From: Caryophanales bacterium
Lineage (GTDB): Bacteria > Bacillota > Bacilli > CAJFEE01
Assembly (NCBI GenBank): GCA_029256085.1
Contig: JAQSYP010000002.1
Location: forward strand, 62,001 to 126,000
Direction: 5' to 3'
Length of the DNA: 64,000 nt
This document shows, one piece after another, positions 1 through 64,000 of the stretch. Numbering within the stretch: position 1 is the first letter of the stretch; each line of letters opens with the position of its first letter. The notes beneath the pieces are model-generated. The model worked only from the letters and a program-made list of their open reading frames with translations, was not told the DNA's origin and searched no databases. Both the position numbers and the translations under genes were made by a program.

Positions 1-1329
1 ACTGTTTTTTTCAATATTAACATAAGTAAATTTGTTATCTTCAATAGGTAAGACTAGCTCGCGTGCAATGATTTTTTTGTTTTTATCTAGATAAACCTTA
101 TGAACTAAATCATCAGTAAAATTCACGTTTTTAATATTGTTTTTAGACTGATTAATTTGTTTTTTAAGGTTTTTAATTATTGATTCTCTACTAATCTTTT
201 CATTATTTATTTTAACATTGTTAATACTTTCTAAGACTGCTAGACGTTTTTCTACTGTATCATATAATCTTGAATCATTTTCAAGGCGATCAAGCATCCT
301 CGTAGCAATCTTTTTGAATTTCTTCTCATCAATTTTTATTTCAATTACATCACCAGTAATTGACTTGTCCTCAAAAACTAACTTTTGATCCTCAATAAGT
401 TTGATATCCTTATTATCTAGCGCATTAAAGAATTCTTTTCCATAATCTGAAAGTAATACTACCTCTTCCCCACTAATTTGAATCCAAGGTGAGATTGAAT
501 TATTATTTACAATGCTTACTTTTTCAGGACCAGAATAATTTTCATTAACATTTTTCAATGTATTGCCAAATTCATTTTTGGAAGTGTACAAGTACTTTTC
601 ACCAAGAAGTTTAGTACTTAGTGCTACTCTATTACTATCCTCAATTAATTTTAGATTAAAAATTGTATTATCGGCGTTTTTTAATTTAATGTTTGAATAT
701 AGCTTATTTTTCTTTGGGTCAAGGTTAGTGTTAAAATTAATCTCTGAATTTGATATTAATCCTTGGATCATTCTATAAATAATTTGTTCTTCGAAGTTGA
801 GTTCGCCTTCAACCATAAAGTTTGCCTTGATAGTTCCTTTAAGGTTAGATGGCTCTGAATCAATCACTCGTTGAAGTTCTAGTTCCCTCTCAAACTTTTT
901 ATTAAGGTCTTCGTGCTTCTCGGAAAAGTATTTTGATTCGGCCTTCAAATAAACATACTTTGGGGTGTTATACAAATATAGTAAGTAGCCAAGTGAAACT
1001 ATGACTATACAAAAGGCTAAACCTAAAATTATTAAAACCCATTTTTTCTTTTTTAAAAGATCAAGTCTCTTTCTCTCTTCCGCCGCTGCAGCTTCACGTT
1101 TTGCTTTATCAATTAACTGAGATTCATATGCTGATTTCTCCTCTAGAGTTGCTAAGTGAACATCCTTATAAAAAGTTTCATTTTTCGCAATCTCTTGGCC
1201 TACAAGATTCTCTTCCATTAGAGGGTCCTGAGCAATTTTCTCTATTATTTCTAAGTCGAAGCTCTCGCCACATACTTCACACTTATGTTGTACTTTTGTT
1301 CTTTCTGCTCCACAATTTGGGCAAAACAT
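1..1329 (-). CDS. Zinc-ribbon, single-pass membrane protein (3' end outside window)
   Basis: The minus frame is open from an ATG at 1329 to base 1 (443 codons), so the C-terminus lies outside the window. A GGAGG ribosome binding site sits just upstream. Seen: an N-terminal zinc ribbon with Cys at residues 3, 6, 17 and 20 (CPNC and CEVC), a charged Ala/Glu/Lys linker that looks helical (about 65-95), one membrane segment (about 97-118), then a long extracytoplasmic part rich in Asn, Lys and Glu. This zinc ribbon-TM-large outer domain plan is common in Bacillaceae surface proteins of unknown role. I do not recognise the outer domain and assign no function. Confidence 0.8.
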   Translation of the reverse strand, partial: MFCPNCGAERTKVQHKCEVCGESFDLEIIEKIAQDPLMEENLVGQEIAKNETFYKDVHLATLEEKSAYESQLIDKAKREAAAAEERKRLDLLKKKKWVLIILGLAFCIVIVSLGYLLYLYNTPKYVYLKAESKYFSEKHEDLNKKFERELELQRVIDSEPSNLKGTIKANFMVEGELNFEEQIIYRMIQGLISNSEINFNTNLDPKKNKLYSNIKLKNADNTIFNLKLIEDSNRVALSTKLLGEKYLYTSKNEFGNTLKNVNENYSGPEKVSIVNNNSISPWIQISGEEVVLLSDYGKEFFNALDNKDIKLIEDQKLVFEDKSITGDVIEIKIDEKKFKKIATRMLDRLENDSRLYDTVEKRLAVLESINNVKINNEKISRESIIKNLKKQINQSKNNIKNVNFTDDLVHKVYLDKNKKIIARELVLPIEDNKFTYVNIEKNS

Positions 1330-1515
1330 AGAAATGTCGCCTCCGATGCATTAAATTATTTAAACATAAAAATATCATACGGGATATTTCTTAACTATTC
1401 TACCTTTTTATACAAATTCACTTTCAATTAATCTACTAAATTAGTATTTATGATAAAATAGTATAAAAACATAATATTATTTATTTATTTTGTTTAAGGT
1501 GGGTATGTCTTAGAA

Positions 1516-3231
1516 ATGTCAGGTATTAAACTATCAAAATTATCTAAATTAGTCTTACAAATGAATAGCAAAGATCCTGAGCGTAGGTTTAATGCTATGT
1601 CAGAACTTCACGAAAATGATAGTTACTATTTAGAAGAATCTACTGTTATCCTTGCTTTAGGATTAGCTTCGGGGAAGTTTGAGAACTGTTCACTACACGA
1701 CTGGGACGATCCTAGCTACTGCATAATAACCTATATCCATTCTTATATTTTAACAAATCATTTGGATATCATAAAAGATTGCTTTGAAGATTATAGTCCT
1801 AGAGCAAAATCTTTAATTTTACATCAAATGTTGGAACTAAGTGATCTTGAATCAATTTCTTTTTTTGTTGATAATTTCGCAAAAGTACGTGAATTAGATA
1901 AAGAATTCTCACCAGAATTAATCTTAGCTTCCGAAAATGTAGAAGTTGCAAAAATTTTATTTCCTTTCTTATTACAATATTTAGACGATGATAAGTTAAA
2001 GTTCAGCATTATTCAATTACTTGCTGAATACGTTCGTTTAGATGCCTTACTGATCGATGGTCTTATCGAGTTAGAAGATACACTAGTAAAGGTTTCAGAT
2101 TCCCTTTATTCTGAAGCAAAATTATATAATATCAATTTCAACTATGAATTTGTTTACTTACACTGGGTTGAGAAATATCCCAGCCTTAGGGAAGCATTGA
2201 GAAATTGTATATATTTGCTTGGAAAATATAACTATTTAAAATTTGAACCTTTTATTACTAAATGTTTAAACTTAAATGATCCTATTTTTATTATCGAAGC
2301 TATTTTGACAAGAAAATCAAATAACATTGATACAGATATAATGTATTTAAACAAAATTAGTAATGACCCAATAGGTATAATTCATTTAGTTAGAGAATTT
2401 AGTAGTGTTAAACTATTAGATCACTTGCCAGATTTTATTAAAGATCCTAAATTAATCTGTGACTCTTTACTTAAAATGGAATTACTTACAGAGTTAAACA
2501 TCCAAAACACCGAATACGAATTATTGGATGATACCGTAGTAGAATTTTCTAAGGATGATAACTTAAAACTTAGATACTATAAAATCAGAATTAATACAAC
2601 TGAATATGACGAGGATGGTTGGCTTTATGTTGCAGTCGAATATAGTGAAGATATTTCATTAATTAGCTCATTTAATGCTCACTTATTTCTATCAAAAACT
2701 GATGAAGTAACAGTTGATGAATTAACTTTAGACTTAAAGGAGCATAGGGTTAATCTAATTGAGACATATAGTAATTTGCCACACATAATATTACATCCAA
2801 ATTTACGATATAATCTTTTCGGTGTTTACTTTGTTTCAGCGTTTATTACTAACACCTTATCTTCATTATTAGATATTTACGAACTTAGATATTTAAATGT
2901 GTTTTTGTTTATAACTTTTGCAATTTTAATAGGATTTAATTATTATGCTTCAAAGAGAATTGAAGTCTCACACGGTCCTTCTAATATTAAATATAAATTG
3001 GGTAGTAAAATAAACACTATAGAATACAAGGATATAGCAGAAATTAAATTAGATAAAATGTTCTTACCATTATCTAAGAAATCAAGTCTTACCGACTTTG
3101 TGGAAGATGTACTAATTTTCAAGGATTCCACTGGAAAGAACTTAGATATAATACCCACTTTCTTATGTGATGATATTAATGAATTACTCTCTAGAATTAA
3201 AAAAGTAAATCCGAATTGTATAATAAAGTAA
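1516..3231 (+). CDS. Large hypothetical protein: helical repeats, two membrane segments, PH-like tail
   Basis: 571 residues. The ATG is preceded by AAGGTGGG at about 12 bases, slightly long spacing. The first 300 residues are Leu/Ile-rich short helices with acidic turns, resembling HEAT-type repeats (inference). Residues about 440-480 form two hydrophobic segments around a short acidic loop (DIYELR). The last 85 residues, with alternating hydrophobic strands, could be a small PH/bPH2-like domain. It is divergent from the zinc-ribbon gene at 1329, and the 186 bases between them carry both promoters. A hairpin terminator follows the stop. I do not know this family. Confidence 0.75.
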   Translation: MSGIKLSKLSKLVLQMNSKDPERRFNAMSELHENDSYYLEESTVILALGLASGKFENCSLHDWDDPSYCIITYIHSYILTNHLDIIKDCFEDYSPRAKSLILHQMLELSDLESISFFVDNFAKVRELDKEFSPELILASENVEVAKILFPFLLQYLDDDKLKFSIIQLLAEYVRLDALLIDGLIELEDTLVKVSDSLYSEAKLYNINFNYEFVYLHWVEKYPSLREALRNCIYLLGKYNYLKFEPFITKCLNLNDPIFIIEAILTRKSNNIDTDIMYLNKISNDPIGIIHLVREFSSVKLLDHLPDFIKDPKLICDSLLKMELLTELNIQNTEYELLDDTVVEFSKDDNLKLRYYKIRINTTEYDEDGWLYVAVEYSEDISLISSFNAHLFLSKTDEVTVDELTLDLKEHRVNLIETYSNLPHIILHPNLRYNLFGVYFVSAFITNTLSSLLDIYELRYLNVFLFITFAILIGFNYYASKRIEVSHGPSNIKYKLGSKINTIEYKDIAEIKLDKMFLPLSKKSSLTDFVEDVLIFKDSTGKNLDIIPTFLCDDINELLSRIKKVNPNCIIK

Positions 3232-3254
3232 AACTAGCCATATCGGCTAGTTTT
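3231..3254 (+). terminator. Terminator after the helical-repeat gene
   Basis: Inverted repeat AAAACTAGCC / GGCTAGTTTT directly after the stop codon, ending in a T run. Confidence 0.75.
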
Positions 3255-3338
3255 CTTTAATATTCTGCTGAATTGAATACATTGAATTTTTAAAGATGGA
3301 AATATTATGTAATAACACCGAATTTAGGAGGATATTAC

Positions 3339-4877
3339 ATGAGTTTAGACGATTTAGAAAAAAGATTTCCACAATTTCCAGAACCCTACTGGAGAGCTTC
3401 TACAACATTTAAGGACTTCCCTAAATGTACGAGTGATGAAAAAACTGATGTATGTATTGTTGGTGCTGGTATAACAGGAATTACATGTGGTTATTTATTA
3501 CAAAATGATGGTTTTAAGGTAACTATTATTGACGCAGGTAAAATTTTGAATGGTACTACCGGCCACACTACTGCGAAAATAACTGCACAACATAACTTAT
3601 TTTATGATGAGTTGATCGGAAACTTTGGTGAGGAAAAAGCAAAGTTATACTACCAGGCAAATGCTGATGCCTTGAATTTCATTAAGGATCTAGTTTTAAG
3701 AGAAAACATAGATTGTGATTTACGGAAACAGGACGCATACGTATATACAAATTCTGATGATTATGTTGAGAAGCTTAAAAACGAAATGAAGGCTTACGAA
3801 AAATTGGGTATTAATGGTGAGCTAGTGGATAATACTCCACTTCCTTTTAGTGTTAAAGCCGCGGTAGTTATGAAGGATCAAGCGCAATTCCATCCACTAA
3901 AATACTTAAGCTATCTTGTAGATGATTTTGTTTCTAAAGGTGGAAAAATCTATGAAAATACTACTGCCATTGATATTGAGGATGACAATGAAACATATGT
4001 TTTAACAAGAGAAAAGCACAAAATTTATTGTTCAAATATTGTAGTTGCCTCTCATTTTCCATTTAAGGATACATTAGGTTTTTATTTTGCGCGTTTACAT
4101 GCATATAGATCATATGTGCTAGCAGTTAAAACAGAAAAAGATATTCCAGATGGTATGTATATTAATGCAGAAGAACCAGCTCGATCTATTCGCTTTGCTG
4201 ACTATAAGGGTACACGGTTAGCATTAATTGGTGGTGAAAATCACCAAACTGGTCAAGGAATCTGTACGATGAAGCATTATGAAGCTCTAGAACAATTTGC
4301 AAAGGACACTTTTGGAGTTAACGAAATACTATATCGTTGGTCGGCTCAAGATTTAACATCATTAGACCGTATGCCATATATAGGAAAAATCACTGAAAAG
4401 CATGATCGTGTTTTCGTAGCAACCGGCTATAGAAAATGGGGAATGACGACCAGTACCTTTGCTGCACATCTTATTAATGACATTATTACGGGTAGGGAAA
4501 ACCCATATGTTGAACTTTTTTCACCTTCAAGATTTAATGTTGATCCTAGCTTAAAAACTTTAATTACGACAAATGCAGATGTTGCTAAGCATTTAATCTC
4601 AGGTAAGTTAGAATTCGTTATAAAAACGCCTGAAGAGCTAGAAAATGGAGAAGGATCTGTAGTAAGAGTTAATGGTAAAAGAGCAGGAGCATATAAGGAT
4701 GATAATGGTGAATTACATATTGTTGATACTACGTGTACGCATTTGGGATGCGAAACCGAATGGAATTCTGGTGAGAGTACTTGGGATTGTCCATGCCATG
4801 GATCAAGATACAGTATTGATGGTGATGTAATTGAAGGACCAACCAAGAAACCTCTAAAGAAAATTACCTTAGATTAA
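3339..4877 (+). CDS. yhfW: FAD-dependent oxidoreductase with C-terminal Rieske domain (YhfW type)
   Basis: 512 residues behind a strong AGGAGG site. The N-terminus has the dinucleotide-binding motif VGAGITG (about residue 41) of the DAO/glycine-oxidase fold. The C-terminal 50 residues form a Rieske domain: Cys466-x-His468 and Cys484-x-x-His487 are the expected [2Fe-2S] ligands, and Cys471 and Cys486 the usual disulfide pair. The same fusion is known from B. subtilis YhfW, whose substrate is not established. It is probably cytosolic, as no signal peptide is seen. It is monocistronic, with its own terminator shared with the convergent transporter. Confidence 0.9.
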   Translation: MSLDDLEKRFPQFPEPYWRASTTFKDFPKCTSDEKTDVCIVGAGITGITCGYLLQNDGFKVTIIDAGKILNGTTGHTTAKITAQHNLFYDELIGNFGEEKAKLYYQANADALNFIKDLVLRENIDCDLRKQDAYVYTNSDDYVEKLKNEMKAYEKLGINGELVDNTPLPFSVKAAVVMKDQAQFHPLKYLSYLVDDFVSKGGKIYENTTAIDIEDDNETYVLTREKHKIYCSNIVVASHFPFKDTLGFYFARLHAYRSYVLAVKTEKDIPDGMYINAEEPARSIRFADYKGTRLALIGGENHQTGQGICTMKHYEALEQFAKDTFGVNEILYRWSAQDLTSLDRMPYIGKITEKHDRVFVATGYRKWGMTTSTFAAHLINDIITGRENPYVELFSPSRFNVDPSLKTLITTNADVAKHLISGKLEFVIKTPEELENGEGSVVRVNGKRAGAYKDDNGELHIVDTTCTHLGCETEWNSGESTWDCPCHGSRYSIDGDVIEGPTKKPLKKITLD

Positions 4878-4889
4878 TGATAAGCTAAC

Positions 4890-4928
4890 AAAAAGACTTA
4901 GCGTGTCTTCTACGCTAAGTCTTTTTTT
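4890..4928. terminator. Bidirectional terminator
   Basis: The arms AAAAAGACTTAGCG and CGCTAAGTCTTTTT pair almost perfectly, with A runs on one side and T runs on the other. It serves the YhfW-type gene and the convergent EamA gene, whose last codons it overlaps. Confidence 0.85.
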
Positions 4929-5839
4929 AATATTGATGAGTCTTCATTAAGGATTTCATAATTTTTATTATTAGCCTTTTGTTTCATCAAAAATGTCCAA
5001 ACTCCTACTAAAACAAACATTCCACCGATGATTTGGGTAATAGATAAAACTTCATGCAGAAAAATATAAGCCAAAATCGAAGCACCAACAGGTTCCCCTA
5101 AGATCGACATCGAAATTGTAGTCGCATTTACATAATTTAAGAGCCAGTTATTAATAATATGAGCAACTGAAGGTACTATAGCTAAAAGTATGAAGATTTT
5201 CCAATCATATGCGTTATACCCTGTTAGTTCTAGACCTTTGAAAAGATTATATATAGTTAAGACGATACTTGAAAAAAAGAAAACAAAAAAAGTATAAATC
5301 CAATGCGAAAGTCCTTTAACGATGTTCTGACCAAATAATAAGTATCCAACAACAGCAATAACACTTAAGAATGATAGAAAGTCTCCGAATAATGCCTTAT
5401 CACTAAAACCAATATCTCCGAACCCAATAAAACAAACTCCGAAAATAGCGACACACATACTTATAACAGAAGAAAGATTTGTCCTTTCTTTATATAAGAA
5501 AAACCCAAATAATAATGAAATTATAGGTTGAGTAGCTAATATCATAGTCGAGGATGCTACAGAAGTATACTCTAAAGATGAGAACCATAATACGAAATGA
5601 AAGCTTAAAAATATTCCTGATAGGAATAAGCCAAGCCATACTTTTTTATCAATTTTTGGTATTTCTTTTCTCTTAATGTAAACAAAAGGTAATAAAATAG
5701 CACTTGAAAGCCACATTCTGTACATACTAGTAATGCTTGGGTCAGTGTTAGCCATTTTTACAAAAATTGCTGCAAATGAAATAGCTATTATTGAAATAGT
5801 AAAGAAAATCGGAATCGGTGGATTAGTTTTATTTATCAT
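4910..5839 (-). CDS. EamA/DMT-family transporter
   Basis: 309 residues from the ATG at 5839, chosen because GGGGTG lies 4 bases upstream; the longer reading from a TTG at 5869 has no ribosome binding site. About ten hydrophobic helices in two five-helix halves, with the EamA signatures 'MYRMWLSSAILLP' in the first half and 'LGEPVGASILAYIFLHE' in the second, indicate a drug/metabolite transporter of the inner membrane. Substrate is unknown; family members export amino acids, other metabolites or drugs. Confidence 0.88.
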   Translation of the reverse strand: MINKTNPPIPIFFTISIIAISFAAIFVKMANTDPSITSMYRMWLSSAILLPFVYIKRKEIPKIDKKVWLGLFLSGIFLSFHFVLWFSSLEYTSVASSTMILATQPIISLLFGFFLYKERTNLSSVISMCVAIFGVCFIGFGDIGFSDKALFGDFLSFLSVIAVVGYLLFGQNIVKGLSHWIYTFFVFFFSSIVLTIYNLFKGLELTGYNAYDWKIFILLAIVPSVAHIINNWLLNYVNATTISMSILGEPVGASILAYIFLHEVLSITQIIGGMFVLVGVWTFLMKQKANNKNYEILNEDSSILKKDLA

Positions 5840-6006
5840 TATGCACCCCAGTATTTTTTTAAAAGACAAATATTCTAAAAACTTTAATTTAATTAAAAAT
5901 TATACATAATTATTGGAAATAAATACATCATAAAAGTAGTATGAATTATAAAATGTCTGATATAATTATATTAATATTTGCTACTAACCTAAAAGGGAGC
6001 GAAAAT

Positions 6007-6516
6007 ATGCAATATTGTATAGTTTTATTTCCGTCAAATGAACTAACCGAGGAAGCGAATGCTTATCGAATGAGATATGATTCAGAATCAGAAATAATTC
6101 CTCCACATATTAAGCTCGACCAACCTTTTGAAGCAGATGAACAATTTATTTCAGAACTTTCATCTCGCCTTAAACTGATAGCAAGTACAACTAAAGAATT
6201 TACTGTAACCGTTAATAAAATAAGTACACTCTTTCCTCAACATGATGTTCTATGCTACAAAGTTAATCCAAGTACTGAGCTAGTCGAACTACATAAAAAT
6301 ATTTGTAAAGAACTTCCTTGTGAAATTAAAAACGGAAATTTTATTCCGCATATAATTATTGGTCAAAACTTATCCCACGACGAACAAAGTGATGTTTTGG
6401 CACAAATAAAAATGGGTGCACCTAAATTTGAAGAATCTTTTAGTTCATTTTCACTACTACGTCAAAATGAAAATGAAAAATGGGAAATTATAAAAACTTA
6501 CCAGTTTGGCTGTTAA
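6007..6516 (+). CDS. yjcG: 2'-5' RNA ligase-like (2H phosphoesterase) protein YjcG
   Basis: 169 residues from the ATG at 6007 (site GGGAGCG 6 bases upstream); an in-frame ATG at 5941 has no such site. It opens with MQYCIVLFPS and has the two 2H motifs HIKL and HIII, the catalytic His-x-hydrophobic pairs of the LigT fold. 'IIGQNLSHDEQSDVLAQIKM' closely matches what I know of B. subtilis YjcG (UPF0477). Its biological substrate is unknown. A strong terminator follows. Confidence 0.92.
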   Translation: MQYCIVLFPSNELTEEANAYRMRYDSESEIIPPHIKLDQPFEADEQFISELSSRLKLIASTTKEFTVTVNKISTLFPQHDVLCYKVNPSTELVELHKNICKELPCEIKNGNFIPHIIIGQNLSHDEQSDVLAQIKMGAPKFEESFSSFSLLRQNENEKWEIIKTYQFGC

Positions 6517-6537
6517 TTTCGATTATAACTTATGTAA

Positions 6538-6566
6538 CTGTAGACAACTCCGTCTACAGTTTTTTG
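6538..6566 (+). terminator. Terminator after yjcG
   Basis: Perfect arms CTGTAGAC / GTCTACAG around a short loop, followed by six T. Confidence 0.85.
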
Positions 6567-6627
6567 TATTCTTATTAAAAATACGTACATCCTATTAGTA
6601 TTATGGATACAAAAGGATGGGAGTTAT

Positions 6628-7314
6628 TTGGAGTATAATGTATATTACTCAATTGCTACAGAGCTTTTTGTAGGATATTTTGCATTATTTTTACTAACGA
6701 AAATTCTAGGAAAAACACAAATACATAACTTATCAGCTTTTGATTTTATATCTGCTTTAGTTTTAGGTGAATTAGTCGGTAATGCAATGTACAGTGATGA
6801 TACTGGTATCAAAGAGATTCTATTTGCAGTCTTAATCTGGGGCTCACTAATATATATTACTGAGTATTCAACTCAGAAAAGCCTACGAATGCGTAAGTTT
6901 TTTGAAGGTTCCCCTTCAATAGTGATTAAAGATGGCATAATTTCAAGAAAAGAATTAGCACGAAATCACCTTGATATTAATCAACTCCAGCAATTACTTA
7001 GGTCAAAAGATGTTTTTTCTATAACCGATATTGATGTTGCATTACTAGAACCAGATGGTTCAATAAGCGTGTTAAAAAATTGTGAAATTGAATCGCCAAC
7101 ACGTGCAGATTTAAATATTAAATCTAAAAATAAAAGGTTATCATTAACAATAATATCTGACGGAGAATTAATAAGAGAAAATTTAATAGAAATTAATAAA
7201 TCTGAGGATTGGCTATTGAATAAATTGAAGAATCAATCAATTAATACTATTAAAGATGTATTTTATGCAGAATGGACAGGAGAAGAGGATCTACACATTC
7301 AAAAACTCGAATAG
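6628..7314 (+). CDS. DUF421 (YetF-type) membrane protein
   Basis: 228 residues starting at a TTG with AAAGGATGGGAG upstream. Three membrane segments in the first 90 residues are followed by a cytosolic DUF421 domain. The family signature 'FDFISALVLGELVGNAM' is present, and 'HLDINQLQQLLRSKDVFSITDIDVALLEPDG' marks the conserved soluble part. Members occur in several copies per Bacillus genome; some (YetF, YdfS) are linked to spore water content. A role for this copy is not visible from context. Confidence 0.88.
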   Translation: MEYNVYYSIATELFVGYFALFLLTKILGKTQIHNLSAFDFISALVLGELVGNAMYSDDTGIKEILFAVLIWGSLIYITEYSTQKSLRMRKFFEGSPSIVIKDGIISRKELARNHLDINQLQQLLRSKDVFSITDIDVALLEPDGSISVLKNCEIESPTRADLNIKSKNKRLSLTIISDGELIRENLIEINKSEDWLLNKLKNQSINTIKDVFYAEWTGEEDLHIQKLE

Positions 7315-7325
7315 TAGATCTTCTT
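7283..7325 (+). terminator. Possible stem-loop at the 3' end of the DUF421 gene
   Basis: AAGAGGATCTAC pairs with GTAGATCTTCTT (12 pairs, one G-U). The left arm lies in the last codons, and the T tract is weak. Confidence 0.5.
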
Positions 7326-7330
7326 ATTGT

Positions 7331-7600
7331 TTATATTTTCAAATCAATTCTCGAGTTTGAATTAAAAACTGGCTTTTTATTAATACCATATATATTTGTT
7401 GTTTGAAGTGACTCAATATATTTTTTATTTTTCATTAAAAATTGATTTGTAATAATTTCTAAATCATGCCTTTGTTGGTTCTCGAATTTATTTTTTAAAT
7501 TTGCTTTTGGTACTAAAAGATTTGGATAGTTTGTACCTATACTTTTTCTACTAACTTGAAAATTCTTACTTTTTAAATCTAATCTTAATGGAAGTAACAT
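7331..7600 (-). CDS. Hypothetical basic protein, 89 residues
   Basis: The ATG at 7600 is preceded by GAGGGG at 5 bases, supporting a real gene. The protein is basic (many Lys/Asn/Arg), without membrane segments or Cys, and I recognise no family. Its ribosome binding site lies inside the 3' arm of a hairpin (7606-7641), so translation from a transcript that starts upstream would be inhibited. It lies downstream of the anchored hypothetical gene at 7665, with a 64-base gap. Confidence 0.55.
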   Translation of the reverse strand: MLLPLRLDLKSKNFQVSRKSIGTNYPNLLVPKANLKNKFENQQRHDLEIITNQFLMKNKKYIESLQTTNIYGINKKPVFNSNSRIDLKI

Positions 7601-7605
7601 AAAAT

Positions 7606-7641
7606 CCCCTCATTTATGGTTTTTATCCATAATATGAGGGG
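7606..7641 (-). promoter_or_regulatory. Hairpin covering a Shine-Dalgarno sequence
   Basis: On the minus strand CCCCTCAT plus TTATGG (with one bulged T) pair across a short loop with CCATAA plus ATGAGGGG, giving 14 pairs. The GAGGGG of the 3' arm is the ribosome binding site of the 89-residue gene that starts 5 bases later. It could be the terminator of the upstream gene (only four T follow), or a block on translation of read-through RNA. Confidence 0.6.
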
Positions 7642-7664
7642 AATACAAAATAATGACACTTAGT

Positions 7665-8225
7665 TTAATTTTCAACAGTTTCAATATCTTCATTATTCCT
7701 AAGTTCATTTCTATATGCATTTCTAAATGCTTTAATAAGCTTATCTTTCTCTTCTTTATTTGTAATCTCATACAACCCAGCACCAGTTATTATTGTATAA
7801 CAATTCCTTGGCCATGAATAATGTGTTACAAATAAATATGTTTTACCGATTTCAATATCCTTCTGACCTAATACTGTAGTTCTTTCAGGAACGAAATTAT
7901 ATATTAATTTTACTCCACCTAATTGATTAACTATAGCGGTTCCTAGTATTTCACCTTTTATTCGCTTGCTTACCCTAACCTCGTATTGTGTCTCAGGTAA
8001 ATCATTTATAACTTGGTAACCTAAATTTCTAACAACTTTTCCTATAAAAACATTGTCAGATTCTCCAACTAAATATCTTCTATCCATTAAGTATGAGCTA
8101 TTATCTATACTTACTTTAACTTGTACTGGAGTCAAATCACCAAAATAACGAGCTAATAAAAGAAGTCCCAAATAGCTAATTAAAATAACCATCACTAGTT
8201 TTGATACTAGAATAATTTTTTTCAT
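7665..8225 (-). CDS. Membrane-anchored hypothetical protein, 186 residues
   Basis: The ATG has GGAGGGGAG upstream. Residues about 5-27 are a single hydrophobic segment with basic residues before it (anchor or uncleaved signal). The rest is predicted outside the membrane, strand-rich, with 'YEVRVSKRIKGE' and 'IGKTYLFVTHYSWPRNCYTI'. This layout resembles small exported Bacillus proteins of unknown role. I do not recognise the family. Confidence 0.7.
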   Translation of the reverse strand: MKKIILVSKLVMVILISYLGLLLLARYFGDLTPVQVKVSIDNSSYLMDRRYLVGESDNVFIGKVVRNLGYQVINDLPETQYEVRVSKRIKGEILGTAIVNQLGGVKLIYNFVPERTTVLGQKDIEIGKTYLFVTHYSWPRNCYTIITGAGLYEITNKEEKDKLIKAFRNAYRNELRNNEDIETVEN

Positions 8226-8327
8226 TTAGCTCCCCTCCACTCACTAATATATATAATAATGCATTTTATGGAAGAATTGGGATTTTTTAAGAAATTTTTT
8301 TAAATGGACTAATTAAACAGATTTAAT

Positions 8328-8456
8328 CTACTTACTTTTTTTCTTTTTATTACAACCACAACCACCTTTTTTTATCCATTCCGCTGTATTAGGTTGGCTT
8401 TTTGCTTGTTCTGGTCTTGTTTTATTTGAAGTGACCTTCTTTTTAAAGTAATTCAT
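8328..8456 (-). CDS. Very small Lys/Cys-rich protein, 42 residues
   Basis: ATG at 8456 with GGAGG 9 bases upstream, stop TAG at 8328. The sequence is Lys-rich, contains 'TRPEQAKSQPNTAEWIKK' and ends in a GGCGC knot plus a Lys tail. The strong ribosome binding site and biased composition argue that it is real. CATATAATA (8484-8492, minus) fits a sigma-K/E type -10 element, but no proper -35 was found. Proximity to spore coat genes makes a sporulation role possible (inference). Confidence 0.6.
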   Translation of the reverse strand: MNYFKKKVTSNKTRPEQAKSQPNTAEWIKKGGCGCNKKKKSK

Positions 8457-8555
8457 ATGGGTATGCCTCCATTTCAAGAAATATATTATATGTTATTCAT
8501 AATAATTTTCTTTGTATGTGCATTGTCCCAACAAATTAATACTATATAAATTGTT

Positions 8556-8909
8556 TTAATCAATTAATTTTAGAATTATAGTTTCTATAATTGATGCCGC
8601 TCCCGCTATTGCAAAAATGTATATTAGTGGTAAAGCGTATGCAGGGAAAAATGCGTAAAAAGTATAGAAACCTGTTGCAACCCATACACCTACACACCAA
8701 TAGCAACTCAAAAGTTGTCCTAACCAACAAAGTATTCCTGAGTTATATTTTAGTTTTGTAAAATAACTTACTGTTCCGTCTTCTTCAACAACCTCTTTTT
8801 CTTCAATAAAAGGATTTCTAATAAACTTTGCTATTTTATCAAAAACTATAACTCTAGTTAATCTATAACTAGCTAATGCGAATAAAAGAAATAAAAAAAA
8901 CTCATTCAT
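8556..8909 (-). CDS. DUF1360 (YngL-like) membrane protein
   Basis: 117 residues; the ATG follows GGAGGAG. There is a hydrophobic N-terminus (about 3-20) with the conserved 'ASYRLTRVIVFDKI', a polar middle part, then 'CWLGQLLSCYWCVGVWVA' with three Cys and two further hydrophobic segments. This pattern is typical of DUF1360, found in spore formers (B. subtilis YngL). Function is unknown; it lies beside a coat gene island but is transcribed away from it. Confidence 0.82.
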   Translation of the reverse strand: MNEFFLFLLFALASYRLTRVIVFDKIAKFIRNPFIEEKEVVEEDGTVSYFTKLKYNSGILCWLGQLLSCYWCVGVWVATGFYTFYAFFPAYALPLIYIFAIAGAASIIETIILKLID

Positions 8910-9070
8910 AACTTCTCCTCCAAATTTTAAAAATTTCTTACTTATATACTAATATGTGGAATATTCTAATTTGAGTTAAGGATGTCCGAAAAAATTATAT
9001 ATTTTCTTTAATAGACACATAATTAACCCATTTTGGAGCCCATTTTTAAGATTATTTAGATGCTAGTCCA

Positions 9071-9099
9071 AACAATTGAATAGCTTGCCACATACTCTA
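9071..9099 (+). promoter_or_regulatory. Sigma-K-like promoter of the VLGV-repeat gene
   Basis: AC at 9072-9073, a 17-base spacer, and CATACTCTA at 9091-9099, an exact match to the sigma-K -10 consensus CATANNNTA. It lies 36 bases before the start codon. Confidence 0.72.
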
Positions 9100-9134
9100 C
9101 AAGTGTAGTAAAAAATTTTTTGGAGGTTATATAT

Positions 9135-9452
9135 ATGGGTTGTGGAAGATTTAGAGATAACGGAGATGTACTAGGTGTTAATGACAATGGTTTATTTGGC
9201 AATAACATCTTCGGTGGATTTCCTTGCTTATGCGGTAGACGCAATCATGTACCAGAAGTTATAGAAGATGAAACAATCGTACTTGGAATTAGCGATGAAT
9301 TTGGCGACGAAGCTTGTTACAAGTGCAAAAGAGTAAGAGATGAAGTTTGTAGAAGAAGAAACGTTCTTGGTGTAGAAGATAGAAGATGCAATGGTGATGT
9401 ATTAGGTGTAGAAGATAGAAGAAGAGGTTGCAAAAGAAGACATAGACGTTAA
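9135..9452 (+). CDS. Probable spore coat protein with VLGV repeats and Cys/Arg-rich tail
   Basis: 105 residues from the ATG at 9135 (GGAGG 8 bases upstream; a TTG at 9120 overlaps that site and is rejected). A short motif recurs: GDVLGVND, TIVLGISDE, NVLGVEDRR, GDVLGVEDRR. Cys occur in pairs and singly (CLC, CYKC), and the C-terminus is almost all Arg/Lys. It shares the MGCG start with the coat protein gene that follows. The exact sigma-K-type promoter supports mother-cell expression late in sporulation. I do not recognise a named family; coat or exosporium assignment is inference from composition, promoter and neighbour. Confidence 0.68.
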   Translation: MGCGRFRDNGDVLGVNDNGLFGNNIFGGFPCLCGRRNHVPEVIEDETIVLGISDEFGDEACYKCKRVRDEVCRRRNVLGVEDRRCNGDVLGVEDRRRGCKRRHRR

Positions 9453-9460
9453 TTAATTAC

Positions 9461-9501
9461 TTACCACTTTGGGATTACAATCCCTTAGTGGTAATTTTTT
9501 T
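9461..9501 (+). terminator. Terminator after the VLGV-repeat gene
   Basis: TTACCACT and AGTGGTAA enclose an inner GGGAT/ATCCC stem, followed by seven T. Confidence 0.82.
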
Positions 9502-9524
9502 AAAAATGGACTAATAAAAACGTA

Positions 9525-9552
9525 ACCGAATTGAGGCAACTTAAATATCTTA
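9525..9552 (+). promoter_or_regulatory. Sigma-K-like promoter of the coat protein gene
   Basis: AC at 9525-9526, 17 bases, then AATATCTTA at 9544-9552 (one mismatch to CATANNNTA). The spacing is the same as at the neighbouring coat gene. Confidence 0.6.
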
Positions 9553-9589
9553 ATAGTGTAACAGAACATTTTTAAAAGGAGTGAAACCG

Positions 9590-10063
9590 ATGGGTTGTGG
9601 AAAACACGATAAATTTAATAATACTAACTGTGTTCTAGATGTAGTACAATTCATAAACGATCTTCAAAATGCTGTAGAAGATGATGATTGCCCTACAGGA
9701 TGTTTAAATCCAGTATTAGGTGGAGTTGTAAGTCCTGTAAATAGAGCAAACACAAGACCTTTTATTCTATATACAGAATGCGGCGATAAATTCTCTGCTT
9801 TCTTTAGAACACTTGATGGCAGATTATGTAAATCATTCGTATTTAGAGTAGAAAGCGTTGAAGATAACTGCGCAGTATTAAGAGTACTAGGAGTAAAATT
9901 CCTAGATGATTGCGAAGAAGTTGTTGGTGATGTTTCAATGGATGATTTATTAAAGGACTGCAAACGTATTGCATTGTTCCCAACAAGTTCTTGTATCACT
10001 GTTGACTTACGTTGCTTCTGTGCTATTCAATGCTTAGAAGATTTATATTTACCAGGTGTTTAA
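9590..10063 (+). CDS. cotY: Spore coat/exosporium protein of the CotY-CotZ-ExsY family
   Basis: 157 residues from the ATG at 9590 (AAAAGGAGTG 6 bases upstream); the in-frame GTG at 9581 overlaps that site. The protein is Cys-rich. 'VVQFINDLQNAVE' and 'CPTGC' near the N-terminus, 'ANTRPFILYTECG' in the middle and 'CITVDLRCFCAIQCL' near the end are family hallmarks. The middle block is closer to what I recall of B. cereus ExsY/CotY than of B. subtilis CotZ. These proteins self-assemble into disulfide-linked sheets of the outer coat or exosporium basal layer. It converges with cotO, as part of a coat island. Confidence 0.92.
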   Translation: MGCGKHDKFNNTNCVLDVVQFINDLQNAVEDDDCPTGCLNPVLGGVVSPVNRANTRPFILYTECGDKFSAFFRTLDGRLCKSFVFRVESVEDNCAVLRVLGVKFLDDCEEVVGDVSMDDLLKDCKRIALFPTSSCITVDLRCFCAIQCLEDLYLPGV

Positions 10064-10077
10064 TGTGAAATAAGTAA

Positions 10078-10106
10078 TGGCGGTAGTCTAAACTACCGCC
10101 ACTTTT
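10078..10106. terminator. Terminator between the cotY-type gene and cotO
   Basis: Perfect arms TGGCGGTAGT / ACTACCGCCA, with a short T-rich tail on the plus side. Confidence 0.75.
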
Positions 10107-10620
10107 ATATTCCTAATAATCTTATTGAAACAATTTCGTTTGAATTTGCACGAAAGCCATTTAGATCTGAATTTGAGACTAAAGTTAATACACCATTTTT
10201 ATATGATTCTACATAGCCAACGAAAGTCTCATCACTTGTCTTAACTTCACAAGGAATTTTAGGTATATACACCGGTCTATTTATTAGGTAATTAATTTTT
10301 TCATCCACTGTCATATCTTTAAAAGGTTTTCTAACGCCAGTTACAATTGCTTGTGATTTTTCTTCTGTAAGTTCCACTTGTGCAACTGTGGCTTCTTGTT
10401 TATTATTTTTTATTCTGCTCTTTTCAGATACTTTTTCTGCCACCTTATCAGCTTCAGCTGCTTGTTCATAAGACATTTTTCCATCATGGTCAATTTGAAC
10501 AACATTTTTATTCTTTTTAGTTATAAAGCTTTTTTGCATTCGGCCCGTGCCAATATCTAAGTTAGGCTGCACAATATACATTAGAGGGCCTTTTCCAATA
10601 AGTAAGTTTTGGTCTGACAT
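10105..10620 (-). CDS. cotO: Spore coat protein CotO
   Basis: 171 residues; the ATG follows AAAGGGGG. A short conserved N-terminus (PLMYIVQPN) is followed by a charged, probably disordered middle. The conserved C-terminal domain 'FKDMTVDEKINYLINRP' continues into 'CEVKTSDETFVGYVESY' and 'IVSIRLLGI'. That arrangement is typical of CotO, a coat morphogenetic protein placed under CotE/CotH control in B. subtilis. Location next to a CotY/Z-type gene and near fabI matches the B. subtilis order cotZ-cotO-fabI. Confidence 0.9.
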   Translation of the reverse strand: MSDQNLLIGKGPLMYIVQPNLDIGTGRMQKSFITKKNKNVVQIDHDGKMSYEQAAEADKVAEKVSEKSRIKNNKQEATVAQVELTEEKSQAIVTGVRKPFKDMTVDEKINYLINRPVYIPKIPCEVKTSDETFVGYVESYKNGVLTLVSNSDLNGFRANSNEIVSIRLLGI

Positions 10621-10778
10621 AAATATCCCCCTTTCTATTTCCTATATAAATGTTTATGCTAACGAATCATAAAATTTTCCTATTTAATATAAAAACAAAA
10701 AATTTACAATTAGTTAACATCCATTTAACAAATATTTGTTAAATTCAAAATATAGTCAGTCTATTAGGAGAGCATTAC

Positions 10779-11675
10779 GTGATAATAAGAGATGAAGAAG
10801 TTTATCCTTTTTTTCAGAAAATAATTAAGCAAAAGTTGCTAAATATCGTCTTTCAGCCAATTGTATCCCTTGAGACTGGTGAGTTATTCGCAAATGAAGC
10901 CCTAACTAGAGGACCGCAAAATTCATTTTTTTCATCTCCCCTCAACTTATTTAACTATGCTGAGAAAACTGGTCATTTGTATACATTAGAAAAAATCACT
11001 AGAGAACTAGCAATTGAACGCAGTAACCAAATTAGTGAGAATAATAGTAAATTATTTATTAATATTAATGCACGCGTAATTGAAGATCCTTGCTTCACAC
11101 CAGGTAATACAATATCTTTTTTGAAAAGAAATGGGATTTCACCAACCGATATTGTTTTTGAAATTACAGAACGTTCAGCAATTACAGATTTTGATAAATT
11201 CACATCAGTACTAGAACATTATAGGAGCCAGGGTTTTTTAATCGCTATCGATGATGCAGGCGCAGGCTACTCATCCCTTCAAGCAATATCTGAATTAGAA
11301 CCTGACTTTATAAAAATCGATAGATCTTTAATCACAAATATAAATAATAATAGAATAAAAGCTAGTTTAGTGGAGGCGTTTACTTACTTTGCGAATAAAA
11401 GCGACACAAAGATTATTGCAGAAGGCATTGAAACTAAAGAGGAATTAGATTTTTTAGTTAATTTAGGAGTAAATTACGGCCAAGGCTACTATATAGCCCG
11501 TCCGAAAACAGAGAAGCAAGAAATAAGTCAAAATATTAAACAATCATGCATCATATTGAGACAAAAACAAGTTATTGAAGGTAGACAGCACTTTGTTCAA
11601 CCGACAGATATAATTGTCGTTAAAAAAAATCACACAATTTTTGGAACTTATCGAGCTGATCTACCTTTAATATAA
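10779..11675 (+). CDS. EAL-domain cyclic-di-GMP phosphodiesterase
   Basis: 298 residues from a GTG (TAGGAGAG upstream). A stand-alone EAL domain: E40-A-L, the metal-ligand Asn in 'FININ', Glu in 'FEITE', the Asp pair in 'AIDDAGAGYSSL', Lys in 'FIKIDRSL', Glu in 'IIAEGIET' and Gln in 'YGQGYY' are all present, so it is probably active in hydrolysing c-di-GMP to pGpG. The loop-6 motif is DDAGAG instead of the usual DDFGTG. About 45 residues after the EAL domain have no recognised fold. No membrane or sensor domain is present, so it is cytosolic. Confidence 0.9.
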   Translation: MIIRDEEVYPFFQKIIKQKLLNIVFQPIVSLETGELFANEALTRGPQNSFFSSPLNLFNYAEKTGHLYTLEKITRELAIERSNQISENNSKLFININARVIEDPCFTPGNTISFLKRNGISPTDIVFEITERSAITDFDKFTSVLEHYRSQGFLIAIDDAGAGYSSLQAISELEPDFIKIDRSLITNINNNRIKASLVEAFTYFANKSDTKIIAEGIETKEELDFLVNLGVNYGQGYYIARPKTEKQEISQNIKQSCIILRQKQVIEGRQHFVQPTDIIVVKKNHTIFGTYRADLPLI

Positions 11676-11707
11676 ATGTGGTTACTCCCCAAAGTAACTT
11701 TCATGAA

Positions 11708-11744
11708 GATAGACCTATCCACTGTTGGTAGGTCTATTTTTATT
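11708..11744 (+). terminator. Terminator after the EAL gene
   Basis: ATAGACCTA pairs with TAGGTCTAT, followed by a T-rich tail. Confidence 0.82.
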
Positions 11745-11776
11745 GTTAAATGAAACAAACTGCTATGTTTGTGGTT

Positions 11777-12046
11777 CTAAAAAGCTTAAATGCAATAAGT
11801 AAGAAACTTAACTATTAAAATTACTTTTGTTGATTTGCGCTTTCGGCGCTCGCTTTCCGCGGGCACGGCCTCAACTAATTTTTGCAAGTGAAACTTGCAA
11901 AAATGGATTTTCGGCTCGTGCTGTTCCCGTCGGAGTCGAGAGCCTACGTTACAATCAAGTACCTTTTCAGCACGTTTAAACTTTAATTTTAAGACAAACA
12001 AAACAGTAGTGAATTGTTTTTAATAGTCGCATTTGTTCCTCATAAA
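11777..12046. repeat. GC-rich dispersed intergenic repeat, copy 1
   Basis: This explains most of the 510-base gap between the EAL gene and fabI. The core starts 'TTGTTGATTTGCGCTTTCGG' and contains the perfect hairpin TTTTTGCAAG-TGAAA-CTTGCAAAAA and a stretch at 11905-11937 that recurs inverted at 47237-47269 (31 of 33 bases). Its AT-rich outer parts also resemble those of copy 2 at 19 kb. It is far more GC-rich than the neighbours. An open frame of 71 codons within it is judged not to be a gene. Confidence 0.75.
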
Positions 12047-12150
12047 TGTTTAAGCCAATAGTTAGTGTAACTATTTTCAAAATGTAATTGCTAATTTAGT
12101 ATGTAAAATTTTGTTTACTTAATGTGTCGGGCATGATTTTTAGTTAGAAA

Positions 12151-12182
12151 AAAAATTGCTGTCCTATTAGGGGCAGCAATTT
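12151..12182 (-). terminator. Terminator of fabI
   Basis: ATTGCTG / CAGCAAT stem, with a T run on the minus strand. Confidence 0.8.
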
Positions 12183-12186
12183 TGAA

Positions 12187-12969
12187 TTAACTTAATGCTA
12201 ATGTATGGTATCCGCTATCTACGTGTAGTATGTCTCCAGTAATACCTCTTGATAAATCACTTAATAAGAATAATGCAACATCTCCAACTTCTTCTTGAGT
12301 AGTCGCTCTTCTAAGAGGAGCTTTCTCTTCCATAATCTTAACGATTTGGTTGAAATCGCCTACTCCCTTTGCAGAAAGTGTTCTAATCGGACCAGCAGAA
12401 ATTGCATTAACACGAATATTCTCTTGGCCTAAATCTTTTGCTAAATATTTCATACTTGCATCTAATGAAGCTTTAGCAACACCCATAACATTATAATTTT
12501 CTACTACTCTTTCTCCACCTAAGTAAGTAAGAGTAACGATACCGCCACCTTCAGTCATTAGGCTTCTAACTTCTTTAGCCATTGCAGTTAGTGAGTATGC
12601 ACTAATATTGTGAGCTAATAAGAAACCTTCACGAGTAGTGTTCATGTACTCGCCTTTAAGATCATCTCTATTTGCATATGCGATACAGTGTACTAATCCG
12701 TGTACAACTGGAGTTGTCGCCTTAATTGCCTCGAAGCATTCTTTAATGCTGCTATCTTCAGTAACATCACATTCTAATAATAGTGAATCTTCAGCACCTT
12801 CTAATGTAGAAACTAATTTCTTTAATTCAGGTACCATTCTTTCCATTGCATATGTAAAAATTAAGTTTGCGCCAGCATTATGTAATGATTTTGCTATGCC
12901 CCAAGCAATGCTTCTATGATTTGCTACACCTGTTACGATGAATGTTTTCCCTTGAACATTTAGGCTCAT
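12187..12969 (-). CDS. fabI: Enoyl-[acyl-carrier-protein] reductase FabI
   Basis: 260 residues, the usual length. A short-chain dehydrogenase-fold enzyme that reduces enoyl-ACP in the last step of each fatty-acid elongation cycle. The modified nucleotide-binding motif VTGVANHRSIAWGIA is typical of FabI. Tyr149, Tyr159 and Lys166 (YxxMxxxxxK) are the catalytic set. The C-terminus 'GDILHVDSGYH' is conserved. The start ATG has GGGGGATT upstream. A FapR operator lies 30 bases before the gene, so repression by FapR relieved by malonyl-CoA is expected, as in B. subtilis. Confidence 0.97.
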   Translation of the reverse strand: MSLNVQGKTFIVTGVANHRSIAWGIAKSLHNAGANLIFTYAMERMVPELKKLVSTLEGAEDSLLLECDVTEDSSIKECFEAIKATTPVVHGLVHCIAYANRDDLKGEYMNTTREGFLLAHNISAYSLTAMAKEVRSLMTEGGGIVTLTYLGGERVVENYNVMGVAKASLDASMKYLAKDLGQENIRVNAISAGPIRTLSAKGVGDFNQIVKIMEEKAPLRRATTQEEVGDVALFLLSDLSRGITGDILHVDSGYHTLALS

Positions 12970-12998
12970 TTAAATTAATCCCCCTGTTTTTATAAGGT

Positions 12999-13017
12999 AT
13001 TAGTACTAGGTACTAAT
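12999..13017 (-). promoter_or_regulatory. FapR operator of fabI
   Basis: ATTAGTACTAGGTACTAAT is a near-perfect palindrome matching the FapR site known from Bacillus fatty-acid genes. It lies just upstream of fabI, overlapping the expected transcription start; TATAAA is directly upstream of it on the minus strand. Confidence 0.9.
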
Positions 13018-13161
13018 TTTATAGTATCATACACACATTAAAAAATAAACAAGTATTTATGAATATACTTGTCAATTTTATGTAAACCCTCATTAACCTT
13101 TGCAAATTATTTAAAATAAAGTAAACTTTATTAAGAACTATTGAATGAAGAAGGTTATAAA

Positions 13162-14343
13162 ATGAGTAAAGACCAAACACCACAATACAAAATTGATATT
13201 ACACTTATCCTTGTGTTATTATTTCTTGCTATAATTAGTTTCTTTACAATTAATAGTGCTGAAGACCAAATACCTGAAAAGTTACAACATGTTAACTTCG
13301 CAAGAAAACAAATTGTCTGGTATTTGCTATCTTTAATTGCAATAGCAGGAACAATGGTAATCGACTTTGATAGATTTAAATACATAACCTGGTATTTATA
13401 TGGATTTGGTATGTTTTTATTATTAGGTCTAGAATTTGGTCCTTCCCTTGGTGTTTCCAACGAGATTATTCTTACTTTAAATGGTGCAACCGGTTGGTAT
13501 AAGCTCGGACCACTTGGCAATTTTCAACCTGCAGAGTTAGAAAAATTAGTACTTATATTATTGTTAAGTAGGACAATCGTTGAGCACCATGATAAGTATC
13601 CTGAAAGAACTAAAAAAGATGATCTTAGATTAATAGCAAAGTTTTTTATTATCGTTGTTCCACCAATGCTTCTCATATTAAAACAACCTGACCTAGGTTC
13701 TGGAATGGTAATAACGGCGATAGTTGCTGCTATTATGTTTGTGTCGGGAATCCGTTTTAGATATATTTTTGCTCTAGCTAGCGGTGTTATTGCAATCGGT
13801 GCGCTAATGGTATTTATTTATTTGAATTATACTGAATTTTTTAAAACAAATATTCTAGATGAATATCAGCTCAATAGATTCTATGGATGGTTGGCACCAT
13901 ATGAATATGAAACGCAAGGTTATCAATTAAGACAAGCTCTCTTAGCTATCGGATCTGGTACACTTATGGGTAAAGGCTACTCGGCAAATGAAGTGTACTT
14001 CCCTGAACCTCAAACCGATTTTATATTTGCGATATTCTCCGAGAACTTTGGGTTTGTTGGCTCGAGCATAGTAATCTCTTTATTCTTTTTACTCATCTAC
14101 AGAATGATTCATATTGCTTTAGAGAGTAATGATCCCTTTGGAAGCTATATTTGTGCTGGAGTTATAGGTATGATTACGTTTCAAGTTTTTCAAAATATTG
14201 GAATGACAGTTGGTCTTCTTCCGATTACAGGGATTCCTCTACCATTTATAAGTTACGGGGGTAGTTCATTACTAATATATATGGTTTGTATTGGGCTAGT
14301 GTTGAACGTACGCTCCAGAACGAGGAAATATATGTTTGATTAA
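13162..14343 (+). CDS. rodA: SEDS-family peptidoglycan glycosyltransferase, RodA/FtsW type
   Basis: 393 residues from the ATG at 13162 (GAAGAAGG upstream); an in-frame TTG at 13141 lacks a site. About ten membrane helices. SEDS signatures are 'NFQPAELEKL', 'QPDLGSGMV', 'PQTDFIFAIFSENFGFVG' (with the Asp thought to be catalytic) and 'GIPLPFISYGGSSL'. It polymerises lipid II into glycan strands with a class B PBP. The sequence is more RodA-like than FtsW/SpoVE-like, but paralogues are common, so elongation versus another role is uncertain. It stands alone, divergent from fabI. Confidence 0.87.
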   Translation: MSKDQTPQYKIDITLILVLLFLAIISFFTINSAEDQIPEKLQHVNFARKQIVWYLLSLIAIAGTMVIDFDRFKYITWYLYGFGMFLLLGLEFGPSLGVSNEIILTLNGATGWYKLGPLGNFQPAELEKLVLILLLSRTIVEHHDKYPERTKKDDLRLIAKFFIIVVPPMLLILKQPDLGSGMVITAIVAAIMFVSGIRFRYIFALASGVIAIGALMVFIYLNYTEFFKTNILDEYQLNRFYGWLAPYEYETQGYQLRQALLAIGSGTLMGKGYSANEVYFPEPQTDFIFAIFSENFGFVGSSIVISLFFLLIYRMIHIALESNDPFGSYICAGVIGMITFQVFQNIGMTVGLLPITGIPLPFISYGGSSLLIYMVCIGLVLNVRSRTRKYMFD

Positions 14344-14371
14344 ACCGGCTATTCTGTTAGTCGGTTTTTTT
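14343..14371 (+). terminator. Terminator after the rodA-like gene
   Basis: AACCGGCTA / TAGTCGGTT stem and seven T directly after the stop. Confidence 0.8.
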
Positions 14372-14419
14372 ATCCAAAATTTTGGGTATCTTATTTATAG
14401 TGTAAAGGAGTGATTTCAA

Positions 14420-15163
14420 GTGATTTATGACATTATTGGAGATATTCATGGGTGTTTAGAAGAGCTAGAGGATCTACTTGAAAAACTAGGCTATAAAAAA
14501 GATGCAAATGGATATGTTGCACCACCTGACCATAAAGTTGTTTTCCTTGGTGACTTAACCGATAGAGGTCCTGATTCTGTAGGTGTAATAAATCTAGTTT
14601 ATGACCTAGTCATAGAAAAGAAAATCGGAATATATGTGCCTGGTAATCATTGTAGAAAATTACATAGGTACTTTATTGGAAGGAACGTTCAGTTAAAGCA
14701 CGGAATTGAGACTACTGATGCTGAGTTAAAAGCCCTCAACAATAGTGACTACAAACAAGTTAAGCATAGGTTTATGATGTTATATGAAGCGGCACCATTA
14801 TATTTTATGAATTTTGATAGAAGCTTAGTTGTAGCTCATGCTGGAATAAGTAACAATCTAATTGGCAAGCAAGGGAAAACCGTTGAAACTTTTGTCTTTT
14901 TTGGTGATATTACTGGTGAAACTCTTCCCGATGGTAGACCTGTAAGGTTAGATTGGGCAAAGAGTTATAATGGAAAATCATTTATAGTGTATGGACATAC
15001 ACCAGTGACTGAACCGAGGTTTAAAAATAATACCGTTAACATTGACACTGGATGTGTTTTTGGTGGTAAATTAACATCAGTACAATTTCCATCGAAAAAA
15101 ATCACACAAGTAGAGTCTAAACAACCTCACTTAGAAGAGAAGTTTTCTACATTTGAGAGCTAA
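14420..15163 (+). CDS. prpE: Bis(5'-nucleosyl)-tetraphosphatase PrpE
   Basis: 247 residues starting at a GTG with AAAGGAGTG upstream. Metallophosphatase motifs of the PPP family are GDIHG (residues 7-11), GDLTDRGPDS, GNHCRKL (the PrpE variant of GNHE), 'VVAHAGIS' and 'YGHTPV'. B. subtilis PrpE hydrolyses Ap4A asymmetrically and influences spore germination. The gene is convergent with the rluD-type gene and overlaps it by 4 bases, the same neighbourhood as in B. subtilis (nadF-yjbO-prpE). Confidence 0.93.
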   Translation: MIYDIIGDIHGCLEELEDLLEKLGYKKDANGYVAPPDHKVVFLGDLTDRGPDSVGVINLVYDLVIEKKIGIYVPGNHCRKLHRYFIGRNVQLKHGIETTDAELKALNNSDYKQVKHRFMMLYEAAPLYFMNFDRSLVVAHAGISNNLIGKQGKTVETFVFFGDITGETLPDGRPVRLDWAKSYNGKSFIVYGHTPVTEPRFKNNTVNIDTGCVFGGKLTSVQFPSKKITQVESKQPHLEEKFSTFES

Positions 15164-16056
15164 TTAATATTAGCTCTCAAAAATGTGTCCATATCTTCCG
15201 GTAGTGTTGAATCGAACTTTAATTCTTTTTGTAGTATCGGATGAAAAAAATTAATTGAGTAAGAATGTAATGCTTGTCTTTTTAGAATTTTTGTAGAGCC
15301 ACCGTAAAGGTCATCACCAACTAAAGGGTGTCCTAAGTGTGCCATATGGACTCTAATCTGATGGGTTCTACCCGTTTCTAAAGATAATTTAACAAGTGAA
15401 TAATCATTGTTATTAACTATAACTTCAAAGTGAGTTGTAGCAGATTGACCATCATCCTTAACACACCTTTCAATAATACTCCCCACCTTACGACCAATTG
15501 GAGCATTTACTACCTCTTTACCTTCTAATTTCCCATGAACTATTGCTTTATATTTTCTTTTAACAGTTCCCCTTTTCTGTTCATTAGAAAATAAGTTATG
15601 CACAAAACCATTCTTAGCAACAATTAATAAGCCAGTTGTATCTCTATCAAGCCTATTAACAGCGTGAAAAGTATAGTCGATATCATTTTGATCGTAGTAA
15701 TATAATACGGCATTTGCTAGTGTACCAGTAGGATGTTGTTTTGAAGGAATTGTTGGCATTCCAGCTGGTTTATTAATAACTAAAATAAAATCATCTTCAT
15801 ATATAATATCTAGTTCAATTTTTTCAGAAAGCATCTCTGGGCTTCTTTTCTCTTGTGGAAAAATTATAGTGACTATATCATTTTCACTTAAAACTTTTCT
15901 AACATTGAATTCAACATTATTAACAAGAATCTTGCCACCTTGGAATTTTATTTGTGTTAGTGCTCTTTTTGAAATACCGTGCGAATATAGAAATTCTTTT
16001 AAAACACGATTATCTTCATTATTTTTTACGGTCCAAGAAAGTGTATTATACGGCAA
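15160..16056 (-). CDS. RluD-type 23S rRNA pseudouridine synthase (YjbO-like)
   Basis: 298 residues from a TTG preceded by AAGGGG; no better start was seen. An S4-like RNA-binding part at the N-terminus ('SKRALTQIKFQGGKILVNN') precedes the catalytic domain with 'NRLDRDTTGLLIVAK', in which the Asp of RLDRDT is the nucleophile, and 'GRTHQIRVHMAHLGHPLVGDDLYGG'. It probably modifies uridines in 23S rRNA, exact site unknown. It is the last gene of the minus-strand cluster relQ-nadF-rluD. Confidence 0.93.
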   Translation of the reverse strand: MPYNTLSWTVKNNEDNRVLKEFLYSHGISKRALTQIKFQGGKILVNNVEFNVRKVLSENDIVTIIFPQEKRSPEMLSEKIELDIIYEDDFILVINKPAGMPTIPSKQHPTGTLANAVLYYYDQNDIDYTFHAVNRLDRDTTGLLIVAKNGFVHNLFSNEQKRGTVKRKYKAIVHGKLEGKEVVNAPIGRKVGSIIERCVKDDGQSATTHFEVIVNNNDYSLVKLSLETGRTHQIRVHMAHLGHPLVGDDLYGGSTKILKRQALHSYSINFFHPILQKELKFDSTLPEDMDTFLRANIN

Positions 16057-16074
16057 AGTTTTTTACCCCTTATA

Positions 16075-16108
16075 AAAAGCTTCCAAACTAAATATTTGGA
16101 AGCAAAAA
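16075..16108 (-). terminator. Stem-loop between nadF and the rluD-type gene
   Basis: TTGCTTCCAAA / TTTGGAAGCTT with TTTTTAT after it on the minus strand. Being inside the cluster, it may only partly stop transcription. Confidence 0.7.
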
Positions 16109-16110
16109 TT

Positions 16111-16902
16111 TTATCTTATAAAAGAATCACGAACTCGGTTCCAAAACGGAAACGGTCTAAATCTTGCGAACTGAATAGTTTCATCTGCTACACGACATTG
16201 TATTGATTTAACATCATTTAGTTCCTTACGCATATGATCGACTGTCATAATAAAGTTAACGTCACTTACTGGCTTTAGCATACACGTATGCGTCGATGGC
16301 AAAATCAAAGGAGATCCTACAGTCCTGAATACTCTATTGTTAATCGAAGCCATTTCCGCAATTTGAATTGCTGAAATTGAAGGATGCAAAATTGCTCCAC
16401 CTAATGCTTTATTATAAGCAGTACTACCTGATGGGGTCGATATGCACAGCCCATCTCCTCTAAAAGTTTCAAAAAGCTGACCTCTAATTTCTACATCAAT
16501 AACAAAAGTACCTTCAACACTTTTAACGGTACACTCGTTTAATGCTAAAATTTTTAATTCCTTTTCACCATTAGAAAAACGAACTATTACCTCTAATAAG
16601 GGATATTTTACGCTATGGAATGGTGTATTAGCTAAAGCAATCACTAAGCTCTCTAGTTCTGAAGGCAGCCAGTCAGCATAAAACCCAAGGTGTCCTGTAT
16701 GTACTCCAACGAAAGCAGTATCTCTAAGACGGTGTTTATACTTATGAAAAGCATAAAGTAGTGTACCGTCACCACCAACAGATATTACAATATCAGGGTT
16801 ATCTTCATTCATTTCAAAAGCGTAAAAGCTCATGTATTCTATTAGTTTTGCTGCTACAACATTTGATGCTTTGTCACCCTTCGTCGTAATTGCAACCTTC
16901 AT
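16111..16902 (-). CDS. nadF: NAD kinase
   Basis: 263 residues (the B. subtilis enzyme is about 266). It phosphorylates NAD to NADP. The GGDGT motif at residues 43-47 is the family signature. 'LNECTVKS', '[25 protein letters not shown]' and '[11 protein letters not shown]' are conserved substrate and dimer regions. The ATG has AGGAGGA upstream. It follows relQ by 35 bases, so co-transcription is likely, as in B. subtilis yjbM-nadF. Confidence 0.95.
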
Positions 16903-16937
16903 TGAAAAAGTCCTCCTAATTAGCCTGCTGCTAAATG

Positions 16938-17564
16938 CTAAACATCGCCTTTTTTACTAGAAAATATTGCATGTGCTTCTTGTATCTCATCTCTAATATT
17001 AGACATTTCCTCATCTAACCTATGTGCTGCTTCTGCTGCTCTTTGTAACCTTGTCTTGATTTCTTCTGGAAAAATCCCCTTATATTTATAATTAAGCGAG
17101 TGTTCAATCGTCGCCCAAAAATTCATTGCAAGAGTTCTAATTTGTATTTCGGCAAAAACTTTCTTAACTCCATAAATAGTTTGAACAGGATATGCTATAA
17201 CAAGATGATAAGATCGATATCCACTTTCCTTATTATTTATAATATAATCTCGCTCTTCAATAATTTCAAAATCAGTTCGCGTTCGGAGAATTTCAACAAC
17301 TGGTTTAATGTCATCTACAAATTGCACCATTATTCTAACTGCAGCGATATCACGGATTTCTTCTTCAATATTATTGTGCGGTATTTTATTAGTTCTAGCC
17401 TTATCCAATATACTAGCTATAGGTTTTACACGACCAGTAACAAATTCGATTGGAGAGTTCATATTATACATTTCATATTGCGCTCTCAAGCCGCGAAATT
17501 TAATTTTTAGTTCTTCTACTGCTTGTTCATAAGGAGCAAGAAGTTCATCCCAATGTTTAACCAC
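16938..17564 (-). CDS. relQ: Small alarmone synthetase RelQ (YjbM/SasB)
   Basis: 208 residues from a GTG with GGTGGTGA upstream. A single (p)ppGpp synthetase domain without hydrolase: '[10 protein letters not shown]', '[19 protein letters not shown]' and '[26 protein letters not shown]' are the conserved G-loop and synthetase motifs, followed by a helical C-terminal tail. RelQ-type enzymes make ppGpp/pppGpp from GTP or GDP and ATP and form tetramers. It is divergent from the CYTH gene and heads a cluster with nadF. Confidence 0.93.
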
Positions 17565-17682
17565 AATATCACCACCAATAAATCCTTTTCCATAATTATA
17601 TTATCATAAGTCATTAAGTATTGATATGTAAGACGTTTCAATTCATAATTGATATATACTGAAATTCCATGGAGGAATACAA

Positions 17683-18264
17683 TTGTTTAATGAAATAGAA
17701 ATAGAGTTTAAAAACTCTTTATCCGAAGAGGAGTTTAAATATATATGCCTACAACTTAATATATCAGAAAATGATTTTATATCACAAATAAACTACTATT
17801 TTGATACACCTGATTTTGAACTAGGTAGAAATAAATCAGCACTTAGAATAAGAGAGAAAAGTGGCAACTATACTCTAACATTGAAACAGCAAAAAAATAA
17901 ATCTGTTGCCGAGTCACATTTATCAATCGACAAAAAAGAAGCTGAAACACTTATTAATAACACTAGTAGGATACCCGATGAAATGAGAGAATTACTCCTT
18001 AGTATTAATATATCCATTGATGGATTAACATGTTTTGGCAAACTCGAAACTGCTAGGGCAAAATTACCTTATGCTAATGGTTTTTTATTTTTGGATAAAA
18101 GTAAGTATTTAAACATTGTTGACTTTGAAGTAGAATATGAAGTATATGACTATGAAGTTGGTTGTCAGGATTTCGAAGACTTTCTGGAAAAATTTGAAAT
18201 TCCTTTTAGAAAAACACCAACTAAAATACAGCGCTTTTTTGAAGCATTAAATACTAACCAATAG
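17683..18264 (+). CDS. yjbK: CYTH-domain protein (YjbK)
   Basis: 193 residues from a TTG with TGGAGG upstream. The CYTH signature EIEIEFK (ExExK) is at residues 3-9, with paired basic and acidic strands such as 'SALRIREKSGNYTLTLKQQ' typical of the triphosphate-tunnel fold. B. subtilis YjbK sits in the same place. The family includes inorganic tri/polyphosphate-processing enzymes; the substrate here is not known. The lytic transglycosylase gene follows directly. Confidence 0.9.
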   Translation: MFNEIEIEFKNSLSEEEFKYICLQLNISENDFISQINYYFDTPDFELGRNKSALRIREKSGNYTLTLKQQKNKSVAESHLSIDKKEAETLINNTSRIPDEMRELLLSINISIDGLTCFGKLETARAKLPYANGFLFLDKSKYLNIVDFEVEYEVYDYEVGCQDFEDFLEKFEIPFRKTPTKIQRFFEALNTNQ

Positions 18265-18278
18265 GAATGTGGGGAATT

Positions 18279-19028
18279 ATGGATATAAAATCTATTAATG
18301 CTATCGTAGATACTCAAAATTCACAAAAGCAATCCGTTAAAAACGATACTATTACTGCTTCCTCATTTGGCGAATTATTAAAAGCAGAGCTTTTTTCAAA
18401 AATGGTACAAGATTCTGGTAGTAGCTTATTAGGTTCTAAGGGAACTGATAATAGTACATTTGCTAAGTTAATATTAATGAACACTTTATCCACTCCAGGC
18501 GACCCAGAGTGGTGGAATAAGAGTTCTGAAATAGACCTTTCTGAAAGCATTTCAAAATTAACAACCTATCCACAACCTTCTATTGACACAGAGAATAGTC
18601 ATGTGGCAGTTTCTAATTCTGAACTAAGTAATAAAGCTGTTTTTAAAACAGACAAATACGATAGCTATATTTTAGAAGCATGCAAAAAGTATGGTGTAGA
18701 TCCTAAGGTTATTAAAACTATAATCAAACATGAGTCAAATTTTAATCCAAACGTTGTAAGTCATGCTGGAGCAATGGGATTGATGCAATTGATGCCAATT
18801 AATGTCAGAGGATTAGACGTAAAGAATCCTTTTGATCCTGCTGAAAATATCGATGCTGGTGTTAGGCATTTTAAAGAATACTCAGATAAATACAATGGTA
18901 ACTTAGAGCTAACTCTTGCTGCCTACAATGCCGGTCCTGGAAATGTTAAGAAATACGGTGGTATTCCTCCTTTCAAGGAAACGCAAAACTATATTCGCAA
19001 AATAACTGCAACCCTTAATTCTTTATAA
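18279..19028 (+). CDS. yjbJ: Lytic transglycosylase (YjbJ-like, SLT domain)
   Basis: 249 residues if started at the ATG at 18279; an ATG 4 codons earlier is equally open and the site is ambiguous. A low-complexity, Ser/Asn-rich N-terminal half (about 1-125) is followed by an SLT domain: 'IKHESNFNP' holds the catalytic Glu, then 'AMGLMQLMPINVRGLDVKNPFDPAENI' and 'AAYNAGPGNVKKYGGIPPF'. It cleaves peptidoglycan to anhydromuropeptides. No signal peptide is visible, so the export route is unclear, as for B. subtilis YjbJ. It is probably an operon with yjbK. Confidence 0.9.
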   Translation: MDIKSINAIVDTQNSQKQSVKNDTITASSFGELLKAELFSKMVQDSGSSLLGSKGTDNSTFAKLILMNTLSTPGDPEWWNKSSEIDLSESISKLTTYPQPSIDTENSHVAVSNSELSNKAVFKTDKYDSYILEACKKYGVDPKVIKTIIKHESNFNPNVVSHAGAMGLMQLMPINVRGLDVKNPFDPAENIDAGVRHFKEYSDKYNGNLELTLAAYNAGPGNVKKYGGIPPFKETQNYIRKITATLNSL

Positions 19029-19037
19029 TAATAGTTT

Positions 19038-19066
19038 AAAGCTGCTAACTTATTAGCAGCTTTTAT
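19038..19066 (+). terminator. Terminator after yjbJ
   Basis: AAAGCTGCTAA / TTAGCAGCTTTT perfect stem with a T-rich tail. Confidence 0.83.
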
Positions 19067-19084
19067 TGTTAGATGAAACTATCA

Positions 19085-19590
19085 CAAGGCCGGTGGTTTT
19101 GAAAAACTTAAACTATTAGTAAGAAATTTAGATATTAATAATGCTTTTGTTGATTTGCGCTTTCGGCGCTCGCTTTCCTGAGGAAAACGCATGCGTTTCC
19201 CGTGAGCCTCCGCACTCGCTTTGCTCGAGTCCACTGAAAAACTTAGATTTGTTTGATTTATAATTTTTAATATGCAAAATCCAAGAAAAATAAATTTATA
19301 CAGATTTGAGCGAAGGACGCTTGACTCCAGCGGCAGAACGATCTAGGCGAGACTACAGGCTCGACAGATCGGCCGCGGAAAGCAAGCGTCCAAAAGCGAA
19401 AAACAATATACTTTTATAACTTTTGATACTTTTTCAGTGGCCTCGCTTGCGGGGTCTCACCTGGAGCGCTTTTCCCCTAGGAGTCAAGCGCCTACGCTCT
19501 AGTCATCAATAATATAAAATTTTTCAGTTCACTTATACTTTAATAGTTTTAATATTCGCATTTGTTCTTCAAAATAAATAAATGTCATTG
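19085..19590. repeat. GC-rich dispersed intergenic repeat, copy 2 (compound)
   Basis: The left end (about 19085-19180) matches copy 1 closely, including 'TTTGCGCTTTCGGCGCTCGC', and the right end (about 19505-19590) resembles the right end of copy 1 (CTTTAA, then GCATTTGTTC). The centre is extended by a block bounded by 11-base inverted repeats (19231-19440). The rest of the gap to spxH (19591-19954) is AT-rich and holds only the spxH upstream region; I see no gene there. Confidence 0.7.
19231..19440. repeat. Block with terminal inverted repeats inside copy 2
   Basis: CCACTGAAAAA at 19231-19241 is exactly inverted at 19430-19440. Inside is a second palindrome with GGACGCTTG near 19317 and CAAGCGTCC near 19383. 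About 210 bases, no open frame. This could be a nested MITE-like insertion or simply a multi-arm palindrome belonging to the repeat family. Confidence 0.5.
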
Positions 19591-19954
19591 TTTCAACATA
19601 TTACCAATAGATAGAGGCTTCTATACACTTTTGACAGATTTTCAAAGCATTTACAGATACAGATAGTACCAAGTCCTTATAGCTAAGCACCCCCCAGTTA
19701 AGCGGTGGTTCTGATTCATTTGGAAAATATGTGTCTAATATTTTCTTACATTACTCTCACTAATTAATTTTTGTATTAAAAATTTTTGAAATTACATTTA
19801 AAGTAATTTATTATTTAAACTATGTTTTATAAAAGAAAGCATAATAATTGAACATTTATTTAACGGTTGCTAGAATGAATTTATTCACTAGTATTGCTAA
19901 AAATATATTTATGTATTTTTAAACTAAATATTAGATTGGGAAGGGAGCTCTCTT

Positions 19955-20893
19955 ATGGGAACCAACTCTTCAATTAACAAATATTCAATTAACAGACAAA
20001 GATTCAGGAAATATTATAAGCCAATCGAATTGTACGTTTTTATAGATCCGATGTGCCCAGAGTGTTGGGCAATTGAACCAATCCTAAAAAAGCTTATAAT
20101 TGAATACGGCCAATATATTACTTTAAAATATGTACTAACTGGAAGTTTAGAAAAATTTAATATCTCTAAAAATAATTCTCCTAAAATTATTGCTGAAAAT
20201 TGGGAAAGAACAGCAAGCAGATCTGGTATGTCTTGTGATGGAAACCTATGGATTTCTGACCCAATCAGATTACCTTTAATTGTTTCCTTAGCAATTAAGG
20301 CAGCAGAGTTACAAGGAAAGTATGCTGGTATTAATTTTCTTAGAATTATCCGGGAGCATATGTTTGTTAATAGTAAGAATGTTACAAGAGAGGAAACGTT
20401 AGTTAAGATTGCACAAGAAGTGAAACTAGATATAAAAGAATTTGTTGAAGATATTCATTCTGATACTGCTGCAAAATCATTGCAGTGTGATTTCAAGATA
20501 ACTAAAGATTACGGCGTTACTGCTTCTCCTACTCTAATTTTTTTCAATGACATTTTAGAAGAGGAAGGCATTAAAATTTCTGGAATACATGAATATGATC
20601 TTTATGTAAAGGTTCTTGAGGAACTACTTAAAGAAGTTCCTAAAAAAGCTGAACCACCTTGTCTAGAAGCATTTGTAAAAAGGTATAAGTTTGTAGCAAC
20701 ACAAGAAATCGCTGTAGTTTATAATTTAACTATATGTGAGGCAGAAAAAATGTTGAGGCAACTTCAATTGCGACAATATGTAAAAGAAGTTCCAGCAAAA
20801 TATGGGAAGTTCTGGAAGTATATTGGATCAAAATATTACCTTGAAGCCAACAACATTAGGCATTTCCAACAATTGTTCCATAGATCAAGATAA
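19955..20893 (+). CDS. spxH: SpxH (YjbH), adaptor for ClpXP degradation of Spx
   Basis: 312 residues; the ATG follows GGGAAGGGAG. A DsbA/thioredoxin-like domain with 'DPMCPECWAIEP' (Cys34 and Cys37), 'ASRSGMSCDGNLW', 'KAAELQGKYAGINFLR' and 'SLQCDFKITKDYGVTASPTLIFFN' all align with B. subtilis YjbH. The C-terminal third is helical and typical of SpxH. It delivers Spx to ClpXP; thiol or zinc chemistry at the CPEC motif and aggregation turn this off under stress. Its client gene spx lies about 7 kb away on the other strand. Confidence 0.95.
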   Translation: MGTNSSINKYSINRQRFRKYYKPIELYVFIDPMCPECWAIEPILKKLIIEYGQYITLKYVLTGSLEKFNISKNNSPKIIAENWERTASRSGMSCDGNLWISDPIRLPLIVSLAIKAAELQGKYAGINFLRIIREHMFVNSKNVTREETLVKIAQEVKLDIKEFVEDIHSDTAAKSLQCDFKITKDYGVTASPTLIFFNDILEEEGIKISGIHEYDLYVKVLEELLKEVPKKAEPPCLEAFVKRYKFVATQEIAVVYNLTICEAEKMLRQLQLRQYVKEVPAKYGKFWKYIGSKYYLEANNIRHFQQLFHRSR

Positions 20894-20930
20894 AGAAAAC
20901 TGGGCGACTGCCGAGCCTTTTAAGGCGACG

Positions 20931-20993
20931 GCAGAGCTGTAGTTGCACTTATGCGTTAGGAAAGTATGAACTAGTCAGAAGTTTATACTTTCC
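20931..20993 (+). repeat. Hairpin repeat family B, copy 1
   Basis: Core GCAGAGCTGTAGTTGCACTT, then a stem GGAAAGTATGAACT / AGTTTATACTTTCC. It is preceded by the hairpin CTGCCG-A-GCCTTTTAAGGC-GA-CGGCAG (about 20908-20934). Near copies lie at 24630-24684 (inverted) and 62904-62966. Confidence 0.7.
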
Positions 20994-21014
20994 TATTAGC
21001 TAAATGAAAGCACT

Positions 21015-21049
21015 AAAAAAAGCTATGCACAACGGGTGCATAGCTTTTT
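21015..21049 (+). terminator. Terminator downstream of spxH
   Basis: AAAAAGCTATGCA / TGCATAGCTTTTT perfect stem, about 125 bases after the spxH stop and beyond the repeat, which therefore lies within the transcript. Confidence 0.82.
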
Positions 21050-21289
21050 CTGCCATAAAGACATCAAGGGGATGGGAAATAAATTAAATCAAACAAAGGG
21101 GTAATTTGTTTGTGAATTACTTCACGCCTTTATTATTACATAATTCGACATAGTTTGACAATATGTATAATTATATTTAATAATTTTGTAATATTTATAG
21201 AAAAATTTTCTAAAATATCTTGAAAAAACACTCATTAATATGTTTTTTTTGCATAATATCTATAAGCTAAAGTTATAGGGGGGAGATGC

Positions 21290-21469
21290 TTGCAAGGTCT
21301 ATTTATTTTATTTTGTATAATATTAATCATAGTCTCATTTTATATTCATGTTTTAGCACTTATGAATTTAGCATCCTTGTGGGTAAGTACACCTGTCCTA
21401 ATAATGTCTATATTCTTATTTTTTATAGTACTAAATAACAAAAACAAATTTAATGGATTTAAAAAATAA
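21290..21469 (+). CDS. Small membrane protein, 59 residues (YizD position)
   Basis: Starts at a TTG with AGGGGGGAG about 5 bases upstream. Two hydrophobic segments (about 3-25 and 32-50) are followed by a polar Lys/Asn tail. It occupies the place of B. subtilis yizD, between spxH and pepF, but I cannot confirm homology. An ATG four bases earlier opens another frame with a poorer composition. It converges on pepF with a shared terminator. Confidence 0.6.
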   Translation: MQGLFILFCIILIIVSFYIHVLALMNLASLWVSTPVLIMSIFLFFIVLNNKNKFNGFKK

Positions 21470-21502
21470 GGCTGACACATTCATCAGAATAGTGTCAGCC
21501 TT
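21470..21502. terminator. Terminator between the small membrane gene and pepF
   Basis: AGGCTGACAC / GTGTCAGCCT stem; it can serve both convergent genes. Confidence 0.78.
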
Positions 21503-21507
21503 CAATA

Positions 21508-23328
21508 TTAGATTGTATCAATGAGGTTTTCCATCTCTTGTAACATTTCCTCGAATGTTTTTAGAGCTGCTTGAATTGGCTCTGGAGACGTCATATCGAC
21601 ACCAGCTTTTTTGAGAACATTAATTGGGTAATCAGAACTACCTGACTTTAAGAACTCAAGATACCTTTTAACTGCTGGTTCTCCTTCTTCAAGTATTTGC
21701 TTCGATAATGCCGTTGCAGCACTAAATCCTGTAGCATATTGATATACGTAATAGTTGTAGTAGAAATGTGGAATTCTAGACCACTCTAGCTTAATTTCGT
21801 CATCAATTACCATATTTTCTTTACCAAAGTACTTAATATTAAGATCATAGTATTCCTTGTTCAACAATTGAGGTGTTAATGCTTCACCATTTTCAATTTT
21901 TTGATGGATTAGATGTTCAAATTCTGCGAACATTGTTTGTCTAAATACAGTTCCCCTAAATGCCTCTAAATAATGATTAACTAAGTACAATCTCTTTCGT
22001 GGATCTTCAGTAGTTTTTAATAGATAGTCATTTAATAATGCCTCGTTACAAGTTGATGCAACTTCAGCAACAAATATCGAATAATCACCGTAAATAAACG
22101 GTTGGTTTTTACGAGTATAATAACTATGCATCGAGTGACCAAACTCATGCGCTAATGTAAATAAATTATTTACGTTGTTTTGCCAGTTCATTAAAATATA
22201 CGGATTAGTTGCATATGTTCCTGAAGAATATGCTCCGCTGCGCTTTCCTTCATTTTCAACTACATCAACCCATCTATTTTTATAAGCATCTTTTAAAACT
22301 TCAATATAATCTTCACCTAGAACTTTAAAGCCATTTAATAAAAGCTCCTGCGCCTCTTCATATTTAACTTCCATTTTCACTTCTTTTACTAACGGGGTAT
22401 AAAGATCGTAAATATGTAATTCATCTAAATTTAATACTCTTTTTCTAAGTTCAATATATCTATGAAGAAGATGTAGGTTATCTGTTACGGTTTTAATTAA
22501 TTGGTCGTACACTTCCTCGGGAATTTTATTTTGTGCTAAAGCAGCTGCCCTTGCACTTGTGTAATTTCTCGCCTTTGCATTAAATACATTTTTCTTTGTT
22601 GATGCACTTAATGTGCTTGCTAAAGTATTTACAAATTTACCATATGTGTCGTAAACACCCTTGAAAGCATCACGTCTTACTCTTTGATTTGCACTTTCTA
22701 AGAATTTACTATATCTACCGTGTGTAATTTCAACTTCTTCCCCATCGTCATCAATTATTGTTGGGAATTTCATGTCACTGTTATTTAAAGAGCCGAATAT
22801 CATTCCAGGAGACGATAAAACTTCACTAGCTGAGGCTAGTAGTGCCTCCTCCTTGCTGCTCAAAACATGTGGGCGTTGTCTATTTATTTCTTCGATTGCA
22901 TGCTTATATAATCTAAGTTCTGGTTCTTGATCAAAATATCCATTTATAATATCTTCAGGTATCGTTAAAATCTCTGGTACGATATATGCGAATTTACTAC
23001 TTACTTGTGAATATAATGAAATTGCTCTATCATAAAGTGCCTTATATGTACTGTTAGTTGTATCTTCATCGTGTCTCATATGTGCGTATGTATATAATTT
23101 ACCAATTTGCATCATAACTTCGTCTTGTAGTTTTAGCATACTATAAAAAGTATCGGCACCTGTTGCAAGCTTGCCTTCAAAAGAAGTAATTTCTTCTGCA
23201 CGTTCACTTATAACTTTAAAATCATTATCCCATGCTTCGATGTTGTTATAAATTGCCTCTAAATTCCATTTAAGTTCCTCAGATATTTCATTTCTTTTCG
23301 GTAACTTCTTTACACCTGTCTGTGACAT
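21508..23328 (-). CDS. pepF: Oligoendopeptidase F
   Basis: 606 residues, the standard length. An M3B zinc metallopeptidase of the cytosol that cleaves peptides of roughly 7-17 residues. HEFGH (residues 394-398) holds the zinc ligands and catalytic Glu, followed by 'SMHSYYT' and later 'YQYATGFSAATAL'. The ATG is preceded by AGGAGG. It lies upstream of spxH as in B. subtilis (yjbG/yjbH), and about 60 bases downstream of coiA on the same strand. Confidence 0.96.
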   Translation of the reverse strand: MSQTGVKKLPKRNEISEELKWNLEAIYNNIEAWDNDFKVISERAEEITSFEGKLATGADTFYSMLKLQDEVMMQIGKLYTYAHMRHDEDTTNSTYKALYDRAISLYSQVSSKFAYIVPEILTIPEDIINGYFDQEPELRLYKHAIEEINRQRPHVLSSKEEALLASASEVLSSPGMIFGSLNNSDMKFPTIIDDDGEEVEITHGRYSKFLESANQRVRRDAFKGVYDTYGKFVNTLASTLSASTKKNVFNAKARNYTSARAAALAQNKIPEEVYDQLIKTVTDNLHLLHRYIELRKRVLNLDELHIYDLYTPLVKEVKMEVKYEEAQELLLNGFKVLGEDYIEVLKDAYKNRWVDVVENEGKRSGAYSSGTYATNPYILMNWQNNVNNLFTLAHEFGHSMHSYYTRKNQPFIYGDYSIFVAEVASTCNEALLNDYLLKTTEDPRKRLYLVNHYLEAFRGTVFRQTMFAEFEHLIHQKIENGEALTPQLLNKEYYDLNIKYFGKENMVIDDEIKLEWSRIPHFYYNYYVYQYATGFSAATALSKQILEEGEPAVKRYLEFLKSGSSDYPINVLKKAGVDMTSPEPIQAALKTFEEMLQEMENLIDTI

Positions 23329-23389
23329 GAACTAACCTCCTACTATTTATGTATAATTATATATTATCTTTTTGATAATCTTACTTCCA

Positions 23390-24553
23390 CTAATATCGCT
23401 CGCCAATTATTTTATTTATCGTTAATCTAGTGAAAATATCAATAATCTTATTGTCTGCTTTTAATGCTTCCTCTATGTGATTGGGCCTTTTAAAATCTCG
23501 TACTTTAATAAAGTTCCCATTGTTATCCTTTTGTAACACATTAATCTCACATAAAAAACTTAAATAAAAATAAATTGGCAGGAAGTAATCTATATTCTCA
23601 AGGACTGGAAATTTATTTGGTGTTATCAAATTCAACCTTAAAACAATTCGTTCTATTTCTCTAATATTTATACTTTGACCAAAATTTAGTTGGTTCAATA
23701 CAAATAGATAAATTTTTAATTGCCACTCAACTGGACATTCCTTTATAAAATACGAAAATGGAACTGGAACGCCAACTTCAATTGGAATTAATAGTGGTGA
23801 TATTCTTTGCAAATACATTTCATTTAAAATTAATTTACTTCGCCGGATATTTATATTTTTTGGGGTTAACCTCCATTGTTCTTTATGGATAATGTGCTGT
23901 TTAGATAATTCGAAACTGTTAATATTTACGTAATTATAACTAAGCACTTGCTTTGGAGAATAGTTTCTAAACGGGAGGAATACTTCTTCACAATAAATTT
24001 TATTTTGTGATATTTGAACGATGGGGAAAACTTTCTTAAAGCCTAACATAGATTGGGTGAGTTGAATAAACGATGGTCTACTATTATAAATGTTACTAAT
24101 ATAGTTTAAAATGTAACTTGGCTTGATACGTGGTGTATGATTACTGTGGCCCAATATCCAAATCGGTGTAATATCGTCACTTCTATATAGTATAGTCCTT
24201 TTTAAAACTTCTTTTGTAGTTATATATGAACGTTGGTATTCAAAAGCAAAACGTCTATTATTAATATTAGTTAAAATATCTGCTCTTAGTTTATTGTTGA
24301 TATTTTTCTCAATATAGAATTCTAAGTTATACATGTTAATCCAGGAGCTTATAACTTCCTTTGCCTTTTTATGTTCGTTTGATTCTCCTGTGTGATTAAT
24401 ACATTTACTTGAAGACGAATGTGAAAAATGCCATGCTTTACAAGCACCTTTCTTTATAACAAGCTTTTCTCCACAGGCAGGGCAAAAAGCCTTGTTGTCT
24501 GTAATTTGCTTTACACTTACTCTATTACCGTTACTATCAAGTGCAACGAAAAT
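23390..24553 (-). CDS. coiA: Competence protein CoiA, probably started at ATT
   Basis: The frame is open from a TAG at about 24571 to the stop at 23390. The only ATG in its first third (24334) would remove the conserved N-terminal zinc finger. The N-terminal reading 'FVALDSNGNRVSV' followed by CPACGEK and 'WHFSH' matches the CoiA N-terminal zinc-finger domain. Before it are GGTGGGGGG and three ATT codons (24551-24559) but no ATG, GTG or TTG. I place the start at the third ATT (387 residues, normal length). Next comes the nuclease-like domain with 'LRADIL' and 'FAFEYQRS'. CoiA helps process incoming DNA in transformation. Confidence 0.8.
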   Translation of the reverse strand: MFVALDSNGNRVSVKQITDNKAFCPACGEKLVIKKGACKAWHFSHSSSSKCINHTGESNEHKKAKEVISSWINMYNLEFYIEKNINNKLRADILTNINNRRFAFEYQRSYITTKEVLKRTILYRSDDITPIWILGHSNHTPRIKPSYILNYISNIYNSRPSFIQLTQSMLGFKKVFPIVQISQNKIYCEEVFLPFRNYSPKQVLSYNYVNINSFELSKQHIIHKEQWRLTPKNINIRRSKLILNEMYLQRISPLLIPIEVGVPVPFSYFIKECPVEWQLKIYLFVLNQLNFGQSINIREIERIVLRLNLITPNKFPVLENIDYFLPIYFYLSFLCEINVLQKDNNGNFIKVRDFKRPNHIEEALKADNKIIDIFTRLTINKIIGERY

Positions 24554-24629
24554 AATAATCCCCCCACCTAATAAGGCTGTCTAAAAACTGTTATCGAACA
24601 ATTTATGTTACAGCCATTAATATAGCTAT

Positions 24630-24684
24630 AGAAAGTATAAACTTCTGTGTAGTTTATACTTTCATAAGTTCAACTACGGCTCAG
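24630..24684 (-). repeat. Hairpin repeat family B, copy 2
   Basis: On the minus strand GCTGAGCCGTAGTTGAACTT leads into the perfect stem GAAAGTATAAACT / AGTTTATACTTTC. It lies between cls and coiA, where it could end or stabilise the cls transcript. Confidence 0.7.
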
Positions 24685-24700
24685 CAATCGCTTAGTTTCT

Positions 24701-26206
24701 TTATAAAACCGGAGATAATAGCCTGCAAATAGATTCGATTAACTTTATTCCGAGATGTCGTTTTGAAAATTTTTCAATTTTAATTTCTTTTGAGCTACTC
24801 ACGTCTGTTTGAAAGTCATTTATTAGTTTCTTAATACTGTCCGTTCCATATAAAAACACATTTACCTCAAAGTTTAAATGAAAGCTCCTCATATCCATAT
24901 TTGCAGTCCCAATAGAAGCTACCATATCATCTATGATAATTATTTTTGAGTGTAAAAAGCCCATTTCATATTCGTAAATCTTTACACCCGCCTCTAGTAG
25001 ACTTGGAAAATAAGTACGAGAAGCATAATAAACTATTTTCTTATCGGGATTCTTAGGAAATAATATTTTTACATCTACTCCACTTAAAGCAGCTATCTTT
25101 AGCGCAGCATGTAAATCCTCATCAGGAATGAAGTAAGGAGTTGCTATCATAATAGATTTCTTTGCGGATGTAATCATTGAAAAGAACAAATTTTTGATTA
25201 CTTCTACTTCTGAATCAGGACCACCTGAAACTACTTGAACACTTCCAATTGCCACTGGTCTAAACTCAGTAAAATATAATTTATCACAACCTATCCTTTC
25301 ATGAGTAGTGAAAAACCAATCTTGCCAAAATACAAATTGCAAACTATTTACTGCTTCTCCTTCTAGCCTTAAATGTGTGTCTCTCCAAAATCCGAAATTT
25401 TTATTACGACCTAAATACTCATCGCCTATATTAAGTCCACCAACGAACCCTATTACACCATCAACGATTACAATTTTTCTATGATTTCTATAGTTAATCT
25501 TACTATTAAGGAATGGGACTTTAACTGGTGAGAATGGCATAATTTTCACACCATTATCTTTTAAATCATTGATATATTGTTTAGATAGTTCCCAGGATCC
25601 TACGTCATCATAAAGAAAACGTACTTCAACGCCTTCTTTTACTTTCTTGATTAGCAGCGTCTTTAAGCTTTTTCCTATCTCATCGTTTCTAACAATATAG
25701 TATTCTAAATGGATATGTTTAGTAGCACTTTCAATTGCACTTAATATACTATTAAATGTTTCAGTCCCATTTGTTAATACTTCTGTCATTGTATTACTTG
25801 ATACAGGAAACTGACCTATACGTTTGCCAATATTTAATACTTTACTGTACCCATTATTTAGTAGCTGTTGATCTTGTGTTCTTTGTTCAATTTCTCTAAA
25901 TTTTATTAGAGCTAATTCATCCATAAGTGCTTTTTGAGAAAATGTATATTTTTTACGATAGTTTTGTCCAAAAATTAGATAGAAAAAAAATCCAAAAATA
26001 GGAAATATCCCCAATATAACTAACCATGCTATCGTCTTTGAAGGACTTCTATTTTCAAGGGTAATAACAAAGAAAATAAAAGCACAAGAAAGGGAAAAAA
26101 GTACATAAAAACCCTTGAGGACAACTGATGGCAACAGATTGCTTGTAAAAAAATATATAAAAATTATCCCAAACAGAAAAATTAAAATCCGAAAAACATT
26201 TTTCAT
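24701..26206 (-). CDS. cls: Cardiolipin synthase
   Basis: 501 residues from the ATG at 26206 (AGGTG upstream); a GTG at 26245 in frame has no site. Two N-terminal membrane segments are followed by two phospholipase D motifs: 'NYRNHRKIVIVDG' and 'FLHSKIIIIDD' (HxKxxxxD). 'GFWRDTHLRLEGEAV' and 'DMRSFHLNFEVNVF' are typical of bacterial Cls. It condenses two phosphatidylglycerol molecules to cardiolipin at the membrane. It sits between mecA and coiA, all on the minus strand. Confidence 0.95.
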   Translation of the reverse strand: MKNVFRILIFLFGIIFIYFFTSNLLPSVVLKGFYVLFSLSCAFIFFVITLENRSPSKTIAWLVILGIFPIFGFFFYLIFGQNYRKKYTFSQKALMDELALIKFREIEQRTQDQQLLNNGYSKVLNIGKRIGQFPVSSNTMTEVLTNGTETFNSILSAIESATKHIHLEYYIVRNDEIGKSLKTLLIKKVKEGVEVRFLYDDVGSWELSKQYINDLKDNGVKIMPFSPVKVPFLNSKINYRNHRKIVIVDGVIGFVGGLNIGDEYLGRNKNFGFWRDTHLRLEGEAVNSLQFVFWQDWFFTTHERIGCDKLYFTEFRPVAIGSVQVVSGGPDSEVEVIKNLFFSMITSAKKSIMIATPYFIPDEDLHAALKIAALSGVDVKILFPKNPDKKIVYYASRTYFPSLLEAGVKIYEYEMGFLHSKIIIIDDMVASIGTANMDMRSFHLNFEVNVFLYGTDSIKKLINDFQTDVSSSKEIKIEKFSKRHLGIKLIESICRLLSPVL

Positions 26207-26334
26207 ATAATCACTACACCTAAATATTAATAAATTTTCTCTCACTCATAAAATTGCAAAAAAAACTAAATATTATCCAAAAATTAAAAAACAAATAATT
26301 TTAAACCTTGAAAAAGCTAATTTTAGAAATTAAT

Positions 26335-26372
26335 ATTTAAAAAAAGCTAATTTCGAATGAAATCAGCTTAGT
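26335..26372 (-). terminator. Terminator of mecA
   Basis: AGCTGATTTC / GAAATTAGCT stem with seven T on the minus strand. Confidence 0.75.
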
Positions 26373-27066
26373 TTTTGAAATTTCTATAAATTTCTTCTAG
26401 TGCGTCGTTATTTATTATTAACTTTCCGTACTCTTTAATTCTATGAATTGTCAATTCACTTTCTTCCCCAAACTCAAGTACAATGCTCATTATTTCATCT
26501 ATTTCTTCGTCATTGTTGTCCTCGACCCTGAACTCTATTGTTAAATAATATAATGATTCATAAAAGTATAATTGATTCTCTATATTATCTAATTTAAGAC
26601 GTTTACTTAAGCTTATAATATCTTCTATATCCTTAAACTTAACAAGTATAGGCATAAATTCTTCATCGATAATAGACGTAATAGTTACATTATCTTCTTC
26701 TTTTTTTATGATAATATTCTGAGTCTCTAGGAGTGCCTCAAGTTTATCATCGATTGGTAAGTTGATTCTTTTCTCATCATTAACTACAATTTCAAAATTA
26801 TCTCCATCACTTGATATTTGAGCTTTAGTTATCATTACTTCCAGGCCAAGGTCAAGCATTTGAACCTGAATCCATAATGGACCATCAAGTTCCAATCTTT
26901 CTCTGTCATCCATTCTTTCATCTAACTCTTCCATCATTTCCCAAAAGAGTTGTTCACTTCTTTCTCGGTCATACCAGATATCATCCTTAGTAAAACCTTT
27001 GCTTTCTATATCAATATATGAAATAAAAAATTTAACTGTATCCTCATTAATTCTTTCAATGTCCAT
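26368..27066 (-). CDS. mecA: Adaptor protein MecA
   Basis: 232 residues from the ATG at 27066 (AAGGGAG 9 bases upstream); a GTG two codons earlier is possible. The N-terminus 'MDIERINEDTVKFFISYIDI' and 'FTKDDIWYDRERSEQLFWEMM' are diagnostic of MecA. An acidic linker (about 80-125) and the C-terminal ClpC-binding domain follow. MecA loads ClpC and targets ComK and other proteins for degradation; it also affects Spx-dependent transcription. It neighbours spx, as in B. subtilis. Confidence 0.95.
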   Translation of the reverse strand: MDIERINEDTVKFFISYIDIESKGFTKDDIWYDRERSEQLFWEMMEELDERMDDRERLELDGPLWIQVQMLDLGLEVMITKAQISSDGDNFEIVVNDEKRINLPIDDKLEALLETQNIIIKKEEDNVTITSIIDEEFMPILVKFKDIEDIISLSKRLKLDNIENQLYFYESLYYLTIEFRVEDNNDEEIDEIMSIVLEFGEESELTIHRIKEYGKLIINNDALEEIYRNFKN

Positions 27067-27264
27067 CAACACTCACTCCCTTCGAATTTTTTTGGCTGAA
27101 GGGACATTCCCCTGAAGACTTATTTTATATAAAAAGACGACATTTTTCGTATCTTGTACTCATATTGTATGTTAGAATTGTAACATTGGCAGAAAAAATA
27201 TAACAATTTATAAAAACAGTTATTTGCCTATTTTAGTTTTATAAGTTTTAGGAGGCATTTTATT

Positions 27265-27945
27265 ATGGAAATGGAGTTTTTAACTTCCCTTTTAATGATA
27301 ATTGCAATTGATATTGTTCTCGGTGGAGACAATGCAATTGTAATTGCAATGGCAACAAGAAATTTACCTACAGTTCATAGAAATAAGGCAATATTCCTAG
27401 GGACCGGGCTCGCTATTTTCGTAAGAATTATACTTACTATATTAGCAGTATATTTACTTAAAATACCATACTTGCAATTAATTGGTGGCATTTTATTAGT
27501 TTACATATCTTATCAATTATTAATAGATAACAATGACTCACATAAGATTGATGGCCAATCTAATTTATTGTCTGCAATAAAAACAATTGTTTTTGCTGAT
27601 ATTGTAATGGGTGTCGATAACGTATTAGCAATTGCAGGCGCTGCTGGTGAGAATGTAATACTAGTAGTTATTGGACTCTTAATTTCTGTACCAATTATTA
27701 TTTGGGGTAGTAAAATTATACTGCACTTCATGGAAAAATATCCAGTTATTGTTTACTTTGGTTCAGGAATTTTATCTTTGACTGCTGGAAAAATGATTAT
27801 TCACGAAAAAAAGTTACATAGTTTAATTGAGGCAAATCCATATCTAACATATTTATTACCGTTTATTATAATAGTTGGCGTCCTTTTAGCTGGTTATTTA
27901 TCAAATAAGAGAACAAAAGACTCTTCAATAAATACAGCAGCATAA
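27265..27945 (+). CDS. yjbE: TerC-family integral membrane protein (YjbE)
   Basis: 226 residues; the ATG has AGGAGG upstream. About seven membrane helices with the two TerC signatures 'DIVLGGDNAIVIAMATRNLP' and 'DIVMGVDNVLAIAGAA', whose Asp residues lie in the membrane. TerC proteins of Bacillus (YkoY, MeeF/MeeY group) are linked to manganese export and metalation of secreted proteins; which role applies here is not certain. No yybP-ykoY riboswitch was seen in the 190-base leader. It is divergent from mecA. Confidence 0.9.
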   Translation: MEMEFLTSLLMIIAIDIVLGGDNAIVIAMATRNLPTVHRNKAIFLGTGLAIFVRIILTILAVYLLKIPYLQLIGGILLVYISYQLLIDNNDSHKIDGQSNLLSAIKTIVFADIVMGVDNVLAIAGAAGENVILVVIGLLISVPIIIWGSKIILHFMEKYPVIVYFGSGILSLTAGKMIIHEKKLHSLIEANPYLTYLLPFIIIVGVLLAGYLSNKRTKDSSINTAA

Positions 27946-27984
27946 CAAAAAAAACAATACTTAGCTTTCCAATTTATTTTAATG

Positions 27985-28025
27985 AAGTTATATGTCGCAT
28001 TCGGCGCTTGCTTTTATATTTAAAC
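27985..28025. repeat. Degenerate fragment of the GC-rich repeat
   Basis: 'GTCGCATTCGGCGCTTGCTT' resembles the core GCGCTTTCGGCGCTCGCTTT of copies 1 and 2 with a few changes. Confidence 0.45.
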
Positions 28026-28051
28026 TAGCATTAAATCAATGTTCCAATTTA

Positions 28052-28092
28052 TATAAAAACAAAGCTAGTATCACATTAGATACTAGCTTTTA
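28052..28092 (-). terminator. Terminator of spx
   Basis: AAAGCTAGTATC / GATACTAGCTTT perfect 12-base stem, with a T run on the minus strand. Confidence 0.85.
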
Positions 28093-28094
28093 GT

Positions 28095-28493
28095 TTATTC
28101 ATTAACAAGTTTTTGAAGTTCACGCATTTGGAATTCTCTAACGCTACGTGGTAAAAACCTTCTTATTTCATCTTCATTATATCCAACTTGTAATCTTTTT
28201 TCATCGATTATTATTGGACGACGTAACATTCCAGGGTTGTTACTAATAATTGAATATAATTCATTTAAAGGTATTGAGTCTAAATCAATGTTAAGATCTT
28301 GGAAAGTCTTAGAACGCTGAGAAATAATTTCTTCAGTACCTTCTTCAGTCAATCGTAAAATGTTTTTTACCTCTTCAACTGATAAATGATTAGTCATCAT
28401 GTTCTTTTCTTCGAATGCAATATTATTTTCTTCTAACCAAGCACGAGCTTTTCTACATGATGTGCAACTAGGTGTAGTATATAGAGTAACCAT
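28095..28493 (-). CDS. spx: Global stress regulator Spx
   Basis: 132 residues (B. subtilis 131). An ArsC-fold protein that binds the RNA polymerase alpha C-terminal domain. The redox switch Cys10-T-S-Cys13 is present, as is Arg92 in the RRPII motif needed for activation. It is kept low by SpxH-ClpXP (spxH is at 19955). The ATG has AAAAGGAGAC upstream. The 328-base gap to the divergent efflux operon holds both promoter regions and no further gene. Confidence 0.96.
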
Positions 28494-28821
28494 AGACCCC
28501 AGTCTCCTTTTCCGGTATATTTTTGGGATTTAACTCTCTTCACCTTTTAACCCTAAGTATTTTTTATCTATCTCTATTATTTATAATAATTATAAATTAG
28601 TATTCTGAATTCATTATACATTAAATTGTCAAACTTTTGTATACTTTTTTGAAAATTATTTGAACTTTTATTTTTTTAGTTTAACAGTAAGTTTATGTAA
28701 TGAATTCTACTTTAAGAATATCAGAAATAGGAAAAATATGTAACCACAATATTTACTATATTTACAAATCATACATTAAATACCAATATCTGGTGATAAT
28801 ACCAATTGGAGGGATTAATTT
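28494..28821. other. Intergenic promoter region spx / efflux operon
   Basis: AT-rich, no open frame with a ribosome binding site, no RNA motif recognised. GGAGGG at 28809 is the ribosome binding site of the adaptor gene. Confidence 0.5.
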
Positions 28822-29895
28822 ATGAGAAAATTATTGGCAAGCCTTGCTATCTTATCAATGTTAGTATCTTGCTCTATACAAAAGGAAATGCCTATAGCCA
28901 AAATAGATTATATTCCAGTCAAAGTAGATATTGTAAAGGTATCGAGTTTAAAAAGGTTCACTGATTTGAATGGATATATTCAGCCCTCAGAAATAGTGCC
29001 TATAGTTATACCACCAAATCAAAATATTAAAAAGGTCCATGTCGAAGAGTCATCAGTTGTCTTGAAAGACGACCTGCTTGTTTCATTAGATACCAATTTA
29101 CTTGATAAGAAGATAAGAAGTATGTTAACCCAAAAGAATGAAATTGATAAACATTTAAAAAATCGTAAAAAAGATAAGTCTGAAACTAATAAATCTTTTT
29201 TTAGTATTTTTAGTAATACTTCTCAAACTGAAGACGTTGTAGATGAAGTATCGAAAATGAATTCAAATTTACTAAAATCAAAACAGTTTGAGATTGCAAG
29301 TGCTCTTGAAGAACTAAAAATGTTAAAGGAAAAATCAAATATTAGAACACCAATTAACGGTGTAGTTACAAATATTGAAGTTAAAGAAAATTCAATACCA
29401 AATCCTACAAGTCCATCCTTATTCGTAGCTAATCTTGACACTATAGAAGGTGTCTTTTTGGCTAACCAATTTCAAGTACAGAATATTAAATCAGGACAAT
29501 CTGTTGTAATCTACATCGATGGTTTTAAGGATGAAATCCTAAGCGAAGTTATTAGTGTATCCTCAATTCCAAAAGCTGGTACAGAAATGTATGAGGTGAA
29601 GGTGAGATTTAACAATAACAATATAAATCTGCGTGGTGGAATGAAGGCAAGCGCAACCGTTATTACTAAACTAGTTGATAAGGCATTAACAGTTCCGGTA
29701 ACTTCAATTTTCTATATTAAAAATCAACCATATGTGTATAAAGTTGTTGAGAATAGAGCTATTGCTCAAAAGGTTAGTTTGGGAATTAGACAGAATGAAC
29801 ATTATCAGATTACTTCCGGTTTAAAACGAGGAGAAAGTATCATTAATGATGGAAAAGAGTCCGTCCGAGACGGTGATCTAGTCAAAATTAAATAA
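28822..29895 (+). CDS. RND efflux adaptor lipoprotein (membrane fusion protein)
   Basis: 357 residues with a lipoprotein signal ending LVSC (Cys17), so anchored on the outer face of the membrane. It has a barrel-sandwich/lipoyl half ('PPNQNIKKVHVEES'), a short helical hairpin (about 90-175), 'NIRTPINGVVTNIEVKENSI', then beta-barrel and membrane-proximal parts with 'LTVPVTSIFYIKNQPYVYKV'. The hairpin is short, as expected without an outer membrane. It precedes the RND pump by 11 bases. Confidence 0.9.
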   Translation: MRKLLASLAILSMLVSCSIQKEMPIAKIDYIPVKVDIVKVSSLKRFTDLNGYIQPSEIVPIVIPPNQNIKKVHVEESSVVLKDDLLVSLDTNLLDKKIRSMLTQKNEIDKHLKNRKKDKSETNKSFFSIFSNTSQTEDVVDEVSKMNSNLLKSKQFEIASALEELKMLKEKSNIRTPINGVVTNIEVKENSIPNPTSPSLFVANLDTIEGVFLANQFQVQNIKSGQSVVIYIDGFKDEILSEVISVSSIPKAGTEMYEVKVRFNNNNINLRGGMKASATVITKLVDKALTVPVTSIFYIKNQPYVYKVVENRAIAQKVSLGIRQNEHYQITSGLKRGESIINDGKESVRDGDLVKIK

Positions 29896-29906
29896 ATACA
29901 AGGCGA

Positions 29907-32900
29907 GTGAGTTACTTGAATTTATCAAAAATAGCAGTTGTAAGACCAATTGCAACCGCCATGATAATACTACTCTTTATAATACTAGGTTTAATAAGTC
30001 AATCCAAAATGAGAATTGACTTATTTCCTGATTTAAAGGTACCTGTGGTAATTGTTAGTACAAAATTTGATGGTGTAAGCCCTAGGGAAATTGAGGAGCA
30101 AGTAACAAAACCATTAGAAAAAATATTAGCAACTGTACCTAATATTGACTCAGTAACTTCTCAATCACAACAAGGTCAATCAACAATTACATTAAACTTT
30201 AAATGGGGATCAAACATTGAATCATGCGTGGCAAATGTTAGAGATAGAATCGATTTCTCGAAACAATTCATGCCAGAAAATACTCCTTCGCCGACAATAT
30301 TACAATTTGATCCGACAGAATTACCAATAGTTCAATTAGCAATTGAAAATAAAGTTCATAACTCAGAAAAGATTAAGGATATTATAGAAAAAGAAGTTTT
30401 AAGTAGCTTACAAAAAATTAAAGGTGTAGCATCAGCAAATATTGAAGGGGTGCATGAGACACAATACGTTTTAGAGTTAGATAGCAAAAAACTCGAGCAA
30501 TATAACTTAACATATGAAGCTTTAAAGTTTATTTTACTATCTAAAAGTATTGATGCACCCGCTGGAAATATAAGTGAAGGAAATACAAATATACCTTTAT
30601 CTATCAACTCATCATTTAAAAGCAAACAGCAACTGTTAAACACCCCTATTCCATCAAAGGCTGGCATAATTACAATGGGTGATTTAGGCACGATCAATGT
30701 GAAAAAAATTACTAAAAATTATTTATCGTACCTTAACGGTAAAGAAAGCGTCGGAATATCCATCTTTAAACAGAACAATACAAATCCGGTGAAAATCTCG
30801 GCTGATATTGAGGAAACAATAAAAAAACTTAATAATTCACTACCGTATAATTTGAAGATTAATAAAGTATACGATGAAAGTATTTATATAAATCAATCAA
30901 TTAAAACAGTATATTTTAGCATGCTTACAGGAGGATTATTGGCAGGTATAGTCCTTTTCCTATTTTTAAAAGACATTAGAATTACTTTAATTGTATTTCT
31001 AACTATACCTCTTTCCGTTATTATATCTTTTATTGGAATGTATGCTTTTGACCAGTATATCAATATCATCACCCTCGGTGGTATCGCCCTTGGAATCGGT
31101 ATGATGGTAGATAACGCTATTGTGATAATTGAAAATATCTATTCAAAAATAAAAAAAGGAAGAGATATAAAAGAGGCTAGTATTAGTGGATCAATTGAAG
31201 TACAGGGTCCAATGATTGCTTCTACATTAACTTCAATAATTGTATTTTTGCCGTTAGCTTTTATAGATGGTTTATCTGCACAACTTTTCAGACCTTTAGC
31301 TATAGTTGTTGCACTGGCTCAATTTACATCATTAGTCATATCTTTTACGTTAATTCCATTATTCTCTGGAAAAATTTTCAAAGAAAATAACTTAACTACT
31401 AAGAACGGAAAATTTACTTGGATCATCAATTTTTATACTTCATCACTCGAATGGGCATTAAAGAAAAGGAATATTGTTTATCTTGGTACATTAATAACGC
31501 TATTTGCATCCATTGCAATAGCACCGTTTCTTAAAACAGAATTTTTTCCACATCAAGATCAGAGTTTTGTAATTATTAGAAGTAAAATTCCGAATGGTCT
31601 ATCACTTGAAACGATGGATAATAAATCGAAAGAAATCGTAAAAACAATAAGTAAAATAGATGAAATTACTAATATCTATTCTACTGTCGGTGGTGTAACA
31701 AGTGTATCAATGTTAGAGCAAGTACTTCAAAATGAAGCAAATTTCTATGTAATTCTTAAGGAAAAAAAATATAGAAAAAGAAGTGATACACAAATAGCGG
31801 AGGAAATACGTAAAACACTCTCTGAAATACCGAACCTTGTTGCAGATGTAACACCAAGTGATCCTGGTTTTTTTGATGATGAGCTGAAATTGAGATTAAC
31901 AAGTCCATCACCTTCTATTTTAAACAAATCGGGTGATCAAATCTTTGAGTTATTAAACGAAAATCCAAATTTAAGGAATGCAAATAATTCAAACGCAAAA
32001 AAACAAAGTGTAATTAAACTTTCCCTTGATGACAAAAAAACAAGTCTTTACGGCCTTACTTCGCCTATAATTGCTAAACAACTATCAGATTATACGAAAG
32101 GAACAATTGTAACAAAAATTAAAGATGATGATAAAAATATTCCAGTTTTAATGAAATTCATCCAAAATCATAATAGATTAACTGAAGAATTCCTTTATGA
32201 AATTCCAATTTACACACAACTAAATAAGTATATACCATTGCAAGATGTTGCTGTATTGGAACGTGGTGATGAGAATAGCACTTTAAGTAGAAATAATCTT
32301 GAAAAAGACTTAATTATCAAGGCAGAAATTTATAACTCAACAGTTGGAGAGATTAAAAAGGAAATTGAAGATAAAATTGAAAATATTGAACAGAAATATA
32401 ATGGGCGGTTAAAGGTAGAGTGGCTGGGTCAAATTAGTCAAATGAAAGAAGCTTTTAGTCAACTTTCTTTTGTCTTAGGTCTTGCAGTGATATTTGTTTT
32501 TTTAATATTAGCAGCCCAATTTGAATCACTACTTGTTCCATTTGTAATACTGTTCTCAATTCCTGTAATAGCTATTGGTGTAATTATTGGACATCTAATT
32601 TTCAACATTCCTTTAGGTGTTGGTTCTATAATTGGTATACTTATGTTAATAGGTGTAGTTATTAATAATACAATAGTATTAGTGGATACAATTCTGAGTT
32701 CCTTTAAGAAATCAAATAATTTAGAGCAAGCGATAAAAACTGGAGCTCCAAAGCGCTTAAGACCAATCGTAATGACCGCTGTAACAACAATTCTTGGAAT
32801 TCTACCTTTGATCTTTGGTGTTGGAGAAGGTGTTGAAATGCAGCGACCAATGGCAGTAGTAATACTATTTGGTTTAATATCGTCAACATTTATTTCTCTT

Positions 32901-32960
32901 TATTTAATTCCTTGCTTATTGTATTCACTAAGAAATAAAATCTCAGGTGTAATTAAATAA
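29907..32960 (+). CDS. RND-family efflux pump (AcrB/SwrC-like)
   Basis: 1017 residues; start GTG at 29907, or a TTG three codons later with better spacing to AAGGCGAG. Twelve membrane helices in the RND pattern: one N-terminal ('PIATAMIILLFIILGLISQ'), two large extracytoplasmic loops and two clusters of helices. TM4 carries 'GMMVDNAIVIIEN', Asp-Asn where AcrB has Asp-Asp. 'RLRPIVMTAVTTILGILPLIFG' is the conserved late loop. It is likely to export hydrophobic compounds or lipopeptides; B. subtilis SwrC (surfactin tolerance) is the known model. No TolC is expected or seen. Confidence 0.92.
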   Translation: MSYLNLSKIAVVRPIATAMIILLFIILGLISQSKMRIDLFPDLKVPVVIVSTKFDGVSPREIEEQVTKPLEKILATVPNIDSVTSQSQQGQSTITLNFKWGSNIESCVANVRDRIDFSKQFMPENTPSPTILQFDPTELPIVQLAIENKVHNSEKIKDIIEKEVLSSLQKIKGVASANIEGVHETQYVLELDSKKLEQYNLTYEALKFILLSKSIDAPAGNISEGNTNIPLSINSSFKSKQQLLNTPIPSKAGIITMGDLGTINVKKITKNYLSYLNGKESVGISIFKQNNTNPVKISADIEETIKKLNNSLPYNLKINKVYDESIYINQSIKTVYFSMLTGGLLAGIVLFLFLKDIRITLIVFLTIPLSVIISFIGMYAFDQYINIITLGGIALGIGMMVDNAIVIIENIYSKIKKGRDIKEASISGSIEVQGPMIASTLTSIIVFLPLAFIDGLSAQLFRPLAIVVALAQFTSLVISFTLIPLFSGKIFKENNLTTKNGKFTWIINFYTSSLEWALKKRNIVYLGTLITLFASIAIAPFLKTEFFPHQDQSFVIIRSKIPNGLSLETMDNKSKEIVKTISKIDEITNIYSTVGGVTSVSMLEQVLQNEANFYVILKEKKYRKRSDTQIAEEIRKTLSEIPNLVADVTPSDPGFFDDELKLRLTSPSPSILNKSGDQIFELLNENPNLRNANNSNAKKQSVIKLSLDDKKTSLYGLTSPIIAKQLSDYTKGTIVTKIKDDDKNIPVLMKFIQNHNRLTEEFLYEIPIYTQLNKYIPLQDVAVLERGDENSTLSRNNLEKDLIIKAEIYNSTVGEIKKEIEDKIENIEQKYNGRLKVEWLGQISQMKEAFSQLSFVLGLAVIFVFLILAAQFESLLVPFVILFSIPVIAIGVIIGHLIFNIPLGVGSIIGILMLIGVVINNTIVLVDTILSSFKKSNNLEQAIKTGAPKRLRPIVMTAVTTILGILPLIFGVGEGVEMQRPMAVVILFGLISSTFISLYLIPCLLYSLRNKISGVIK

Positions 32961-33036
32961 CGTATATTATTTTAGTTTTTTGCTTAAATTATGTAAAATG
33001 TTATTATATTCGGTACAAAAGTTAGGAGGTAACTAG

Positions 33037-33225
33037 ATGGTAAACTTTTGGCTAGATTTTATTTTAATTGCAGTTATTATTGTTGGCATAACTGCAACAA
33101 TGGGCGTTATTTTGAACTGGTTCGGGGTTAACATTTTTGGACGAAAGAATAGCAATGAATTTACTATTCAATCAGATAAATCAATTGCAGGCTTTAAAAA
33201 GGTCGGAGGAAAAAAACTGACATAA
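33037..33225 (+). CDS. Small single-pass membrane protein, 62 residues
   Basis: The ATG is preceded by GTTAGGAGG, a strong site. One hydrophobic segment (about 5-30) is followed by a polar, basic tail 'GRKNSNEFTIQSDKS'. It has its own terminator, and lies between the RND pump and the convergent opp operon. I do not recognise it. Confidence 0.65.
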   Translation: MVNFWLDFILIAVIIVGITATMGVILNWFGVNIFGRKNSNEFTIQSDKSIAGFKKVGGKKLT

Positions 33226-33227
33226 TT

Positions 33228-33250
33228 GACTCATTTTTGAGTCTTTTTTT
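33228..33250 (+). terminator. Terminator of the small membrane gene
   Basis: GACTCA / TGAGTC stem followed by seven T. Confidence 0.75.
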
Positions 33251-33288
33251 ATTTTAAAAGGCGTAATAAATTACCCTCAGTAGTTTAT

Positions 33289-33345
33289 CTCATCCACTTT
33301 AGTCAATTTATCATCCACTTTTGTCAGTTTTTCATTCAGTTTTAA
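33289..33345. repeat. Three tandem 21-base units, CATCCACTTT type
   Basis: CATCCACTTT starts at 33291 and 33312, and the related CATTCAGTTT at 33333: an exact period of 21. It lies between two convergent genes. Confidence 0.7.
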
Positions 33346-33377
33346 GGAAGCTTGGGAAAGGTATATTTTCCTCACAG

Positions 33378-33410
33378 AAAAAAATGTCCCAAATAATTGG
33401 GACATTTTTT
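33378..33410 (-). terminator. Terminator of the opp operon
   Basis: AAATGTCCCAA / TTGGGACATTT with A/T runs at both ends, directly after the oppF stop. Confidence 0.83.
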
Positions 33411-34358
33411 CTAAAATTTATATTCATCTTTATATTTACTAAACTCATCCTCTGAACATAAAACCCAGTGGCCTTCCTTAACTTCACGTAAAACGGGCTC
33501 TTCTTTAGAGTAATCATGTACAGTTGGATCATATACAACACGCTTACGATTTCGCTCATAATTAGGATCCGGTAATGGAATCGCTGATAGTAAAGATTTA
33601 GTGTATGGGTGTATTGGATTTGCGTATAAGTCATCACTATTTGCAAGTTCTACAATACGTCCCCTATGCATTACACCAATTCTATCAGAAATGTACTTTA
33701 CCATTGATAAATCATGTGCAATGAACAAGTATGTTAATCCTTTTTCTTTTTGCAACTTCTTCATTAGATTTACAACTTGAGCTTGAATTGACACATCAAG
33801 TGCCGAAATCGGCTCATCTGCAATAATAAATTCAGGTTGAACAGCAAGTGCACGTGCAATCCCAATTCGCTGACGTTGTCCACCAGAGAATTCATGTGGA
33901 TATCTACTTGCATGTTCACGATTCAACCCTACTGTTTCAAGAAGGTCATAAACCATCTTCATTCTTTCTTCTTTTGATTTAGCAAGTCCATGAATATCTA
34001 TTCCCTCAGCAATTATATCTGCTACTGTCATACGTGGATTTAGAGAAGCATATGGATCTTGGAAAATCATCTGAATTTTACGATTAAGGTCTTTTAACTG
34101 TGCTCTTGATTTCTTGCCATGTACATCTTCACCGTTATATATAACATTTCCACTAGTTGCATCGTATAATCTTATAATTGTACGCCCAGTAGTAGACTTA
34201 CCTGATCCAGACTCACCAACTAATCCGAAAGTTTCGCCTTTATAAATATCAAAAGTTATATCATCAATCGCCTTAACAGTATTACCTTTACCAACATTAA
34301 AATACTGTTTAAGATTCTTAACTTCTACTAGTACTTTTTTATTTTCCACGATTTTCAC
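33411..34358 (-). CDS. oppF: Oligopeptide ABC transporter ATP-binding protein OppF
   Basis: 315 residues from a GTG overlapping the end of oppD by 20 bases. Walker A GESGSGKST, signature 'FSGGQRQRIGIARAL', Walker B 'FIIADEPISALD', and the C-terminal oligopeptide-transporter extension 'NPIHPYTKSLLSAIPLPDP'. It works with OppD as the ATPase pair that powers peptide uptake. Last gene of the oppABCDF operon. Confidence 0.95.
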   Translation of the reverse strand: MKIVENKKVLVEVKNLKQYFNVGKGNTVKAIDDITFDIYKGETFGLVGESGSGKSTTGRTIIRLYDATSGNVIYNGEDVHGKKSRAQLKDLNRKIQMIFQDPYASLNPRMTVADIIAEGIDIHGLAKSKEERMKMVYDLLETVGLNREHASRYPHEFSGGQRQRIGIARALAVQPEFIIADEPISALDVSIQAQVVNLMKKLQKEKGLTYLFIAHDLSMVKYISDRIGVMHRGRIVELANSDDLYANPIHPYTKSLLSAIPLPDPNYERNRKRVVYDPTVHDYSKEEPVLREVKEGHWVLCSEDEFSKYKDEYKF

Positions 34359-35388
34359 CAGCCTTTGTACGCAAATTACGACGCTTTAGTACCGCATCTG
34401 GTGGTGTAATTTCCGGTGCGTCTGGATGTAATAACCATGTTGAAGCATAGTGAGTGTTTGACACTTTAAACATTGGTGGTTGTAACTCGAAATCTGCCTT
34501 TAAAGCAAATGGATTACGTGCCGCAAAAGCATCTCCTTTTGGAGGAGCAATTAAATCTGGTGGTGTTCCTGCAATTGAGAACAATTCATCACCTTTACTA
34601 TCCATATCAGGCATAGACGCAAGTAAACCCCAAGTATACGGATGTTGAGGATTATAAAAAACATCGTCAACAGTTCCAGTTTCAATAATTTTACCAGCGT
34701 ACATAACTGCCACTCTATCAGCTACATTAGCTACTACACCTAGGTCATGTGTAATGAAAATAATAGCAACGCCTGTTTTCTTTTGAATATCTTTCATTAA
34801 CTCAAGAATTTGCGCTTGAATCGTAACATCTAATGCAGTTGTAGGTTCATCTGCTATTAAAAGTTTAGGATTACACGCTAATGACATTGCAATTACAACA
34901 CGTTGTCTCATCCCACCTGAGAATTGATGTGGATATTGCTTAACTCTTAGTTCAGGTTGCGGAATTCCAACTAAATCTAGTAATTCAATAGTCTTCTTCA
35001 AAGCAGCATCTTTTGATACTTTTTGATGCTTAATCATACCTTCCATTATTTGCTTACCAATTGTCATCGTAGGGTTTAAGGATGTCATTGGATCTTGGAA
35101 GATCATTGCAATTTCTTTTCCACGAACATTTTGTAGTTCGCTTTCTTTCATTTTAGCTAAATCTTTGCCTTCAAAAAGAATTTCGCCTTTTTTAATCAAG
35201 CCTGAAGGTTTTGGGATTAATCCCATTACTGCTTTAGTAGTAACAGATTTACCTGAACCTGATTCTCCTACTATTGCTAGCGTTTCACCTTTTTTTAATT
35301 CAAAATCAACACCACGAACTGCATGTACCTCTCCTGCATGTGTAAAGAAAGAGACATACAGGTCCTTAACTTCTAATAATTTTACCAT
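34339..35388 (-). CDS. oppD: Oligopeptide ABC transporter ATP-binding protein OppD
   Basis: 349 residues; the ATG has AGGAG upstream. Walker A GESGSGKSV, signature 'FSGGMRQRVVIAMSLA', Walker B 'LLIADEPTTALD', and the C-terminal Cys-poor version of the oligopeptide-transporter domain. It pairs with OppF under the permease OppBC. Spacing to oppC is 19 bases. Confidence 0.95.
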   Translation of the reverse strand: MVKLLEVKDLYVSFFTHAGEVHAVRGVDFELKKGETLAIVGESGSGKSVTTKAVMGLIPKPSGLIKKGEILFEGKDLAKMKESELQNVRGKEIAMIFQDPMTSLNPTMTIGKQIMEGMIKHQKVSKDAALKKTIELLDLVGIPQPELRVKQYPHQFSGGMRQRVVIAMSLACNPKLLIADEPTTALDVTIQAQILELMKDIQKKTGVAIIFITHDLGVVANVADRVAVMYAGKIIETGTVDDVFYNPQHPYTWGLLASMPDMDSKGDELFSIAGTPPDLIAPPKGDAFAARNPFALKADFELQPPMFKVSNTHYASTWLLHPDAPEITPPDAVLKRRNLRTKAGENRGK

Positions 35389-35407
35389 GTATAATACTCC
35401 TCTCTTT

Positions 35408-36433
35408 CTATTTACGCATTTTAGGATCTAATGCATCACGTAAGCCGTCTGCAACAAGGTTAAAGCTTAAAATTAAGCTACTTATTACTAATGCTGGGTA
35501 CATCATAAGATGTGGATACGTTCTAATAGATTTATAACCATCACTTACTAATGAACCTAAAGAAGCTAGTGGTGGTTTAATCCCTAAACCGATAAAGCTT
35601 AGAAAGGCTTCTGCGAAAATTGCACTTGGAATAGTAAACATTGTCATAACAATGATAGGTCCCATTACGTTTGGCAATAGATGTTTGAATATTAGTCTTC
35701 CATCTGGAGAACCAAGTGTACGGGATGCTAAGACATATTCTTGATTTTTAAGTTTCAAAATTTGACCACGAACTACACGTGACATAGAAACCCAACCAGT
35801 TACTACCATGGCTAGTGATATTGTGAGTACGCCAGGTTCTTCAAATAATAGAATAAATAAAATAACAACAATTAGGTATGGAACACCCATTAGCACCTCT
35901 ACTAAACGTTGCATTATTGTATCTAATCTTCCACCATAGTAACCTGATATACCACCATACATAACACCTATTAGTAAGTCAACAGATGCAGCAATGAGTC
36001 CAATTAATAATGAAATTCTTGCACCCGTCCAAATACGAGTCCATTGGTCTCTACCTAAATCATCCGTACCGAAGTAATAATATTTATCGACTTTTTTCGT
36101 TGCATACCAATCAAAACCATCTTTATCTTTTCCATCCATTACACCTAATTTTTCAATGTATGGCATTTTTGGAGGTAATTTAGCATGACGTAAATTTTGA
36201 TCACTATACTTATATGAACTAAAAATTGGAGCAAAAAGAGCAAAACAAAGAATTATTGTTAATAAGATTAATCCAAAAGTTGCACCTCTATTTTGTAGTA
36301 ATCTTCTACTAGCATCTTTCCAAAAAGTTAAGCTAGGTCTCGTAATTACTTCAACTTTAGAAGGATCGTACTCAGCAGGTTGGAAAAGTTCTGGATTAAT
36401 TTTTAATTGCTTTTCATTTTGTGCTTTATCCAT
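35408..36433 (-). CDS. oppC: Oligopeptide ABC transporter permease OppC
   Basis: 341 residues, with a cytosolic N-terminus, a first membrane segment near residue 50, a periplasm-side loop with 'YYFGTDDLGRDQWTRIWTGARISL' typical of OppC, and five more segments. The EAA loop is 'ASRTLGSPDGRLIFKHLLPN', the coupling site for the ATPases. Its ATG overlaps the oppB stop (TAATG), implying coupled translation. Confidence 0.95.
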   Translation of the reverse strand: MDKAQNEKQLKINPELFQPAEYDPSKVEVITRPSLTFWKDASRRLLQNRGATFGLILLTIILCFALFAPIFSSYKYSDQNLRHAKLPPKMPYIEKLGVMDGKDKDGFDWYATKKVDKYYYFGTDDLGRDQWTRIWTGARISLLIGLIAASVDLLIGVMYGGISGYYGGRLDTIMQRLVEVLMGVPYLIVVILFILLFEEPGVLTISLAMVVTGWVSMSRVVRGQILKLKNQEYVLASRTLGSPDGRLIFKHLLPNVMGPIIVMTMFTIPSAIFAEAFLSFIGLGIKPPLASLGSLVSDGYKSIRTYPHLMMYPALVISSLILSFNLVADGLRDALDPKMRK

Positions 36434-37362
36434 TAGCTTTTACCTCCAGCCAGACGAATTCTCGGATCGATAATACCGTATAAAATATCGACAATAAATA
36501 CGATTAATATGAATAAAGCTGAATAGAAAATAGTAATACCCATAATAATTGTATAGTCGTTAACCATTATCGAAAGTACAAATTGTTCTCCAAGACCAGG
36601 AACAGCAAATATTCTTTCTATTACTAATGTTCCGGTCATTAAGTTAACCGCCATCGGCCCAAGAATAGTTATTACAGGAATTAAAGCATTTCTTAAAGCA
36701 TGTTTAAGAATTATTCCTGAACCACTTATGCCCTTTGCTCTTGCGAGTAAAATATAATCTGAATGTAAAACCTCAATCATCTCAGTTCGCATAAAGCGTG
36801 ATACTTGAGCTATTACAAAAACTGATAATGCTAAAGTCGGGAGAATTGTATATTCAAAACCTTTCCACATTGCAACCGGAAGCCATCTTAATTCAACACC
36901 AACGTAATACTGCAATAATGCAGCTAATACGAAGGATGGAACAGAAATTCCGAGTACAGAAATTACCGTAGAACCGTAATCAACCCAAGTGTTATGCCTC
37001 AGTGCAGCAATCGAACCAAGAAGTATACCAATTAATGTTCCTATCATAAGAGCCTGGAATCCAAGCTGTGCTGAAGGTCCAATTCTTTCACCAATTATTG
37101 TTGATACTTCACGGTTATCATATTTGAAAGATATACCTAAATCACCTTGCACCAAGTTCTTCATATAACGTACGTATTGTACAGGTACAGGGTCATTTAA
37201 ACCATATTTTTCAAGTATTACTTCCCTTTGCTCAGCAGTAAGCTTTTCTTGATTTTGTAATGGTGAACCTGGTAATAATTTCATCAAGAAGAAAGTTAAA
37301 GTAGTAATTAAAAACAACGTAAAAACCATATAAAACAGACGTTGTAACACATAACGACCCAT
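36433..37362 (-). CDS. oppB: Oligopeptide ABC transporter permease OppB
   Basis: 309 residues from the ATG at 37362, chosen for the AGGAGG 7 bases upstream and the typical start MGRYVLQRL; the frame is open nine codons further. Six membrane segments, with 'LPGSPLQNQEKLTAEQREVI' in the first outer loop and the EAA loop 'LARAKGISGSGIILKHALRN'. Separated from oppA by 135 bases with a stem-loop, a usual layout when the binding protein must be made in excess. Confidence 0.95.
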   Translation of the reverse strand: MGRYVLQRLFYMVFTLFLITTLTFFLMKLLPGSPLQNQEKLTAEQREVILEKYGLNDPVPVQYVRYMKNLVQGDLGISFKYDNREVSTIIGERIGPSAQLGFQALMIGTLIGILLGSIAALRHNTWVDYGSTVISVLGISVPSFVLAALLQYYVGVELRWLPVAMWKGFEYTILPTLALSVFVIAQVSRFMRTEMIEVLHSDYILLARAKGISGSGIILKHALRNALIPVITILGPMAVNLMTGTLVIERIFAVPGLGEQFVLSIMVNDYTIIMGITIFYSALFILIVFIVDILYGIIDPRIRLAGGKS

Positions 37363-37427
37363 CCAAGCACCTCCTAACAAATATTTCACGAATATTTTCG
37401 TTATTCTGACATTTTTCGCCTCATTAG

Positions 37428-37468
37428 CAAAGAGAGAGTATATGCTAATCGTAGCACATACTCTCTTG
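37428..37468 (-). promoter_or_regulatory. Stem-loop between oppA and oppB
   Basis: AGAGAGTATGTGCTA pairs with TAGCATATACTCTCT (15 pairs, one G-U) around a short loop on the minus strand, with no T run. It probably protects the upstream oppA messenger or partly ends transcription. Confidence 0.65.
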
Positions 37469-37497
37469 AACTGCGCTAAAACAGCATCAGTTCGAAC

Positions 37498-39144
37498 TTA
37501 TTTCTCGATGTAAGCCCACTTGAATGAGAAGTCTCCACCGAAGTTGTGTTTAACAATATTTTTTGCATAAGGACGTTGTAAATATGCGCGTCCACGTTGG
37601 AACATAGGAGCGATTGCAGCATCTTCAAATAAGATCTTTTCAGCTTCTTGTAATGATTCCCAACGTTTTGGTAAATCAGACATTAACTCAGTCTTACTCT
37701 TTTTAACTAGTTCATCGAACTTAGGGTTTGAGTATTCCATTTGGTTATGAGTTCCGTCTGTTACGAACATATCAACAAATGTCATTGGATCTGGATAGTC
37801 CGGGCCCCAACCAGCATATGAGAACTGGTAGTCACCTTTAGTCTCAAGATCTAATTTTTGTTGGAATGGTTGTGGCTTGATGTCCACTGTTAAACCAGGT
37901 AAAGTCTGTTCTAATTCTTCTTTAATATATTCAGCAGTCTTTTTAGCAGACTCAGAATCATAGTTTAATAATACTAACTTATAGCTATCTACTCCTACTT
38001 CTTTAAGAGCTTCTTTCCAAAGTTTAGTAGCTTCTGCTTTGTCAGTCTTTACTAAATCGCCATTAGCGTCACGGAAATCTTTCTTATCTTCTGGACCTTG
38101 AACAAAGTTTTCAGGTACTAAGAAGTTTGCAGGAATTGAACCATTGTTTAATATTGTATCAACAAACAATTGCTTATCCCAACCCATGTTAATAGCTTGA
38201 CGAGCTTTTTTGTTCTTTAATAACTTGTCTTTTTGGTTTAAACGTAAGAAGAATACAGTTGGTTCTTGATATGTACTGAACTCTTCACTGCTCTTATACT
38301 TATCAACATATTCTGCATCTAAAGCGATACGGTCGATTTGTTCAGTTTCATATAAGTTTACACCAGTAGCAGTATCTTTAATAATACTGTAGTTAACTTC
38401 TTCTAACTTAACTGTTTTTGCATCCCAGTAGTTAGCGTTTTTCTTTAATTGGAAGCTTTGCTCATGTTTCCACTCAGATAATGTGAATGGACCATTGTAT
38501 AATGTTGTATTTGCTTCAGTACCGTGTTTAGAACCTTGTTCTGTTACGAACTTTTCATTTAGTGGGTAGAAAGTAGCAAATGATGTTAATGAAATAAAGT
38601 AAGGTACTGCAGTTTCTAATTGTACTTCTAAAGTCTTTTCATCTACTGCTTTTACACCTAATTGATCAACTGGTAATTCACCATTGTTGATTTTAGCAGC
38701 ATTTTTCACGTCAAACATAATGTATGCATATTCTGCTGCAGTTTTTGGATTTACTGCACGCTTCCAAGCATAAACGAAGTCATTAGCAGTTACCGGCTCT
38801 CCGTTTGACCATTTAGCGTCTGAACGTAATGTGAAAGTATAAGTTTTTCCATCTTCACTTACTTCATGCTTCTCAGCAACACCTTCAGTTGGTGTTTGAC
38901 CATCTTCACCTAAGCGGTATAAACCTTCCATAACGTTGTTCATTACGTTGAATGAAACAGCGTCTGTAGCTAAACTTGAGTCCATTGAAGGAATCTCAGA
39001 AGTCTCAGGTAAGTTAAGAACTTGCTTTACTTCTTCTTTTGCATCCTTTTTGTCTTCTTTCTTAGCATCTTTATCCCCACATGCTGCAAGGAATGTACTA
39101 AGAACTAGGACAAAAACGAAGAAAAGTGAAAATCTTTTCTTCAT
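37498..39144 (-). CDS. oppA: Oligopeptide-binding lipoprotein OppA
   Basis: 548 residues (B. subtilis 545). A lipoprotein signal ends LAAC (Cys22), followed by a Lys/Asp-rich tether. The SBP_bac_5 fold is marked by 'YTFTLRSDAKWSNGEPVTANDFVYAWKRAVNP', 'YNGPFTLSEWKHEQSFQLKKNANYWD' and 'FSYAGWGPDYPDPMTFVDMF'. It captures extracellular peptides, which in Bacilli serve nutrition and signalling to sporulation and competence. First gene of the operon. Confidence 0.96.
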   Translation of the reverse strand: MKKRFSLFFVFVLVLSTFLAACGDKDAKKEDKKDAKEEVKQVLNLPETSEIPSMDSSLATDAVSFNVMNNVMEGLYRLGEDGQTPTEGVAEKHEVSEDGKTYTFTLRSDAKWSNGEPVTANDFVYAWKRAVNPKTAAEYAYIMFDVKNAAKINNGELPVDQLGVKAVDEKTLEVQLETAVPYFISLTSFATFYPLNEKFVTEQGSKHGTEANTTLYNGPFTLSEWKHEQSFQLKKNANYWDAKTVKLEEVNYSIIKDTATGVNLYETEQIDRIALDAEYVDKYKSSEEFSTYQEPTVFFLRLNQKDKLLKNKKARQAINMGWDKQLFVDTILNNGSIPANFLVPENFVQGPEDKKDFRDANGDLVKTDKAEATKLWKEALKEVGVDSYKLVLLNYDSESAKKTAEYIKEELEQTLPGLTVDIKPQPFQQKLDLETKGDYQFSYAGWGPDYPDPMTFVDMFVTDGTHNQMEYSNPKFDELVKKSKTELMSDLPKRWESLQEAEKILFEDAAIAPMFQRGRAYLQRPYAKNIVKHNFGGDFSFKWAYIEK

Positions 39145-39238
39145 AAAAAAACGACCTCCCCAGATTGTTTTTGTTTTTTTAGAAAAATTCAGACAAATTC
39201 GGGTGTAATCGAAAAAGCCTAAAATCCCTATGAAACCT

Positions 39239-39267
39239 ATTATACAAATATTTTAAAAAAATTAAAG
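39239..39267 (-). promoter_or_regulatory. Possible sigma-A promoter of oppA
   Basis: TATAAT at 39239-39244 on the minus strand, with a weak -35 (TTTAAT) 17 bases before it, about 95 bases upstream of the oppA start. Confidence 0.45.
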
Positions 39268-39422
39268 AAATATTTACAATTTTTGGCTTAATTTTTTCTG
39301 AAAATTAAGACTTGTGTGTAAAAATCCCTTTAATATCAAGCGATTTAATAGTACCTTGTTTATAATAATTATATTTGATAAATTAGTAAAGTAGTTAACT
39401 CTATTAAAACACAGGAGAATCT

Positions 39423-39776
39423 ATGCGACAAAATCTAAAATATTTTTATTTTCTCTTAATCGGTACTATTCTATTATCTGTTATATTTGTATTTTTAACA
39501 AATTATTCCTTTAATCTTGTCACATTTGTTAATATGCTATTTTACTTTTCAACACCTAGTTTTATAATTGGAGGCTTTCTTTTAGTACTCCAAAGCGGTT
39601 TTTTTAATATAACTGGATATGCCTTCAAGAAATTTTTCGGCACGCAAAAAGACCCAAATTACGAGGTTAAAAAAGATTCTATATATACAAAAAATATATA
39701 TTATCTGGCTAAACCTATCTTCTTTTCTGGGTTAATTTTATTTGTTTCTTCTTTTGTTTTAAGCATGTTTGTATAG
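39423..39776 (+). CDS. DUF3899 membrane protein
   Basis: 117 residues; the ATG has CAGGAGA upstream. Three hydrophobic segments (about 8-28, 32-62, 96-116), with 'FYFSTPSFIIGGFLLVLQSGFF' and a short polar loop 'FGTQKDPNYEVKKDS', as in the DUF3899 family of Bacillaceae. Function unknown. It lies between divergent oppA and the trpS leader. Confidence 0.8.
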   Translation: MRQNLKYFYFLLIGTILLSVIFVFLTNYSFNLVTFVNMLFYFSTPSFIIGGFLLVLQSGFFNITGYAFKKFFGTQKDPNYEVKKDSIYTKNIYYLAKPIFFSGLILFVSSFVLSMFV

Positions 39777-39793
39777 TACACTATCTAGTAACC

Positions 39794-39822
39794 TTGAAAA
39801 GAATTTCTGCGTATGATAAAAT
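39794..39822 (+). promoter_or_regulatory. Sigma-A promoter of trpS
   Basis: TTGAAA at 39794-39799, a 17-base spacer and TAAAAT at 39817-39822, just ahead of the T-box leader. Confidence 0.7.
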
Positions 39823-39839
39823 TAGCAAAAATTATATAG

Positions 39840-41085
<1,246 letters not shown>

Positions 41086-41129
41086 TTCTACCTGCCAACA
41101 AAAATACACTCCCAAAAGTTGATTAAACT

Positions 41130-41271
41130 TATTGATGTTTAAGCTCTGCTCGCTTTCCTGGGGCTGTCCGCAAGTCTCCTCACTCGCAAACTCGTTGCGG
41201 GGTCTTGCTTGGCCAGCTATCCCCTAGGGGAAAAGTATACTTTTCCCGCAGTCTTTTAACATCAAAAGATA
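41130..41271. repeat. GC-rich dispersed intergenic repeat, copy 3
   Basis: Contains 'CTGCTCGCTTTCCTGGGGCT', 'TTGCGGGGTCTTG', CCCCTAGGGG and the 20-base perfect palindrome GGGAAAAGTATACTTTTCCC (41228-41247). GATGTT at the left and AACATC at the right end are inverted. Related in wording to copy 2, but shorter. Confidence 0.65.
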
Positions 41272-41323
41272 AAAAGAGGGTGTCCCATAAGTCTCATCAA
41301 GACTTATGGGACACCCTCTTTCT
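41272..41323. terminator. Strong bidirectional terminator trpS / yjbA
   Basis: A stem of more than 20 pairs, AAAGAGGGTGTCCCATAAGT and its complement, with A and T runs at the two ends. Confidence 0.9.
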
Positions 41324-42072
41324 TAATTAACTTTAGATCCTTGCTCTAATTCCCAAATTCTCTCAAGATATGTCTGACCCTTAATGATTTTTTCAGTTAG
41401 CTCTTCGTGTCTGTCAGTCCACCCTTGAGAAATTTCATTAAAAAATAGATTCCAAGTATTTTCAAAATCAACATTTACAAGTGTGTTATATACTTGAGGA
41501 TTCCATTCTGTGTACCAATATTTAAGTTCCGATAAATTCTTTGTAGAAAACAGACTGTCTAATGCCATAAATAGTACTTGCTTCAATTGTCTCTCTTTTC
41601 TTGTTAACCCCCACATCAGATCTGGTGCAGGAGATAATAGATGATAATCATTTAGTTGTCTAATCTTTAAGTTTGTAGTCACCTTAAATTCTTCTTCAAT
41701 ATCCACAAGATCAAATACCTGGTGCTCTTGTCTAAGAATTAATCTACTCTTTCTTAATGGAATAGAATAACCCATTGTATCTATAGCAATAACATTTGAT
41801 CCATCTGTTACAATGAAACAAAACTCAAGCGGAATTCTTTCATGATTTTTTCTCATATACGCTTGATTATGAACCTTATCAAGTAATTCTTTAGGAATTT
41901 CCATCATGTCATTTTCAATGTAGGTAAAAAGTTTAGGCTCAATTTTCAACACGGGTACTTGATCCAGTAATTCCACAGAATCCTCTTTGCGCCATTCGTG
42001 GAAGTAACAAACGTTATAACCATTCTCTTCTCCTTCAAACCAATTAACCCAGACATCATGTAAAAATAACAT
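41323..42072 (-). CDS. yjbA: UPF0736 protein YjbA
   Basis: 249 residues. '[29 protein letters not shown]' at the N-terminus and '[14 protein letters not shown]' match the UPF0736 (DUF3603) family of Bacillaceae, about 250 residues long. Cytosolic, acidic, no known motif; role unknown. As in B. subtilis it lies beside trpS and opp. Confidence 0.9.
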
Positions 42073-42162
42073 GGATACACCTCACTTTGAATCTTTGTAC
42101 CCATAAGTATTGTCATTCTAAGCTACATTTATTCCAAATATAGGTAACGATTTTATTTAAAA

Positions 42163-42375
42163 TCAATATTTCATTGTACTAAAGTAAATTAAAAAAATAC
42201 CTAACAGAAAGCTGTAACATTCAACTCTTGTTGAAATAAACTTTAAATAAGAAATAAAACTATTTCCCATGGGCAATAAGTTTAAATATATTACTAAACT
42301 TATGCCTCCAATTGATGTTAAAACTAGACCGGATATGAAAGCGAGTGACCTTAACATAGCCATCAGTCCATTCAT
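42163..42375 (-). CDS. Small membrane protein, 70 residues
   Basis: Two hydrophobic segments (about 8-30 and 52-68) joined by a short loop 'STRVECYSF'. The start ATG at 42375 has no strong ribosome binding site, which lowers confidence; a second Met lies at residue 5. Lies between yjbA and yjaZ on the same strand. Family not recognised. Confidence 0.5.
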   Translation of the reverse strand: MNGLMAMLRSLAFISGLVLTSIGGISLVIYLNLLPMGNSFISYLKFISTRVECYSFLLGIFLIYFSTMKY

Positions 42376-42432
42376 CGTCTGTTTTACTAAGACGTTATTA
42401 TATATTTTATGTTCTTATAACAATTCATATGT

Positions 42433-43245
42433 TTAAGCATTTCGAAATAACGAATTACAGTATGCCTCATAATCTTCAAAAGGTACTTTTAAAAGTTGAT
42501 CGCAATTGAGATTGTTAGCTAGACTGAATTCTTTAACAATTGTATATCCAATAAAATAACCAAAGTTTTCTGGTATGTGCTTATTACCGTACAATAACTT
42601 TTCGTGTTCTATAGATAGTTTTTTAACTTCCATATTATTTTTTAAGTACTTATTGTATAAATTGTATATATCCTTATTACGATAAATAGAACTCCAGTCA
42701 ATGTTATACTCAGATCCTACCAATTCTTCAACGGAAAATTGCGCTAAGCCTTCCATGATACAAGTTTCAAAAAACGTAGCCTCTTTCTCATCTAAAGGAA
42801 AATGCTTTAGTCTAACAACATGATTGTACTCATGAGTTACTAATGATTGCAGTTTTCTAGTAGAGTAATTAGGGTCAATAAGTAAAATCATTACGTTTTG
42901 AAAAGCTAATCCATTTACTAAATCTCCTATTCTTTTTTTAGAAGTTGATAGCGGTAGTATTAGAATTGGAACTTCCGGGCCTTCCCATTGCTTTTGTAAC
43001 CTCTTATAGAAAAGTTCTACAACCTTCCACACATTCCTTTCTTTTAAAACCAAGATCTTTTCAGCAAATTCTTGCATATTAACAAGTCCTCTTGCATTTA
43101 AGAACATCATTCGCTCATTATCTTTGAAATGCGGCAAAAATTTCTTTAGTTTGATATTGACTTGTGATTCGACTATTTTGGGTATAAGACTCTCACCAAT
43201 TAACCATTCATATGTTTTAACTACCCCATTTTTATCACTCCGCAT
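42433..43245 (-). CDS. yjaZ: Predicted zinc protease YjaZ (DUF2268)
   Basis: 270 residues if started at the ATG at 43245, which has only GGG close by. The zinc motif is HEYNH with a downstream 'CIMEGLAQF' Glu ligand; 'VMILLIDPNYSTRKLQSLVTHEYNH' and 'FGYFIGYTIVKEF' fit DUF2268. A better start signal (GGAGTGAT, then ATG at 43229) lies inside the gene but in the wrong frame by one base. Location directly downstream of fabF matches B. subtilis. It probably acts on unknown protein substrates in the cytosol. Confidence 0.82.
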   Translation of the reverse strand: MRSDKNGVVKTYEWLIGESLIPKIVESQVNIKLKKFLPHFKDNERMMFLNARGLVNMQEFAEKILVLKERNVWKVVELFYKRLQKQWEGPEVPILILPLSTSKKRIGDLVNGLAFQNVMILLIDPNYSTRKLQSLVTHEYNHVVRLKHFPLDEKEATFFETCIMEGLAQFSVEELVGSEYNIDWSSIYRNKDIYNLYNKYLKNNMEVKKLSIEHEKLLYGNKHIPENFGYFIGYTIVKEFSLANNLNCDQLLKVPFEDYEAYCNSLFRNA

Positions 43246-43265
43246 ATGCCCTTTTTTAATACAAT

Positions 43266-43297
43266 ATAAAAAACACACCGAAAAGGTTCGGTGTGTT
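43266..43297 (-). terminator. Terminator of fabH-fabF
   Basis: AACACACCGAA / TTCGGTGTGTT with six T on the minus strand. Confidence 0.85.
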
Positions 43298-43302
43298 ATT
43301 AA

Positions 43303-44538
43303 TTATTTACTAAATTTCTTGAAAATTATACTTGCATTATGTCCGCCAAAGCCTAAAGAATTTGAAAGTACTGCTTCTACTTGTAATTCCCTTGCTTTGT
43401 TTGGTACATAGTCTAAATCGCATGCCTCATCTGCCTCTGAATAATTAATAGTCGGAGGAACGAGTTGGTTTTCGATTGCCAATACGCTTATTACAGCTTC
43501 AACTCCGCCAGCAGCTCCTAATAAGTGTCCTGTCATTGATTTTGTCGAGCTTACTGCTAGTTTATATGCGTGATCTCCAAACACAGATTTAATCGCCATT
43601 GTTTCAAACATATCATTATATGGAGTACTAGTTCCATGAGCATTGATATAAGAAATTTCTTCTGGTGAAAGATTAGCATCGTCTAAAGCCATCTTCATAG
43701 CTCTTGCTCCACCTTCACCTTCAGGAGCAGGCGTTGTAATGTGGTGAGCATCTCCTGTTGCACCATATCCAACAAGCTCAGCGTATATTTTTGCACCACG
43801 GTTTAATGCGTGCTCTAATTCTTCAATAACAAGGATACCTGAACCTTCACCCATGATAAAACCATCACGATTTTTATCAAATGGTCTACATGCAGTTTCA
43901 GGATCTGGGTTGAAACTTAGTGCTCTAGCAGCACTAAATCCTGCAACTGCCATCGTTGTAATTGGAGCCTCAGCACCACCAGTAATCATAACATCTGCAT
44001 CTCCACGTTGAATTACTTTAAAAGCATCCCCAATTGAGTTTGTCCCTGATGCACATGCAGTAACCGTACAAGAGTTCATTCCTTTTGCACCTAACATTAT
44101 AGATACTTGCCCAGATGCCATATCAGGAATTAACATTGGCACAAAGAATGGACTAACTCGTCTATATCCTTTTTCTTGATAAACTTTATATTGTTGTTCG
44201 TATGTTTCCATACCGCCAATACCAGAGCCAATCCAAACCCCGACACGATGCGCATTTTCATCATTAATATTTAAATTCGCATCTTCCATCGCAAGTTTAG
44301 AAGCAGCAATAGCATATTGAGTAAATCTATCCATTTTTTTTGTTTCTTTTGGATCGATATATTTTTCTGGTTGAAAATCTTTAACTTCTGCTGCTACCTT
44401 AGCAGGAAATTCATCTGTCAATCTTGTTAATAAACCTATTCCACTAACACCATTAGATATATTATCCCAAAATGTATTAATGTCATTACCTAGTGGTGTT
44501 ATGGCACCTAGCCCTGTGACTACTACTCGTCTTTTCAA
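43303..44538 (-). CDS. fabF: 3-oxoacyl-[acyl-carrier-protein] synthase II, FabF
   Basis: 411 residues from a TTG at 44538 (GGGAGG 9 bases upstream), giving the standard start [10 protein letters not shown]; the frame is open 16 codons further but runs into fabH. Catalytic Cys162 (TACASGT) and the two His in '[12 protein letters not shown]' and '[12 protein letters not shown]' are present. It elongates acyl-ACP by condensation with malonyl-ACP. Follows fabH by 19 bases; both should answer to FapR. Confidence 0.97.
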
Positions 44539-44557
44539 CTTTATATCCTCCCTTTTA

Positions 44558-45490
44558 TTAGTGACCCCACTTAAGAGCAACTGCACCCCAAGTTAGGCCT
44601 CCTCCAAATCCAACCATTACTATTACATCATCTTCTTTAATTTTTCCATTTTTAACTTCTTCATATAATGAAAGAGGTATCGATGCAGCCGATGTATTCC
44701 CAAACTTATCTACTGTCATTGACATCTTTTCAACAGGTAAGCTTAATCTTTCTCTAGAAGCTTCCATTATACGAATATTAGCCTGATGTGGTATTAAAAA
44801 GTCAACATCTTCCTTATTAAGACCTGCTTTTTCTACGACATTTAAACTTGATTCACCCATTTGTCGAACTGCGAATTTAAATACTTCTCTACCATTCATT
44901 ATGATGCTTTCATCAATATAAAGTGCTTTACCACCTGTTCCATCAGCACCTAACTCATACGATAAAACACCTCTAGAATTATCCACACGCGATAACACTA
45001 CTGCACCAGCGCCATCACCGAAAAGAACAGCTGTGTTTCTATCATTCCAATTAATAAGTTTTGAAAGCTTATCTGCACCTATTACTAGAACATTCTTATA
45101 AGCTCCACTTTCTATAAAAAGATTAGCAGTAACTATTCCATAAATAAAACCTGAACATGCTGCACTTACATCCATTGCAGCTGCTCTAGTTGCACCTAAT
45201 TGCTCCTGAACCATACATGCAACCGATGGAAATGCGCAATCTGGTGTTACAGTAGATACTAAGATAAGGTCTATATCTTCAGGCGTAAGCCCTGCATCTT
45301 GAATCGCCTCTTTTGCTGCCTCAAATGACATATAAGAAGTTTCAATACTTTCATCTGCAATTCGGCGTTCCTTTATTCCTGTCATAGAAACTATCCATTC
45401 ATCAGATGTATCTAAGATCTTTTCTAAATCAAAATTAGTTACAATTTTTGGAGGTAGATAACGCCCTATTCCTATAATTCCTGCCTTCAT
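44558..45490 (-). CDS. fabH: 3-oxoacyl-[acyl-carrier-protein] synthase III, FabH
   Basis: 310 residues. It starts fatty acid synthesis by joining a short acyl-CoA (branched ones in Bacilli) to malonyl-ACP. Cys112 (SAACSGF), His in 'IPHQANIRI' and Asn in '[11 protein letters not shown]' form the triad; '[10 protein letters not shown]' closes the C-terminus. AGGAGGGG before the ATG. A FapR operator lies 28 bases upstream. Confidence 0.97.
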
Positions 45491-45516
45491 ACTTCCCCTC
45501 CTAGATAATACATAGT

Positions 45517-45535
45517 GTTAGTACTTGGTACTAAT
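45517..45535 (-). promoter_or_regulatory. FapR operator of fabH-fabF
   Basis: GTTAGTACTTGGTACTAAT, nearly palindromic and almost the same as the site before fabI. It lies just downstream of the -10 element, where it would block initiation. Confidence 0.9.
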
Positions 45536-45537
45536 TT

Positions 45538-45567
45538 TATATAAAAAAATACCCTTTGTCTAGTCAA
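45538..45567 (-). promoter_or_regulatory. Sigma-A promoter of fabH-fabF
   Basis: TTGACT (45562-45567), 18 bases, TATATA (45538-45543) on the minus strand. The -35 lies within the terminator hairpin of the upstream gene. Confidence 0.6.
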
Positions 45568-45572
45568 AGGGA
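45541..45572 (-). terminator. Terminator upstream of fabH
   Basis: CCCTTTG / CAAAGGG stem with seven T on the minus strand, ending the transcript from 46781. Confidence 0.75.
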
Positions 45573-45578
45573 GATTAT

Positions 45579-46034
45579 TTATTTTAAAATTTGAACTAAA
45601 AGATCTTTCAAAGTCTCAGTCCACTTTTCCTTGCTGTTAATTATCCATATTTGTAAATTTTGTAGCACCTTAAATTCTTTAGTAAAATCCTCATCATTAG
45701 TAACTAAATTTAATTTATAATTATTATTATGACAGAAACTTATTATTGATCGGATTTCATCTTGTTGATTACTCCTAATTTCATCTTCTTTTATAAAATA
45801 ATAAAATTCACGATTTAGGTTTTTTTCGCAATTAAGCCTTTCAATTATTTCTTTTCGTTGTTCATAATAAAAGTTTGCATTCCTACCAATCTTGAGCCAT
45901 TTATCTTCATCTACCTCAGAAAACATGTCTATTGAATGGTTATCTATCGCTATAACTTCAAACCCTTTATCAAGTAAAGATAAACAAAAGTTAAACGCCC
46001 TTTCCTCAAATACATTAAAAATTACGATTTTCAC
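45579..46034 (-). CDS. Hypothetical protein with Rossmann-like N-terminus (YjaV position)
   Basis: 151 residues if started at the GTG at 46034 (GGATGTGA upstream); an ATG at 46052 is the alternative. The opening 'KIVIFNVFEERAFNFCLSLLDKGFEVIAIDN' looks like the first strand-helix-strand of a nucleotide-binding fold with the glycine motif lost. The rest is charged. In B. subtilis yjaV (epimerase-like) sits before fabHA, so this may be a reduced relative; that is inference. Separated by 21 bases from the preceding gene. Confidence 0.55.
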   Translation of the reverse strand: MKIVIFNVFEERAFNFCLSLLDKGFEVIAIDNHSIDMFSEVDEDKWLKIGRNANFYYEQRKEIIERLNCEKNLNREFYYFIKEDEIRSNQQDEIRSIISFCHNNNYKLNLVTNDEDFTKEFKVLQNLQIWIINSKEKWTETLKDLLVQILK

Positions 46035-46055
46035 ATCTTCACATCCATTCAAAAT

Positions 46056-46781
46056 TTAAATTTTTTCATATTTTTTAAAAAAGCTATTTATATTCAGAAT
46101 CTGCGAATACTTAGTATCATCCATATAGTACTTTATTGAATAATCCTTAATATATTTATCACAAAAGTTCTTTATTAGTGCGTTTTTATACTTTTGATAC
46201 AATGTTAACTTGGCTGACGTATATATTCTAACAGGATAATTAATAGGGCTAATTACTTCATTTTTCAAAAGGTAACTGAAAACTTCATTTTCTTTTAAGT
46301 TATATGCTTCGCTAATTTCTTTTAAGCTCGTTTTAAAGTAAACCCTTTGATTTTCCTCAAGTATAATTGAATCTTTAAGGCTAAAAAGTGGGTCAATACA
46401 TGAAATAGTTCTGAATTTTTTTATCTCATTTGATATTTTATTTATTAGCAATGCTCCTTTACCTTCTGTTAACAAATGGATACTTTGATTTATTATTTCA
46501 CGCTTAATTACATGGTCATAAAGTTTCATAATAAGATTAAAAACCGAATTATTCCCCCAGTAGTTACCAGTTAAGTTGACTGAAAATACTGTATATCCCT
46601 CGTCTAAAAGCATGTTTAATATGTTAAACCTGCCTATACTATCCTCCCAAAACCATGTTTCGCTAGTAACATAATTAGAATTATCACCTATTATCATCAA
46701 TCCAAATCCATTAGGTTTCTCTGGAATATATGTTACACAGTGTTCATTCTCTATCATAAATCTTCTTTTTAAAATACACAT
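46056..46781 (-). CDS. Degenerate alpha/beta-hydrolase-like protein (YjaU position)
   Basis: 241 residues from the ATG at 46781 (AGGA 10 bases upstream); Met9 is an equally possible start. 'GFGLMIIGDNSNY...SETWFWE' and 'IGRFNILNMLLDEGYTVFSVNLTGNYWGN' resemble the start of alpha/beta hydrolases, but the nucleophile elbow GxSxG is absent ('LTEGKGALL' is in its place), so catalysis is doubtful. B. subtilis yjaU, a hydrolase-like gene, lies at the same place before yjaV and fabHA. Confidence 0.6.
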   Translation of the reverse strand: MCILKRRFMIENEHCVTYIPEKPNGFGLMIIGDNSNYVTSETWFWEDSIGRFNILNMLLDEGYTVFSVNLTGNYWGNNSVFNLIMKLYDHVIKREIINQSIHLLTEGKGALLINKISNEIKKFRTISCIDPLFSLKDSIILEENQRVYFKTSLKEISEAYNLKENEVFSYLLKNEVISPINYPVRIYTSAKLTLYQKYKNALIKNFCDKYIKDYSIKYYMDDTKYSQILNINSFFKKYEKI

Positions 46782-46970
46782 AGAATACCATTCCTATAAT
46801 AATCTTCCTTGCTATTCTATGTATGTTGACTTTAAACAGTTTCTAGTAAATTTCTTCATAATAGCAATTTGTGTAAAATTAGTTTTTAAATTTTCAAATT
46901 TATATGTTAAGATAGTGTATATGTGTAAAAAAGTTACTTATCGATTACATACGTTTATAGGGGGTATATT

Positions 46971-47153
46971 ATGCGTATTTTATGGACATTTTTCTGGTCT
47001 TTTTGTCTTGTGCAAATGGTAAATTACATCATTGGTGCTATGGAGGGTATTGAAAACCTTAACTTTCCAGTAGCTTCTGCTCTTAGCATATTTTTCTGTG
47101 TTGTAATTTTAACTATTGGTAAGATTTTACCTAACGATCCTGTTGAACACTAA
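46971..47153 (+). CDS. yjzD: DUF2929 small membrane protein YjzD
   Basis: 60 residues; AGGGGG before the ATG. Two hydrophobic segments: 'RILWTFFWSFCLVQMVNYII' and 'VASALSIFFCVVILTIGKILP'. This pattern is characteristic of DUF2929 (YjzD), found near fabHA in Bacillus. Function unknown. Confidence 0.82.
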   Translation: MRILWTFFWSFCLVQMVNYIIGAMEGIENLNFPVASALSIFFCVVILTIGKILPNDPVEH

Positions 47154-47213
47154 AATCAAAAATTAAAATTAACTTGGCTTTGCCAAGTCCTTTAAAAAGG
47201 AAAAATTAATTTA

Positions 47214-47272
47214 TTACACGAAGCAGAAAACTGCAAGACTCCAGCGGGAACAGCACGAGCCGAAAATCCTTT
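47214..47272. repeat. Fragment of the GC-rich repeat, copy 4 (inverted)
   Basis: 47237-47269 matches the inverse of 11905-11937 in 31 of 33 bases. Confidence 0.75.
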
Positions 47273-47280
47273 CCTTTTAT

Positions 47281-47318
47281 AACAAAAAGGGTGAGATTTG
47301 TCTCACCCTTTTTGTTTT
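47281..47318. terminator. Bidirectional terminator yjzD / yjzC
   Basis: AACAAAAAGGGTGAGA / TCTCACCCTTTTTGTT perfect stem. Confidence 0.88.
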
Positions 47319-47323
47319 TTAAA

Positions 47324-47503
47324 TTATGGTTTTCTTGCATATGTCCAAATTCTATTGTGATTAGATGTTTCAGGGAATCTTTCCCCTGCTTCTAATTTAA
47401 TATTTTTTGGATTTAATACGTTATCTCCTGTTTCACCTATTTCTATATATACTCCATTGTTTGGAGCCTTCTGACCAGGTTTAAATTGATGATTTTGTCC
47501 CAT
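47324..47503 (-). CDS. yjzC: YjzC-family small protein
   Basis: 59 residues from the ATG at 47503 (AAGGGGTGAC upstream). 'GQNHQFKPGQKAPNNGVYIEIGETGD' and 'LEAGERFPETSNHNRIWTYARKP' match the YjzC-like family. Similar short domains occur in many Firmicutes; function unknown. Confidence 0.88.
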   Translation of the reverse strand: MGQNHQFKPGQKAPNNGVYIEIGETGDNVLNPKNIKLEAGERFPETSNHNRIWTYARKP

Positions 47504-47603
47504 AATGTCACCCCTTAAGATTATTTTTTGCATATATCTATAAAAAATTCATTAAACGATATATTATTATTTAATGTATATATAAAAGTAAGGAGAAGAT
47601 TAG

Positions 47604-48416
47604 ATGAATAACAAACATATGATTGCTCTTGATTTAGACGGAACTTTGTTAAATGACGATAAAGTTATTTCATCTAAAACTAAGACAGTACTAGGGAAAT
47701 TAAAAGATGCAGGTCATGAAATAGTTATTGCAACCGGCAGACCAAATAGAGGTAGTATTGGTTACTACAATGAATTGGGGCTTCGAACTCCTAAAATAAA
47801 TTTTAACGGTGCGCTTGTCCACAAGCCTTATAGTACGGACTTTAATGAAGTTCATATGCCTCTAGATATAAATAAAGCCTTAGATTTAATAAAAGATATT
47901 GAAAACATTGGAATAAACAATATAATTACCGAAATTAAAGACCATGTTTTTATATCGAATAAAGATCATTTACACGATCAGCTTGTAAAAATGGGAAATC
48001 CTAAAATACAAGTTGGTCCGATTACACAAAATCTTGGAGATCACCCTACATCTATCCTCGTTAGTTATAGAGAAAATGAATACGGATTAATAAAGAGCTA
48101 TCTTGAAGAAAACCATAGCAGTTGGATAGAGCATCGACATTGGGGTGCACCATTTAATATTATAGAGATTATCAAGACAGGGATTAATAAAGCTTATGGT
48201 CTAGAAATAGTTGCTAAGCATCTCGGGATAGACCACAAAAATATTATTGCCTTCGGAGACGAAGATAATGACTTAGAAATGATTAAATATGCTGGAGTTG
48301 GTGTTGCCATGGGAAATGCAATCTCTGAGTTAAAATCATGCGCAAATATTATTACTAAGTCAAATAATGAAGACGGTATAGCACATGTTCTCGAAGAATT
48401 GTTTCATGGCATTTAA
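47604..48416 (+). CDS. Cof-type HAD-IIB phosphatase
   Basis: 270 residues; TAAGGAGA before the ATG. HAD motifs: DLDGTLLND (residues 9-17), 'VIATGR', Lys in 'IIKTGINKAYGLE' and 'AFGDEDNDLEMIKYAGVGVAMGNA'. The C2B cap sits between motifs II and III. Such enzymes dephosphorylate sugar phosphates, FMN or pyridoxal phosphate; the substrate cannot be told. Confidence 0.92.
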   Translation: MNNKHMIALDLDGTLLNDDKVISSKTKTVLGKLKDAGHEIVIATGRPNRGSIGYYNELGLRTPKINFNGALVHKPYSTDFNEVHMPLDINKALDLIKDIENIGINNIITEIKDHVFISNKDHLHDQLVKMGNPKIQVGPITQNLGDHPTSILVSYRENEYGLIKSYLEENHSSWIEHRHWGAPFNIIEIIKTGINKAYGLEIVAKHLGIDHKNIIAFGDEDNDLEMIKYAGVGVAMGNAISELKSCANIITKSNNEDGIAHVLEELFHGI

Positions 48417-48467
48417 TATAATAACCAAAAGTTTACTTATTTAATTTCAAAAAAATAGCTAACAATA

Positions 48468-48497
48468 AAGAGGACACATTGATTTGTGTCCTCTTTA
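48468..48497 (+). terminator. Terminator after the HAD gene
   Basis: AAAGAGGACACA / TGTGTCCTCTTT perfect stem. Confidence 0.8.
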
Positions 48498-48542
48498 AGT
48501 CAAGGCTCTTGTACTTCTAAAAATATAAAGAGGTGACTGAAC

Positions 48543-48665
48543 ATGGGTAAGAAAAATAAGTCTAAACGCTTTACTAAGCAAGGTAGTGACGCAATAAGTA
48601 AGCACGATGAACGTTTTCCTTACCGTATGACATTAGCAGATGCTGAACGTCTAAGACAGTTTTAA
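48543..48665 (+). CDS. Very small basic protein, 40 residues
   Basis: ATG at 48543 after AGAGGTGAC, stop TAA at 48663. Begins MGKKNKSKRF, Lys-rich, then 'YRMTLADAERLRQF'. It has its own terminator. Resembles the short YfhD/YfhE-type or SASP-like proteins of Bacilli in style, but I cannot assign it. Confidence 0.6.
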   Translation: MGKKNKSKRFTKQGSDAISKHDERFPYRMTLADAERLRQF

Positions 48666-48710
48666 CGTACCTCAGTAGATCATGAGTCAACTTTTATAGA
48701 GCTTTAAATT

Positions 48711-48762
48711 ACCTATGTATTAGACATTTTTGACAAATTGCTAATACATAGGTCTTTTTTAT
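48711..48762. terminator. Bidirectional terminator before the YitT gene
   Basis: ACCTATGTATTAG / CTAATACATAGGT perfect 13-base arms with T run. Confidence 0.83.
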
Positions 48763-48763
48763 T

Positions 48764-49615
48764 CTAGATATATGATTTTCTAAAATTCCCTAATATTTCT
48801 TCTGACTGAACAACATTCACAAACGCTCGGTCATCAATTTTCTTAATAATTTGTCTTAGTTCAAATAATTCATACCTTGTCAAAACAATCATTAACATAT
48901 TCTTATTTTCTTTTGTGTATGCTCCCGTTGCAGGAAGAGTGGTAATACCTCTACCTATCGTGGAATAAATCTCACTCGCAATCTCATCAGGTTTTGTTGT
49001 AACAATAAAAACCGTAACTTTAACATGACGAGTATGGATTGCATCTATTACACGAGAAGAAGCATATAGTGAAATTATCGTATATAAAGACTGACTCCAT
49101 CCATACAATAAACCAGCACAAATTATGATACCTGCGTTAAAAATAAAAATATAAGTTCCTATAGATTTATCTTTTGCCATAGAAATTATTAATGCAATAA
49201 CGTCCATACCACCAGTTGACGCACCTACTTTTAAAGTAATACCTACTCCAATTGCACCAATAATACCACCAAATATTGCATTGATTAAAACATCTGGAGA
49301 CACTTTAACAATTGGAATTACTTCTAAAGCTAAGGTCATTGTCGCAACGCTCATAAAGCTAAAAAAGGTAAACGACTTACCAATTTTTTTCCAGGCTACA
49401 AAAACGATTGGAATGTTAAATAAGAGTAAAAGTAACCCAGTTGACAATGTGATATCAAAATACTCTTTTCCAATTGAATATAGTAGCTGTGCCACACCAG
49501 CAAAGCCACTTGCGTATATTTTCCCTGGTATTAGAAATAAGTTCATCGCAAGTGCATATATAGTTGCACCAGCCATAACAACAATTAACTTTTTGACAAA
49601 CATTTTGTGATCCAT
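48764..49615 (-). CDS. YitT-family membrane protein
   Basis: 283 residues; TAGGAGG before the ATG. Five membrane helices with 'NLFLIPGKIYASGFAGVAQL' and 'GVGITLKVGASTGGMDVIALI', then a cytosolic DUF2179 domain with 'HVKVTVFIVTTKPDEIASEIY' and 'GRGITTLPATGAYTKENKNMLMIVLTRYEL'. Conserved in Bacilli in several copies; transport activity suspected but substrate unknown. Confidence 0.92.
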   Translation of the reverse strand: MDHKMFVKKLIVVMAGATIYALAMNLFLIPGKIYASGFAGVAQLLYSIGKEYFDITLSTGLLLLLFNIPIVFVAWKKIGKSFTFFSFMSVATMTLALEVIPIVKVSPDVLINAIFGGIIGAIGVGITLKVGASTGGMDVIALIISMAKDKSIGTYIFIFNAGIIICAGLLYGWSQSLYTIISLYASSRVIDAIHTRHVKVTVFIVTTKPDEIASEIYSTIGRGITTLPATGAYTKENKNMLMIVLTRYELFELRQIIKKIDDRAFVNVVQSEEILGNFRKSYI

Positions 49616-49708
49616 ATATTGGACCTCCTAAAGTCTATTACATTTACATAAAAGCACTCACAATGGCAAAAAATAATTATGTTTAAACTATTCAAGGAGG
49701 TAAATAAA

Positions 49709-49843
49709 ATGCCACGTACTAGTGATAACGATAAAAAAGCAAAAGATAATAACGCTAAAAACCATGAAAAAAATTTACAACACGAACAAAATCTAAAATC
49801 AGGTGGAAAGAAAACATATTCTAAGGAAGTTGACCATAAGTGA
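49709..49843 (+). CDS. DUF3941 small protein, 44 residues
   Basis: ATG at 49709 with AAGGAGG upstream, stop TGA at 49841. 'SDNDKKAKDNNAKNHEKNLQ' and the end 'GGKKTYSKEVDHK' fit DUF3941, small hydrophilic Bacillaceae proteins. Function unknown. Terminator follows. Confidence 0.75.
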   Translation: MPRTSDNDKKAKDNNAKNHEKNLQHEQNLKSGGKKTYSKEVDHK

Positions 49844-49850
49844 TGTTCAG

Positions 49851-49883
49851 AATAATCGAGCAGGTTGCTCGATTATTTTTTTT
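49851..49883. terminator. Terminator between the DUF3941 gene and cvfB
   Basis: AATAATCGAGCA / TGCTCGATTATT with eight T. Confidence 0.82.
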
Positions 49884-50733
49884 CAATATAATACGTCCAT
49901 CCTTTTTCTTGATAAACTTTACCATCTTTCATTAATGTACCTAGTGCTCTTTTGAATGCAGCCTTACTTATATTAAATCTTTCAGCAATATCTTCAGGTT
50001 GGCTTTTATCTGAGAATGGCATCGCTCCACCTCGATTGTCCATATACTCAAGTATTTTTTGGACATCAGTACTTATTGCCTCTTGTTTTCTCGGTAATAA
50101 AGAGACATTAATTTGCCCGTCTTCCTTGACGTCAATTATTCTTCCAGTAACTTTCTCACCTAATCGAGGTTCAGACAACATCTCTGATTCATGTATAAAT
50201 CCATAGAAACCCTCATCAGTAAAAATATTAACTCCTACTTTTCTATTTCTTACAATTTGGCCATTAACAGTTTTATTAAACATCGTATCAGTTGCTGAAG
50301 ACATATTGTCTATAAAGTAGTTTTCAGTTGCAAGCTTTCCTAATAATTGATTAGACTTTGTAATTTTAATTGTACAACAAAGATAATCTCCCTCGATCGG
50401 CCAAACATCTTCAAATACAGGTAAATCATTTTTTTCAATTAGGACATCTTTTGTTGTTCCGATGTTAACGAAAACTCCAAGTCCTTCTATTACTTTAACT
50501 ACTTCACACCAACCATATGTATTAACTGTTGCTTTAGGTTCAAACATTGTACCGGTAAGTCTACCTTGATGATCTTTATAAACAAAAACATTTACCTCTT
50601 CATCAATGGTCAAACTGTCAGTTGCCTCATTCTTATGTAAAAATACTTCGACACCGTTCTTTCCTAATATGTAGCCTTCTTCAAATGTTCTAATAACTGT
50701 TAAATCTTGAAAGTCAGCTAATAAAATATCCAT
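49873..50733 (-). CDS. cvfB: S1-domain RNA-binding protein CvfB (YitL)
   Basis: 286 residues; the ATG follows GGGAGGTAC. Repeated S1-like OB folds ('GWCEVVKVIEGLGVFVNIGTTKDVLI', 'VNIFTDEGFYGFIHESE') and a C-terminal winged helix ('DIAERFNISKAAFKRALGTLMKDGKVY'). CvfB of Staphylococcus binds RNA and affects virulence gene expression; B. subtilis YitL is the orthologue. Divergent from the YajQ-family gene, like yitL/yitK. Confidence 0.93.
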   Translation of the reverse strand: MDILLADFQDLTVIRTFEEGYILGKNGVEVFLHKNEATDSLTIDEEVNVFVYKDHQGRLTGTMFEPKATVNTYGWCEVVKVIEGLGVFVNIGTTKDVLIEKNDLPVFEDVWPIEGDYLCCTIKITKSNQLLGKLATENYFIDNMSSATDTMFNKTVNGQIVRNRKVGVNIFTDEGFYGFIHESEMLSEPRLGEKVTGRIIDVKEDGQINVSLLPRKQEAISTDVQKILEYMDNRGGAMPFSDKSQPEDIAERFNISKAAFKRALGTLMKDGKVYQEKGWTYYIEKK

Positions 50734-50893
50734 TTAAGTACCTCCCGAATCTATAGTTAAAGCTTAATTAATAATCATCATTAATTAAAAGCATTTCCTA
50801 ACCAAATGCAAATTATATCATAAGTATCTTTAATTTGTTTAACAAAATCATATTTTGTATAATAAGTAACAGAATTAGTAGGAGGTATTTATT

Positions 50894-51385
50894 ATGTCTA
50901 AAGAAAATTCTTTTGATATCGTATCTAAAATTGATTTTATGGAAGTTACTAACGCAGTCAACTTAGCGCTTAAGGAAATTCAAACTCGCTTTGACTTTAA
51001 AGGTAGCAAAAGCGACATTGCAATCGACAAAGAAGAACTCGTTCTTGTCTCAGATAGTGATTTTAAAATGGATCAACTAAAAGATGTGCTAATGAGTAAA
51101 TTAATTAAGCGTTCTGTCCCGATTAAAAATCTTGATTATGGAAAATTAGAGGCCGCATCAGGAAATACTGTACGCCAAAGAGTTAAGCTAGTACAAGGTA
51201 TTGATAAAGAAAATGCGAAAAAAATAAACAATATTATTAAGGACTCTAAACTTAAAGTTAAATCTCAAATTCAGGACGATCAAGTTAGAGTTACAGGAAA
51301 AAATCGTGACGACCTTCAACAAGTAATCGCCGCGATTAGAGGTGCAGACCTACCTATAGAAGTACAATTTATAAACTATCGATAA
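50894..51385 (+). CDS. yitK: YajQ-family nucleotide-binding protein YitK
   Basis: 163 residues; AGGAGG before the ATG. '[24 protein letters not shown]', '[11 protein letters not shown]' and '[38 protein letters not shown]' are the family hallmarks. YajQ proteins bind nucleotides or nucleic acid, some c-di-GMP. Cytosolic. Confidence 0.95.
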
Positions 51386-51446
51386 ATTTTATATATTTTC
51401 GTTATATTCTGACAATTATTAGTTTTTATTATATAATGCATGTAAA

Positions 51447-51470
51447 GGCTCAGCAACCTGAGTCTTTTTT
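51447..51470 (+). terminator. Terminator after yitK
   Basis: GGCTCAG-CAAC-CTGAGTC stem and six T. It lies between yitK and metA; no S-box riboswitch features were found around it. Confidence 0.7.
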
Positions 51471-51515
51471 CATCTAGATTTCGCATAACGCTTTTTATTT
51501 TCGGGGGTGAAAAAT

Positions 51516-52421
51516 ATGCCAATTATTATTGATAAGAACTTACCTGCTCATGACGTTTTAACAAGTGAAAATATTTTCGTTATGACAGAAGAACGTGCAA
51601 ACACGCAAGATATCCGACCTCTTCGAATATTAATTGTAAATCTAATGCCAACAAAAATAACAACTGAAACTCAACTTTTGAGACTTATAGGTAACACACC
51701 TCTTCAAGTTAATGTTGATTTTCTTTATACAGAGTCACACAGACCAAAGAATGTTTCTGAAGAACACTTAGTTAGTTTCTACAAAACATTTTCTGAAATA
51801 AGAGAAAAAAGATATGATGGCATGATTGTAACGGGCGCACCTGTTGAATCTCTTGATTTTGAACAAGTTAGTTATTGGGAAGAATTAAAGGAAATATTAG
51901 AGTTTAGTAAAACAAACGTTACGTCTAATTTATATATTTGTTGGGGCGCACAGGCTGGAATTTATTATCACTTCGGAATTCAAAAGTATCCTATTGAAAA
52001 AAAGGCATTTGGAGTATTTCAACATGAAACTTTAATTAAAAACTTACCTTTACTTAGAGGATTTGACGATTTATTTTTCGCCCCACACTCACGCTACACT
52101 GAGGTTAAAACCGAGGATATCGCCAATTGTGAAGGACTTACCCTACTTAGTACCTCACCAGAGGTTGGTGTTCATTTAGCAGCAAGTAGTGATGGTAAAC
52201 ATATTTTTCAATTTGGACATAGCGAGTATGATAAAGAAACTCTAAAATCAGAGTACGAACGTGACATTAATAACGGCATTGACATACACGTACCTAAAAA
52301 TTATTTTAGAGATAATGATCCTAATAACGATGTTTTATGTACTTGGAAAAGTCATGGAAACCTATTATTCTATAATTGGCTGAATTATTATGTATACCAG
52401 GAAACTCCATACAACCTATAG
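51516..52421 (+). CDS. metA: Homoserine O-acyltransferase MetA
   Basis: 301 residues from the ATG at 51516 (GGGGGTGA upstream); a GTG three codons earlier overlaps the site. '[32 protein letters not shown]', '[16 protein letters not shown]' (catalytic Cys), 'GVFQH' and '[11 protein letters not shown]' (His-Glu dyad) identify MetA, which in Bacillus acetylates homoserine as the first step of methionine synthesis. Unlike in many Bacilli no SAM riboswitch is visible. Confidence 0.95.
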
Positions 52422-52435
52422 AATGGAAGAAATAT

Positions 52436-52891
52436 ATGAGAAGATCTGATAGGGAATTAAGCAATGAATCTACTTATGAAATATTGAGAACTACCAATCA
52501 TGGTGTAGTATCAAGTATTACGCCAGATGGTTTACCCTACGGCGTTCCAGTAAATTACGTATTTGATGGTAAAGATATTTATTTCCATTGTGCTCATGAA
52601 GGCTTAAAAAATGATTGTTTTAATCATAGTAAAGCAGTAAGTTTTTGCGTCATAGAGAACGCTACAGTTTTACCGAATCAATTTTCTACAGCATATACTA
52701 GCGTGATCGTATCAGGAACAATAACACAGATTACTGAGAATGAAATAAAAGAAGAAAAACTTATTCTTTTATGTAAGTCTGTAGGAATTGAAAATGAGGC
52801 AAAAATTAAAAAGTATATGGAACCTTATCTCGAGAAAACTTGTGTTTATAAAATAAACATCACCTCAGCTACAGGTAAAGGTCGTAGTTAA
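52436..52891 (+). CDS. Pyridoxamine 5'-phosphate oxidase-fold protein (NimA-like)
   Basis: 151 residues from the ATG at 52436 (GGAAG upstream), 14 bases after metA. 'LRTTNHGVVSSITPDGLPYGVPVNYVFDGKDIYFHCAHEGLK' is typical of the flavin-binding split barrel of the Nim/PPOX group. These bind FMN or heme; the substrate is unknown. Probably co-transcribed with metA. Confidence 0.87.
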   Translation: MRRSDRELSNESTYEILRTTNHGVVSSITPDGLPYGVPVNYVFDGKDIYFHCAHEGLKNDCFNHSKAVSFCVIENATVLPNQFSTAYTSVIVSGTITQITENEIKEEKLILLCKSVGIENEAKIKKYMEPYLEKTCVYKINITSATGKGRS

Positions 52892-52906
52892 ATATTTTAA
52901 AAATAG

Positions 52907-52942
52907 ATCTTCTGAACATTTTTCGGTTCGGAAGATTTTTTT
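52907..52942 (+). terminator. Terminator after the PPOX gene
   Basis: ATCTTCTGAAC / GTTCGGAAGAT stem (one G-U) with seven T. Confidence 0.83.
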
Positions 52943-52999
52943 ATTTAAAATTTTTAAAAAAATTGTTACCGTTTCCAAACTATTGATACTATAACTACA

Positions 53000-53016
53000 T
53001 GTCACAAAAACTAACA
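53000..53016 (+). promoter_or_regulatory. TnrA/GlnR box 1 upstream of amtB
   Basis: TGTCACAAAAACTAACA, an exact match to TGTNAN7TNACA. Confidence 0.8.
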
Positions 53017-53062
53017 CAAGAAGGTTTTTTTGAGAAAAAAACTCTTGTGTTGTGATCTTTTT
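53013..53062 (+). terminator. Long hairpin between the two TnrA/GlnR boxes
   Basis: Arms AACACAAGA plus GTTTTTTT pair with AAAAAAAC plus TCTTGTGTT (17 pairs with a two-base bulge). GTGATC and seven T follow. Could be a terminator-like attenuator or a relic; its left arm overlaps box 1. Confidence 0.55.
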
Positions 53063-53091
53063 TTGCTTATTATCATATTAATAACATAATA

Positions 53092-53108
53092 CGTTAGAAA
53101 AACTAACA
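53092..53108 (+). promoter_or_regulatory. TnrA/GlnR box 2 upstream of amtB
   Basis: CGTTAGAAAAACTAACA, one mismatch to TGTNAN7TNACA, 92 bases centre to centre from box 1 and 22 bases before the start codon. Confidence 0.7.
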
Positions 53109-53130
53109 CAAACAAAAGGAGAGGGTATTT

Positions 53131-54366
53131 ATGGAAGGTTTCGTTTTAGCTGACGGTGTATTCATTTTTATAGCAACTGTAATGGTTATGCTAATGACAC
53201 CTGGTCTTGCATTATTTTATGGAGGATTAGTAAAAAGCAAGAATATTTTAAGTACAACGATGCACAGTTACACGACGATGATGATCGTATCGGTCCAATG
53301 GATATTAATCGGATACTCTTTAGCCTTTGGACCAGATGTGTTCGGCTTTATTGGTAATTTAGACTGGGCTGGATTAAAAGGAGTTGGTTTTGAACCAAAT
53401 CCTGACTACTCAAGTACATTACCTCACAATTTGTTTATGATGTTTCAATTAATGTTCGCAATCTTAACACCAGCAATTATATCTGGTGCCTACGCTGAAA
53501 GAATGAAATTTTCCGCTTTTATAATCTTTACACTACTTTGGACAACATTTATTTACGATCCAGTTGCTCATTGGGTTTGGGGTGTTGGCGGATGGTTACG
53601 TGAACTTGGAGCTTTAGACTTTGCTGGTGGTAACGTAGTTCACATTACTTCAGGGGTTTCAGGTTTAGTAATAGCGGTAATGTTAGGTAAAAGAAAAGCA
53701 GGTGGTGTTTCTACTCCACATAGTTTACCTTTCACAATTTTAGGTGCTGGACTTTTATGGTTTGGATGGTTTGGTTTTAATGTCGGAAGTGCGCTAACTA
53801 TTAACGAAGTTGCAATGAACGCCTTCGTAACAACTAACACTGCTGCTGCGATGGGATCAATTGGCTGGTTAGCTGTTGAATGGTTTTATACGAAGAAGCC
53901 TACGGTTCTAGGAGCAGTTAGTGGAGCAGTTAGTGGTCTAGTTGCTATAACACCAGCTTGTGGATTCGTTACACCGGTTAGCTCAATTATTATAGGATTT
54001 ATTGGTGGTGTTGTTTGTTATATCGGTGTTTCATATATTAAAAGCAAATTCGATTACGATGATGCTCTAGATGCCTTTGGATTACACGGTATTGGTGGTA
54101 CTTGGGGTGGAATTGCGACGGGAATCTTTGCTTCAACTAAAGTAAATGAAGCTGGTGCTGATGGCTTAATATACGGAAGTATCAGTCTTCTAAATAAGCA
54201 ATTAATTGCAATTGGAGCAACATGGGCATTCTCAATCGTTGGTACTTTCATACTTCTATATATCGTTAAAAAGGTTGTTGGGCTAAGAGTTGATGATGAA
54301 GTTGAGTCTATCGGTCTTGATTTATCAATTCACGGTGAAAAAGCTTACGATAAACCAAGTTTCTAG
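53131..54366 (+). CDS. amtB: Ammonium transporter AmtB/NrgA
   Basis: 411 residues; AAAGGAGAGGG before the ATG. Eleven membrane helices. 'DGVFIFIATVMVMLMTPGLALFYGG', 'YDPVAHWVWGVGGWL', 'DFAGGNVVHITSG' and 'DDALDAFGLHGIGGTWGG' contain the twin pore His and gating residues. Imports ammonium. Forms an operon with the PII gene 16 bases downstream, and the two boxes upstream point to nitrogen-limitation control. Confidence 0.97.
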   Translation: MEGFVLADGVFIFIATVMVMLMTPGLALFYGGLVKSKNILSTTMHSYTTMMIVSVQWILIGYSLAFGPDVFGFIGNLDWAGLKGVGFEPNPDYSSTLPHNLFMMFQLMFAILTPAIISGAYAERMKFSAFIIFTLLWTTFIYDPVAHWVWGVGGWLRELGALDFAGGNVVHITSGVSGLVIAVMLGKRKAGGVSTPHSLPFTILGAGLLWFGWFGFNVGSALTINEVAMNAFVTTNTAAAMGSIGWLAVEWFYTKKPTVLGAVSGAVSGLVAITPACGFVTPVSSIIIGFIGGVVCYIGVSYIKSKFDYDDALDAFGLHGIGGTWGGIATGIFASTKVNEAGADGLIYGSISLLNKQLIAIGATWAFSIVGTFILLYIVKKVVGLRVDDEVESIGLDLSIHGEKAYDKPSF

Positions 54367-54382
54367 AAAGGGGATGGATAAA

Positions 54383-54745
54383 ATGTCAGAAATTTTAACA
54401 AAAATAGAAATCATTACGCGTCCAGATAAATTTGATGAACTAAAAGGCGAATTAACAAAAGTTGGAATTACAGGAATGACAGTTTCTAACGTCTTAGGTG
54501 CAGGTATGTCAAAAGGTACTACTGAAGTCTATCGTGGCAAGTCTGTCCCAATGGATCTAACACATAAAATTAAAATTGAAATTGTAGTTTGTGATGTCCC
54601 TGTGAAGACTGTTGTAGATACGGTAAAAAAAGTATGCCAAACCGGACGTTATGGTGACGGTAAAATCTTTACTTACGAATTGAGTAACGCTATTAAAGTT
54701 CGAACTGGAGAAGAAGGTCGAGATGCCCTTCAATATGATAATTAA
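54383..54745 (+). CDS. glnK: PII signal protein GlnK/NrgB
   Basis: 120 residues from the ATG at 54383 (AAGGGG upstream); the open frame reaches back into amtB and is not used. 'KIEIITRPDKFDELKGELTKVGITGMTVSNV', T-loop 'TEVYRGKSVPMDL' and 'TGRYGDGKIFTYELSNAIKVRTGEEGRDAL' identify PII. In Bacillus it binds AmtB and, through it, helps sequester TnrA. Confidence 0.95.
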   Translation: MSEILTKIEIITRPDKFDELKGELTKVGITGMTVSNVLGAGMSKGTTEVYRGKSVPMDLTHKIKIEIVVCDVPVKTVVDTVKKVCQTGRYGDGKIFTYELSNAIKVRTGEEGRDALQYDN

Positions 54746-54755
54746 TACAGAATTA

Positions 54756-54788
54756 AACTCAGGTATATTAAGCACCTGAGTTTTTTTG
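54756..54788. terminator. Terminator between glnK and the NHEJ polymerase gene
   Basis: AAACTCAGGT / ACCTGAGTTT stem with seven T. Confidence 0.85.
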
Positions 54789-55685
54789 TTTTTCCTTAAG
54801 GGATGCAACAATATTGATAAGAGTAGGATTTTCTTGAGAAAAGAAACCATCCATAGGATTTTCTTTATTAGAAATTCTTTTTAAAACATATGAAATATTA
54901 TACTTATCAACCTTTAAACTATCGTTAACTTCTTCCCAGAAAAGAGGAGTTGCTACTGTGGCATTCTCATTACCTCTAGTTGAATAAGGACAAATGATAG
55001 TCTTTCCTTCTGCATGTTGTATATAGTCAATATATAACCTATTCTCTCGGTTTTTCTTGAGTCTCTCAATTGTAAAATCATTAGGAAATTTTTCTACCAG
55101 GTATTCAGCTATGAAGCCAGTAAATAATCTTGTTTCATCGTACGATAGCGAAGTACCTTTTAATGGAATATGTATTTGTATTCCTTTATTTCCGGATAGC
55201 TTTGGATAACCCTTGATTTTAAACGAATCTAATATCACTTTTATTTCTTGGGCAGCTTTTATTGCAAGTGGAAACCGATCTCTATTGGGTGGGTCTAAGT
55301 CTATTACAATCTCGACAGGTTTATAGCTTTCAACCGTTTGAAAAGGCACATGAAATTCAATTGCCGATTGGTTACCTAACCAAATTAATGTAGACAGGTC
55401 GTTACATAAAATATAGTTATTATCCTCTATTTTTTCCGTATGTACAAAACTAGGCGCATATTCCGGGCAATTTTTTTGATAAAAAGACTCTCCCGGTATT
55501 CCATGTGGGTACCGAATTACAGTTAATGCTCGGTTTTCGAGAAAAGGCAGGATTAAAGGTGCAACTTGAATTAAATATGCGATATAACTTTCTTTAGTAT
55601 AGTGGGGATCTTTCCACAAAGGTTTATCAGGATTTGTAATTTTTAAGTCAGGATGTATTTGATATTTCTTAGTTCCTTTTTTCAT
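54768..55685 (-). CDS. ligD: NHEJ polymerase/primase domain of LigD, as a separate gene
   Basis: 305 residues. 'TNPDKPLWKDPHYTKESYIAYL' and 'IVIDLDPPNRDRFPLAIKAA' (metal-binding Asp pair) and 'YPKLSGNKGIQIHIPL' identify the archaeo-eukaryotic primase-type LigD polymerase. In B. subtilis it is fused behind the ligase domain (YkoU); here it begins with an ATG overlapping the ligase stop (ATGA) in another frame. It fills ends with NTP or dNTP during double-strand break repair, bound to Ku. Confidence 0.93.
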   Translation of the reverse strand: MKKGTKKYQIHPDLKITNPDKPLWKDPHYTKESYIAYLIQVAPLILPFLENRALTVIRYPHGIPGESFYQKNCPEYAPSFVHTEKIEDNNYILCNDLSTLIWLGNQSAIEFHVPFQTVESYKPVEIVIDLDPPNRDRFPLAIKAAQEIKVILDSFKIKGYPKLSGNKGIQIHIPLKGTSLSYDETRLFTGFIAEYLVEKFPNDFTIERLKKNRENRLYIDYIQHAEGKTIICPYSTRGNENATVATPLFWEEVNDSLKVDKYNISYVLKRISNKENPMDGFFSQENPTLINIVASLKEKQKNSGA

Positions 55686-56623
55686 GTTAGCTTACATTCC
55701 TTTGGATCCTGATTAACAAAAGCCTGTATACTCGGTTGTCTTAATGTGTGCCCTTCTGGCCATTCTATATATTGCACTTTGACAGTAATTAATGGCTTTA
55801 ACCATTGAATATTTTTTTGTTTATCAGGTTCATTTATAAATGGATTACTATCTACCTTTAAAGATTCAATAATTTTTGTTAGGCCCTTCCAGTCTGCTTT
55901 TGAAAGTTTACCCGTTCCAACGTGCCCTACATACCAAAATTTGCCCTTATCATCATAAAGACCAATATAAATTGAATTTACTACGTCACCTCTATAAGTA
56001 ACGCCACCAACAACCCCAATTAAGTCTTTATAATTTTTAACTTTTTGCCAATCAGATGTTTTTCCATCAATAATGTAGCGACTATTGAGATTTTTACATA
56101 CGATTCCTTCTAGATTATGTTGCTTTGTAACTTCAAATAGTGATCTACTATCTTGTTGTACTGGTACTGTCTGTGCATACTTGTTAGGTGTAATAATGTC
56201 TGAGAGAATATCTAATCGCTTATCTAAAGGATAATTGTTAATCCATTCACCGTTATAAAAAATAACATCAAAAATCATATAATATACTGGTACTGCTTGC
56301 ATCACATGAGAGACTCGATCCATTCTCCGAATCCCATCCCGTCTCATCACCTCATGAAATGAAGGATTACCTTTTTGGTCAAGGGCAATTACTTCGCCAT
56401 CTAAGATTACAGATTTTGCTTTACAGTAAGAGTTCACATCTATTAATTCCGGAAAATGCTTTGTTCGTTCGTTCAACTTGCGATTAAATTGACGCACTTC
56501 TATACCATCAAAATACGTTAAGATACGTACTCCATCCCATTTTATCTGACTTACCCATTCCTTACCTTGAGGTACATCGTCTGAACTCATCGGCTCAAAC
56601 GGTATTATTGGTTTAAACTTCAT
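55682..56623 (-). CDS. ligD: NHEJ ATP-dependent DNA ligase domain of LigD
   Basis: 313 residues. Lys28 of KWDG is the AMP-accepting residue. 'VILDGEVIALDQKGNPSFHEVMRRDG', 'LEGIVCKNLNSRYIIDGKTSDWQKVKNYK' and the OB part 'YVGHVGTGKLS' are ligase motifs III-V and VI region. The length equals the ligase half of B. subtilis LigD. It starts 2 bases after the ku stop. Seals ends held by Ku in spores or stationary cells. Confidence 0.94.
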   Translation of the reverse strand: MKFKPIIPFEPMSSDDVPQGKEWVSQIKWDGVRILTYFDGIEVRQFNRKLNERTKHFPELIDVNSYCKAKSVILDGEVIALDQKGNPSFHEVMRRDGIRRMDRVSHVMQAVPVYYMIFDVIFYNGEWINNYPLDKRLDILSDIITPNKYAQTVPVQQDSRSLFEVTKQHNLEGIVCKNLNSRYIIDGKTSDWQKVKNYKDLIGVVGGVTYRGDVVNSIYIGLYDDKGKFWYVGHVGTGKLSKADWKGLTKIIESLKVDSNPFINEPDKQKNIQWLKPLITVKVQYIEWPEGHTLRQPSIQAFVNQDPKECKLT

Positions 56624-56625
56624 TA

Positions 56626-57465
56626 TTAACTAGTCTTCTTTCTCGGTTTTCTAGTTTTAGGTGGTGCTGTTTCTGTCTTAGTTTTATCAATTGAAGCCTG
56701 CAATGCAGCCATTAAATCATAAACATTACTTGTGTCTTTCTTTACATCTTTATCAGGAGTATCTACAAATAGATTTCTTTCTATCTTCTCCTGAATTAAA
56801 TTCTCTAAAGCTGTACGATAAGTGTCTGTATATTTTTCAGGCTCAAATTTAGTTGTTAATTGGTCTACTAGCATCATACCAACTTGTAATTCCTTTTCTG
56901 AAACTGCTGACTTATCAATATGACTAGCATATGGAACACTACCAGAATCACGAACCTCATCTGGAAAATGTAATGTCTCCATTATCAACATGTCATTATG
57001 GGGCCTTATTGCTGCTAACCGTTCACTACTTCTAATAGTTACTTTTGCAATTCCAATCTTCTCAGTTCTTTTTAAAATCTCAGATAATAACGCATACGGT
57101 TTTGTCCCATTTGATTCAGCTCCAACATAATATGTTTTGTCATAATATATTGGATCAATTTCAGCCAGTTTAACGAAATCAATTATACTTACTTGTTTTA
57201 ACTCAAATTCTTCTTTTAATTTATTAATTTCTTCATCCGTAATTTGTATATATTTACCTTGTGGTGTTTCATAAACCTTAATAATATCATCTGGCTTAAC
57301 TTCTTCATCTCCACAATTTTCTGCTACTTTTTTATATCTAATTGGGGTTAAACACTCTTTATGAAGTTGTCTAAACTTTATATCTTTATCTTCTACTGCA
57401 CTAAATAATTTCACAGGGATATTTACTAAACCAAAACTAATTGAACCTTTCCATACTGTATGCAT
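56626..57465 (-). CDS. ku: NHEJ end-binding protein Ku
   Basis: 279 residues. 'MHTVWKGSISFGLVNIPVKLFSA', 'RQLHKECLTPIRYKKVAENCGDEEV', 'YYVGAESNGTKPYALL' and 'RTEKIGIAKVTIRSSERLAAIRP' are bacterial Ku. A Lys/Arg-rich C-terminal tail (KTRKPRKKTS) contacts DNA. Homodimers thread onto double-strand ends and recruit the two downstream products. In B. subtilis the orthologues are expressed in the forespore under sigma-G. Confidence 0.96.
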   Translation of the reverse strand: MHTVWKGSISFGLVNIPVKLFSAVEDKDIKFRQLHKECLTPIRYKKVAENCGDEEVKPDDIIKVYETPQGKYIQITDEEINKLKEEFELKQVSIIDFVKLAEIDPIYYDKTYYVGAESNGTKPYALLSEILKRTEKIGIAKVTIRSSERLAAIRPHNDMLIMETLHFPDEVRDSGSVPYASHIDKSAVSEKELQVGMMLVDQLTTKFEPEKYTDTYRTALENLIQEKIERNLFVDTPDKDVKKDTSNVYDLMAALQASIDKTKTETAPPKTRKPRKKTS

Positions 57466-57488
57466 AAAATCACCACATTCTTTTTTAC

Positions 57489-57522
57489 TGATATATTTTC
57501 CCTTAGTGGATATACATATTCA
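57489..57522 (-). promoter_or_regulatory. Possible sigma-G-like promoter of ku
   Basis: On the minus strand TGAATA (57517-57522), 18 bases, and AAATATATCA. The -35 fits forespore sigma factors; the -10 is weak. Confidence 0.3.
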
Positions 57523-57551
57523 GAAACTATTAAATCGTGGTAGACATTTTA

Positions 57552-57583
57552 AAGGCTGCTGAGACATTTTTCTCAACAGCCTT
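57552..57583 (-). terminator. Terminator of the asparagine synthetase gene
   Basis: AAGGCTGTTGAGA / TCTCAGCAGCCTT with one mismatch. Confidence 0.75.
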
Positions 57584-57591
57584 AATTGATG

Positions 57592-59439
57592 CTATTCAAC
57601 TATATTCACTCGATATTTTTCAGCCCAGTAGTGCAGTTGACCTAAATGAGCTAATAATTGCGGTCCCGTCATTAGCTGACCAAACCACGGAACTGAGAAA
57701 TCTGAGCCTTTAGTTTCAATAAGTTTTGCTATCTTTTCCTTTTCAAATAGCTCATGTAGAATCGAGTCTTTATTAGCAGTTAACTTTTTTAACCATTCTG
57801 TTACTGCATCTGTATAAAATGGGTTATGGGTTTTTGGATAAGGGCTTTTCTTTCTATCAATAATTTCTTCAGGTAAAATCCCTCTTAATGCGTCTCGTAA
57901 CAAACCTTTTTCTCTACCATTTAAACTCTTCATTTCCCACGGAATATTCCACGCATACTCAACAATCCTGTGATCCGCAAACGGAACTCTCACTTCTAAA
58001 CTTGCTCCCATACTCATTCTATCTTTGCGCTCTAAAAGAGTCGTCATAAACCAAATCATATTAATATAGAAAAGCTTTCGTCTTGATGCTTCCTCTTCAC
58101 TTTCGCCGTCAAGTAATGGTGTTTCACTAACTGTATTATTATATTTATCTATTACATAACTCTTTAAATTTAAAGTTTTCTTCCATTTGTCTTGAAGCAA
58201 ATTTTCTCTAGCGTCTAGTGATCGTATCCACGGAAAACCTTCTCGCTTAAGATCTTCATTACGATAAAACCATGGATAACCTCCAAAAATCTCATCAGCA
58301 CATTCACCTGAAAGACCAACAACAAAATCCTTTTTTATTTCTCTACAAAACCAGAGTAAAGACGAATCTACGTCAGCCATTCCTGGTAAATCACGCACAT
58401 CTACAGCTTCCTCGAGATAATTAAAGAGAATTTCGTTATTTATTTCGCATCTATGATGTGTAGTATTGAATTTATCAGACATTAATTTGATCCAATATGA
58501 ATCTGAATTAGGTTGAAATTCACTAACTTTAAAATATTTGTCATTACCTTCATAGTCAATTGAATAAGTATGAAGATTTCCTTTTCCAATTTTATTAAAA
58601 TGGTTAGCTGCAATCGCAGTAATTGCACTGGAATCTAAACCACCAGATAAAAAAGTACACACTGGTACATCTGAAACTAATTGTTTAACTATTGCATCCG
58701 ATAATAAATTACTTAATTTATCCTTAGTTTCCTCAATATTGTCTGTATGCTTAGAGCTCGTTACATTCCAGTATCTCCAAATTTTCAAGCCATCTTTCGA
58801 ATAAGTTAAAGAATGGCCTGGTCTTAATTCTTTTATTCGTTTGTAAATGCCATTTCCAGGAGTATGCGATGGACCTAATCCTAGTAGTTCACATAAACCT
58901 TCTCTATCTATTTCAGTTTTTATCTCATCATGAGCTAAGATAGATTTTAGCTCCGAACCAAACAGAAATGTACCATTTTGTTCATAATAAAATAAAGGCT
59001 TTACCCCTAGTCTATCACGTGCTATAAAAAGCTTTTTGTTCTCTTCATCCCATATAGAAAAAGCAAATATACCGTTTAAGTAGTCCACACAATTCTCTTG
59101 CCATTCGACATATGATGTTAATAATACTTCGGTGTCAGAATGTGATTTAAAAGTGTAGCCACGTTTTAGTAATTCAGATCTAATTTCTTCTGTATTATAT
59201 AACTCCCCGTTGTAGCAAATTGTATACGTGTTATTATTCTTGATTTTTGACATTGGTTGTCTTCCACCAACAAGGTCGACAACAGATAGTCTCTTATGTC
59301 CAAAAAAAACGTTCTTACTACCCCATACATTTGTTTCATCTGGACCACGCTTTGCAAGGGATTCTGTCATCTTTTCTACAATATATTTTTTATTATCTAT
59401 ATAATTGGAATAGTTAACCCAACCAGTAATACCGCACAT
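57592..59439 (-). CDS. asnO: Glutamine-hydrolysing asparagine synthetase, AsnO type
   Basis: 615 residues. Cys2 is the glutaminase nucleophile (MCGITGW). 'SFKSHSDTEVLLTSY' and 'NGIFAFSIWDEENKKLFIARDRLGVKPLFYY' belong to the N-terminal glutaminase domain; 'FLSGGLDSSAITAIAANHF' is the ATP pyrophosphatase loop of the synthetase domain. Length matches B. subtilis AsnO (614), which is needed for sporulation, rather than AsnB (632). It is divergent from a YisN-like gene as in B. subtilis. Confidence 0.93.
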   Translation of the reverse strand: MCGITGWVNYSNYIDNKKYIVEKMTESLAKRGPDETNVWGSKNVFFGHKRLSVVDLVGGRQPMSKIKNNNTYTICYNGELYNTEEIRSELLKRGYTFKSHSDTEVLLTSYVEWQENCVDYLNGIFAFSIWDEENKKLFIARDRLGVKPLFYYEQNGTFLFGSELKSILAHDEIKTEIDREGLCELLGLGPSHTPGNGIYKRIKELRPGHSLTYSKDGLKIWRYWNVTSSKHTDNIEETKDKLSNLLSDAIVKQLVSDVPVCTFLSGGLDSSAITAIAANHFNKIGKGNLHTYSIDYEGNDKYFKVSEFQPNSDSYWIKLMSDKFNTTHHRCEINNEILFNYLEEAVDVRDLPGMADVDSSLLWFCREIKKDFVVGLSGECADEIFGGYPWFYRNEDLKREGFPWIRSLDARENLLQDKWKKTLNLKSYVIDKYNNTVSETPLLDGESEEEASRRKLFYINMIWFMTTLLERKDRMSMGASLEVRVPFADHRIVEYAWNIPWEMKSLNGREKGLLRDALRGILPEEIIDRKKSPYPKTHNPFYTDAVTEWLKKLTANKDSILHELFEKEKIAKLIETKGSDFSVPWFGQLMTGPQLLAHLGQLHYWAEKYRVNIVE

Positions 59440-59596
59440 TGTGGTTCCTCCTATGTTACAAATAACAATTTATACTATAGTATGCATTGGAAACTGGATG
59501 AGGTACCTAAATTATAAAATTGCATGTTTAATATAGATTGTAGTTGGCGATTACTTTTAATAGCAACTTTGAAAATCATAAGCTGGAGGAGATTGA

Positions 59597-60160
59597 ATGA
59601 CATCTTTAAACAAGACTGATTTATTAAAAAATCAGCCTCGAGCATATTTAGAAGGCTCTTTAGAAATCATTGGAGATGAAACTGTTTTTTTTGATGATGA
59701 AACCGATGAAGCTTTTTGTTTTGATGAAAACTTTACGCATAAAGGTTTTGATGTTCTTATAAGGGGCATATGGATCCAAGCAGATTACCATTCAAATAAA
59801 TATTTATCTATAGATAACGAAGTGTTGCCTATTGAAGATAACACTAAGATAAGACTGCCTAGAAAAATACATTATGCCTATCAAGAATGGCTTAACGAGT
59901 TAAGTGCTGAATCTTTCACAAACTTTCTAAAGGTTCTTAACAGATTAAATTATTCTATTTATGATAATATTTTTTGTCATAATTACGGTTTATTTCTTCC
60001 AGACGACTCTCCCCGAGAAGGAGTAAATATACTAATATTTGATAACACGGATTTTGTTTGTAATGTTCAACATCATTTTTTTAGAGCTAGAAGTGTAACA
60101 AAAGATCGTTTTGAATTCACCCAAACAAACGGTAAAAGAAATTTATTAGTTTATGGATAA
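59597..60160 (+). CDS. yisN: YisN-like protein (DUF2777)
   Basis: 187 residues; TGGAGGAG before the ATG. 'QPRAYLEGSLEIIGDETVFFDDETDEAF' and 'FLKVLNRLNYSIYDNIFCHNYGLFL' fit what I remember of B. subtilis YisN, and its position beside asnO agrees. Cytosolic, acidic, function unknown. Recognition is by memory and synteny only. Confidence 0.7.
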   Translation: MTSLNKTDLLKNQPRAYLEGSLEIIGDETVFFDDETDEAFCFDENFTHKGFDVLIRGIWIQADYHSNKYLSIDNEVLPIEDNTKIRLPRKIHYAYQEWLNELSAESFTNFLKVLNRLNYSIYDNIFCHNYGLFLPDDSPREGVNILIFDNTDFVCNVQHHFFRARSVTKDRFEFTQTNGKRNLLVYG

Positions 60161-60256
60161 ATTATAAAAACATTTAGGAATTTCCATAATTTCTGCAAAT
60201 TTATGTTTTATATTAAGTACATGAAAACCTTTCATACCTTAAAACCCTAACCTTTT

Positions 60257-60289
60257 TCTGTGGCCTATCTAAAACCACAGATTTTTTTT
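60257..60289 (+). terminator. Terminator after the yisN-like gene
   Basis: TCTGTGG / CCACAGA stem and eight T. Confidence 0.8.
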
Positions 60290-60319
60290 GTGCATTTTTT
60301 AGATAATTTAGTTGAAAGA

Positions 60320-60445
60320 ATTATTTTTAATCCGAAAATTTATTTTTCAATCCGAATAGACACTTTTTTAATCCAAAAAAAATTTTTATAATCCAAAATC
60401 CATTTTTTTAATCCAAAACTTAGGTTTTTTAAGCCAAAGCTTAAA
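60320..60445. repeat. Six degenerate 20-21-base units, TTTTTAATCC type
   Basis: AATCC (last unit AAGCC) begins at 60329, 60349, 60370, 60390, 60410 and 60431, each after a T tract and mostly before an A tract. Spacings are 20, 21, 20, 20 and 21. It fills the middle of the 530-base gap before rocD; the rest of the gap (60446-60607) is AT-rich without a gene. Confidence 0.8.
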
Positions 60446-60607
60446 TTAACTAGTCAAGTCCTCGATATTAACTCACCAAACAAACAATTTAAAATAGTTT
60501 AAATGGTGTCAACTTTATATACTATACATATCACATGCTGTTTTTATTATAATTTGTGAATTTTTATTCACTTTATGGAATATTTTATACATTTTTTTCA
60601 TATTTTT

Positions 60608-60637
60608 TTAACATTAATATGGAAAAAGTGATATAAT
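60608..60637 (+). promoter_or_regulatory. Sigma-A promoter of rocD
   Basis: TTAACA (60608-60613), 18 bases, TATAAT (60632-60637). No -24/-12 sigma-L element (TGGCAC...TTGC) was found. Confidence 0.7.
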
Positions 60638-60690
60638 GATTTTTAATTAAACTTAAAGGAAATATTAAAGATTATTAGGGAGGTAATTAA

Positions 60691-61878
60691 ATGAATTTAA
60701 CTGAGAACACAATCGAATTAACAGAAAAGTATGGTGCAAACAACTATCATCCACTTCCGATAGTTATTTCTGAGGCTGAAGGAGTATGGGTATATAACCC
60801 TGAAGGTGAAAAGTATCTTGATTGTTTGAGTGCTTACTCTGCAGTTAATCAAGGTCATAGACATCCAAAAATTATCGATGCATTGATTAAGCAAGCTAAC
60901 AAAGTAACTCTGACTTCTCGTGCGTTCCACAATGACCAATTAGGTCCTTGGTACGAATTAGTTTCTAAGTTTACTAACAAAGAAATGATTTTACCAATGA
61001 ACACAGGTGCAGAAGCTGTGGAAACTGCTTTAAAGGCTGCTAGACGATGGGCTTATGATGTAAAAGGTGTAGCTGCTAACTCTGCAGAAATTATTGCATG
61101 TGTTGATAACTTCCACGGTCGTACTTTAGCTGCAATATCGATGTCATCACATGACGAATATAAGGATGGTTTCGGACCATTACTACCAGGGATTAAACTA
61201 GTTCCTTACGGTGATATCGAAGCTCTTAAAAATGCTATTACACCAAATACTGCAGCTTTTCTTTTTGAACCTATCCAAGGAGAAGCGGGAATTAATATTC
61301 CAACTGCGGGATACTTAAGTGAAGCATCTACAGTTTGTAAAGAAAATAATGTATTATTTATCGCAGACGAAATTCAAACTGGTCTAGGTAGAACAGGTAA
61401 AATGTTCGCATGTGATTGGGAAAATATTGTTCCTGATATGTATATTTTAGGAAAAGCACTTGGTGGTGGAGTATTCCCTATATCTTGCGTTGCAGCTAGT
61501 CGAGAAATTTTAGGCGTTTTCAATCCTGGATCTCATGGATCAACATTTGGCGGAAACCCTCTTGCTTGCGCAGTATCTATTGCTGCTTTAGAAGTAATTA
61601 CAGAGGAAGACTTAGTTAATAAATCTCTTGAGCTTGGTGAATATTTAATGACGCAATTACAATCACTTCAAAGTGATGTAATTACAGATATTCGTGGCCG
61701 TGGTTTATTTATCGGAATAGAGTTAAATACAAAAGCAAGACCATATTGCGAAAAGTTAAAAGAATTAGGGATTCTTTGTAAAGAAACTCACGATAATGTA
61801 ATTCGTATTGCCCCACCTTTAGTTATAACTAAGGAAGAGTTAGATTTCTTATTCTCAAAAGTAAAAGAAGTACTATAA
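60691..61878 (+). CDS. rocD: Ornithine aminotransferase RocD
   Basis: 395 residues; GGGAGG before the ATG. Class III PLP aminotransferase: '[17 protein letters not shown]', '[25 protein letters not shown]', '[20 protein letters not shown]' and the PLP Lys in '[13 protein letters not shown]'; '[13 protein letters not shown]' is conserved. Converts ornithine and 2-oxoglutarate to glutamate semialdehyde and glutamate in arginine use. It stands alone with its own terminator. Confidence 0.95.
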
Positions 61879-61884
61879 GACAGC

Positions 61885-61912
61885 AAATAACCGGTCAAAT
61901 GACCGGTTATTT
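61885..61912. terminator. Bidirectional terminator rocD / yisK
   Basis: AAATAACCGGTCA / TGACCGGTTATTT perfect stem with a 2-base loop. Confidence 0.85.
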
Positions 61913-62797
61913 TACTATATTTGATAATGATCCAATTCCGTTTATTGTAATAGTAATTTCATCACCTGTTTTTAAATATCTAGGTGGATTAAACCCTTTC
62001 CCTACACCTGCTGGCGTTCCAGTCGCGATTATGTCTCCAGGCTCTAGTGTTATTCCCTTTGAAATAGTTGAAATTATTTTTTCAACTGAAAAAGTCATAT
62101 TTGCAACTAGATCATTTTGTCTTATTTCTCCATTTACTACAGTAATAATTCTACAATCTTTAATATTTGAAATGTCTTCTTTTTCAACAATCCACGGTCC
62201 TATTGGGCAGAACGTATCTAAGCTTTTTCCAAAGAAAAACTGATTATGCTTTGACTGAAGGTCTCTTGCCGTTACATCATTTAAAATTGTGTATCCAAAA
62301 ACATAGTTAAGAGCTTCATCTTCAGTAATATTTTTGCCCTTTTTACCAATTACTACGGCCAATTCACCCTCATAATCCAAAGCATTTGTTAATTCACTAT
62401 GTGCATTTATTTTTCCACGGTTACCTATTAATGTAGTTTGAGGTTTAGAGAATAAAACAATATGCTCGCTTCCATCATTTCGATCACCCGTTTCTGCTGC
62501 ATGGTCACGATAATTTTTACCGACACATATAATATTTTTAGGTGGGTTTAAGATTGGTGGTAAAAACCGATAGTCACCATTGATCTGACAACTATCGTAA
62601 TATGTTAGATCGAGATATGTAATTCGGTTTCTCAAATAGTTGTATTGATCTATATTGTTTAAATTAACGTGGAGTAAATTACTTACTTTATTCGTACCTA
62701 AAATAGCTAGTTCAAGCAGCTGAATATCGAAATTTTTTTCTTTATGTATAATTCCAAGTATTATTTTGTCATCTTGTTTTATTTGAGCTAGTTTCAT
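61907..62797 (-). CDS. yisK: Fumarylacetoacetate hydrolase-family protein YisK
   Basis: 296 residues. 'NIICVGKNYRDHAAETGDRN', 'ALDYEGELAVVIGKKGKNI' (metal-binding Glu pair), 'GYTILNDVTARDLQSKHNQFFFGKSLDTFCPIGPWIV' and 'ITLEPGDIIATGTPAGVGKGFNPPRYLKTGD' are the FAH-fold hallmarks. B. subtilis YisK is reported as an oxaloacetate decarboxylase that interacts with Mbl. The ATG has AAAGGGG upstream. Divergent from gerP, as in the yis region. Confidence 0.93.
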   Translation of the reverse strand: MKLAQIKQDDKIILGIIHKEKNFDIQLLELAILGTNKVSNLLHVNLNNIDQYNYLRNRITYLDLTYYDSCQINGDYRFLPPILNPPKNIICVGKNYRDHAAETGDRNDGSEHIVLFSKPQTTLIGNRGKINAHSELTNALDYEGELAVVIGKKGKNITEDEALNYVFGYTILNDVTARDLQSKHNQFFFGKSLDTFCPIGPWIVEKEDISNIKDCRIITVVNGEIRQNDLVANMTFSVEKIISTISKGITLEPGDIIATGTPAGVGKGFNPPRYLKTGDEITITINGIGSLSNIVK

Positions 62798-62851
62798 ATA
62801 AAAACCCCTTTAATATTACTAATACTATTTTACTTCATATAGTTTGTATAG

Positions 62852-62880
62852 GCACGTATTACATAATTGCTCATAGTATA
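62852..62880 (+). promoter_or_regulatory. Sigma-K-like promoter of gerP
   Basis: AC at 62854-62855, a 16-base spacer, and CATAGTATA at 62872-62880, an exact CATANNNTA. It lies about 118 bases before gerPA, with a repeat in between. Confidence 0.6.
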
Positions 62881-62903
62881 TAACGATAACTTCAAAAGCT
62901 ACA

Positions 62904-62966
62904 GCAGAGCCGTAGTTGCACTTATGCGGTAAGAAATTATGAACTACGAAGAAGTTTATATTTTCT
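62904..62966 (+). repeat. Hairpin repeat family B, copy 3
   Basis: 'GCAGAGCCGTAGTTGCACTT' followed by GAAATTATGAACT and AGTTTATATTTTC, a less perfect version of the stem in copies 1 and 2. It would form part of the gerP leader RNA. Confidence 0.7.
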
Positions 62967-62997
62967 TTATATAGTTTAAAAAAAGGAATGATTCTAA

Positions 62998-63219
62998 ATG
63001 CCTGCCATGGTTGGATTCGTAAACGTTATTAGTATTGGATCTAGTAGTATTTTTAACATCGGTGACGTTTTCTATATTTGTCCTAATAGTAGTGCCCGAA
63101 CATTTGCCGGTGCGGGCTCATTTAATACAGGTGATAGTTTAAATATCGCAAACTATGAAAGTACGACAAATGTAAATGACCCTGATCAATATGACATGCC
63201 TATTATAGGAAACTTTTAA
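62998..63219 (+). CDS. gerPA: Spore germination protein GerPA
   Basis: 73 residues. 'MPAMVGFVNVISIGSSSIFNIGDVFYICPNSSARTFAGAGSFNTGDSL' is the GerPA/GerPF pattern; first-gene position followed by gerPB and gerPC makes it gerPA. AAAGGAATG before the ATG. GerP proteins are made in the mother cell and let nutrient germinants pass the coat. Confidence 0.92.
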   Translation: MPAMVGFVNVISIGSSSIFNIGDVFYICPNSSARTFAGAGSFNTGDSLNIANYESTTNVNDPDQYDMPIIGNF

Positions 63220-63241
63220 CGACAGATTTGAGGGATAGATT

Positions 63242-63439
63242 ATGAACTTTTATATTAATCAATCAATAGTTATTGGACAATTTAAAATTGGTGGTGTAAC
63301 TAATTCTTCAGTGCTTCAAATAGGAAGTGCTGGCTTAATCAAAGCAGAGTCAAGATTACTAAACACAGGCAGTTATCTTGCCCCAGCTCCACCTTTAGTA
63401 TCGCCAAAGCAATTAATTCAATCTACAACACAAAGCTAG
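63242..63439 (+). CDS. gerPB: Spore germination protein GerPB
   Basis: 65 residues. Begins MNFYINQSIVIGQFKIGGV, then 'TNSSVLQIGSAGLIKAESRL' and 'LNTGSYLAPAPPL', as in GerPB. Spacing to gerPA is 22 bases. It is shorter at the C-terminus than some relatives. Confidence 0.92.
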   Translation: MNFYINQSIVIGQFKIGGVTNSSVLQIGSAGLIKAESRLLNTGSYLAPAPPLVSPKQLIQSTTQS

Positions 63440-63508
63440 TCATTCACCCAAATTTGAATTAATGAATATATATAATTTAGAAACCAAACTGAATTGGAGG
63501 GTTGCAGA

Positions 63509-64000
63509 ATGAATAATAATTTTAGTTGGGAAAACTTTATAAATAATTTAAACTCGCACCTCTCTAATCAGGATAGAAAAATTTGTGAACTTGAAAACAC
63601 AATTCGAGAACTTAAAAAACAACTTTCGGAAATGGCAAGCTCTAGACAAGTTAGCATTGATAAAATTGAATATAAGTTTGATCAGCTAAAAGTAGAAAAA
63701 TTAGAAGGTACTTTAAATATTGGGTTAAATCCTTTTTCAGGTGAAGCAATTGAAGACTTCTCCGTGAAAAATAGTGCGTTAGATGTTAATCTAATGCCAT
63801 TTAATCAAGATGAATTTGCTAGAAATCTATCAAACTCTGCTCAGGAATTTTTAAATAATGAAGGTAAGCTTTTGATTGATCAAATCGCTGCCGCTCGAAG
63901 TGTTAATGTCTCCGATGATATTTCTATGTTCATACTCGATGATATTAAACGTCAAATGCCAGCACGATTACATTATCACCAACAAATGCTTATTCAGCAA
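63509..64000 (+). CDS. gerPC: Spore germination protein GerPC (3' end outside window)
   Basis: ATG at 63509 after TTGGAGGG; open to the window end (164 codons). An N-terminal coiled coil ('ENTIRELKKQLSEMASSRQ') and 'VEKLEGTLNIGLNPFSGEAIEDF' are typical of GerPC. gerPD-F would be expected next, outside the window. Confidence 0.9.
   Translation, partial: MNNNFSWENFINNLNSHLSNQDRKICELENTIRELKKQLSEMASSRQVSIDKIEYKFDQLKVEKLEGTLNIGLNPFSGEAIEDFSVKNSALDVNLMPFNQDEFARNLSNSAQEFLNNEGKLLIDQIAAARSVNVSDDISMFILDDIKRQMPARLHYHQQMLIQQ

Follow-up and report, generated by a model that had tools for sequence, protein, structure and literature searches.

The coiA locus and its candidate start codon

The window, which is the whole 64,000-nucleotide stretch of Caryophanales bacterium DNA that was analysed, carries on its minus strand a coiA gene in which, by sequence and translation, ATG, GTG and TTG are absent from the reading frame between the upstream stop codon TAG (24583-24581) and the zinc-finger motif CPACGEK. 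The features considered at this locus are as follows.

23390..24553, minus strand: coiA coding sequence, from the third ATT to the stop codon, 387 amino acids plus stop; start aligned with the ATG, TTG, GTG or ATA of relatives
24551..24553, minus strand: proposed start codon ATT, the third of three, aligned with the ATG of L003 and spaced 7 nt from the Shine-Dalgarno sequence
24551..24559, minus strand: run of three ATT codons, read from the sequence
24560..24569, minus strand: Shine-Dalgarno sequence AGGTGGGGGG, with a duplex energy of -11.8 kcal/mol with the 16S tail
24581..24583, minus strand: in-frame upstream stop codon TAG, from the sequence and translation
24332..24334, minus strand: first in-frame ATG, not accepted as the start
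24401..24523, minus strand: CoiA_N zinc finger (PF25164), 42.3 bits against a cut-off of 26.3
23939..24385, minus strand: CoiA_nuc nuclease-like domain (PF06054), 77.1 bits against a cut-off of 20.3
23462..23896, minus strand: CoiA_C (PF25166), 46.6 bits against a cut-off of 21

In the coiA frame the minus strand reads TAG ACA GCC TTA TTA GGT GGG GGG ATT ATT ATT TTC GTT GCA CTT GAT and, further downstream, TGC CCT GCC TGT GGA within the CPACGEK zinc finger. The initial annotation had reported the lack of a canonical codon before the zinc finger and the three ATT codons at 24551-24559, both of which are borne out, while the upstream TAG that it placed at about 24571 is out of frame. No canonical in-frame start lies at a distance compatible with the Shine-Dalgarno sequence. 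The ATG at 24334, which is the first canonical codon in the frame, sits past the entire CoiA_N domain, and we rejected it as a start: the zinc finger would be lost, and a ribosome-binding site is nearly absent (-3.1 kcal/mol at a spacing of 3).

In the alignment the third ATT falls opposite the ATG of L003, the coiA gene of the sole same-family relative (G001), and opposite the starts of further CoiA proteins from Bacilli. This codon lies 7 nt from AGGTGGGGGG, with the second ATT at 4 nt and the first at 0 nt. The duplex energy of -11.8 kcal/mol compares with a median of -11.4 kcal/mol for the ATG-started open reading frames of the window (n=28), and the strength of the site is just average for the window. 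The proposal that coiA has a true ATT start is well supported by the alignment, the Shine-Dalgarno spacing and the comparative evidence described below. It is very unlikely that the main control is exerted by a coding-region hairpin that masks the ribosome-binding site, rather than by the start codon. A 61-nt fold does pair TTATTAGGTG with CACTTGATAG (-15.0 kcal/mol, z -2.5), but we judged it weak because z drops to only -0.75 once the flank is enlarged, and such a hairpin would leave the absence of a canonical start unexplained.

All three Pfam domains score above their cut-offs, NCBIfam gave no match to the CoiA of the window, and the same genome encodes comEC and two comK-family matches (G000:C14:136859-137308 and 401640-402083, the second with a lower score). 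With these three domains and competence genes, coiA of the window is, as judged from its sequence and genomic setting, intact and no obvious relic. The idea that the gene has lost its start and is decaying, which the initial annotation had offered as an option, or that it yields only a shortened protein from the ATG at 24334, draws on the 5′ part without a canonical start. It is otherwise unsupported and we consider it highly improbable: the frame holds 387 open codons, the zinc finger and both other domains are intact, the Shine-Dalgarno pairing at ATG 24334 is weak (-3.1 kcal/mol), comEC and comK are intact, and relatives retain a whole CoiA behind ATA or ATT.

Start codons of coiA among Bacilli

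CoiA was found in 191 of 399 Bacilli genomes and, in a second search of a single family, in 260 of 261 genomes. The homologous coiA start was located with an N-terminus profile in the DNA of 173 genomes, with the start rows of the window and L056 set by hand and four rows with unsure starts excluded. These 173 starts comprise 61 ATG, 52 ATA, 26 ATT, 24 TTG, 8 GTG, one ATC and one TTT codon. The 79 genes with ATA, ATT or ATC are distributed over 9 genera of 3 families: a single large family accounts for 77 of them, family f38 contributes one ATA, and the window supplies the remaining ATT. Judged from named records, the large family falls within the Planococcaceae group. Records of Sporosarcina, Filibacter, Psychrobacillus, Viridibacillus, Paenisporosarcina and Rummeliibacillus have ATA or ATT coiA starts, while ATG is found in those of Lysinibacillus, most Ureibacillus and most Bhargavaea; the named records overlap the 173-genome set and add no numerical weight. 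Conservation of the start at the codon level is seen in the Planococcaceae-type family; the nearest CoiA to that of the window is about 30% identical, only one genome from the window's genus entered the comparison, and the sole same-family relative carries ATG. Searches at the genus, family and order levels yielded just the window's own genome and this relative, and no close relative emerged when named genome contigs were scanned with the window protein.

Two individual records deserve mention. A Psychrobacillus-type coiA (L151, G506) has TTT at the homologous start and a GTG inside the Shine-Dalgarno sequence, while ATC occupies that position in the sister row, L152. L220, whose record bears the name Arthrobacter beigongshangensis REN13, contains a Sporosarcina-like coiA with an ATA start; that record is apparently misnamed or mixed.

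For the Planococcaceae-type genes, a gene caller confined to ATG, GTG and TTG would be expected to choose an in-frame GTG about three codons upstream, which occupies codon -3 in 51 of the 77 large-family genes, and ATA or ATT would then be an ordinary isoleucine codon. Several observations make it very improbable that this GTG is the real start. Across all lineages the nearest upstream in-frame canonical codon, mostly GTG, overlaps the Shine-Dalgarno sequence, with a spacing of -1 in 43 of 58 genes, whereas the distance from the Shine-Dalgarno sequence to ATA or ATT is 8 nt in 62 of the 77 large-family genes, within the canonical range. The stretch from the upstream GTG to the ATA shows free residue variation (entropy 3.1 and 4.0 bits), but from the ATA codon onward an Ile-Leu-x-Ala motif is invariant in the CoiA proteins of the large family. 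In 15 of the 79 genes, the coiA of the window being one, the frame holds no canonical codon at all from the upstream stop down to the start, and in L135 a TAG stands immediately 5′ of the ATA start. At the very codon that is ATA or ATT, congeneric species carry ATG or TTG.

Codon choice at this position is also unlike that at internal isoleucines. The start column of the large family holds 51 ATA, 25 ATT and one ATC (ATA 66%, ATC 1%), whereas at eight conserved internal isoleucine columns of the same proteins ATA accounts for 5-36% and ATC for 12-43%. When isoleucine codons across the gene bodies serve as the reference, ATA is over-represented at the start (P 7e-14) and ATC under-represented (P 7e-10); these P values treat the rows as independent, so that the significance is overstated. 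The mean Shine-Dalgarno energy in the large family is -15.8 kcal/mol before ATA or ATT, compared with -14.2 kcal/mol before ATG and -15.1 kcal/mol before GTG or TTG, and the sites before ATA/ATT are slightly stronger than those before canonical starts (Mann-Whitney P 0.013 against all canonical starts). Taken together, the 15 genes lacking a canonical codon, the Shine-Dalgarno spacing, the residue conservation, the codon choice and the same-genus ATG or TTG codons indicate that ATA/ATT is the real coiA start in the Planococcaceae-type family.

As a control we scored pepF, a neighbour of coiA, at 55 loci, all 55 of which begin with a canonical codon; infC, described below, served as a second control. 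Because of the pepF result and the ATG in the same-family relative, the absence of a canonical coiA start is, on comparative grounds, not a matter of chance. We regard an assembly or base-call error in the window as unlikely. The ATT is one base from ATG, which is what the same-family relative has at that codon, and the G run adjoins the start, so that a seventh G would put a GTG at 24567-24565 in frame. However, many assemblies made independently from other species, one of them a complete genome, show the same class of codon at this position, and a GTG framed in this way would fall within the Shine-Dalgarno sequence, probably too close to initiate. Seen across most of the sampled Planococcaceae-type species, AUA and AUU starts appear to be a trait that recurs in coiA under selection, and not a sign of decay.

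Evolutionary history of the weak start

In a FastTree phylogeny of the 173 proteins the canonical or non-canonical state requires 9 changes, and the ATA or ATT state requires 15. A 50-row mixture-model tree requires 7 changes and places the window nearest to rows that all have canonical starts, although exact placements are uncertain in these trees with their long branches. A tree constrained to place the window with the large family was rejected (AU p 0.0025); by this test the ATT of the window is of separate origin, having arisen independently of the ATA/ATT starts of the large family. In the window's own family, where relative G001 starts coiA with ATG, there is no sign that a weak start was ancestral.

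Comparison with known non-canonical starts and proposed mechanism

AUU and AUA leave a third-base mismatch with the initiator tRNA, initiate inefficiently and are discriminated against by initiation factor IF3. To our knowledge, few bacterial genes have conserved non-canonical starts, and infC, which encodes IF3, is the textbook example. In the window's own genome, infC has an ATT start preceded by GGAGGTG (L072:1483-1485). The coiA genes resemble infC in having an AUU, AUA or AUC start, with its third-base mismatch, behind a good Shine-Dalgarno sequence. They differ in that infC encodes the discriminating factor itself, which gives a feedback loop, whereas coiA is a competence gene, and in that infC is uniformly ATT in the 29 of 29 readable Planococcaceae-type genomes while non-canonical coiA starts there are mostly ATA.

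In Staphylococcus aureus, cvfC1, ccpN and infC have AUU or AUA starts, and in poor medium the natural AUA/AUU starts, behind extended Shine-Dalgarno sequences, reach about 10% of what AUG gives (PMC13009471). Like coiA, ccpN (AUA) and cvfC1 (AUU) have conserved starts of this kind in Firmicutes, with extended Shine-Dalgarno sequences, but they are different genes and their starts were measured by ribosome profiling and reporters, whereas the coiA start is predicted from sequence; coiA is not mentioned in the main text of that paper (PMC13009471). Streptomyces sigR has a GTC start that is repressed by IF3 and was mis-annotated to an upstream canonical codon (PMC5472188). It shares with coiA a conserved odd start that, in sigR, keeps the protein low through IF3, and differs in its codon, in encoding a sigma factor, in belonging to Actinobacteria and in that dependence on IF3 was demonstrated, whereas for coiA it is predicted (PMC5472188). 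In Escherichia coli, pcnB, the gene for a nucleic-acid enzyme, is kept at limited expression by its AUU start (cited in PMC13009471); this start is common to pcnB and coiA, while gene and phylum differ. With the host infC and the three S. aureus genes (PMC13009471), the list of known ATT starts given in the initial annotation, infC and pcnB of E. coli, proves too short.

We consider it very probable that the intact coiA gene of the window is translated from the AUU at 24553-24551 behind its Shine-Dalgarno sequence, and that an inefficient, IF3-sensitive start caps the amount of CoiA. In this mechanism, AGGTGGGGGG, located 7 nt upstream of the AUU, would place the 30S subunit, and, provided that AUU is translated in this host, the initiator tRNA would pair with it despite the third-base mismatch, making initiation inefficient. 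By analogy with known genes, initiation at coiA would be sensitive to IF3. CoiA, a nuclease-like protein required only in DNA uptake, would as a result be held below a low ceiling. Such a ceiling is the most likely effect of the start codon, and control through changing IF3 would go a step further. The comparative evidence agrees with the earlier suggestion that a weak start would limit the output of a competence gene. A broader reading, possible but on balance doubtful, counts coiA among a few bacterial genes that selection holds under IF3-sensitive AUA/AUU initiation. On this reading the weak start arose at least two times and persisted through at least seven genera in a single family, and translation fidelity, through the level or activity of IF3, would thereby gate a step of natural transformation.

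Gene callers restricted to ATG, GTG and TTG miss conserved non-canonical starts, and in cases such as the window, where a canonical codon is lacking, automatic annotation would shorten CoiA and drop the zinc finger. A search confined to the open literature, excluding subscription papers, turned up no description of coiA starting at a non-canonical codon. The coiA genes would be an additional case, one that spans dozens of species, includes AUA and carries a clear signature at the codon level, and their starts suggest that a competence protein acting in DNA processing is limited at translation.

A dispersed repeat and other features of the window

A 33-nt palindromic repeat, with a sequence of about GAAAGTATAAACT-TCTGCGT-AGTTCATACTTTC, occurs at three places in the window.

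24631..24663, no strand assigned: copy of the dispersed repeat between cls and coiA
20960..20992 and 62933..62965: further copies of the repeat

The window's genome contains at least 60 copies, and the repeat is absent from the seven other Bacilli genomes that were compared, among them that of the same-family relative; a scan of the window gave no Rfam match to the repeat. The repeat unit is probably longer than 33 nt because the copies at 24631-24663 and 20960-20992 share extra flanking sequence. We set the palindrome 5′ of coiA aside as a regulator of the gene, given its dispersal in at least 60 copies, and it is probably unrelated to the start codon. Elsewhere in the window, an ordinary T-box leader (39836-40052) lies directly 5′ of an open reading frame that, from its sequence, resembles tryptophanyl-tRNA synthetase.
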